DNA of 32,597 nucleotides. Origin: a virus. The notes below the pieces were generated by a model that was not told where the DNA came from, did not search any database, and saw nothing but the letters and a program-made list of their open reading frames with translations. Location: IMG/VR virus record IMGVR_UViG_3300030099_005531, positions 1 through 32,597 of that record; one strand, 5' to 3'. Position numbers and translations under genes: made by a program. Positions within the stretch are counted from its first letter, which is position 1. Each line of letters begins with the position of its first letter. Positions 1-32,597 of this stretch are shown here, piece by piece.

Positions 1-3
1 TAC

Positions 4-546
4 ATGGTTTTAGCCAAAGCTACTCATAAACCAAAACTTGAAATAGTAGCTAACCCACGAACAGAAAAGAACATCACACCTAAACAAGAAGAGTTTGCAA
101 GATTATATGTATGTGAGGATATTAGCCAAACAGAGGCCGCAGTCAGGGCAGGGTACTCTGTAAAGTCGGCACATGCGATAGCATCACAACTGCTAAATGG
201 TCAACGCTACCCACACGTAGTAGCGAGGATAGGTGAACTTAAAAGTGAACTTGCTAAAAAGTATGAAGTCACTTTTGAGGGCCACGTTAAAAAGTTAGCA
301 GAAATACGTGATGCAGCTATGACTGGCGGTAACTTCGCCGCAGCTGTTGCCGCTGAAAAATCACGAGGACAAGCCGCAGGCCTCTACATTGATCGTAAAG
401 AAATACTCCATGGAAAAATAGACCAGATGGATAAAGAGCAAGTAATGAAAGAAATACAGAAGCTACAAAAAGAGTTCCCTGCTCTTGCCGCTGTTGCTGA
501 TGGCAATGTGGTAATAGAAGGACAGGTTGAAGACAAGACAAAATAA
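4..546 (+). CDS. terS: Terminase small subunit (DNA-packaging recognition)
   Basis: Recognises phage DNA and hands it to the large terminase for packaging. The 180-residue protein carries the usual Terminase_2-like N-terminal block: 'ITPKQEEFARLY' near residue 24, then 'TEAAVRAGYS' near residue 43, which form the helix-turn-helix that binds DNA. The rest is helical, rich in Lys and Glu, and suits ring assembly (central region about 85-160). The position fits: it lies before the large subunit, although a nuclease, a repeat-rich gap and a foreign-looking gene come between. The reading frame is still open at the left edge (codon TAC before the ATG), so a start further upstream cannot be excluded. 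The family call is firm; the DNA site it binds is not known. Confidence 0.85.
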   Translation: MVLAKATHKPKLEIVANPRTEKNITPKQEEFARLYVCEDISQTEAAVRAGYSVKSAHAIASQLLNGQRYPHVVARIGELKSELAKKYEVTFEGHVKKLAEIRDAAMTGGNFAAAVAAEKSRGQAAGLYIDRKEILHGKIDQMDKEQVMKEIQKLQKEFPALAAVADGNVVIEGQVEDKTK

Positions 547-625
547 GATATAAAAACACTTACTCTTTGTACCTCCCAAGGCTATTATAACTATAGTAAC
601 AATTAACCGAGAAAGGGTTAGACAA

Positions 626-928
626 ATGATTAATAGACCTATTGAACATGATGCGTTTTTTGATAGTAACCGTGGCATAGCGGAGGGGGTATTTCCCCAT
701 GTAAATCCCAGTGGAGTCGTGCATTATTACTATGCAGAGACGCAGTTAAAGTTGAGCGTGTATAGGTCTGTGGATGTGTATGCTGAAAATGGTGCTTTAT
801 GTGGTGCTGACCTTATACGTTACGTTACGTATGGACGCCAAGCATCACCATTGCGTAGCCATGTTATGGAATGTCCTGACTGTGCCAAATTGGTAGAGTC
901 AGCAAGGGTAGGTGCAAGCCATGACTAG
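626..928 (+). CDS. Small protein with anti-sigma-like zinc finger (zf-HC2 type)
   Basis: A 100-residue soluble protein with no membrane helix. The C-terminal third has C59, then H79-x3-C83-x2-C86 in 'SHVMECPDCAKLV', following a short helix ('GADLIRYV'). This order (Cys, a helical stretch, then His-x3-Cys-x2-Cys) is the pattern of the zf-HC2/ZAS zinc-binding domain of anti-sigma factors. The first 55 residues match nothing I recognise. The gene has its own AGAAAGGG-like ribosome site at about 611-618 and overlaps the nuclease start by 8 bases. A role in binding a sigma factor or other host regulator is inference from the motif alone; a structural zinc knuckle is the alternative. Confidence 0.55.
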   Translation: MINRPIEHDAFFDSNRGIAEGVFPHVNPSGVVHYYYAETQLKLSVYRSVDVYAENGALCGADLIRYVTYGRQASPLRSHVMECPDCAKLVESARVGASHD

Positions 929-1394
929 CAAGCCAGAGAGCAAACTTTGGCATAAGTTAAGGGAGGGGACTCAAGACCTAGGCGTGTTTTGGACACGCTT
1001 AGAGTCTTGGGCGACTCCAGGGATACCCGACCTACATGGTATAATTGATGGAACAAGTTTTTGGCTTGAACTTAAAGTCCACAGGTTAAAGTCACTAAAA
1101 AGTATTGCACTGCGTCCGCATCAAATTGCGTGGCAAACCAGATATTTTATGAATAAAGGTCAAGTTTACAACTTGGTTCATCATCCTTCGTCCTCTACCC
1201 TAAATATATTTGGAGGAGAAAGAGCGATTAAGATGGGAGAGACTAAGGGCCATGCACCATTAGAACCTGACTGGTGTTGTGGTTCTCCGTTTGATTGGCA
1301 TGGCGTCATCAATCATATTCTATCATCATCGTCTCATCTCAAATCAAATCAAGATTACGACGGAGAGACGATTACGACAGAGAGAGAACAATAG
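921..1394 (+). CDS. PD-(D/E)XK nuclease, VRR-NUC/resolvase-like
   Basis: A predicted DNA endonuclease of the small phage PD-(D/E)XK group. Counting from the ATG at 921, the catalytic pattern is E28 in 'RLESW', D37 in 'PGIPDLHG', and E50-x-K52 in 'FWLELKV'. The family's 'LRPHQIAWQ' block follows, where substrate-side residues usually sit. Length (157 residues) is normal; the Ser/His/Asp-rich tail after about residue 135 is not part of the fold. I chose ATG 921 over GTG 912 because the AGGGTAGG ribosome site just upstream is better spaced for it. Being next to terminase, it may trim branched or concatemeric DNA for packaging; that role is inferred. Confidence 0.75.
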   Translation: MTSKPESKLWHKLREGTQDLGVFWTRLESWATPGIPDLHGIIDGTSFWLELKVHRLKSLKSIALRPHQIAWQTRYFMNKGQVYNLVHHPSSSTLNIFGGERAIKMGETKGHAPLEPDWCCGSPFDWHGVINHILSSSSHLKSNQDYDGETITTEREQ

Positions 1395-1419
1395 ATAATG
1401 ATTGATGATGATATATATA

Positions 1420-1467
1420 TTGATCAATATTGATCGTTATTGATCAACCTTGATCGGGGACGATCAA
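1420..1467. repeat. TTGATC repeats at exact 10-bp spacing
   Basis: TTGATC begins at 1420, 1430, 1440 and 1450, exactly ten bases apart, and an inverted copy (GATCAA) ends the array at 1462-1467. All five GATC cores lie on nearly the same face of the helix within 48 bases. The 13-mer GATCGTTATTGAT at 1432-1444 recurs at 1664-1676. Such phasing suggests cooperative protein binding: a terminase small-subunit (pac) site, a replication origin iteron set, or a Dam/SeqA-sensitive element. The sequence alone does not decide between these. Confidence 0.6.
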
Positions 1468-1490
1468 TAATTGACGAGAGCAAAAAATAC

Positions 1491-1597
1491 AACAAACGAC
1501 AACAACTGACCATTGTGGCAGTGTATACAGTAACCATTGTTTAACTAGCAAAGGTATTGACCAATGGTATTTGTGATTTGTCTTATTGTCGTTTGTT
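1491..1597. repeat. 12-bp perfect inverted repeat with 83-base interior
   Basis: AACAAACGACAA at 1491-1502 is the exact reverse complement of TTGTCGTTTGTT at 1586-1597. The interior carries CCATTGT twice and a complementary CCAATGG near 1561, so a smaller stem (ACCATTG with CAATGGT) can form inside the large one. I see no coding potential here. It could form a structured RNA or a cruciform, or hold paired protein sites. Confidence 0.45.
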
Positions 1598-1682
1598 TAT
1601 TGGCAATGTTTTATGATTATAGTTGAGATTAAGATTACGACGAGAGAGAGCGTGAGCGTGTACGATCGTTATTGATATAGGC

Positions 1683-1692
1683 ATGTATACAT
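1683..1692. other. 10-bp palindrome ATGTATACAT
   Basis: A perfect palindrome just before the GTCAA tandem. Another GTATAC core lies near 1522. This could be a small repressor site; no cognate protein is identifiable in the window. Confidence 0.25.
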
Positions 1693-1696
1693 ATAT

Positions 1697-1730
1697 CACG
1701 TCAAGTCAAGTCAAGTCAAATCTTGTCGTG
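1697..1730. repeat. (GTCAA)4 tandem within an imperfect stem
   Basis: GTCAA is repeated four times at 1700-1719. The flanks CACGTCAAG (1697-1705) and CTTGTCGTG (1722-1730) can pair with a single mismatch, so the tandem sits in a potential hairpin. It lies at the left border of the more GC-rich cassette and could be a boundary scar or a binding site. The rest of 1395-1784 shows no gene. Confidence 0.45.
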
Positions 1731-1784
1731 GGCAAAGGCCAAAAATGCCGTGATAAAAAAGTTTAAAAAAATGCAATATGGGGG

Positions 1785-1813
1785 TTTACATATAATGTGC
1801 AATACATTATATT
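1785..1813 (+). promoter_or_regulatory. Sigma-70-like promoter with dyad in the spacer
   Basis: TTTACA at 1785-1790 and TATATT at 1808-1813 are separated by 17 bases, a near-consensus bacterial promoter. The spacer and -10 contain a perfect dyad, TATAATG (1791-1797) and CATTATA (1805-1811), separated by seven bases. A repressor bound there would cover the promoter. It is placed to drive the single gene at 1877. Confidence 0.6.
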
Positions 1814-1821
1814 AATAACCA

Positions 1822-1881
1822 TGGCAACAACGCCACAACGGGGTTAGCGCCCCACCATTAAAAAGGGTTTAAAAAAATGGT
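1822..1881 (+). promoter_or_regulatory. Structured 5' leader of the cassette gene
   Basis: Three short stems can form in turn: TGGC/GCCA (1822-1825 with 1832-1835), GGGG/CCCC (1840-1843 with 1850-1853), and ACCATT/AATGGT (1854-1859 with 1876-1881). The last pairs over the ATG start and leaves the AAAAGGG ribosome site in its loop, so it could limit translation. The stems are short and their use is unproven. Confidence 0.3.
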
Positions 1882-2365
1882 AAAAGCAAACACACAAGTA
1901 GCAAAGGCTACTAACCAAGTAACAACTGGTGCGGTTTTAAAAGGCCCATTGTTAACTAGTACTGGCGCGTTTAACTATGCCGCTGTACAAACGTTTATTA
2001 ATACCAAGGCAGGGGGCAATGCTAACAATGTTGCCATAGTGCCATGTAAGGGTGTTACGTTTGCCAGCTTTACAATGGGCAAAGGTGGCAAGGCCCCATG
2101 CAAAACGCTTGGCGGTTTTAACGCCCAGCAATACGGCGTACGCCAAACAATGTTATGGCATGCGTTAAATGGCCAGCTTACTTTAGGCGCTTGGTTAAAC
2201 GCTTGCAAAAGCAAGGGGGCGCTTGGTATACCCAGCGGTGGGCAAAGCGCAACCAAGCCAATAGTTTTGTTGGCATTGCTTAACGGCGGTTTTAGCCGTA
2301 ACGCAAATACTTGGGGCGTGCCGCAAGTACAGCTTGTTGTACAGCCGCAAACTGTAAAAGCCTAA
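1877..2365 (+). CDS. Unknown 162-residue protein of an autonomous cassette
   Basis: I do not recognise this protein. It is soluble-looking, rich in Gly, Ala, Asn and Gln, with no signal peptide or membrane helix. Three cysteines each precede lysine ('VPCKG' C57, 'APCKT' C75, 'NACKS' C109). The central 'FNAQQYGVRQTMLWHALNGQLTLGAWLNACKS' region looks like two helices and may be the folded core, perhaps nucleic-acid binding, but that is only a guess. Base use differs from its neighbours: the 120 bases from 2041 to 2160 are about 52% G+C, against about 38% in a 60-base sample of terL, with many GGC and GCC codons. It has its own promoter and terminator, as expected of a 'moron' gene acquired by transfer and expressed on its own schedule. 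Confidence 0.75.
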   Translation: MVKANTQVAKATNQVTTGAVLKGPLLTSTGAFNYAAVQTFINTKAGGNANNVAIVPCKGVTFASFTMGKGGKAPCKTLGGFNAQQYGVRQTMLWHALNGQLTLGAWLNACKSKGALGIPSGGQSATKPIVLLALLNGGFSRNANTWGVPQVQLVVQPQTVKA

Positions 2366-2374
2366 TGGTTTTTG

Positions 2375-2401
2375 TGGGGGGCAAAATTGCCCCCCATTTT
2401 T
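2375..2401 (+). terminator. Strong intrinsic terminator of the cassette gene
   Basis: TGGGGGGCAA (2375-2384) pairs perfectly with TTGCCCCCCA (2387-2396) and is followed by a T run (2397-2400). It begins nine bases after the stop codon and should end transcription of the cassette gene. Confidence 0.85.
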
Positions 2402-2467
2402 GCCAAGGTACCCCCAAATTTTAGCTGGGCAAAAACCGTGCCAACTTTTGCGGCCCCCCTGAGACAA

Positions 2468-2493
2468 AAATGGTGGTATACGTAGCACCATTT
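2468..2493. repeat. 8-bp perfect inverted repeat AAATGGTG/CACCATTT
   Basis: The arms at 2468-2475 and 2486-2493 are separated by ten bases. It lies close to where the GC-rich cassette gives way to typical AT-rich phage sequence, so it may mark that boundary, or serve as an operator or weak terminator. Confidence 0.4.
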
Positions 2494-2539
2494 ACCCTGT
2501 TTTGCACGATTCAACATTATCCAAAAACATATTACCAGA

Positions 2540-2558
2540 AAGTCAAGTTCGTTGACTT
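2540..2558 (+). other. Stem-loop AAGTCAA/TTGACTT
   Basis: A perfect 7-bp stem (2540-2546 with 2552-2558) around the loop GTTCG, followed by a C run and then TTTTT. It resembles a weak terminator but the C run separates stem and T tract, so its activity is doubtful. Confidence 0.35.
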
Positions 2559-2593
2559 ACCCCCCCTTTTTGTTAGTATTGATTATAGGTTCA

Positions 2594-2622
2594 TTGTCCT
2601 TGAAAAATTTTCGATATATAAG
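2594..2622 (+). promoter_or_regulatory. Candidate promoter directly before terL
   Basis: TTGTCC (2594-2599) and TATAAG (2617-2622) are 17 bases apart. The expected transcript start would fall on or next to the terL ATG at 2628, and no ribosome-binding sequence precedes it, which would make a leaderless message. A promoter is expected somewhere here because the cassette terminator lies just upstream. Confidence 0.35.
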
Positions 2623-2627
2623 AAAAT

Positions 2628-4094
2628 ATGGTTAGTGAGTTGGAGCATGTTCCCGAGGAACATTTAAAGAAGTTTGCTACATTATTAGACCGAGCGAGTT
2701 ATTTAACTAAGGCGGAGTCAGCGCGTAGTGATTTTATGACGTATTGCCAGATGGTATGGCCTGAGTTTGTAAATGGACGCCACCATGGAATAATGGCAGA
2801 GAAGTTTAACCGATTAGCTTCTGGTGATTTAAAACGGTTAATTGTGAATATGCCCCCCCGACATACGAAGAGTGAGTTTGGTAGTTATTTATTGCCTTCG
2901 TGGTTAATGGGCAGGAAGCCAACATTAAAGATTATGCAGACAACGCATACGGCAGAGTTGGCATTTAGGTTTGGACGTAAAACAAGAAATTTAATGAATA
3001 CTGATGAGTATCGAGGTATATTTGATGTTGAGTTACGAGCAGATAGCCAAGCTGCTGGTAGATGGGAGACATCAAAGGGTGGTGAATATTTTGCGGCTGG
3101 AGTTGGTGGAGCGGTGACGGGCCGTGGTGCGGATTTATTAATTATTGATGACCCTCATTCTGAACAAGATGCGTTATCGCCTACAGCATTAGAACATGCT
3201 TATGAGTGGTATACATCTGGCCCCCGTCAACGATTACAGCCTGGAGGGAGTATAGTAATTATTATGACTCGTTGGGCTGAGAATGATTTAACAGGTAAGC
3301 TGTTACGTCAGCAGGCGCGAGATATATTAGCAGATAAGTGGGAAGTTGTAGAGTTTCCAGCATTAATGCCAGAGTCGAATGAACCATTATGGCCTGAGTA
3401 TTGGAAGAAGGAAGATTTATTAGCGGTTAAGGGAAGTTTATCGGTAGGTAAGTGGGAAGCGCAGTGGCAGCAAAACCCGACGAGTGAGGGAGCTGCGATA
3501 CTTAAACGTGATTGGTGGCAGGAGTGGGAGAAAGAGGAGATACCGCATTTAGATTATGTAATGCAATCTTATGATACAGCTTATAGTAAAAAGGAGTCAG
3601 CGGATTACAGTGCTATAACAACGTGGGGAGTATTTTATCCGTATGATGGAGCGCCAGCAAATATATTACTTGTTGATGCCCAGAGGGGTAGGTGGGATTT
3701 TCCTGAGTTACGACGTAAAGCATTAGAGGAATATAAGTATTGGGATCCGGAATGTGTTTTAATTGAGGCAAAAGCTTCGGGTATGCCATTAACACAAGAG
3801 TTGCGGAATATGGGTATTCCGGTGCAGAATTATAGTCCTTCTAGAGGTAATGATAAATATACGCGAGTAAATTCTATTGCACCATTACTCGAATCAGGAT
3901 TAGTATGGGCGCCAGATACTCGTTGGTCGGAAGAGGTGATTGAGGAGTGTGCGGCGTTTCCTGCTGGAGAGCATGATGATTATGTTGATACGGTAACACA
4001 GGCGTTGCGAAGATTTAGAGAGGGTGGTTTTATACAGCACCCAGAAGATTATGAAGATGAAGAGGCACCCCCAAGAGTAAGGAGTTACTATTAA
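2628..4094 (+). CDS. terL: Terminase large subunit (ATPase and nuclease)
   Basis: The motor that pumps DNA into the head and cuts it. The N-terminal ATPase has the Walker A-like 'NMPPRHTKS' (residues 74-82, Lys81) seen in many terminases, Walker B 'LLIIDD' (170-175) and the coupling motif 'IMTRW' (212-216). The C-terminal RNase H-like nuclease has its acidic residues in 'YDTAYS' (D316), 'IEAKASG' (E380) and 'EHDDYVD' (D450/D451). The 488-residue length is normal and the protein looks complete. The ATG follows an in-frame stop closely, so no longer start exists. Its stop overlaps the portal start by one base (TAATG), pointing to coupled translation. Confidence 0.95.
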   Translation: MVSELEHVPEEHLKKFATLLDRASYLTKAESARSDFMTYCQMVWPEFVNGRHHGIMAEKFNRLASGDLKRLIVNMPPRHTKSEFGSYLLPSWLMGRKPTLKIMQTTHTAELAFRFGRKTRNLMNTDEYRGIFDVELRADSQAAGRWETSKGGEYFAAGVGGAVTGRGADLLIIDDPHSEQDALSPTALEHAYEWYTSGPRQRLQPGGSIVIIMTRWAENDLTGKLLRQQARDILADKWEVVEFPALMPESNEPLWPEYWKKEDLLAVKGSLSVGKWEAQWQQNPTSEGAAILKRDWWQEWEKEEIPHLDYVMQSYDTAYSKKESADYSAITTWGVFYPYDGAPANILLVDAQRGRWDFPELRRKALEEYKYWDPECVLIEAKASGMPLTQELRNMGIPVQNYSPSRGNDKYTRVNSIAPLLESGLVWAPDTRWSEEVIEECAAFPAGEHDDYVDTVTQALRRFREGGFIQHPEDYEDEEAPPRVRSYY

Positions 4095-6469
4095 TGGCAT
4101 TATCTCCTAAAGCAAACAATGTAGATCGCGCTTTAATACAGGCACCAGTTTCTGATTTAAGTTTTGAAGAAGAGGATTTGCTGGACCAAGAGAATGATTT
4201 TTTCCAAGGTGAGATAGAAATCGTAGAAGATGATGATGGCGGTGTAGAAATAACCGCAGGTATGGATGAGCAGGTATTTGGTGAGGAGCCTGCAAATTTT
4301 TACGATAATTTAGCGGAAGGTTTAAAAGATACCACATTAGCTGAAGTTGCGAGTTATGTTACATCTACAGTAGAAGAAGATAAAAGTAGCCGTAGTGATT
4401 GGGAAGATACTTATATTAAAGGATTAGATTTGCTTGGTATGCGGTATGAAACACGTACTGAGCCGTTTGAGGGTGCTACTGGTGTAATACATCCATTATT
4501 AAATGAGGCTGTTACACAGTTTCAGGCATCAGCGTATAAAGAAATGTTGCCAAGCCAAGGGCCAGTACGAGCAAATATTATTGGAGTGCCAACACCAGAA
4601 ACAGAACAACAAGCCCAACGAGTACAAACATACATGAATTATCAAATAATGTATGAGATGGAAGAGTATGAACCTGAGTTTGACCAGATGTTGTATTACT
4701 TAGGGTTAGCAGGGAGTGCATTTAAGAAAATTTACCGCGATGAAATGCTAGATAGGCCAGTAAGTAAGTTTGTGCCAGCTGAAGATGTGATTGTTCCGTA
4801 CATTGCTACAGATCTACAATCTGCAGAGCGGATAACTCATGTGATAAAAATGTCAAAAAATGAGTTAAAAAAGCTACAATTATCTGGTTTTTACATGGAA
4901 ATGGATAGTGAGAGCAGTGCATCGCCAGAAACAGATGATGTGCAGACAGCTTATGATGATATTGAGGGTGTAAGCCCTGCATATAATGATGAACAATTTA
5001 CATTACTTGAATGTCATTGTTTCTTAGACCTAGAAGAGTACACAGATAAGGGTGATGATGGCGAAAGTACAGGGTTAAAACTGCCATATATCGTAACAGT
5101 ATGTAAAGATACAGGCGAAGTATTGTCAATTAGGCGTAATTACTTACAAAATGACCCAAATAAAGATAAAATTCAGCATTTTGTGCAATATAAATTTACT
5201 CCAGGATTAGGTTTTTACGGTTTTGGTCTAATACATCTGCTTGGTAATTTATCTAGAACAGCAACAGCTAATTTACGCCAGTTAATTGACTCTGGCACAT
5301 TGGCAAATATGCCAGCAGGATTTAAAGCTCGTGGTTTGCGGATTGCAGATGAGCAAAGCCCACTTAATCCAGGAGAATTTAGGGATGTTGATGTTCCAGG
5401 AGGTGATTTAAAAGCATCTTTAATGCCATTACCGTATAAAGAGCCTAGTGGAACGCTGTTTCAGTTAATGGGTTTTGTTGTTGATGCCGCACAACGGTTT
5501 ATTGGTACGACTGATATGGGTGTTGGTCAGGGTAACCAAGAAATGCCTGTTGGTACAACTATTGCGCTACTTGAAAGAGGTAGCCGTATAGTTTCTGCAG
5601 TGCATAAACGATTACATGCGTCATTAAAACAAGAATTAAAAATGTTAGGTGCGTTGTTTGCACAAGATCCACGGCCTTATCCATACAATGCAGGAGCAGA
5701 TGCACAAATAAAAGCTCAAGATTTTGATGGTAGGATAGATATTCTGCCAGTAAGTGACCCAAATATTTTTAGTATGTCACAAAGGGTTGTATTAGCACAA
5801 GAACAACTCAAATTAGCGGTTGCTGCGCCTGATATGCACAATTTGTATGAAGCATATCACCGAGTGTATGAGGCTTTAGGTGTAAATAATATTGATCAAA
5901 TATTAAAACCTGAACCTGAGCAACGCCCTATGGATCCAACAATGGAGAATATGGAAACGAGTAATGTGGCTAATGGGCAGGGTAAATTACAAGCTTACCC
6001 AGAACAAGACCACGATGCTCATATCGCAGTGCATTTAGCATATATCAATAGTAGGGTTGCTCAAATGCAACCACCTGTAGCTATATTACTTGAAAAACAT
6101 ATTTACGAACACCTTGGTTTAAAAGCTAGGATAGTTGTACAGCAACAAATGCAAGGACAACAAGTTTCACCAGAACAAGTAGAGGGTATGATTGCTCAAA
6201 CGCAAGCACAATTAATTGCACAGTTCCAGCAATCGATGCCACCAGCACAAGAAGAAGACCCACTTGTCAAGATCAAGCAACAAGAGTTAGCATTGCGTGA
6301 ACAGGAAATGTTGGCTGACCAGCAAACAGACCAGAGGAAGTTAGCTTTGGATCAACAACGGCAACAGCAACAATTTCAATTAGGCCAAGATAGGATAAAC
6401 AGTACAGAGGATATTGCACAAATGAGAGCTAGGATTGCTTTGCAAAGAAATGCAAACACTAGAGGTTAA
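4094..6469 (+). CDS. Portal protein, P22-like podovirus type
   Basis: Forms the ring at the head vertex through which DNA passes. The 791 residues are within the range of P22-like portals. The acidic N-terminus (1-60) is followed by the conserved block around 'EPFEGATGVIHPLLNEAVTQF', then 'GSAFKKIYRD' and 'VPAEDVIVPY', which I recognise from phage portals. The segment 'GSGTLANMPAG'-like near 'LIDSGTLANMPAGF' and 'GQGNQEMPVGTTIALLERG' marks the stem and crown region. The last 110 residues are Gln-rich and helical ('QQQMQGQQ', 'QRQQQQFQLGQ'), likely the barrel. It sits immediately after the large terminase, the classical order. Confidence 0.9.
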   Translation: MALSPKANNVDRALIQAPVSDLSFEEEDLLDQENDFFQGEIEIVEDDDGGVEITAGMDEQVFGEEPANFYDNLAEGLKDTTLAEVASYVTSTVEEDKSSRSDWEDTYIKGLDLLGMRYETRTEPFEGATGVIHPLLNEAVTQFQASAYKEMLPSQGPVRANIIGVPTPETEQQAQRVQTYMNYQIMYEMEEYEPEFDQMLYYLGLAGSAFKKIYRDEMLDRPVSKFVPAEDVIVPYIATDLQSAERITHVIKMSKNELKKLQLSGFYMEMDSESSASPETDDVQTAYDDIEGVSPAYNDEQFTLLECHCFLDLEEYTDKGDDGESTGLKLPYIVTVCKDTGEVLSIRRNYLQNDPNKDKIQHFVQYKFTPGLGFYGFGLIHLLGNLSRTATANLRQLIDSGTLANMPAGFKARGLRIADEQSPLNPGEFRDVDVPGGDLKASLMPLPYKEPSGTLFQLMGFVVDAAQRFIGTTDMGVGQGNQEMPVGTTIALLERGSRIVSAVHKRLHASLKQELKMLGALFAQDPRPYPYNAGADAQIKAQDFDGRIDILPVSDPNIFSMSQRVVLAQEQLKLAVAAPDMHNLYEAYHRVYEALGVNNIDQILKPEPEQRPMDPTMENMETSNVANGQGKLQAYPEQDHDAHIAVHLAYINSRVAQMQPPVAILLEKHIYEHLGLKARIVVQQQMQGQQVSPEQVEGMIAQTQAQLIAQFQQSMPPAQEEDPLVKIKQQELALREQEMLADQQTDQRKLALDQQRQQQQFQLGQDRINSTEDIAQMRARIALQRNANTRG

Positions 6470-6475
6470 TGGTTT

Positions 6476-7189
6476 ATGCCTTATTTAATTAGTAATGTTC
6501 CGCACTTTAATTGTTGGGTGCGGAGGGAGTTTACTTGTAACCATATGGATTATCATGGCGAGTATCTCCATGCAGTGGCTTTTGCGGTAAATACAATACC
6601 TGATAGGTCGTTAAGTTTTCAGGTTGTATTTACAGGTTGTGAAGAGCTAGAGGAAACAGGCGAAAATGTACATGGCGGAGCTATGTGGGCAAGGATGCCA
6701 ATAGAAGCATTAGTTGCAGATATACCTTTACAAGAATGGCCCGAACCAATGTTAGATCATTTATGCCAACCTTGGGATTGTGAATCTAGAGACCATAGTG
6801 TTGTTATTATGGATCGTGTTAGTTCATCACCGTGGATATGTAAAATAGATGGCGAGTTTTACACTGGTAAATATATGTTTACTGTAGATTACACAGGTAA
6901 TGATATAGCAGATGATCCTGCTCAACATAAACAATCCCATGTAATTTACCTTACTGATGCAGGTGAGTGGACTGGTAATTTTGTAGCATTGCCTAATAAT
7001 AGAGTGCGAGCTACTAGTCCAGCTCTTTGGCGTACAGGCGAGGGCGCTCCTAATTTTGCACCATCGCAATGGGTACATTCTGCAGAGGGCCATGAATCTT
7101 ACTTAGACCCTGTTACTACATTTGATAATTTGTATTCTGATAATAGGAAGAAAAAGAATGGCAAAAGCTCCCGCAAAAAGAAAATTTAA
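6476..7189 (+). CDS. Conserved phage protein after portal, function unknown
   Basis: A 237-residue protein with many Trp, Cys and His residues, no membrane helix, and a strongly basic tail ('RKKKNGKSSRKKKI'). The middle 'SPWICKIDGEFYTGKYMFTVDYTG' looks like beta strands. Its position between portal and the small basic proteins suggests a virion or assembly role. The last 32 bases overlap the next gene, whose ribosome site lies inside it, so the Lys/Arg tail is partly forced by the overlap. I recognise the type from marine podoviruses but can give it no activity. Confidence 0.7.
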   Translation: MPYLISNVPHFNCWVRREFTCNHMDYHGEYLHAVAFAVNTIPDRSLSFQVVFTGCEELEETGENVHGGAMWARMPIEALVADIPLQEWPEPMLDHLCQPWDCESRDHSVVIMDRVSSSPWICKIDGEFYTGKYMFTVDYTGNDIADDPAQHKQSHVIYLTDAGEWTGNFVALPNNRVRATSPALWRTGEGAPNFAPSQWVHSAEGHESYLDPVTTFDNLYSDNRKKKNGKSSRKKKI

Positions 7190-7355
7190 AAAAGTACCTA
7201 AGACTAAAAAGGGTGTGCCAAAAGTATATGTGCGAGGTGCGAAAAACCCTAAAGCAAGGGAAGCTGAAATTAAAAGAACTGCGAAGCTGTATAGGCAAGG
7301 TAAACTGACACCTGCTATGATGGAACGAATTGATAAACAAAGGAGTAAATCATAA
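7158..7355 (+). CDS. Small basic protein (65 aa)
   Basis: I place the start at ATG 7158 because AGGAAG lies seven bases upstream; a longer reading from 7122 would add an unlikely hydrophobic leader. The protein begins 'MAKAPAKRKFKKVPKTKKG' and about a third of it is Lys or Arg, ending in a short helix ('LTPAMMERIDKQRSK'). It overlaps the preceding gene by 32 bases and touches the next by one. It likely binds nucleic acid or sits inside the virion; no family assigned. Confidence 0.7.
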   Translation: MAKAPAKRKFKKVPKTKKGVPKVYVRGAKNPKAREAEIKRTAKLYRQGKLTPAMMERIDKQRSKS

Positions 7356-7615
7356 TGGCTACTGCAAAAAAACCCGCTGCTAAAAAAAGCTCTGGTAAGT
7401 ATAGTTCTATTCCAGGAGCTGGAAGGTTTTCTAAAAGCACTTTAGATAAAGTTTACAAAAGAGGATTAGGTGCATACTTTTCTTCTGGCAGTAGACCTAA
7501 AACCTCGCAACATGCGTGGGCTATGGGCAGAGTAAAAAGTTTTGTTTCGGGTAAAGGTGGCGCTCGTAAAGCAGATAAAGATTTGTTAGGTAAAAGTAAA
7601 AAGAAAACAACGTAG
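7355..7615 (+). CDS. Small basic conserved phage protein (86 aa)
   Basis: Lys-rich ends flank a conserved core: 'GRFSKSTLDKVYKRGLGAYFSSGSRPKTS', then 'HAWAMGRVKSFVSGKGGARKADKDLL'. The pattern W-A-x-x-R-V-x-S-F followed by K-A-D-x-D-L is one I recall from many marine phage and virus proteins of unknown role, often near capsid genes. Start and previous stop overlap by one base. Probably a virion-associated DNA or capsid binding protein; this is inferred from charge and context. Confidence 0.7.
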   Translation: MATAKKPAAKKSSGKYSSIPGAGRFSKSTLDKVYKRGLGAYFSSGSRPKTSQHAWAMGRVKSFVSGKGGARKADKDLLGKSKKKTT

Positions 7616-7624
7616 GGGGGAGTG

Positions 7625-7804
7625 ATGCCTCATTATACTAAACCGTTGCGGAAAGTAATAAAAGGCTTGAATAAAGCATCGCGATTACATAAGGGACAGG
7701 CAAAAAGCCTGACGAAAATATTAAAAGACCAGAAAAAAGGATATAGTAAGGTTGTCCAGAGCAAAGCGAGACCCAAAAGTAGGAACAGGAAAAAAGCCTC
7801 CTAA
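7625..7804 (+). CDS. Small basic protein (59 aa)
   Basis: Begins 'MPHYTKPLRKVIKGLNKASR' and continues 'LHKGQAKSLTKILKDQKKGY', a long amphipathic basic helix. GGGGGGAG just upstream serves as ribosome site; ATG 7625 is preferred to the GTG three bases before. Its last 53 bases are shared with the next gene in another frame, which explains the run of Lys/Arg at the end. Function unknown. Confidence 0.65.
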   Translation: MPHYTKPLRKVIKGLNKASRLHKGQAKSLTKILKDQKKGYSKVVQSKARPKSRNRKKAS

Positions 7805-8054
7805 AAGTGGCAGAAGACTTTACACTGATGAAAACCCAAGAGATACTGTCAGGATAAAGTATGCTACTCCTGCCGATGCTAGAGCAACAGTTGCAAAAGT
7901 AAAAAAGATAAAAAAACCTTTTGCTAGGAAAATACAGATATTAACTGTATTAGAACAGCGCAGTAAATACGGAGGTAAACCAAAACAAGCAGCTATAGCA
8001 AAAGCAGGAAAAAACCAAATAAGAAGAGCAAGACCTAAAAAGAGGAGTGTGTAA
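7752..8054 (+). CDS. Basic protein with YTDENPRDTV domain (DUF5824-like)
   Basis: The core 'KVGTGKKPPKSGRRLYTDENPRDTV' followed by 'IKYATPADARATVAKVKKI' and 'PFARKIQILTVLEQRSKYGG' matches a domain I know from marine phage proteins (I believe DUF5824; number from memory). About 100 residues, strongly basic. The only start that keeps the whole core is TTG at 7752, preceded by AAAAAGGATATAGTAAGG; a non-ATG start inside the preceding gene suggests translational coupling. Activity unknown; virion or nucleic-acid binding is likely. Confidence 0.7.
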   Translation: MSRAKRDPKVGTGKKPPKSGRRLYTDENPRDTVRIKYATPADARATVAKVKKIKKPFARKIQILTVLEQRSKYGGKPKQAAIAKAGKNQIRRARPKKRSV

Positions 8055-8185
8055 TGGCTGTAAAAAAATTATCCCCTAAACAAAAGAAAATAGCAGCAGT
8101 CCGCCCACCGAGAAATAAAATAACTGGTGCAGATTTTAAAGGATTAGGGAGCAGAAAACGTAAAAATGGGAAGAGAAGAGCATGA
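8054..8185 (+). CDS. Very small basic protein (43 aa)
   Basis: A 43-residue gene: 'MAVKKLSPKQKKIAAVRPP', then 'NKITGADFKGLGSRKRK' and a basic tail. It overlaps the previous stop by one base (TAATG) and the next start by four (ATGA), with AGAGGAG upstream. The 'LSPKQKKIA...NKITGADFKAL' pattern recurs in marine phages beside capsid and lysis genes. It completes a run of five small basic proteins. Function unknown. Confidence 0.65.
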   Translation: MAVKKLSPKQKKIAAVRPPRNKITGADFKGLGSRKRKNGKRRA

Positions 8186-8454
8186 TGAATCCAGCAAAAG
8201 ATTATGATGGCGATGGCAAAATTTCTATTGAAGAAGAACAAGCCAGTGATGCCCATGATAAACAAGAAACGCAGAGGTACATGGCTATTTGTGCCTTTGC
8301 CTTGATGGTTTGTATTACAATCGTTATGTGTACCCCTGTAATACCAGAGGCTCGGGTTACAGCATTAAGTGGTTTAATTAGTTCTATGTATTTTGCTCTT
8401 GCTAGTTTGTGCGGTGCATATATGGGATTTACCACATGGGCAAATAAAAAATGA
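8182..8454 (+). CDS. EF-hand plus two-helix membrane protein, probable holin-like
   Basis: The N-terminus holds one canonical calcium-binding EF loop, 'DYDGDGKISIEE' (residues 7-18, with D7, D9, D11, S15 and E18 in the ligand positions). Two membrane helices follow: 'MAICAFALMVCITIVMC' (about 35-51) and 'LISSMYFALASLCGAYMGF' (about 65-83), with a short loop between. It lies directly before a three-helix holin and a peptidoglycan peptidase, so a lysis role is likely, with calcium perhaps controlling it. Calcium dependence is inference from the motif. The start overlaps the gene before by four bases. Confidence 0.75.
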   Translation: MMNPAKDYDGDGKISIEEEQASDAHDKQETQRYMAICAFALMVCITIVMCTPVIPEARVTALSGLISSMYFALASLCGAYMGFTTWANKK

Positions 8455-8852
8455 TAAATTTATTAGGCTCGTTAGTCCAACCTGTTACAGGACTGCTTGA
8501 TAAATTTATAGAAGACAAAGACCAAAAAAATAAACTTGCTCATGAAATATCTACGATGGCAGAACGCCATGCCCAAGAGCTTGCAAAAGGCCAGCTTGAG
8601 ATTAACAAAGCCGAGGCACAAAGTCGTAATATTTTTGTAGCAGGATGGCGACCGTTTATCGGCTGGACGTGTGGCGTCGCAATGGCATATAATTATGTTG
8701 TGCATCCAATAATGATTTTTACATTAGCACAATTAGATTATCTTGTCGCGCTACCTGCACTTGATCTAGGTGAAATGATGCCTGTACTGATGGGGATGTT
8801 AGGTTTGGGTGGCCTCAGAAGTTTCGAGAAATACAAGGGGATTTCTAAATAA
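8451..8852 (+). CDS. Holin, 3TM gene-transfer-release type
   Basis: Predicted to open the inner membrane at lysis. The 133-residue protein starts with an amphipathic region ('LLDKFIEDKDQKNKLAHEI'), has the conserved 'NIFVAGWRPFIGWTCG' block, and ends 'LDLGEMMPVLMGMLGLGGLRSFEK', the signature of the 'holin of 3TMs, for gene-transfer release' family (PF11351). Hydrophobic segments lie near residues 64-85, 88-103 and 105-122. It overlaps the EF-hand gene by four bases and the peptidase start by one, so the three form one lysis unit. Confidence 0.85.
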   Translation: MINLLGSLVQPVTGLLDKFIEDKDQKNKLAHEISTMAERHAQELAKGQLEINKAEAQSRNIFVAGWRPFIGWTCGVAMAYNYVVHPIMIFTLAQLDYLVALPALDLGEMMPVLMGMLGLGGLRSFEKYKGISK

Positions 8853-9301
8853 TGTTTATGTTATCAACAAGAAGCAATGAACGATTAGAGGGTGTAAACA
8901 GCCTTTTAGTCAAAGTTGTAAAAAAAGCAATTACTGTGACTACAGTTGATTTTGGAGTTATTTGTGGAAGAAGAACAATAGAAGAGCAACAATCTTTAGT
9001 TGCTAAAGGCGCAAGTAAAACTATGAAATCAAAACATTTAGACGGCAGAGCAGTAGATCTCATGGCTTATATAGATGGACGTGCTTCTTGGGAATTGAAT
9101 GTTTACGACGAAGTGGCCGATGCTATGGCCGAGGCTTCTCGTGAACTTAATGTCGTCGTCCGTTGGGGCGGTGCTTGGACTACAGCCAACATAGCTGCAT
9201 GGGAAGGTACAATGGAAGAAGCAATGATGAATTATATTGATATTCGTAGGGGGGAGGGGAAACGACCATTTATAGATGGCCCACATTTTGAGTTAATGTA
9301 A
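8852..9301 (+). CDS. Endolysin, M15 (VanY/CwlK-like) peptidase
   Basis: Cuts peptide cross-links in peptidoglycan at lysis. The zinc and catalytic pattern is clear: H62 and D69 in 'SKHLDGRAVDL' (the S-x-H-x2-G-x-A-x-D motif) and H145 in the C-terminal 'DGPHFELM'. 'CGRRTIEEQQSL' (38-49) is the usual upstream helix. Length (149) matches T5-type L-alanyl-D-glutamate endopeptidases. There is no signal peptide, so it needs the holin next door. An internal ATG two codons later is an equally possible start. Family firm; exact bond cut not shown by sequence. Confidence 0.9.
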   Translation: MFMLSTRSNERLEGVNSLLVKVVKKAITVTTVDFGVICGRRTIEEQQSLVAKGASKTMKSKHLDGRAVDLMAYIDGRASWELNVYDEVADAMAEASRELNVVVRWGGAWTTANIAAWEGTMEEAMMNYIDIRRGEGKRPFIDGPHFELM

Positions 9302-9495
9302 TGTCAGAGCTTTACATATACGAAAAAATGTTGAAGAATATCCGCGAACGGCAAGATGTGGTTGTAGATGCTATATGTCATGGCCCTGTACCAGATTTTA
9401 CCGCATTCAAGGAACTCCGCGCAAAACTCGCGGAACTTGCAATAACAGAACAGGATCTTAAAGACCTGCTAGAAAAGGTGGAAGATGATGAGTAA
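9301..9495 (+). CDS. Small helical conserved protein (64 aa)
   Basis: An all-helical, charged protein ending 'LRAKLAELAITEQDLKDLLEKVEDDE', likely a coiled coil. It begins on the stop of the endolysin (one-base overlap) and overlaps the co-chaperonin start by 11 bases. Proteins with a 'VxDFxxFxxLRxxLxxLxxxxQDLxxLL' layout are common at this spot in marine podoviruses; their role is unknown, perhaps in head assembly. Confidence 0.6.
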   Translation: MSELYIYEKMLKNIRERQDVVVDAICHGPVPDFTAFKELRAKLAELAITEQDLKDLLEKVEDDE

Positions 9496-9976
9496 AACAC
9501 TATTGGTCCCCGATCATTATGTGGATAAAAAACCTAAAGAACCTCCAAAAACAAAACAAAAAATAGGTGTACTAGAAGAAGCATACGTTCGTGCTGAAGA
9601 TCGTTTTTTAGACCCTTCCAAAATCACAGATACTGCTATGAGCAGATTACCAGAGCCTACAGGGTGGCGAGTTTTATTGCTACCATATCAAGGTAAAAAG
9701 CAAACAGATGGCGGTATTCTACTACCAACAGAGGTTAGAGAAAAAGAAGCATTAGGAACTGTTTGTGGTTACGTGCTGAAAGTAGGACCTCTCGCTTATC
9801 TAGATGCAGATAAGTTTGGTGAAAACTCAGAGCCTTGGTGCAAAAAAGGTGATTGGGTTATTTTTGGACGGTATGCAGGTAGTCGGTTTAAAATAGAAGG
9901 GGGTGAGGTTCGTCTTTTAAATGATGATGAAATCTTAGCTCGTATAACTGACCCTGACGATATTTTACATTATTAG
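9485..9976 (+). CDS. GroES-like co-chaperonin (Cpn10)
   Basis: A phage co-chaperonin expected to cap the host GroEL chamber. Residues about 57-155 follow the GroES fold: 'PTGWRVLLLPYQ', the mobile loop 'KKQTDGGILLP' (71-81) that contacts GroEL, 'ALGTVCGYVLKVGPLAYLD', 'CKKGDWVIFGRYAGSRFKI' and 'LLNDDEILARI'. A 55-residue Lys/Glu-rich N-terminal extension is not found in cellular GroES. It is larger (163 against about 97 residues) and lies directly before scaffold and capsid genes, as expected if the capsid protein needs it, like T4 gp31. Start ATG 9485 or 9488. Confidence 0.85.
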   Translation: MMSKTLLVPDHYVDKKPKEPPKTKQKIGVLEEAYVRAEDRFLDPSKITDTAMSRLPEPTGWRVLLLPYQGKKQTDGGILLPTEVREKEALGTVCGYVLKVGPLAYLDADKFGENSEPWCKKGDWVIFGRYAGSRFKIEGGEVRLLNDDEILARITDPDDILHY

Positions 9977-9989
9977 TACGGAGTGAAAA

Positions 9990-10898
9990 ATGGCAGAAGC
10001 TGAAGCACAACAAGAAATCGAGTTTGAAGAGGACACGGAAGAGGAAAATGTAGAAGTAGACCTCTCGGAGCAACAAGATGATGCTGAGGTTGTTGATGAG
10101 CAACCAGAACAAAAAAGCACTGACGAATTAGAGCAATATAGTGAGGGTGTTCAAAAACGTATAAATAAACTTACAGCTAAAATGCGTGAGTCAGAACGAC
10201 GTGAAAAAGCAGCACTTGAATTTGCCAAAGCAACTAAAAAAGAGCTAGATGATCTCCGCCAAAATGCAAATACTTTAGATAGCTCATATGTTTCAGAGTT
10301 TGAAAATAGAGTTACGGCTGAAAAAGAGCTTTGGAAAGCTACATTAAAAGAAGCTATCGATCGTGGTGATATTGATGCACAGGTAGAGGCACAAGGCAAA
10401 CTTGGTGAGTTGGGTGTACATTCAGAGCGATTAGCTCAAGTTAAAACGCAAAGAGAGCAACAAACTCAACAACCACAACAGCCACAACAACCAACTCCAT
10501 ACCAACAACAGCAGGCAGCAAGTACGCCTCCACCCCCTGACCCTAAAGCAAACGCATGGGCATCAAGGAATGATTGGTTTGGCACAGATGAGCCTATGAC
10601 ATTAACAGCATTTAGTATTCATAAAAAACTTGTAGATAATGAGGGTTACGACCCACAAAGTGATGAGTACTACAATGAAGTTGATAGAAGAATGCGAGTT
10701 GAGTTTCCGCATAAATTTGCAGATGCGACCCCACAAACTCGTACTTCTGGCCCTGCGGTTGCTAGTGCAAACCGTAATTCTGGTAAATCAAAACAACAAA
10801 AAATCAAACTTACAAAATCTGAGGTTGCTATTGCAGATAAACTCGGTGTAAGTTATGAACAATATGCGAGGCAGAAGCAACGCCTCCAAACTTCGTGA
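9990..10898 (+). CDS. Scaffold-like capsid assembly protein
   Basis: An acidic, helical protein expected to guide shell assembly and then leave. The first 50 residues are nearly all Glu, Asp and Gln; a coiled coil follows (about 50-160, 'SEGVQKRINKLTAKMRESERREKAA'). A low-complexity Gln/Pro linker ('QQPQQPQQPTPYQQQQ') then leads to a folded part with 'NDWFGTDEPMTLTAFSIHKKLV'. The basic C-terminus 'KIKLTKSEVAIADKLGVSYEQYA' is the kind of tail that binds coat protein in scaffolds. Position before the capsid gene agrees. GGAG six bases before the ATG. A protease role is not seen. Confidence 0.75.
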   Translation: MAEAEAQQEIEFEEDTEEENVEVDLSEQQDDAEVVDEQPEQKSTDELEQYSEGVQKRINKLTAKMRESERREKAALEFAKATKKELDDLRQNANTLDSSYVSEFENRVTAEKELWKATLKEAIDRGDIDAQVEAQGKLGELGVHSERLAQVKTQREQQTQQPQQPQQPTPYQQQQAASTPPPPDPKANAWASRNDWFGTDEPMTLTAFSIHKKLVDNEGYDPQSDEYYNEVDRRMRVEFPHKFADATPQTRTSGPAVASANRNSGKSKQQKIKLTKSEVAIADKLGVSYEQYARQKQRLQTS

Positions 10899-10907
10899 GG
10901 AACTCTA

Positions 10908-11372
10908 ATGTCTGAAAGAAACCCACGCACTTCCCAAACAAGGGAAAAACAGAGCCGAGCTAAACCTTGGCGACCTCCGTCTCAATTAGACGCACCACCA
11001 GCCCCAGAAGGCTATCATCATCGTTGGATCCGAGCTTCGGTTATGGGGTACGACGATAATAAAAACCTTTCTGCTCGCCTCCGCGAAGGCTTTGAACTTG
11101 TTCGCGCTGATGAGTATCCAGATTTTGAAGCCCCTACAGTCCAAGATGGCAAACATGCCGGAGTGATTGGGGTAGGCGGTCTGATACTTGCAAGGTTCCC
11201 TGTTGAAACAAATCGCGAAAGAAACGCATATTTCAAAGAAAAAACTGACGATCAAATGAAAGCTGTGGATAACGATTTGTTAAGGGAGCAACATCCATCG
11301 ATGCCTATTAGTAAACCTGATAGGCAGTCTCGTGTAACCTTTGGTGGATCCGAAAAAGGATCCGATTCTTAA
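10908..11372 (+). CDS. Conserved head-region protein, function unknown
   Basis: A 154-residue soluble protein with a disordered basic N-terminus (1-35) and a folded core: 'GYHHRWIRASVMGYDDNKNLSARLREGFELV', then 'DGKHAGVIGVGGLILARFPVE'. The core reads like a mixed alpha/beta domain I have seen encoded between scaffold and capsid in marine podoviruses. It is probably a head assembly or minor virion protein. A BamHI-type hairpin overlaps its last codons. Confidence 0.65.
   Translation: MSERNPRTSQTREKQSRAKPWRPPSQLDAPPAPEGYHHRWIRASVMGYDDNKNLSARLREGFELVRADEYPDFEAPTVQDGKHAGVIGVGGLILARFPVETNRERNAYFKEKTDDQMKAVDNDLLREQHPSMPISKPDRQSRVTFGGSEKGSDS
11346..11363 (+). other. Stem-loop GGATCC-GAAAAA-GGATCC
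   Basis: Two GGATCC palindromes separated by six bases can fold on each other as a hairpin at the 3' end of the preceding gene, just before the decoration and capsid genes. A T-rich stretch (11367-11378) follows. It may be a partial terminator or RNA processing site that adjusts capsid expression; weak evidence. Confidence 0.35.
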
Positions 11373-11393
11373 TCTTTTATAGGAGAAAAACAC

Positions 11394-12008
11394 ATGGCGA
11401 ATACAGATTCACCATTTGGGCTTCGTCCACATAACAAGATAGGGTCTACACCGAACGGCAATGGATTGACGCCTTATAAAGTACAAATTCCTGGAGTAGC
11501 AGGTTCATCAAGCGCAATATACCAAGGCGATATGGTGATCCCTCTTACAAACGGTCTTGTAGATGTGAGCGCGGCAGACGGTGGTTCGGTAGCGATTCTT
11601 GGTGTTATGGGCGGTTGTCAATATACAGCCTTAGACGGAACGCCTACTTTTGATAATAACTATCCTGGAACGGCCTCTCTGAAGTCTGGAACAGAAGCAA
11701 CAGTTTTTGTTTATGACGATCCGATGCAAGTGTATGAAGTTCAGTGTGATGCTTCGCTAACTAATTTAGCAACAGCTACCGCACTAATTCATTCAAATGC
11801 GGAAGGTGTCAACTTCGGTTCTACTACAGGAAGCGCAGGTATTTCTATTGGTGAGCTTTCAGTCGCAACAGCAGGTGCGACTACTGCAACTGATAATTTC
11901 AGGATTGTAGGGTTTAAAGATGTCGAAGGAATTGATTATACCGCAGCTGGTGTTATCGCCTTAGTCAAACTAAACCTCCCATTCCACACTGCTACAACTG
12001 GCATATAA
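11394..12008 (+). CDS. Capsid decoration or head structural protein
   Basis: Starts 'MANTDSPFGLRPHNKIGS', a header I know from phage head proteins encoded beside the capsid gene. The remaining residues are beta-rich, with Gly/Thr/Ser turns ('GVMGGCQYTALDGTPTFDNNYPG', 'VFVYDDPMQVYEVQCDAS') and no charged helices, consistent with a surface decoration protein. The GC content and codon use match the capsid gene. It is preceded by AGGAGAAAAA. Decoration as opposed to another head role is inferred from place and composition. Confidence 0.7.
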   Translation: MANTDSPFGLRPHNKIGSTPNGNGLTPYKVQIPGVAGSSSAIYQGDMVIPLTNGLVDVSAADGGSVAILGVMGGCQYTALDGTPTFDNNYPGTASLKSGTEATVFVYDDPMQVYEVQCDASLTNLATATALIHSNAEGVNFGSTTGSAGISIGELSVATAGATTATDNFRIVGFKDVEGIDYTAAGVIALVKLNLPFHTATTGI

Positions 12009-12020
12009 GGAGGATATGAT

Positions 12021-12932
12021 ATGGCTATAGCAAGGTCGCAACTCCTTAAAGAACTTGAGCCAGGACTCAATGCGCTTTTTGGATTGGAATACGATCGGTA
12101 TGATAATGAACATGCCGAAATTTTTGAAACGGAATCTTCAGACAGAGCGTTTGAAGAAGAGGTAATGTTATCAGGGTTTGGTAGCGCACCAGTAAAAGGT
12201 GAAGGACAAGCAGTCTCATTTGATACTGCTAACGAAGCTTATACTGCTCGTTACACCCATGAAACAATCGCTCTTGCGTTTGCGATAACTGAAGAAGCAG
12301 TAGAGGATAACCTCTATGACAGACTCAGTTCTCGTTATACAAGAGCATTAGCTCGTTCCATGGCAAATACAAAGCAAGTCAAAGCCGCCGCCGTTCTTAA
12401 CAATGCGTTTGATAGCACTGTTACTTACGGAGATGGCAAAGAGCTTTGTGCTACTGACCACCCAACCGTCGGCGGAGGAAACTTCCGTAATGAGTTGGCA
12501 ACAGCAGCTGACCTAAACGAAACATCATTAGAGCAGTCATTAATTGACATTGCTGCTTTTATTGATGAGCGTGGGTTGAAAATTGCTTTGCAAGGACGTA
12601 AGATGATTATTCCAACTTCTCTTCAGTTTGTTGCTGAAAGGTTGATGGCTTCTAATCTACGTACAGCCACAGCAGATAATGATATCAACGCCCTCCGTAA
12701 TATGGGTATGCTCCCAGAAGGTTATGTAGTAAACCACTTCCTAACCGATACGGATGCGTTTTTTATCAAAACAGATGCTCCTAACGGTTTTAAACATTTT
12801 GAGCGAAGCGCAATCAGAACATCTATGGAAGGTGATTTTGACACAGGCAATGCTCGGTATAAAGCCCGTGAAAGATACAGCTTTGGCGTTTCTGATCCAA
12901 GGTGTGTATTTGGTTCTCCTGGAGCCGCCTAA
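12021..12932 (+). CDS. Major capsid protein (HK97 fold)
   Basis: The shell protein. Signature 'AYTARYTHETIALAFAITEEAVEDNLYD' (about residues 72-99) and 'LARSMANTKQVKAAAVLNNAFD' (the spine helix region) resemble the Mu gpT-like major head subunits. 'GRKMIIPTSLQFVAERLM' and the C-terminal 'YKARERYSFGVSDPRCVFGS' complete the domain. No prohead protease site is evident, so cleavage is not expected. A near-perfect ribosome site (AAGGAGG) and a strong terminator directly after the stop fit very high expression. Length 303 is normal. Confidence 0.92.
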   Translation: MAIARSQLLKELEPGLNALFGLEYDRYDNEHAEIFETESSDRAFEEEVMLSGFGSAPVKGEGQAVSFDTANEAYTARYTHETIALAFAITEEAVEDNLYDRLSSRYTRALARSMANTKQVKAAAVLNNAFDSTVTYGDGKELCATDHPTVGGGNFRNELATAADLNETSLEQSLIDIAAFIDERGLKIALQGRKMIIPTSLQFVAERLMASNLRTATADNDINALRNMGMLPEGYVVNHFLTDTDAFFIKTDAPNGFKHFERSAIRTSMEGDFDTGNARYKARERYSFGVSDPRCVFGSPGAA

Positions 12933-12936
12933 TATT

Positions 12937-12961
12937 AAGGGGGGAATAATCCCCCCTTTTT
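12937..12961 (+). terminator. Terminator after the capsid gene
   Basis: AAGGGGGG (12937-12944) pairs with CCCCCCTT (12951-12958) across the loop AATAAT, followed by TTT. It lies five bases after the capsid stop and should end the head transcript. Reading the other strand gives only a weak T tract, so it acts mainly on + transcription. Confidence 0.9.
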
Positions 12962-12976
12962 CTTTTATTTTTAAAT

Positions 12977-12992
12977 TGTTCCACGTGAAACA
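12977..12992. promoter_or_regulatory. parS: parS site: exact TGTTCCACGTGAAACA
   Basis: The 16 bases equal the bacterial chromosomal parS consensus, the site where ParB (Spo0J) loads as a CTP-dependent sliding clamp for chromosome segregation and SMC loading. Exact matches are rare by chance: for a given 16-mer on two strands in 32.6 kb the expectation is about 1.5 in 100,000 at even base composition. It sits alone between two + strand terminators in a 157-base gap, outside any gene. No ParA or ParB gene is visible in the window, so host ParB is the likely partner. Use by the phage is inferred. Confidence 0.85.
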
Positions 12993-12997
12993 TCTTG

Positions 12998-13022
12998 CCC
13001 CCTTGTGTTAGGGGGTTTTTTT
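12998..13022 (+). terminator. Second terminator, downstream of parS
   Basis: CCCCCT (12998-13003) pairs with AGGGGG (13010-13015) across the loop TGTGTT, followed by seven T (13016-13022). It begins five bases after parS. With the terminator upstream, it would leave parS outside strong transcription from the capsid side. Confidence 0.88.
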
Positions 13023-13044
13023 GTGTACGATTACTTATCCCTGA

Positions 13045-13063
13045 CAACTGCATTGTGTAGTTG
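13045..13063 (+). other. Stem-loop in the leader of the next structural gene
   Basis: CAACTGCA (13045-13052) pairs with TGTAGTTG (13056-13063) around the loop TTG, eight pairs including one G-U. It has no T tract, so it is not a terminator. It lies between the second terminator and the AGGAGA ribosome site of the gene at 13090 and could shield the message 5' end or be a processing site. Confidence 0.45.
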
Positions 13064-13089
13064 ACACTAGCCAAGACAGGAGACAACAT

Positions 13090-13572
13090 ATGGCTAATTC
13101 TACTTTCTCAGGACCAGTGCGTTCTGAAAACGGTTTTTCAGATATTACTAAAAATACGACGACAGGTGCCGTTACAAGCACAATGACTCTGCAAACGTAT
13201 GAGGCAACAATCACTGTTGCTAATGGTGATACCACAGGTAAAGAGTCTGCTATTGGTATTCCAGCTAATTTTATCCCGATGGGAGTTACTGTTGCCGTAA
13301 CCACAGCAGCGGCAAACGCTGTAAATTTAGTTGATATTGGCACAGATGCTGATACAGATGGTTTTGTAGATGGTATCTCTGCCGCAGTAAACTCTACTGG
13401 TTTTAAAGGCTTTTTTGGTTGTAATGGTGTTCTTGGCATGTCAGGATTTACGACATCAGCAAGTGGTGCTACCCCCGATGAAGTTGAGATAGTAGTTTCT
13501 GGTGATCCAGGAGGGGATACAGTAATTGTTTTGAAATTTTTCGGTATCTCTAGCTCCTCCGACGCATCGTAA
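13090..13572 (+). CDS. Head structural protein (160 aa)
   Basis: Begins 'MANSTFSGPVRSENGFSDI', a header shared by virion proteins of many marine phages, followed by a Thr/Val/Gly-rich beta-strand body ('YEATITVANGDTTGKESAIGIPANFIPMGV') and a C-terminal 'GGDTVIVLKFFGISSSS'. No charged or membrane segments. It is the first gene after the capsid terminators and must be driven by a promoter I could not identify, or by read-through. Likely a decoration or minor head protein. Confidence 0.7.
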   Translation: MANSTFSGPVRSENGFSDITKNTTTGAVTSTMTLQTYEATITVANGDTTGKESAIGIPANFIPMGVTVAVTTAAANAVNLVDIGTDADTDGFVDGISAAVNSTGFKGFFGCNGVLGMSGFTTSASGATPDEVEIVVSGDPGGDTVIVLKFFGISSSSDAS

Positions 13573-13584
13573 GGAGAGTTCCGT

Positions 13585-13860
13585 ATGGCAAACTCAGATG
13601 TACAAGCCAAACGCTTGACAGGCACAGGCGCGGCCTCTACTGGTCGCGCTCGGTTGCGTCAGGTTCAGGTTTTGGTAGGAGGAACAGCAGGTCGGCTAAC
13701 TTTTTCTGATGGCAATGGAGGTTCAACCCTTCTTGATTTAGATTTTACGGCAAGCCAAACACACTCTGTAAATATTCCAGATGAGGGTGTGCTGTTTACT
13801 GACGATATCCATGTTGCTACCGCAACAAACATCACTGCAATGACGATATTCTATGCGTAG
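13585..13860 (+). CDS. Small structural protein (91 aa)
   Basis: A compact beta-type protein: 'GRARLRQVQVLVGGTAGRLTFSDGNGGSTLLDLDF', then 'VNIPDEGVLFTDDIHV'. It reads like a single beta-sandwich and follows the head protein with an AAGGAGAG ribosome site. Proteins of this kind often decorate capsids or seal connectors; no firm family. Confidence 0.6.
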   Translation: MANSDVQAKRLTGTGAASTGRARLRQVQVLVGGTAGRLTFSDGNGGSTLLDLDFTASQTHSVNIPDEGVLFTDDIHVATATNITAMTIFYA

Positions 13861-13868
13861 GGATTACA

Positions 13869-14153
13869 ATGGCTACAACAAAAGATGTCAAAAGAAGCCC
13901 ATCTGGTAGGCTTACCTACCGTGGTATGACTTTTTCGGGGTATAATAAACCAAAAAAGACCCCAAATGGGCCAAAAAAATCTGCTGTTTTAGCTAAAAAA
14001 GGTAATGAAGTCAAATTAGTACGGTTTGGTGACCCAAACATGAGTATTAAAAAAGACCAGCCTGCTAGAAGAAAATCATTCCGAGCAAGACATAATTGTG
14101 CCACAGCTAAAGATAAATTTAGTGCGCGATATTGGTCTTGTAAGGCATGGTGA
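13869..14153 (+). CDS. DUF6321-like small basic protein
   Basis: 94 residues ending in the conserved 'VRFGDPNMSIKKDQPARRKSFRARHNC' block and 'KDKFSARYWSCKAW'. I recognise this as the small family I recall as DUF6321, widespread in marine phages, with paired Cys (in 'RHNCATA' and 'YWSCKAW') and a His that could hold a metal. Basic charge suggests binding to DNA or to the virion interior. Function unproven. Confidence 0.75.
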   Translation: MATTKDVKRSPSGRLTYRGMTFSGYNKPKKTPNGPKKSAVLAKKGNEVKLVRFGDPNMSIKKDQPARRKSFRARHNCATAKDKFSARYWSCKAW

Positions 14154-14182
14154 TATAGATCATGGCAATATCGAGGAGTCAA

Positions 14183-14353
14183 ATGTCAAAACAAATTAGA
14201 AAAGTAGGCAGGAAAAAACCTCCTGGACTTTATGCTAATCTCAACGCAAAAAGAAAACGTATCGCTGCAGGAAGTGGTGAAAAAATGCGTAAGGTTGGAC
14301 AAAAGGGCGCCCCTAAAAAAGGTGCATTTGCAGCCATCAGAAGGAGGACATAA
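14183..14353 (+). CDS. Small basic protein with KRKRIAAGSGEKMRK motif (56 aa)
   Basis: The motif 'GLYANLNAKRKRIAAGSGEKMRKVGQKGAP' fills most of the protein and is one I know from many marine phage genomes, usually near the DUF6321-like gene as here. I start at ATG 14183 because GAGGAG sits five bases upstream; the ATG at 14162 would add a seven-residue leader without such a site. Its stop overlaps the next start by one base. Role unknown, probably virion DNA or RNA binding. Confidence 0.7.
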   Translation: MSKQIRKVGRKKPPGLYANLNAKRKRIAAGSGEKMRKVGQKGAPKKGAFAAIRRRT

Positions 14354-14769
14354 TGGCAAAAAAACCACCAAAGCCTAAAGATGCTAAAGAGGCGAGGTTT
14401 CGTAAAAGAAACAGAGAAGAAGATCGTGAAACGTATGAATATTTAGACAAACAGTCTAGAAGAAATGGGCCTGTTAAAAAAGACCCACCACCTAAACCGA
14501 AGAAAAAACCAATCAAAAAAAGAGAGGGCGGAGAAGTGAAAAAACCAAAGAAAATGAGTATGGGCGGTAAAGTATCTATGCCTAAAAAAATGAAGCGTGG
14601 CGGTAAAGTATCTATGCCAAAGAAAATGAGCAGAGGCGGTAAAGTCTCTATGCCAAAGAAAATGAGTAGAGGCGGTAAAGTTTCTATGCCAAAGAAAATG
14701 AGCCGTGGAGGTCGTGTAAAAAAGATGGCTAAAGGCGGTAAAGTAGTCATCAAAGGCCCTTACAGTTAA
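14353..14769 (+). CDS. RGG-type tandem-repeat basic protein (138 aa)
   Basis: After a charged helical N-terminus (1-60) the protein consists of the 12-residue unit 'MPKKMSRGGKVS' repeated about five times, with one degenerate copy on each side. The unit pairs two lysines with an RGG turn, a pattern found in nucleic-acid-binding tails. No globular domain is seen after residue 60. It follows two other basic proteins and may condense DNA or RNA or line the head. The identical Gly-Gly-Lys-Val motif also occurs in other tail proteins here. Confidence 0.7.
   Translation: MAKKPPKPKDAKEARFRKRNREEDRETYEYLDKQSRRNGPVKKDPPPKPKKKPIKKREGGEVKKPKKMSMGGKVSMPKKMKRGGKVSMPKKMSRGGKVSMPKKMSRGGKVSMPKKMSRGGRVKKMAKGGKVVIKGPYS
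14542..14721 (+). repeat. Five 36-bp tandem repeats coding MPKKMSRGGKVS
   Basis: Units begin at 14542 (degenerate), 14578, 14614, 14650 and 14686. They keep the reading frame and differ mainly at third bases and in the MSR/MKR/MSM position, so selection has kept the protein while copy number is likely to vary between relatives. Confidence 0.8.
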
Positions 14770-14779
14770 GGTGTAATTA

Positions 14780-15682
14780 ATGGCAGTTTCTGGTTCTACT
14801 GATTTTGAACTTGATGTAGCTGAGTACGTCGAGGAAGCATTTGAAAGGTGTGGCCTCGAAGTGCGTACAGGTTATGATCTTACGAGTGCGCGTAGATCTT
14901 TAAATTTATTGTTTGCTGATTGGGCTAATCGTGGTCTGAATAGATGGACAATAGAGCAAGCTACGTTACCTCTAGCTTCAGGTATAGCTATATACCCTGC
15001 TGGAACATTAACTATGACAGTTGCAGCCAGTGGTTCATTTTCGGTAGGAGAAACTATAACAGGTGGTACGAGCGGAGCTACGGCAAGTATAACTAGCATC
15101 CGCTCTTCTACCGCTATAGATATTACAGTGCCAGAGGGAACTTTTTCAGCATCAGAAACAATAACAGGTGGTACAAGTTCAGCTACCACCACAGTTTCTT
15201 CTGCTGTTTCATTAGTGCCAATACAATCTACTATTGATGTATTATCTGCAGTAATAAGAACTGGAACAGGCTCAGGTCAAACAGATGTTGCTATAAGTAG
15301 GATTAGTAGAGATGCGTATATTAATATTGCAAATAAAAACAGTACCTCACGTCCGACGCAATTTTATGTAGATAGATTAATTACCCCTGAAATAAAACTC
15401 TGGCCTACTCCCGATAATAATACGTACACATTAGTTTATGATAAATTAACTCGTATTGATGATGTTGATAATCCACAAAACACAGTAGATGTGCCATTCA
15501 GGTTTTACCCTTGTTTATCTGCAGGGTTGGCGTATTACATTTCTTTAAAACGCGCTCCACAAAGAACACAGCTTTTGAAAGCAGTATATGAAGAAGAGTT
15601 TGAGCGAGCAGCAGCTGAAGATAGAGATAGAGCAAGTTTAAGTTTAACCCCAAGCCGTGATTATTATACGTTTATAAGATGA
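14780..15682 (+). CDS. Head-to-tail adaptor, P22 gp4-like, with inserted beta repeats
   Basis: Closes the portal and links it to the tail. The helical frame is gp4-like: 'FERCGLEVRTGYDLTSARRSLNLLFADWANRGLNRW' near residues 21-56, 'IDVLSAVIRTGTGSGQTDVAISRISR' near 152-177, and the C-terminal helix 'LAYYISLKRAPQRTQLLKAVYEEEFERA'. Between about residues 73 and 147, where relatives run straight from a strand into 'DVLSAVIR', two 'SVGETITGGTSGATA'-type repeats are inserted. The same repeats occur in the adaptor at 15978. GGTG six bases before the ATG. Confidence 0.82.
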   Translation: MAVSGSTDFELDVAEYVEEAFERCGLEVRTGYDLTSARRSLNLLFADWANRGLNRWTIEQATLPLASGIAIYPAGTLTMTVAASGSFSVGETITGGTSGATASITSIRSSTAIDITVPEGTFSASETITGGTSSATTTVSSAVSLVPIQSTIDVLSAVIRTGTGSGQTDVAISRISRDAYINIANKNSTSRPTQFYVDRLITPEIKLWPTPDNNTYTLVYDKLTRIDDVDNPQNTVDVPFRFYPCLSAGLAYYISLKRAPQRTQLLKAVYEEEFERAAAEDRDRASLSLTPSRDYYTFIR

Positions 15683-15981
15683 AGTATGCTTCTGGAAAAT
15701 ACGCAAGAGCGATTTGTGACAGGTGTGGGTTTGAGTTCCCATACATTTCTTTGCAGAAAGAGTGGAATGGATTAAAAGTTTGTACAGATTGTTTTGAGCC
15801 TAAACACCCACAACTAGAGCCTCCTCCGCCTCCTTTTGAACCAGAGGCCTTATTTGACCCAAGGCCAGATAGAGCTGAGGGGTTAGATATTTTTGTTGGG
15901 CAGAGAACATTTCCTGTTTTGTCTAATGCTTCCACACATGCAATCACTTCTATTGGTAGAGTGGAGGTTGTCGTATCATGA
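15679..15981 (+). CDS. Zinc-ribbon-like small protein (100 aa)
   Basis: 'CDRCGFEFPYISLQKEWNGLKVCTDCFEPKHPQ' (C13, C16, C35, C38) is a two-knuckle CxxC...CxxC zinc ribbon. A Pro-rich hinge ('PPPPPFEPE') follows, then a beta-type C-terminus. It overlaps the genes on both sides by four bases, so it is made with the two adaptors. The same protein type accompanies head-tail connector genes in marine podoviruses. Probably a structural knuckle in the connector. Confidence 0.75.
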   Translation: MKYASGKYARAICDRCGFEFPYISLQKEWNGLKVCTDCFEPKHPQLEPPPPPFEPEALFDPRPDRAEGLDIFVGQRTFPVLSNASTHAITSIGRVEVVVS

Positions 15982-16832
15982 GTTTTACATACAGCACTCT
16001 CAAAGACGCTATTAAAAACTACACGCAAAACACAGAAACAGTTTTCTTAAATTCTATGGATATGTTTATTCGTTTAGCAGAAGAGCGTATTTTAAAATCA
16101 ACTCAATTAAACGTATTTCAAAAAAATGTGACGGGAACACTTTTGTTAGGAAGTGAGTACCTAGCTGTTCCTAGTGATTTTTTATCACCTCACTCACTAA
16201 GTATTACGAATAATAGCTTGTATGAGTATTTACAATTTAAAGAACTTGAGTTTGTGCAATCATACAATCCTAATGCTTCGGCAACAGGCACCCCGAAATA
16301 CTATGGACAATTTGATGCTAACTATTTTATTCTAGCTCCCACCCCCGACGCGACATATACAGTTAGTCTAAGTTATTTTCATAGACCTACCAGCTTAACG
16401 CAAAGTTTATATCTTTTAACCCTGAGTACAGTATCAGGGACATTTGTTGTTGGTGAAACTATTACTGGCGGTACAAGCGGACAAAGTTCAACTATAGGGG
16501 TTGTTGAAAGTGCCACCAGTTTGACCGTTGGCATACCAAGTCAAAATTATACTGTTGGTGAAACTATCACTGGCGGTACAAGTGGTGCGACTGCTGTAAT
16601 CACTGCCGTTGGTGCAGATACAACAAATAGTTGGTTAAGTGAAAATGCTGAGGTAGCTCTTTTGTATGCCTCACTTGCTGAGTGCTACCTTTTTATGAAA
16701 GGTGAGCAAGATGTAATGAATATGTACAACCAACGGTATGGGGAAGCAATCAATCGCTTGAAAAATTTAGGCGAGGCATTAGAAGTTACAGATGATTATT
16801 CTGCAGGTTATATTAAGAAAGAAAGAACGTAA
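15978..16832 (+). CDS. Phage adaptor protein with inserted beta repeats
   Basis: A 284-residue connector protein of a family I know as phage adaptor (DUF6682-like; number from memory): 'MDMFIRLAEERILKS', 'NVTGTLLLGSEYLAVPSDFLSPHSLSI', 'GTPKYYGQFDANYFILAPTPDATYTVSLSYF'. The chain is then broken by two copies of 'VGETITGGTSG' repeats (about residues 151-215) before resuming with 'WLSENAEVALLYASLAECYLFMKGEQDV' and the usual C-terminal helix 'NRLKNLGEALEV'. The insertion is the same module found in the gp4-like protein. Confidence 0.78.
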   Translation: MSFTYSTLKDAIKNYTQNTETVFLNSMDMFIRLAEERILKSTQLNVFQKNVTGTLLLGSEYLAVPSDFLSPHSLSITNNSLYEYLQFKELEFVQSYNPNASATGTPKYYGQFDANYFILAPTPDATYTVSLSYFHRPTSLTQSLYLLTLSTVSGTFVVGETITGGTSGQSSTIGVVESATSLTVGIPSQNYTVGETITGGTSGATAVITAVGADTTNSWLSENAEVALLYASLAECYLFMKGEQDVMNMYNQRYGEAINRLKNLGEALEVTDDYSAGYIKKERT

Positions 16833-17125
16833 TGTTTACAGATACTCTAAGTTTACCAAGCGACTTTCAAGTTGAGGTGCATACGACTAATAATAGAGGT
16901 GCAAGCCCCGAAGAAATAGCTGCAAGATGTGTAAAAAAACTCGTTTATGTTTCTGATAAAGCAGAACCTGCAATACGAGATCAAGCCCATGCCTTTGCTG
17001 CACATATTGAAAAAGTGATTGCCTCTTACATGAAACAAGCTGTACAAAGTGATAGAACGACAGTTTTTAACGCTTTAGTAGACGCAGGACACCCAGAACT
17101 AGCTGAACTGATAAGGAGACTCTAA
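16832..17125 (+). CDS. Conserved small helical protein (97 aa)
   Basis: Starts one base inside the previous stop. Helical after residue 22: 'SPEEIAARCVKKLVYVSDKAEPAIRDQAHAFAAHIEKVI', then 'MKQAVQSDRTTVFNALVDAGHPELAELIRRL'. The final motif ('RTTVxNALxDAGHPxLAELIRRL') is conserved in marine podoviruses. Function unknown; position among the connector genes suggests a virion or chaperone role. Confidence 0.7.
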   Translation: MFTDTLSLPSDFQVEVHTTNNRGASPEEIAARCVKKLVYVSDKAEPAIRDQAHAFAAHIEKVIASYMKQAVQSDRTTVFNALVDAGHPELAELIRRL

Positions 17126-17126
17126 T

Positions 17127-17585
17127 ATGGCGTTTAGTGGGAATTTTATGTGTACCTCTTTTAAAAAAGAGTTACTCTTCGGCGTACACGATTTTGATAC
17201 ATCTGCTTCAGGTGATACATTTAAATTAGCATTGTATACTAACAGTGCCTCGTTTACGGCAGCAACAACAGCTTACACCACCAGTAATGAAGTCACTGGA
17301 ACTAATTACTCTGCAGGGGGAGGAACATTAAATTCAGTAGACCCTTCTACTACAGGGACAACAGCTATTGTAGATTTTGATGATTTAGTTTTTTCCACCG
17401 TTACAATATCTAATGTCAGGGGAGCTTTGATTTATAATACAACCCCTAATACAACATCTACTTCTGTGAGTAATCCAACAGTCCTTGTTTTAGATTTTAG
17501 TTCGGATAAAGCAGCTAGTGCAGGGGATTTTACTATTGTGTTTCCTACAGCAGATGCTTCAAATGCGATAATACGGATTGCTTAA
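17127..17585 (+). CDS. Virion structural protein (152 aa)
   Basis: Begins with 'FSGNFMCTSFKKELLFGVHDF', then 'FKLALYTNSASFTAATTAYTTSNEVTGTNYSAGGGTL', a header and body I know from a widespread phage structural protein. It is beta-rich, with a Thr/Ser/Asn-heavy surface. AAGGAG lies upstream. Probably a head or tail ornament; exact place in the virion unknown. Confidence 0.75.
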   Translation: MAFSGNFMCTSFKKELLFGVHDFDTSASGDTFKLALYTNSASFTAATTAYTTSNEVTGTNYSAGGGTLNSVDPSTTGTTAIVDFDDLVFSTVTISNVRGALIYNTTPNTTSTSVSNPTVLVLDFSSDKAASAGDFTIVFPTADASNAIIRIA

Positions 17586-18314
17586 ATGACAGATATAGTT
17601 GTTCCATTTACAGGTTGGGGAAGTCTCAGTCAGGCGTGGAACGAGCAATCGTGGGGTGCTGATTTAGATACAGCTAAAACCGTCACAGTTGTTTCAACAG
17701 GAAGCGGTAATAAATATGTTATTGATGGCACTCAACAAGCTACACTTTATTTAGCTAGAGGAGCAACATACGTTTTTGACGTTTCAGATAGTTCTGTTAG
17801 TGGTCACCCACTACAGTTTTCTACAACTTCTGATGGGACGCATGGGGGTGGTTCTGCTTATACATCAGGAGTAACAGTTTCGGGTTCTGCTGGTTCGGGT
17901 GGTGCAACAGTTACTTTTGTAGTTCCTTTTGATGCACCTGATACATTATATTATTATTGTTCTAATCATAGTGGTATGGGTGGAACAGCAAATATTTTCA
18001 CTTCCTCTATAGTACCTATCGCTACTGGAGCAACCACAGCCGTTGCAGCTGCAGGAGGCACAGCAGTTACAATCACTGGAATCCCAAGCACAGGTGGCGT
18101 AGGTTCCGTTCAAATTTCAGGTGCAGATACTTCTTTTGTAGTTTCTACTGCAGATCTCACTATGACAGGTCTGGTAAATGGTGTAACTGTGATTGGCGAT
18201 GCAAATATTGTAAATGTCACAAGCGCAGGTGCAGTCGGTGTTGTGGGTGTTGGTTTTGTTTGGGGGCTGAATGTACCAGACCAAGATCCTAATTGGCAAG
18301 AAATAGCGGCATAA
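17586..18314 (+). CDS. Structural protein with cupredoxin-like domain
   Basis: A short N-terminal Trp-rich part ('FTGWGSLSQAWNEQSWG') precedes a domain at about 32-137 that reads as a cupredoxin: strand 'YVFDV', then H74 in 'GHPLQFS', and 'YYYCSNHSGMGG' with C125, H128 and M131. His, then Cys-x2-His-x2-Met is the type 1 copper ligand set in amicyanin spacing. The C-terminal third ('TGLVNGVTVIGDANIVNVTSAGAVGVVG') is a separate beta-rich part. It lies among structural genes, so the domain may sit on the virion. Copper binding is inferred from the ligands only. Confidence 0.72.
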   Translation: MTDIVVPFTGWGSLSQAWNEQSWGADLDTAKTVTVVSTGSGNKYVIDGTQQATLYLARGATYVFDVSDSSVSGHPLQFSTTSDGTHGGGSAYTSGVTVSGSAGSGGATVTFVVPFDAPDTLYYYCSNHSGMGGTANIFTSSIVPIATGATTAVAAAGGTAVTITGIPSTGGVGSVQISGADTSFVVSTADLTMTGLVNGVTVIGDANIVNVTSAGAVGVVGVGFVWGLNVPDQDPNWQEIAA

Positions 18315-18323
18315 GGAGTTAAA

Positions 18324-19190
18324 ATGAGTACATATGTAAATAATTTACGGTTAGAAGAGATAGGTTCTGGTGAGCGTTCAGGAACGTGGGGAACTGCAAC
18401 AAACACAAATTTAGAGCTGATAGGTGAGGCTTTTGGTTATGGCACGGAAGCATTAAGTGATGCTTCTACAGCTACGATTACAATGGCAGATGCGATTTCT
18501 GACGGTGTTAGATCCTTTTATCTTAAACTTACTGGTGCATTAGGACAAAACTGTACAGTTACTCTTGCCCCAAACACTGTTTCTAAAATATGGATAATTG
18601 AAAATGCTACCACAGATTCAGGTTCTAGTGGCCCTTACTCTACGATTATTAAACAAGGCAGTGGAGCGACAGTTACTATTCCCAATGGCAAAGTAAAGGT
18701 AGTTGTTACAGATGGTGGTGGTGCTAGTGGTATTGTTTACGATGCTTTTACCGATTTAAGTGTTGCAGGGACGTTTGATGTTGCAGGAGCTATTACAGGT
18801 GCAAGCACTATTTCTGGAACAACTATTACTGCTTCAACTGCTCTTGTGCCTGATGCTTCTGGGGGAGCTGATATAGGAACAACTTCTTTAGAGTGGGGTG
18901 ATGTTTACATTGCAGATGATAAGAAAATTAAATTCGGTAATGATCAAGATGTAAGTATAGAGTATGATGAAGATGGGACAGACACTCTTCTTATAACAGG
19001 AAATTCCACATTTAGCGGAAATGCAACCATAGCTGATGGTACAAACAATTTTACTATTGCTTCGCATGATGGTAGTAATGGATTAGTATTAGGTTCTACT
19101 CTAGTTACTGTTACAGCAACAGAAATAAATGCGGTGACCAGTAAAGCAAGCACAGGAAAAGCGATTGCAATGGCTATGGTTTTCGGTTAA
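18324..19190 (+). CDS. Tail fibre-like structural protein
   Basis: Starts 'STYVNNLRLEEIGSGERSGTWGTATNTNLELIGEAFGYG', a header I have seen on tail fibre and appendage proteins of marine phages. The middle is beta-rich and the 'GGADIGTTSLEWGDVYIADDKKIKFGNDQDVSIEY' block (about residues 178-212) is typical of a fibre domain preceding a trimeric tip. It ends 'TEINAVTSKASTGKAIAMAMVFG'. Probably a tail fibre or appendage; host binding is inferred. Confidence 0.7.
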   Translation: MSTYVNNLRLEEIGSGERSGTWGTATNTNLELIGEAFGYGTEALSDASTATITMADAISDGVRSFYLKLTGALGQNCTVTLAPNTVSKIWIIENATTDSGSSGPYSTIIKQGSGATVTIPNGKVKVVVTDGGGASGIVYDAFTDLSVAGTFDVAGAITGASTISGTTITASTALVPDASGGADIGTTSLEWGDVYIADDKKIKFGNDQDVSIEYDEDGTDTLLITGNSTFSGNATIADGTNNFTIASHDGSNGLVLGSTLVTVTATEINAVTSKASTGKAIAMAMVFG

Positions 19191-19207
19191 CAGAGAGGAT
19201 ATAAAAA

Positions 19208-19582
19208 ATGGCAGCACCTAATATTGTCAATGTCGCTACTATTACGGCAAAGACAGATACAGCTTTACTTTCATCTACAGCAGCTACTAATGCTTTAAAT
19301 AACCCTGCTTCTTCTGGTAAAGTTATGAAAGTAAACAGTTTGGTTATATCAAATGTAGATGCTTCAGCAGCAGCTACAATAACAATAGGCATATATCCAC
19401 AAGATGATATAGGAGGTACAGCAGTTGTGTATGCAAATGCAGTATCTGTAGCACCTAACTCATTTTTAATAGCAATAGATAAAGATGTTGGAATGTACTT
19501 AGAAGAAGACACATCTCTTGGTGTTACTGCAAGTGCAGCTAATGATTTGACCTACACGATTACATACGAAGAACTGTCGTAA
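19208..19582 (+). CDS. Small beta-rich structural protein (124 aa)
   Basis: 'MAAPNIVNVATITAKTDTALLSSTAATNALNNPASSGKVMKVNSLVISNV' is a header typical of phage structural proteins; the rest has alternating hydrophobic strands and Gly/Asn turns, ending 'DLTYTITYEELS'. GAGAGGA lies upstream. It is next to the propeller genes and may be a base or collar component for them. Confidence 0.6.
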   Translation: MAAPNIVNVATITAKTDTALLSSTAATNALNNPASSGKVMKVNSLVISNVDASAAATITIGIYPQDDIGGTAVVYANAVSVAPNSFLIAIDKDVGMYLEEDTSLGVTASAANDLTYTITYEELS

Positions 19583-19591
19583 GGGATGTAA

Positions 19592-22204
19592 ATGAGGGTT
19601 GTTGGTAACATAGCTTCTGACTCAGAGGTAGTAGCAACTGCTGATGGTGCTATAACGGCAGGTAAGCCAGTTGTAGTTAATACTGATGGTACGGTTAAGT
19701 TTGCTGGTCCTACCTCTACAACTATATCAGCAGGTATTGGTTCAGAAGTTACGTTTGAGTCAGCCGAAGCAAGACCAGAAGGAGGTGCATTTGATAGTAA
19801 TAGCAATAAAGTTGTTATTACTTATGTAGACAGTGGTAATAGCAGTTATGGCACAGCTATAGTAGGCACAATAGATGACAGTGATAATAGTATATCTTTT
19901 GGTACAGCAGTAGTATTTAACAGTGCTGGTACAGATCAAATAGATTCAACTTTTGATAGCAGTAATAATAAAGTTGTTATTGCATATAGAAACTACGGTA
20001 GTGGTGGTCATGGTCAAGCAATAGTAGGAACGGTAAGCGGAACATCTATTAGTTTTGGAAGCGCAACATCTTTTTTTAGTAATTCTAATGGCACTAGTTA
20101 CATATCTATTAGTTTTGATACTAACGTAAATAAAGTTCTTATTGCCTATTCAGATAATATTAAAGATGGCTATGGTATTGCAGGTACAGTTAGTGGCACA
20201 GATATATCTTTTGGATCGGCACATCGATTTGAAACTGATCAAGTGTATTATCTTAAATCTGCATTTGACAGTAGCAGTAACACCCATGTAGCTGTGTTTG
20301 TGAACTATTCTAATAGTCAATATGGAGAAGGTTGTGTATTACAGGTTGCATCTGATGGTACAGTTTCATCACAAACACCTGTTGTTTATGAGTCTTCTGA
20401 AGTTCAAAAAAGCGACATAGCGTTTGATACGACTAATAATAAGTTTCTAGTAGCTTTTAGACAATCAGCCAGTTCTGGTAGAGGAACAGGAATAGTAGCA
20501 ACAGTATCAGGTACTACTTTAAGTTTTGGAACTAAAAATGATTGGAATAGTTCACAGACACAAACTCCTGCTATGGTTTTTAATGATGCGTCAGGTACGT
20601 TTGTAATACTTTATGATGAAGGTAGTGGTACAGATATAAAATACATAGAAGCTACTATAAGTGGAACTAGCGTTACGTTTGGTAGTGCAGCCGTTGCAGA
20701 TACAGATGGTTCCACAGATTATAATGCAGCTATATTTGATTCAAACTTAAAACGAACTGTATTGATATATCAAGACTCAGGTGAAAGTAACTATGGTAAA
20801 GCTAGAGTACTTGCAAGTGCTGCTACATATAATGTCAATAGTCTCACCTCAGAAAACTTTATAGGATTTGCAAAAGATGCTGTTGCAGATGGTGCAGTAG
20901 CCACAATACAAAGTGCTAATAATATAGCTAGAGGTATACAGATACCTAATACTTCTGATGTGCTTGGATCAGAAACTGTTTTTGAAAGTGATGCAGTGGG
21001 TGAAGGTGGTTACGGTACAGCAGCAGCGTTTGATAGTTCTAATAATAGAGTAATCATAGTATATCAAGATTCAACAAACTCATCTTACGGAACAGCTTGT
21101 GTTGGTTCAGTAAGTGGAACAACTATAACCTTTGGTACTCCAACAGTTTTTGAAAGTACAACAAGTGGAACATTTGGAGTTGATTTTGATAGTAGTAATA
21201 ACAAAGTTATAATTGGTTATCGTGACGGCAGTGAAGATGGTCATGCAATAGTAGGAACAATATCAGGCACTTCTATAAGTTTTGGAACTGCTGTCGTTTT
21301 TGATTCGGGTAATAGTGGTAACGGTATAAACTTTTTAGATTTAGCTTTTGATAGCAATGAAAACAGAGCCGTAATAGTTTATAGAGACAGTGTGAGTCAA
21401 AGTGGTGCTAGTACTCACGGAAGAGCAATAGTGGGTACAGTATCAGGCACTTCTATAAGTTTTGGAAGTGTAGTAACTTTCAACAGTGGTGAAACGTCAG
21501 GTTGTAAAGTCGCATTTGATAGTAGCAACAATAGGATAGTTATTTGCTATACTGATAGTGCAAATAGTAACTATGGCACAGCAATAGTAGGAACTGTAAG
21601 TGGCACATCTATTAGCTTTGGTTCAGAAGTTGTTTTTGAAAGTGCTACATCATTACAAACAGTTATTGCATTTGATAGCACAAATAACAAAGTGGTAATT
21701 GCTTACAGAGATAACGGTAATAGTGGTAAAGGAACAGCGATTGTTGGCACTGTTTCTGGAACATCTATCAGTTTTGGATCGGCAGTTGTGTACGAACAAG
21801 GTGATGTAGATGATCAAGCAATTACTTTTGATAGCAACGTAGGTAAAGTTGTTATTGCATATTTTGATGGTGGTAACAGTAATTATGGTACTTACATTTT
21901 AGGAACAGTTTCTGGAACATCTATTAGTTTTGATACTGCTGCTGTATTCAATGCAGGAACAACTCAATATACATCAGCTACCTTTGATAGTAATGAAAAT
22001 AGATCTGTCATATTTTTTAGAGATGACTCAGACAGCAACAAGGGTAAAGGTATTGTACTAGCACCTGCTGGAACATTATCAAACCTTACTATAGGACAAC
22101 AATATTTTATACAAACAGATGGAACAGTAAAAGAAACTGCAGATTCTCCCTCTGTTGTTGCTGGAACAGCCATAGGAACTACTGATTTAATTGTGAAAGG
22201 ATAA
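19592..22204 (+). CDS. Double seven-bladed beta-propeller fibre protein
   Basis: 870 residues. After an N-terminal anchor ('GKPVVVNTDGTV', 1-50) come 14 units of about 50 residues with the pattern 'FDSxNNKVVIAYRDxGNSxYGTAIVGTVSGTSISFGSxVVF'. They fall into two sets of seven: blades 1-7 about residues 67-410 and blades 8-14 about 480-820. In each set the last blade lacks its outer strand, while a lone 'GSEVTFES' or 'GSETVFES' strand stands before the first, which is how propellers close. A linker ('LTSENFIGFAKDAVADGA') divides them and an 'LTIGQQYFIQTDGT' domain ends the chain. Likely a host-recognition protein. Confidence 0.75.
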   Translation: MRVVGNIASDSEVVATADGAITAGKPVVVNTDGTVKFAGPTSTTISAGIGSEVTFESAEARPEGGAFDSNSNKVVITYVDSGNSSYGTAIVGTIDDSDNSISFGTAVVFNSAGTDQIDSTFDSSNNKVVIAYRNYGSGGHGQAIVGTVSGTSISFGSATSFFSNSNGTSYISISFDTNVNKVLIAYSDNIKDGYGIAGTVSGTDISFGSAHRFETDQVYYLKSAFDSSSNTHVAVFVNYSNSQYGEGCVLQVASDGTVSSQTPVVYESSEVQKSDIAFDTTNNKFLVAFRQSASSGRGTGIVATVSGTTLSFGTKNDWNSSQTQTPAMVFNDASGTFVILYDEGSGTDIKYIEATISGTSVTFGSAAVADTDGSTDYNAAIFDSNLKRTVLIYQDSGESNYGKARVLASAATYNVNSLTSENFIGFAKDAVADGAVATIQSANNIARGIQIPNTSDVLGSETVFESDAVGEGGYGTAAAFDSSNNRVIIVYQDSTNSSYGTACVGSVSGTTITFGTPTVFESTTSGTFGVDFDSSNNKVIIGYRDGSEDGHAIVGTISGTSISFGTAVVFDSGNSGNGINFLDLAFDSNENRAVIVYRDSVSQSGASTHGRAIVGTVSGTSISFGSVVTFNSGETSGCKVAFDSSNNRIVICYTDSANSNYGTAIVGTVSGTSISFGSEVVFESATSLQTVIAFDSTNNKVVIAYRDNGNSGKGTAIVGTVSGTSISFGSAVVYEQGDVDDQAITFDSNVGKVVIAYFDGGNSNYGTYILGTVSGTSISFDTAAVFNAGTTQYTSATFDSNENRSVIFFRDDSDSNKGKGIVLAPAGTLSNLTIGQQYFIQTDGTVKETADSPSVVAGTAIGTTDLIVKG

Positions 22205-22207
22205 ATT

Positions 22208-22471
22208 ATGGCAAAAACAATAATAGAAAACTCAACTAAACTATCAAAATACTTACTCGCTGATGATAAAGCAGTCAGTATGGCTTCTGATAAAATCACT
22301 GTAGGTAATGACCCTGTAGATTTTATTATAGGTGATCTTAACAGTGGCAATGCAACGTTACATGAAGATGTAGATAACGCACCTTCAGATTGGTACGGCA
22401 ACAAGTATAAGTTTGACGGTACTACATGGTCTGCAAACGAGGATTTTGTTGATCCAAGAGAAGAAGAGTAA
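22208..22471 (+). CDS. Small conserved protein between fibre genes (87 aa)
   Basis: 'MAKTIIENSTKLSKYLLADD', then 'DFIIGDLNSGNATLHEDVD' and the ending 'DWYGNKYKFDGTTW' followed by an acidic tail. The 'IENSTKLSKY...DFIIGDMNS...KYxFDGxTW' layout is familiar from marine phages, often beside fibre genes. It may be a fibre chaperone or a small fibre-tip component. AAAGGATAA upstream. Confidence 0.65.
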   Translation: MAKTIIENSTKLSKYLLADDKAVSMASDKITVGNDPVDFIIGDLNSGNATLHEDVDNAPSDWYGNKYKFDGTTWSANEDFVDPREEE

Positions 22472-22479
22472 GATAGCTT

Positions 22480-24000
22480 ATGCGTGTAATCGGTAATAAT
22501 CCTCTATTACCTAGGGAAATAACCGCTACTGCCAGTGGTGCAATATCTGCTGCTGGAAAACCTGTTATTGTTAATACTGATGGTGCTGTAAGTGTAATAA
22601 GTGATGCTGCAACCTCTGTAACACAGGCTGTAGGAACAAGTGTAGTATACGATACTGCTGGGTTAGAAATAGCAAATCTGCAAGAATTAGCATTTGATAC
22701 ATCTAATAATAAGTTTTTAATAACATATACAGATGATGATAACAGTGATTATGGAACAGCAATAGTTGCTACTGTTGATCCTAGCGATAATTCAGTAAGT
22801 TATGGCACAGGGGTTGTTTTTAACTCTGCTTCTACAAGAGATATTTCTGTTACATTTGATAGTTCAAATAATAAAATGGTTGTTGCCTACAAAGATGGTG
22901 GAGATAGTGGCAAAGGAAAGGCAGTAGTAGGAACTATTAGTGGAACCTCTGTAAGTTTTGGAAGTGTTGTAACTTTTAACAACGGTGCTTGTGAAAACTT
23001 TGGTACTTGCTTTGATAGTAGTAATAATAAAGTAGTTATTAGTTATAGAGATGAGGCTAACAGCGATTACGGAACTGCTATAGTCGGAACTGTATCAGGC
23101 ACAGATATAACTTTTGGATCTGAGACAGTTTTTAACTCAGGTAATGTTCAACACACTCAATGTGATTTTGATACATCTAATAATAAAGTTTTAGTTCTTT
23201 ACAGAGATAATGCTAATAGTAATAGACCTACTTGTATAGTAGGCACAGTGTCAGGAACATCTATAAGTTTTGGAAGTGAAAACTCTATATCTAACAGTGC
23301 TGGAAGTGCTTCTTCTTACGCACTGACTTTTGACTCAACAGCAGGTAAGTTTGTTGTATGTTATCCAGAAAGTGGTAATGGTATTATAGATGTAGTTGTT
23401 GCAACAATTAGTGGTACAAATGTATCCTATGGCACTCCTGTTGAAATAAGCAATGCTTCCTCTGGAAACACCTCTTTTGCAGGTGCTTCATATAATCCTG
23501 ATGCTAATAAAACACTTATAGTTTTAAGTGACAGAGCAGTTGCCAATGATACTACTACTACACTTTCAGCATGTGTCGGGCATATTGGCACTGTTAGCGG
23601 AACAGATATAAGTTTTTCCAGTGTTAATATATTTACAACTAATCCAACTAGATTAAGTAGAGTTGCTTATGACACGACTAATAAAAGACATTTAGTTATT
23701 TATGGAGAATCTGGAAATGATTCTAGCACCATAAACTCTAGAGGCAGCGTTGTAGCTTTAGCATTTAATGAATCTAACCTCACCACAGAGAACTTCATAG
23801 GTACATCAGCACATGCAGCAGCAGACGGTGCTAAAGTTCTTGTAAATACTCAAGGTGCATTAGACGAAAATCAAACAGGGTTGACCGCAGGACAAACGTA
23901 TTTTGTTCAAACAGATGGCACAATCGCCCTTACTGCAGATACCCCCTCTGTAACAGCAGGAACAGCGGTTACTGCTACTAAATTATTGGTGAAAGGCTAG
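22480..24000 (+). CDS. Seven-bladed beta-propeller fibre protein, second copy
   Basis: 506 residues: N-terminal anchor 'GKPVIVNTDGAV', a closing strand 'VGTSVVYDTAG', seven blades ('FDSSNNKVVISYRDEANSDYGTAIVGTVSG' is the clearest), and the C-terminal domain 'LTTENFIGTSAHAAADGA' joined to 'LTAGQTYFVQTDGTIALTADTPSV'. It is a single-propeller paralogue of the gene at 19592. Blades 5 and 6 are the most divergent. Probably host binding. Confidence 0.75.
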   Translation: MRVIGNNPLLPREITATASGAISAAGKPVIVNTDGAVSVISDAATSVTQAVGTSVVYDTAGLEIANLQELAFDTSNNKFLITYTDDDNSDYGTAIVATVDPSDNSVSYGTGVVFNSASTRDISVTFDSSNNKMVVAYKDGGDSGKGKAVVGTISGTSVSFGSVVTFNNGACENFGTCFDSSNNKVVISYRDEANSDYGTAIVGTVSGTDITFGSETVFNSGNVQHTQCDFDTSNNKVLVLYRDNANSNRPTCIVGTVSGTSISFGSENSISNSAGSASSYALTFDSTAGKFVVCYPESGNGIIDVVVATISGTNVSYGTPVEISNASSGNTSFAGASYNPDANKTLIVLSDRAVANDTTTTLSACVGHIGTVSGTDISFSSVNIFTTNPTRLSRVAYDTTNKRHLVIYGESGNDSSTINSRGSVVALAFNESNLTTENFIGTSAHAAADGAKVLVNTQGALDENQTGLTAGQTYFVQTDGTIALTADTPSVTAGTAVTATKLLVKG

Positions 24001-24002
24001 AT

Positions 24003-25439
24003 ATGCGTACAGTGCCGCCAACAGAGAAAGGTAAATACAGAGCAATCGGATCGGGCACGATAGCTAACGGTAAGCCTGTTGTGGTCAATAGTGCAGGTAC
24101 TGTGAGTGTAGTTAGTGCTACGGCACAATCACTTGGATCTGAAACAGAGTTTACTACGTCTGCTGCAAACTTTATTCAAGTGGTATATGATAGTAATAGT
24201 GATAGAAGTGTTATTATCTATAGAAATGGTGACAACTCAAAAGGTGAGGCGCGTGTAGGCACAGTATCAGGAACCAGTATATCATATGGCACTGCTGTAG
24301 AGTTTGAGCAGGGTAACACAGAGTATATAGGAGCTACTTTTGACTCTAACTCTAATAAAGTTGTTATTGCATATAGAGATGGTGGTGACAGTGCTTATGG
24401 AAAAGCTATCGTTGGCACAGTAGATCCTTCAGATAACAGTATTAGTTTTGGAAGTGCTGCTGTGTTTGAGTCTGCTCATGCTTGGTTTATTGATGCAACT
24501 TTTGACAGCAGTAATAATAAAGTTGTTATTGTGTATACAGACAATGGCAATAGTAACTATGGGACTGCTGTAGTTGGTACAGTTAGCGGGACAAGTATTA
24601 GTTTTGGAACACCTGTAGTATTTAAAAGTTCTACTACATATTATGCGTCTGCTACATTTGATACAACAAACAACAAAGTAGTTATATTTTATGATGATGG
24701 GTTTCAACTTGTTGGGGTAGTTGGTACTGTATCAGGAACCTCTATAAGTTTTGGAGCAGAAGCATCAGCACAAAGTGGAGCGCATATTTATATAGACGCT
24801 GCATTTGACAGTTCTAACGGAAAAGTTTTAGCAGTCGGTGCAAATGGGTCTAACAGCAACTATGGAGAGGCAACTGTTGGCACAGTATCAGGAACCTCTA
24901 TAAGTTTTGGAACTACAGTTACTTACGAATCAGCAATATCAACATACAATCGAGTTGTATTTGATAGTAATATAAATAAGTTTGTAGTTACATATAGAGA
25001 TCAAGGTGACTCTAATAAAGGCAAGTTTATTATTGGTACAATATCAGGAACAGATGTTTCATTTTCTGGTTTAACTGTGTTTAATGATGCTAACACAACC
25101 TACAATGGAACAGATTTTGACAGCACAAGTAATAGAGTTGTTATAGGTTATAAAGACGATGGTGATGGGGATGATGGCACTGTTAGAGTGCTACAGAATG
25201 AAGTACCATCAAACCTTACTACAGAAAACTACATAGGCATAGCTACAGGTGGATCATACGCAGATGGACAGAGCGTAACTGTAGATGTGATAGGCACAGT
25301 AAATAATGATCAGTCTAGCTTAACAGCAGGACAACAGTATTTTGTACAGGAAGATGGTACACTTGGATTAACAGCAGATAGTACAAGTGTAGTAGCAGGT
25401 ACTGCCATATCTGCAACAGAATTGATAGTTAAAGAGTAA
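24003..25439 (+). CDS. Seven-bladed beta-propeller fibre protein, third copy
   Basis: 478 residues with the same plan: anchor 'GKPVVVNSAGTV', closing strand 'GSETEFTTSA', seven blades and the C-terminal 'LTTENYIGIATGGSYADGQ...LTAGQQYFVQEDGT' domain. Three bases separate it from the preceding gene's stop, so the pair is likely made together. Blade 4 is shortened ('FYDDGFQLVGVVGTVSG'). Loop sequences differ from the other copies, as expected if each binds a different surface target. Confidence 0.75.
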   Translation: MRTVPPTEKGKYRAIGSGTIANGKPVVVNSAGTVSVVSATAQSLGSETEFTTSAANFIQVVYDSNSDRSVIIYRNGDNSKGEARVGTVSGTSISYGTAVEFEQGNTEYIGATFDSNSNKVVIAYRDGGDSAYGKAIVGTVDPSDNSISFGSAAVFESAHAWFIDATFDSSNNKVVIVYTDNGNSNYGTAVVGTVSGTSISFGTPVVFKSSTTYYASATFDTTNNKVVIFYDDGFQLVGVVGTVSGTSISFGAEASAQSGAHIYIDAAFDSSNGKVLAVGANGSNSNYGEATVGTVSGTSISFGTTVTYESAISTYNRVVFDSNINKFVVTYRDQGDSNKGKFIIGTISGTDVSFSGLTVFNDANTTYNGTDFDSTSNRVVIGYKDDGDGDDGTVRVLQNEVPSNLTTENYIGIATGGSYADGQSVTVDVIGTVNNDQSSLTAGQQYFVQEDGTLGLTADSTSVVAGTAISATELIVKE

Positions 25440-25452
25440 TGAGTTTTTTATA

Positions 25453-27378
25453 ATGCCCTTAACTAAATTAAATTTTCGTCCTGGGATTAATAAAGAAACT
25501 ACTTCTTATAGTAATGAAGGTGGTTGGTTTGATTCAGACAAAGTAAGGTTTAGAGCAGGTTATGCTGAAAAAATTGGTGGTTGGTTAAAAAAATCTACAG
25601 AAGCTATTCTTGGTTCTGCAAGAGCTTTACATAATTGGACAGCATTAGATGGCGGAACATTTATTGGTATAGGCACACATCTTAAATATTATTTATTAGT
25701 GGGTCAGTCTTTTTTTGATATTACACCTGTGCGCTCTACTGTTACAGGAGAAGCTACTTTTGCAGCTACAAATGGTTCTTCTACAATAACAGTTACTGAT
25801 ACTGATCATGGAGCGGTAATAAACGATTTTGTTACATTTTCCTCTGCTGTTTCTCTAGGTGGAAATATAACTGCTGCTGTTTTAAATCAAGAGTATCAAA
25901 TTGTTTCTGTTCCAACCAGTAACACTTTTACTATACAAGCTAGAACAGCAGGAACAACAATAGCATCTATAACAACTACAAGTGGGTTAAACCCTACTCC
26001 GGTAACTGCAAATGGTAGTGATACAGGTAATGGTGGCGGATCAACCGTAGCACAGTATCAAGTAAATGTAGGTATAGATGTTGCCGTTCCAGGAGTCGGT
26101 TGGAACGCAGGAGCATATGGAAGAGGTACTTGGAACTCTGATGCAGATGTAGCAGTAAGTACAAATAATTTACGTATTTGGTCACATGATAACTTTGGTG
26201 AAGATTTATTGCTTAATGTAAGAGATGGGCAAATCGCTTATTGGGATAAATCTAATACAACGGCAAATAGAGCAGTTTTACTAAACTCTTTATCAGGTTC
26301 TACTTCTGCTCCTACAATAGCAAAACAAGTGCTTGTATCAGATGTAGATAGACATGTTATTGCATTTGGTTGTGACCCTGCTGATAATATTGGTGTGCAA
26401 GATCCTCTGCTTATACGGTTTGCAGACCAAGGAAGTTTAACTGATTGGGCCTCTACAGCCACTAATACCGCAGGTGATTTAAAACTTGGTGTTGGTTCTG
26501 AAATTATAAAAGCAGTCGAAACACGCCAACAAATACTTATTTTTACTGAAACCAGTTTACATGCGATGCAATTTATAGGGCCTCCGTTTACTTTTGGTTT
26601 AAGTACAATAGCAGATAATACCACTATTGCAGGACCTCTTGCTGTTACATCTGTACAAGATACAGTGTATTGGATGGGTAAGAATGAGTTTTATGTATAT
26701 ACAGGCACCGTTCAAAGAATGCCTTGTAGTGTGCGCGACCATGTGTTTTCAGATTTAAATTGGAGCCAAGGAAGAAAAATAGCTTCTGGGCTAAACTCTT
26801 CATTTGCGGAAATTTGGTGGTTTTATCCTTCCGAGGCAAGTGATGAAAATGATAAATACGTTATTTACAATTATGAACAACAAATTTGGTATACAGGTTC
26901 GTTAGCTAGAACAGTTTGGTTAGATAGGGGTATAGAACAATATCCCGTCAGCGTAGGCACAGATCATTATGTGTACGACCATGAAAATGGTTTTGATGAT
27001 GGTAGTACAGAACCAGCTTCTGCTCTTGCTGCACATATAGAGTCTAGTCAATTTGATATAGGTGATGGTGATCAATTTACTTTTGTTCACCGTCTTATAC
27101 CCGATATTACATTTAGAAACTCTACAAACAGCTCTCCCTCTGCTTTGTTTACTTTGCAAACTAGAGCAGGTCCTGGAAGTGCGTATACACAAAATGACCC
27201 TAGTACAGTCACACAAACAGTAGCAGAAAGCACCACTACTGTAGAGCAATTTACAGATTTAGTGCATGTAAGATTACGAGGTAGGTCGTTTGCATTAAAA
27301 GTTTCTTCTACTGATTTAGCAGCAGGATGGAGGTTAGGCTCGCCAAGAGTAGATATAAGACCAGATGGCCGTAGGTAA
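25453..27378 (+). CDS. Tail hub, P22 gp10-like
   Basis: The 641-residue protein starts 'LTKLNFRPGINKETTSYSNEGGWFDSDKVRFRAGYAEKIGGW', the signature of the P22 gp10-type tail accessory (packaged-DNA stabilisation) family. An Ig-like insert ('VTVTDTDHGA...VTFSSAVSLGGNITAAVLNQEYQIVSVP') occupies about 110-160. 'LKLGVGSEIIKAVETRQQILIFTETSLHAMQFIGPPFTFG' and 'YWMGKNEFYVYTG' are further family blocks. In P22, gp10 forms the ring below gp4; the same partner is encoded here at 14780. It binds the fibres or nozzle. Confidence 0.88.
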   Translation: MPLTKLNFRPGINKETTSYSNEGGWFDSDKVRFRAGYAEKIGGWLKKSTEAILGSARALHNWTALDGGTFIGIGTHLKYYLLVGQSFFDITPVRSTVTGEATFAATNGSSTITVTDTDHGAVINDFVTFSSAVSLGGNITAAVLNQEYQIVSVPTSNTFTIQARTAGTTIASITTTSGLNPTPVTANGSDTGNGGGSTVAQYQVNVGIDVAVPGVGWNAGAYGRGTWNSDADVAVSTNNLRIWSHDNFGEDLLLNVRDGQIAYWDKSNTTANRAVLLNSLSGSTSAPTIAKQVLVSDVDRHVIAFGCDPADNIGVQDPLLIRFADQGSLTDWASTATNTAGDLKLGVGSEIIKAVETRQQILIFTETSLHAMQFIGPPFTFGLSTIADNTTIAGPLAVTSVQDTVYWMGKNEFYVYTGTVQRMPCSVRDHVFSDLNWSQGRKIASGLNSSFAEIWWFYPSEASDENDKYVIYNYEQQIWYTGSLARTVWLDRGIEQYPVSVGTDHYVYDHENGFDDGSTEPASALAAHIESSQFDIGDGDQFTFVHRLIPDITFRNSTNSSPSALFTLQTRAGPGSAYTQNDPSTVTQTVAESTTTVEQFTDLVHVRLRGRSFALKVSSTDLAAGWRLGSPRVDIRPDGRR

Positions 27379-27671
27379 TGGCGAGGATTTTACCACCCCC
27401 ACAATTTCCTGTTGCCCCTGCAGAGTATAAACAAGATTATGCAAACTCTGTTGTGCGAACATTTCAAGTATTTATACAACAGTTTTTGAGTCCTGGAGAA
27501 GGCAGAAATACAAATTTAACTCTTACTGCATTACAAGAAGATGCGTTTGGATTAGAAACAGGCGCTCTTTTTCAACAAGATGGGTTTGTAAAAATAGTAA
27601 CTATTAACCGTTCGCATCCTAGAGGTGTTAGCGCAACAGGAAATGTGGGTTCGGTAACAGTTACAGTATGA
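27378..27671 (+). CDS. Conserved small tail-region protein (97 aa)
   Basis: Overlaps the tail-hub stop by one base. 'MARILPPPQFPVAPAEYKQDYANSVVRTFQVFIQQFLSPGEGRNTNLTLTALQ' is a pattern I associate with marine podovirus genomes after gp10. The first 45 residues look helical, the rest strand-like. No activity assigned; likely virion. Confidence 0.7.
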   Translation: MARILPPPQFPVAPAEYKQDYANSVVRTFQVFIQQFLSPGEGRNTNLTLTALQEDAFGLETGALFQQDGFVKIVTINRSHPRGVSATGNVGSVTVTV

Positions 27672-27745
27672 TGAAAGTAGGTTGCGAAAAAGTTTTCTTG
27701 ACTGTATGCTTCTTGCAGCGTAGTCAGGAATCGCTCCCTGCATAG
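27668..27745 (+). CDS. Possible 25-residue leader peptide ORF
   Basis: ATG at 27668 overlaps the preceding stop (ATGA) and encodes 'MMKVGCEKVFLTVCFLQRS' plus six more residues before a TAG at 27743. It contains the hairpin at 27695. There is no independent evidence for translation beyond the coupling; it could equally be untranslated leader. The remainder of the gap up to 27771 shows only an AGGG ribosome-like site for the next gene. Confidence 0.25.
   Translation: MMKVGCEKVFLTVCFLQRSQESLPA
27695..27730 (+). ncRNA. Hairpin element between tail genes
   Basis: TTCTTGACT (27695-27703) pairs with AGTCAGGAA (27722-27730), nine pairs including one U-G, and TGC/GCA (27707-27709 with 27715-27717) adds a smaller inner stem. 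No T tract follows. It lies in one of the few gaps of the tail region, and could be an attenuator or processing site. A tRNA was ruled out: there is no cloverleaf. Confidence 0.35.
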
Positions 27746-27771
27746 ATGTAAACGATTTAGGGTATCGCAAT

Positions 27772-29424
27772 ATGCAAGGAATTGAATCTTTAGGTTATGA
27801 GGTAAGAGACCAACCGTTAGTTCCTGATGGTGGTATGCAACAACTTAAAGGTGCTGCTGATTTACTTGCAGAGTTTGGTAGGAATGGCGATACGTATGTA
27901 GTCCATGCCGCTGAGGGTGAAACAGTGCTTCCGTTGGAAGTACTAGAAAGCAACCCTAAACTAAAAACTATGATATATCAACAAATGGAAGAGCTTGGGC
28001 TACAGCCAGAGCGGTATGTTGTTGGTAATGAGATGAACTCGTTAAACCCTGTTACAGGACAACCTGAGTTTTTCTTTAAGAAGCTATTTAAGAAAATTAA
28101 AAAAATAGGCAAAAAAGTTATCAACATTGCAAAAAAGGTAGCTCCTATTGTTTTGCCGATTGTTGCTCCTTTTTTGTTACCTGCTATGCCTCTTTTTCTT
28201 ACGGCAGGTATTGGTAGTTTGGCAGGTAATTTGATTGCAGGTAATGATTTTAAAACATCTTTGAAAAATGCTGTGATTGCAGGTGGTATGGCAGGTGTTG
28301 GTTCTGCTTTATCTGCAGGTAGTTTAGGAGGTTTTACAGCTACACCTGAAAGTATGGGTCTACCTTCTATAAAAAGTGTTTTCGGTCAGGGTGCTACACC
28401 TACTCCTGCTATTAGCCCCGATGCTGCTATAGGCGTTCCTGCAGAAACATTTAGTTTATCAGCTAATGCTTCGCCAATTACAAACCAAGTATTTGCAGAT
28501 GCTGGACTAGGGCTAGGTGGTATGGAAGGTATTGCTTTAGATGCAAGTATTCCAAGTATTCCAAGTATACCTATAGATACAGGTATTTCTAATAATTTAG
28601 TTGCATCTGTTGATCCTATGGGGATGATTCCCCAAACAGGGCAAGTACCTCCAACAACAGGAAATGCTGGAGCGATTTTAACAAACCGAGCAGCTGTTTC
28701 ATCTGGGCCTGAGCTAGCAAATTTCCAAAGTATAATGGATCAAGCTCAGTTTGGTTCTATCCCACCTGCTGGAGCTAATGTACCACCAGTTTTCAAAAGC
28801 CCAAATGTTACAGGGGTAGGAGCAGAAATGTCAACTGGTGCGTTTTCTCCAAATGTTGGTTCTTCGGAAACTGCTAGACAAGCAGGGATAATTGCTCAAG
28901 GCCCTGATATGGGTACAGGAAACACTTCGTTTTTAGGAAATATAGTTGATAAAGGAAGTGATTTGTTTGGTACCTATTTATCGCCAAACCGTCCTGGATT
29001 AGCTAAAGATGCAGGTGTTCTTACAAGATATGGGCCATTATTAGCAGTTGGTGGAGCTGGTATATTAGCAGCAGATGCTTTATTTCCTGCAGAACAAGAA
29101 GCATTAGATAAATCAGCATTTGAAAAAACAGGGCAAGATTTATTAGAAGAAGATATTGCTTCTGGTAGATTCCAGTATGGTTTTAACCCACGGACATTTT
29201 ACGGTTCAAACCCATTCTACCAACGATTTACCCGAGCTAGGCAGGGTGGTGAAATAGAAGGTCCTGGAACAGGGACAAGTGATTCTATACCTGCTATGTT
29301 AAGTGATGGTGAGTTTGTAATGACAGCAAAAGCTGTTAGAGGTGCAGGTGGTAATGATCGTGAAAAAGGTGCAAAACGAATGTATGCAATGATGCGACAA
29401 TTTGAAAAAGAAGCGGCAGCATAA
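27772..29424 (+). CDS. Probable ejection protein with membrane-active segment
   Basis: 550 residues. The N-terminus ('NGDTYVVHAAEGETVLPLEVLESNPKLKTMIYQQMEELGL') and the C-terminal 'GGEIEGPGTGTSDSIPAMLSDGEFVMTAKAVRGAGG' (about 490-530) are marks of a protein common in marine podoviruses. Between them, residues 100-122 form a cationic amphipathic stretch ('FFFKKLFKKIKKIGKKV') followed by a hydrophobic part (123-157, 'VAPIVLPIVAPFLLPAMPLFL'), as in membrane-lysing peptides. The long middle is low-complexity Gly/Pro/Ala. It is likely injected with the DNA to open the cell envelope; this is inferred. Confidence 0.72.
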   Translation: MQGIESLGYEVRDQPLVPDGGMQQLKGAADLLAEFGRNGDTYVVHAAEGETVLPLEVLESNPKLKTMIYQQMEELGLQPERYVVGNEMNSLNPVTGQPEFFFKKLFKKIKKIGKKVINIAKKVAPIVLPIVAPFLLPAMPLFLTAGIGSLAGNLIAGNDFKTSLKNAVIAGGMAGVGSALSAGSLGGFTATPESMGLPSIKSVFGQGATPTPAISPDAAIGVPAETFSLSANASPITNQVFADAGLGLGGMEGIALDASIPSIPSIPIDTGISNNLVASVDPMGMIPQTGQVPPTTGNAGAILTNRAAVSSGPELANFQSIMDQAQFGSIPPAGANVPPVFKSPNVTGVGAEMSTGAFSPNVGSSETARQAGIIAQGPDMGTGNTSFLGNIVDKGSDLFGTYLSPNRPGLAKDAGVLTRYGPLLAVGGAGILAADALFPAEQEALDKSAFEKTGQDLLEEDIASGRFQYGFNPRTFYGSNPFYQRFTRARQGGEIEGPGTGTSDSIPAMLSDGEFVMTAKAVRGAGGNDREKGAKRMYAMMRQFEKEAAA

Positions 29425-29426
29425 TC

Positions 29427-31052
29427 ATGGCAACAGAAGAACAAACGATTATCCAAAGAGAAGCCCCTGAAGTAGAGGCTTTAAAACTAGGTCTAATAAA
29501 TGCAGCCAAGGGTCTTGTTGAAACAGCTCCTACAGGTGGGTTACCACAAACACAGTTTGCCGCTTATGACCCTTTCCAAGACCAAGCAAGAGATTTAGCC
29601 ACGGCAGCTATTGGTTCTTTTGCACCTTATTTATCAGAGGCTTTTGCAGGAAACCAAGAGGCAGCAAATAGATTAAAAAACCAAGTAACAAAAGCATATC
29701 AAGACGCACTTAAAAGTTATAGTGATGCAGATAGAGATGCGTTATTAAACACAATGGGCGGTAGGATTACTTCTGCAATAGGCACTCCTACAGGAACAGA
29801 TGGCATCCTTGGTGCTATTAGGAGGGGAGGTGCTGCTACAGGAAACGTTCGTGCAAATATATTTGGTACTCCAGGAGAAGCTGGAACAGGTGCTTTAAGT
29901 GCGATTGATGCACAACGAATAGGTATAGACCAAGGGATTACTCGTGCAGCTACATCTGATGCAGAGCGAGCAAGGTTAGCCCAAGTAGAAGCTGTGCAAA
30001 AAGCTCGTGCAGCAGGAGATTTTGGTAAACAAAAAGCAACTGATGCAATAACAGCATTAGCAGGAACAGGTTTTACCCCTACTGAGGCAGGAATAGGTGG
30101 GGTTTTTGACCCTAGCAAGTCTGTTTCTAACTTTTTCAACCCTTATACATCTGCTGTAATAGATCAAAGTTTGGCTGATTTACAAAGGGCAAGTGATATT
30201 GCGGCTTTACGTGAAGATGCACAGGCAGCACAGGCAGGGGCGTTTGGTGGTTCCCGAGCAGGTATTGTACAAGCAGAACGCGATAGAAATTTGTTAGATG
30301 CTCAAGCAAGGATTGCAGCACAATTAAGGCAACAAGGTTACGGACAAGCTCTACAACAAGCTCAGCAAGCGTTTGAAGCAGGCAGAGCCGGACAACAAAA
30401 TTTAGCACAATTAACAGGACAGTTAGGACAGGCAGGAGCAGGTACACAATTAAGTGCAGAACAATTAGCACAACAGGGAGCATTAGGTTCTGGACAGTTA
30501 GGGTTAAGTGCATCACAAGCAGCTGCAGACCTTGCTCTTAGAGGAGGACAGTTAGGGTTAAGTGCAGAAGAATTAGCATTGCGAGAAGCAGCGCAACAAG
30601 GCTCTCTTGCTAGTGAAGCAGCTAGGTTAGGATTAAGTGAAGCAGAATTAAGAGCGCAGGTTGGCTTGCAAGGAGCGCAACTTGGTTTACAAGGAGCGCA
30701 AGGTTTACAAAGCGTTGCTAACGATATAGGTCGTCAGGCAGCGCAACGTGCGGCACTTGCTGAGTTACAATCTGGGCTACAAAGACAAGATGTTGATATG
30801 ATGAACCAGTTGGGTCAACAACGATTCCAGACAGAACAAGCTAAACTAGATGCTCAGCAACAAGACCAATTAGCTGAAGTATATGAGCCATACCAAAGGT
30901 TAGGTTTTTACAGTGATATATTACGAGGAGCGCCATCTACACAAATGAGTATATCACAGGCTTCTACCCCTAATCCTTCTTTACTTAATCAAGTTGTCGG
31001 TGGTGCGGCTACAGGGTTAGGTTTAGCAGGAGCAGCTAATAAAATATTTTAG
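29427..31052 (+). CDS. Internal virion / ejection protein, Ala-Gln helical
   Basis: 541 residues. 'FFNPYTSAVIDQSLADLQRASDIAALREDAQAAQAGAFGGSRAGIVQAE' (about 235-285) is a block I know from ejection-type proteins of marine podoviruses. Residues 285-480 form a very long Ala/Gln/Leu heptad region with repeated 'GQLGLSAxExA', 'LGLQGAQ' units, probably an extended coiled coil. The C-terminus 'VVGGAATGLGLAGAANK' is Gly/Ala-rich and weakly hydrophobic. It follows the putative membrane-active protein by two bases and is likely its partner in the virion. Confidence 0.72.
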   Translation: MATEEQTIIQREAPEVEALKLGLINAAKGLVETAPTGGLPQTQFAAYDPFQDQARDLATAAIGSFAPYLSEAFAGNQEAANRLKNQVTKAYQDALKSYSDADRDALLNTMGGRITSAIGTPTGTDGILGAIRRGGAATGNVRANIFGTPGEAGTGALSAIDAQRIGIDQGITRAATSDAERARLAQVEAVQKARAAGDFGKQKATDAITALAGTGFTPTEAGIGGVFDPSKSVSNFFNPYTSAVIDQSLADLQRASDIAALREDAQAAQAGAFGGSRAGIVQAERDRNLLDAQARIAAQLRQQGYGQALQQAQQAFEAGRAGQQNLAQLTGQLGQAGAGTQLSAEQLAQQGALGSGQLGLSASQAAADLALRGGQLGLSAEELALREAAQQGSLASEAARLGLSEAELRAQVGLQGAQLGLQGAQGLQSVANDIGRQAAQRAALAELQSGLQRQDVDMMNQLGQQRFQTEQAKLDAQQQDQLAEVYEPYQRLGFYSDILRGAPSTQMSISQASTPNPSLLNQVVGGAATGLGLAGAANKIF

Positions 31053-31060
31053 GAAGTATT

Positions 31061-32506
31061 ATGAACCCACTTAACAGACCCATGTTTGTAGCTAAGTTTA
31101 ACACAGGTGGTTCTGTGTATTTATCTCCTGCATTACGTTATATGGCACAAAACCCAGATGTTTTTATGGCGTCTGTAGCTAATGCTGAAGCAAGAGGGTT
31201 GCAGGGTTTAGCAAGGCAAGCGCAAATAGAGCGCGATGCAGAATTACATTATGCTTTCCATGGTCAGCCAGAAGGCAGGGCATATGGTGGACGGACATTC
31301 CTTGGGGGGTTATTAACGCCAAGGTTAGGTGATACTTTTGGTTTATCACCAGAGCGAAGAGAAGAATTAATACAAGAACGCGATGCACCAACTGGTTCAA
31401 CAGGTATGGTTACGCCTCCGCCAACTAATAATGAGTTAGTACCTTTAGTGCCTATTGTAGATCATTCTGGAGAAAATTTTGCAGAAGGTGGAGAAGTAAA
31501 CGCTGATAATGGATATCAATCAAGTGCTGTTGTACAAGGTTATCTTAGAGCAAACCCTGATGTATTAGATAGTGCTACACGAATTGCACGATCACGAAAT
31601 ATTGCTCCTGGATCAGAGTTTCAAAGAGTTGTAGAAAATGCCGCAAGAGAACATTTCCGTGATTTTGGAATGAACGAAGGTAGGCAAATAGCAGGTTATG
31701 ACGATAATGGCAGATCTTTAATGCAGGAAGAGGTTAATAGATTACCTTCTTCAGGTGTAACTTCTGTGCAGATTGACCCACGGATGCGAGCTTTTGCCAC
31801 AATATTAGCAAACACTTATGATATGGATGATCCAGGAACCCAAGGTGAATTACGACCAGAATTTTACACTGGCGCAAGCACTCTTGGGGATATATACGAC
31901 CTTGTTGGTGATATAAATGTTAATTTACGTGATAGGTTAATCGATCGAGGTTATGGTGATACTAATGAAGATAAACTTCCTGGACGTGTAGATGATATAA
32001 TCAGGTATGCGTATAATCCGAATGCCAGTGGTGAAACTATGTTTGGGGTATCTGGAGGGACAGAGGGGTTATTACGAGCATATGATCAATTAGGTATAAG
32101 AGGAGCAGGTGATACATATGCAGATAAACAGTTACGAGGTATTGCGGATTTATACAGCCGAATCGATAGGTCTTCTATAAATGCAGATGGTACAGGTGGT
32201 GCAGATGATATTAGTATGGGTGGCCCGACTGGACAAGGATATGTTGGTCCGATGGCCTTTGAAAACTTTTTTGGGGATATTCCAGCTATGTTCGAACAAA
32301 CTGCCGTTGTTCCAACAGTAAACCCATTAGCTCTAGCAAACACTGCTAAAAAAATATATGATGGAACGTTAATGGATAACCCATTTGATATGGGTGAGTA
32401 TGGCTCTGCTGTTGGTATTGGTCTAGGCCCACAGTACAGTCAAGACGATTATTTAGGAGAGTTAGACATAGGTCTTCCTGATATTGATCGTAGTTTAGAA
32501 GATTAA
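31061..32506 (+). CDS. Large tail/virion protein with two NPDV...HY..G..EGR repeats
   Basis: 481 residues of a protein I do not recognise overall. It carries two copies of a unit at about residues 25-74 and 160-209: 'AQNPDVF...ELHYAFHGQPEGR' and 'RANPDVL...REHFRDFGMNEGR'. The unit (Asn-Pro-Asp-Val, a helix, then His-Tyr/Phe-x3-Gly-x2-Glu-Gly-Arg) resembles a motif seen in surface and matrix proteins, so it may bind a surface or self-associate. Gly-Gly motifs 'NTGGSVY' and 'AEGGEVN' are also present. AGGAAG lies upstream. Probably virion. Confidence 0.6.
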   Translation: MNPLNRPMFVAKFNTGGSVYLSPALRYMAQNPDVFMASVANAEARGLQGLARQAQIERDAELHYAFHGQPEGRAYGGRTFLGGLLTPRLGDTFGLSPERREELIQERDAPTGSTGMVTPPPTNNELVPLVPIVDHSGENFAEGGEVNADNGYQSSAVVQGYLRANPDVLDSATRIARSRNIAPGSEFQRVVENAAREHFRDFGMNEGRQIAGYDDNGRSLMQEEVNRLPSSGVTSVQIDPRMRAFATILANTYDMDDPGTQGELRPEFYTGASTLGDIYDLVGDINVNLRDRLIDRGYGDTNEDKLPGRVDDIIRYAYNPNASGETMFGVSGGTEGLLRAYDQLGIRGAGDTYADKQLRGIADLYSRIDRSSINADGTGGADDISMGGPTGQGYVGPMAFENFFGDIPAMFEQTAVVPTVNPLALANTAKKIYDGTLMDNPFDMGEYGSAVGIGLGPQYSQDDYLGELDIGLPDIDRSLED

Positions 32507-32524
32507 AAAAGGTGATTAGTTGAT

Positions 32525-32597
32525 ATGATGAATAAAATGATGATGCAACCAATGACCCCCGCTTCAGAAAACTCGGGCATTGCTTCAGGTATGATGG
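32525..32597 (+). CDS. Start of a Met/Pro-rich protein, cut by window end
   Basis: From ATG 32525 the frame stays open to the end: 'MMNKMMMQPMTPASENSGIA' and a few more residues. The preceding AAAAAGGTGA at about 32506-32515 is a plausible ribosome site. The short piece resembles the Met/Pro-rich N-termini of genes that follow the ejection proteins in similar phages; no function can be given. Confidence 0.5.
   Translation, partial: MMNKMMMQPMTPASENSGIASGMM

Follow-up and report, generated by a model that had tools for sequence, protein, structure and literature searches.

The window, i.e. the whole 32,597-bp IMG/VR record analysed here, has a G+C content of approximately 0.40 and encodes a set of packaging and structural proteins that were recognised in profile searches: the small and large terminase subunits (TerS and TerL), the portal protein, a GroES-like co-chaperonin, a scaffold-like protein and the capsid protein (Table 1). 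The relatedness of its genes for TerL, portal, GroES and capsid identifies the phage as an HTVC023P-type podovirus, a member of this pelagiphage group. The TerL is 58–62% identical to those of HTVC027P, HTVC023P and phage 023Pt_psg01, and the capsid protein 71–76% identical (75% in the case of HTVC023P). Podoviruses of this type have an average genome of 58.8 kb with 42% G+C (PMC9599517), and the G+C content of the window is close to this group value. Related genomes of 59–60 kb were found, and the window itself is only a fragment of this ~60-kb genome type. The product of the gene at 6476–7189 matched phrog_3704 ('ferredoxin', E 1e-28), yet had no match in Pfam, and this annotation is doubtful. 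A padloc scan of the window proteins gave no match.

Table 1. Features of the window that bear on the parS site and its surroundings
Feature	Position	Strand	Evidence and remarks
Terminase small subunit	4..546	+	PF03592, E 6e-14
Terminase large subunit, query for sampling relatives	2628..4094	+	phrog_38, E 3e-111
Portal protein	4094..6469	+	phrog_1216, E 1.5e-50
GroES-like co-chaperonin	9485..9976	+	PF00166, E 1e-12
Major capsid protein, gene directly 5' of parS	12021..12932	+	phrog_371, E 5e-21; 75% to HTVC023P capsid
Intrinsic-terminator-like hairpin 1, end of capsid transcript	12937..12968	+	9-bp stem, T-rich tail; fold
parS TGTTCCACGTGAAACA, asymmetric C5/A12 variant	12977..12992	+	exact match; chromosomal parS in G411 (L727:4999) identical
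Intrinsic-terminator-like hairpin 2	12997..13023	+	7-bp stem, T run; kept in L327, L331, L334
Gene directly 3' of parS	13090..13572	+	phrog_36974, function unassigned; position equals that of the DSL-LC04 'cement protein' (order in OR003939)

The initial annotation had reported an exact chromosomal parS sequence behind the capsid gene. Both parts of this description were confirmed: the upstream gene encodes the major head protein, and TGTTCCACGTGAAACA at 12977–12992 matches the chromosomal-type consensus TGTTYCACGTGRAACA over 16 bp. No other match within 3 mismatches was detected in the window, dinucleotide shuffles of which yielded a mean of 0.27 matches at this threshold (≤3 mismatches); the expected count of an exact 16-mer in 32.6 kb is, by simple arithmetic, about 1e-5. 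The site starts 44 bp past the capsid stop codon, is intergenic (covered by no plausible gene) and is flanked by the two terminator-like hairpins, and no sigma-70-like promoter was found near it.

In bacteria, parS is recognised by CTP-bound ParB, which loads at the site, closes into a clamp and slides or spreads over the adjacent DNA; in many species ParB also recruits SMC and stimulates ParA. The identification of the phage 16-mer with such a ParB loading site was upheld by comparison with the chromosomes of marine bacteria. Two families were analysed. The first, comprising AG-900-J20 and kin (small-genome marine Alphaproteobacteria), carries exactly one site in 35 of 41 genomes, and all 35 of these are the asymmetric 16-mer of the window; in one of its members (G067) the site is found where mnmG begins, with parA ~2.4 kb and parB ~3.2 kb further on. 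An assignment of this family to SAR11 was dropped, as it was negative for SAM-V. The second family (including G315) is SAR11-like, as judged by SAM-V riboswitches (84.7 bits), and has exactly one site in 32 of 41 genomes, 30 of which carry GTTTCACGTGAAAC. In the SAR11-like genome G411 the single chromosomal parS is identical to the 16 bases of the window and lies beside parAB, between mnmG and rsmG, 0.6 kb from parA. The host sites adjoin mnmG, rsmG, parA and parB in all four genomes inspected, and their ends are variable (T, C or A as the first base; A, T or G as the last), as is also the case in phages. Since the same 16-mer is present across many bacterial phyla, it cannot on its own name the host of the window phage, which we infer.

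A short sequence that is patchily present among close relatives might be a chance match, or captured host DNA devoid of function. We therefore judged enrichment against control words rather than against a theoretical rate, and relied on position, free columns and all-or-none presence; the information content at the specified bases is set by the search pattern and was excluded. Among IMG/VR contigs bearing TGTTNCACGTGNAACA, 31 of 120 belonged to the phage clade of the window (defined by a match to its proteins at a score of at least 150 bits), compared with 2 of 120 contigs bearing the control palindrome TGTTNCAGCTGNAACA (Fisher 1.8e-8). At the two free positions, which ParB tolerates, the combination known for parS (Y5/R12) was observed in 138 of 145 parS matches versus 24 of 120 control matches (p 6e-40); by these counts, variation of the site is limited to the tolerated positions. 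A hypothesis-free count of perfect 14-bp palindromes in 2.55 Mb of relatives identified GTTTCACGTGAAAC as the most recurrent (20 distinct flank contexts; the next best had 8).

Three sub-clades were also sampled, each consisting of 80 relatives of a seed protein: the TerL of L013 (sub-clade A), the capsid protein of L047 (B) and the TerL of L033 (C). The seeds had been picked via parS, whereas their relatives were drawn without regard to it. Six control palindromes gave no match in these sets (0.67, 0.62 and 0.62 Mb; 1.9 Mb in total), as against dozens for parS, which rules out chance at the level of the clade. Moreover, intact sites recur in place while their flanks diverge to near background, and the phage sites are not accompanied by the host flanks (mnmG, rsmG). 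Chance or functionless capture is thus barely conceivable as an explanation.

The initial annotation had proposed to test whether the place behind the capsid gene is conserved while the flanks diverge. This was true of only some of the relatives. The 16-mer lies between the same two terminators in the window, L327, L334 and L335, the variant CGTTTCACGTGAAACG was found directly 3' of the capsid stop in L364, L372, L392, L394, L395, L128 and L131, and L129 has CGTTTCACGTGAAACA in the post-capsid slot. Another relative (L388) carries a copy 2 differences away from the consensus. Most capsid relatives have no site at the post-capsid slot. In L331, whose capsid protein is 96% identical, both terminators are kept and about two dozen bases including the site are missing; the corresponding 60-kb record (L331/G003) contains no site anywhere. 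Absence from this locus, which the initial annotation had named as a refutation, was therefore encountered in many relatives, yet other sub-clades carry the site elsewhere. As shown by close relatives without any site, parS is an accessory element in this clade.

Two observations concern the sequence of this slot. In L334 (13249–13320), the motif AACGTGAAAATTG, a partial copy of the CGTGAAA of the site, is located 5' of parS; compared with L331, it hints at how the element is gained or lost between the terminators. Furthermore, four relatives without parS (L188, positions 1736–1760, as well as L189, L190 and L197) contain the palindrome CGAACAATTGTTCG, or a close variant of it, between the capsid stop and the terminator. 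This palindrome presumably resembles the LexA box of Gram-positive bacteria (CGAACNNNNGTTCG), and may be a site for another protein of the host, or else a hairpin.

The proximity of the post-capsid site to terminators raises the question of whether the palindrome acts in the transcript (in 3'-end protection, processing or as part of a terminator), its likeness to parS being coincidental. Symmetric versions of the site do fold (−3.9 to −4.7 kcal/mol), and other palindromes occupy the same slot in some relatives (CGAACAATTGTTCG in L188–L190), although they recur far less. However, the asymmetric variant of the window has a folding energy of 0.0 kcal/mol and forms no stem of its own in the predicted fold, and for this copy an RNA hairpin was rejected. 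In addition, the substitutions track the tolerance of ParB (Y5/R12) and not base pairing, and the sites of sub-clades A, B and C lie upstream of genes and not behind a capsid terminator. A role as an RNA hairpin is consequently highly improbable.

In sub-clade A, parS was detected in 38 of 80 loci, in a layout that places it between a TerS homologue and TerL. Within the 67 loci covering the 450 bp before TerL, an intact 14-bp core was present there in 28, elsewhere in 6 and absent from 33, and only one of the 33 site-free loci contained a remnant with 1 mismatch; some of the pre-TerL sites are pairs 24 bp apart. Sub-clade B had parS in 10 of 80 loci, in every case 423–454 bp before a GroES-like gene. 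In sub-clade C the site was found in 30 of 80 loci, 25 of which carry 2–5 sites, mostly 0.2–2.1 kb upstream of TerL and at variable spacing. Called genes contained 7 of 48 sites in A and 1 of 10 in B, compared with a fraction of ~0.9 for random positions; the value for C was 39 of 86 with a crude caller whose short spurious frames are included. The place of the site shifts between sub-clades while its sequence stays the same. This speaks for selection to possess a ParB-loading site close to the packaging and structural genes, and not for selection on one place or a local regulatory role.

Examples of the arrays in sub-clade C are L033 (2657–3444), L089 (10535–11462), L740–L754 and L804, which are centromere-like and drift in spacing. 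Several or paired parS sites were also noted outside the clade (L002, L016, L032, L048, L074, L085, L101, L121 and L818–L875), and 61 viral stretches contain two copies of GTTTCACGTGAAAC 4–30 bp apart. Some of these multi-parS contigs from outside the clade may stem from the flanks of prophages or from contaminating bacterial DNA.

A palindromic, intergenic and sometimes single site upstream of TerL or GroES genes could also be the operator of a phage-encoded regulator, or of another host regulator, with ParB-like specificity, ParB itself being uninvolved; many phage genes are of unassigned function and might encode such a protein. No ParB-fold protein was found, however, in the clade genomes searched, and the site shifts among unrelated genes. 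The copy in the window is enclosed by two terminators and has no sigma-70-like promoter in its vicinity, the same 16-mer occurs as a chromosomal parS in host bacteria, and clusters of 2–5 sites with drifting spacing are more like centromeres. We regard an operator as distinctly improbable. Further recurrent perfect palindromes, noted in loci of sub-clades A and B (e.g. at ~5800 in L411), are the CRP-box-like TTTGTGATCACAAA (3 loci, 7 contexts), GTCAATTAATTGAC (sub-clade B, 7 contexts) and CTAAATATATTTAG (6 contexts, close to relatives of the window itself); all three are possibly operators of regulators.

The site is also present in isolated phages. HTVC027P, whose host is Pelagibacter HTCC1062, carries CGTTTCACGTGAAACA in the gap 16207–16499, 0.6 kb from TerS, and no full site was found in HTVC023P, which grows on the same strain. 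The Ruegeria pomeroyi siphophages DSS3P8, V10 and RpAliso have 3 sites each; those of DSS3P8, at positions 842, 141134 and 143178, are all TGTTTCACGTGAAACA, intergenic, and fall within ~6 kb across the ends of the record. Two phages were left out of the count of isolates: CRP-810, with a site inside a gene of the structural region, and Alcaligenes phage QDWS535, with a site inside a small annotated frame.

The phage had been described as showing no ParB, and this proved correct for the window: the best match of our own profile, based on four ParB sequences from Alphaproteobacteria, had an E value of 0.85, compared with 4e-76 for a held-out ParB. Given that the window is a 32.6-kb fragment of a ~60-kb genome, its lack of ParB is weak evidence by itself. 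The profile found nothing in the near-complete genomes G002, G006 and G007 or in HTVC027P, and its single match in the clade loci (L087) was an unrelated contig. PF02195 likewise gave no match in 49 records or in a further 16, some of them short contigs; these include the site-bearing G002, G006, G007, G033 and G043 (59–62 kb), HTVC027P and DSS3P8. Annotated ParA was absent from HTVC027P and from the inspected stretches of HTVC023P and DSS3P8. The phage sites are therefore not linked to parAB, as the host copies are, and the ParB of its own that marks a complete phage or plasmid ParABS system was not found in these phages. A parS without a phage parB would act like host parS on foreign DNA, and not as part of a phage ParABS locus.

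A tyrosine integrase was absent from the records of the podovirus clade except for G026/L005, a record whose only matches to the window are two small genes, and G002 has a replication module consisting of PolA, primase and helicases. The phages of this clade look virulent. In DSS3P8 and CRP-810, tyrosine recombinase domains are present.

It is well established that parS forms part of chromosomes and plasmids and works with ParB from the same or a partner replicon. With the bacterial chromosomal system (ParABS, consensus TGTTYCACGTGRAACA) the phage sites share the same 16 bp, the tolerated positions and the occurrence in one to several copies. They differ in that the host copies inspected adjoin parAB, whereas the phage site is situated among structural genes, neither parA nor parB was found, and its location is not fixed across relatives. 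The par systems of P1 and F and the ParABS of mycobacteriophages also place a ParB-loading site on a mobile element. These elements encode their own ParA and ParB with a cognate site, whereas the podoviruses described here have a host-type site only, and no integrase. The Staphylococcus phage Lacachita encodes ParB without ParA and has no integrase (PMC10286716). This is likewise a partial partition system in an integrase-free phage, although there it is the protein that occurs without a known site, and here the site without the protein. The initial annotation knew of no standard description of host parS in such phages, and we found none in the open full-text literature. The element itself belongs to a known kind; its presence, conservation and clustering in ParB-less phages are, as far as our searches show, undescribed in that literature.

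Identity with host parS, enrichment in the clade, all-or-none presence, substitutions confined to tolerated positions, movement between intergenic places, clusters of 2–5 sites and the failure to find a phage ParB together argue that the 16-mer functions as a parS, that selection has maintained it in a podovirus without its own ParB and that it loads host ParB clamps; on these sequence patterns we assign this reading a probability of about 0.78. Against it stands the dispensability of the site, L331 and HTVC023P having no full copy. After injection, host ParB-CTP would load at the phage parS and form closed clamps, which would slide along the adjacent phage DNA and coat some kilobases of it. 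The phage genome would then be handled like the origin region of the host and be passed to SMC as well as to ParA or polar anchors. It is ParB binding during infection, and the gain that it brings to the phage, that we infer here.

Provided that ParB binds, we tentatively favour, at somewhat less than even odds, a gain through ParA or SMC, which would position or condense the phage DNA during its replication or packaging; packaging might benefit from a position near TerS and TerL or the capsid gene. Alternatively, phage copies could act as a decoy, titrating ParB off the single parS of the host and so disturbing its segregation or division, which would be a special case of the hijacking of ParB. 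Marine alphaproteobacterial genomes have a single site, which even one site per phage would outnumber after replication, and there are up to 5 sites in sub-clade C and 3 in the Ruegeria phages. However, if the sites were purely a decoy, many strong ones would be favoured, and most of these podoviruses have one; one site per genome, as in the sub-clade of the window, does little at low copy number. There is also little obvious reason for lytic phages to stop segregation. In our estimate such titration is unlikely, and only slightly less so when ParB binding is taken as given.

Another special case of ParB hijacking would be the segregation by host ParAB of a phage genome that persists in a carrier state or in plasmid-like form. 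In plasmids and chromosomes, parS has this very role. The tyrosine recombinase domains of DSS3P8 and CRP-810 also fit this explanation, and for the Ruegeria phages, which carry such domains, a partition role is possible. But the records of the podovirus clade (bar G026/L005) have no tyrosine integrase, G002 combines its replication module with the lack of a ParB, and a carrier state of these phages was not found described in the literature consulted. We consider episome partition improbable, with a marginally better chance if ParB binding is granted. Less probable still, on the same premise, are an effect on local transcription or on the timing of packaging near the terminase and, to the same degree, any other gain.

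Taking the lineages together, we find it rather probable that several lineages of virulent aquatic phages have taken up host centromere sites, relocated them and increased their number (to as many as 5 in a cluster ahead of the terminase), so that host ParB clamps, and then ParA or SMC, would organise the phage DNA. This would constitute an in-cis hijack of the segregation machinery that takes 16 bp and no protein of the phage's own. The conserved sites in ParB-less virus groups suggest that these viruses borrow the chromosome-handling machinery of their hosts. If the phages do load host ParB, abundant aquatic phages would be exploiting the machinery of segregation and condensation as a host factor, and it would be worthwhile to scan phages for short non-coding sites of this kind, which are invisible to gene annotation.
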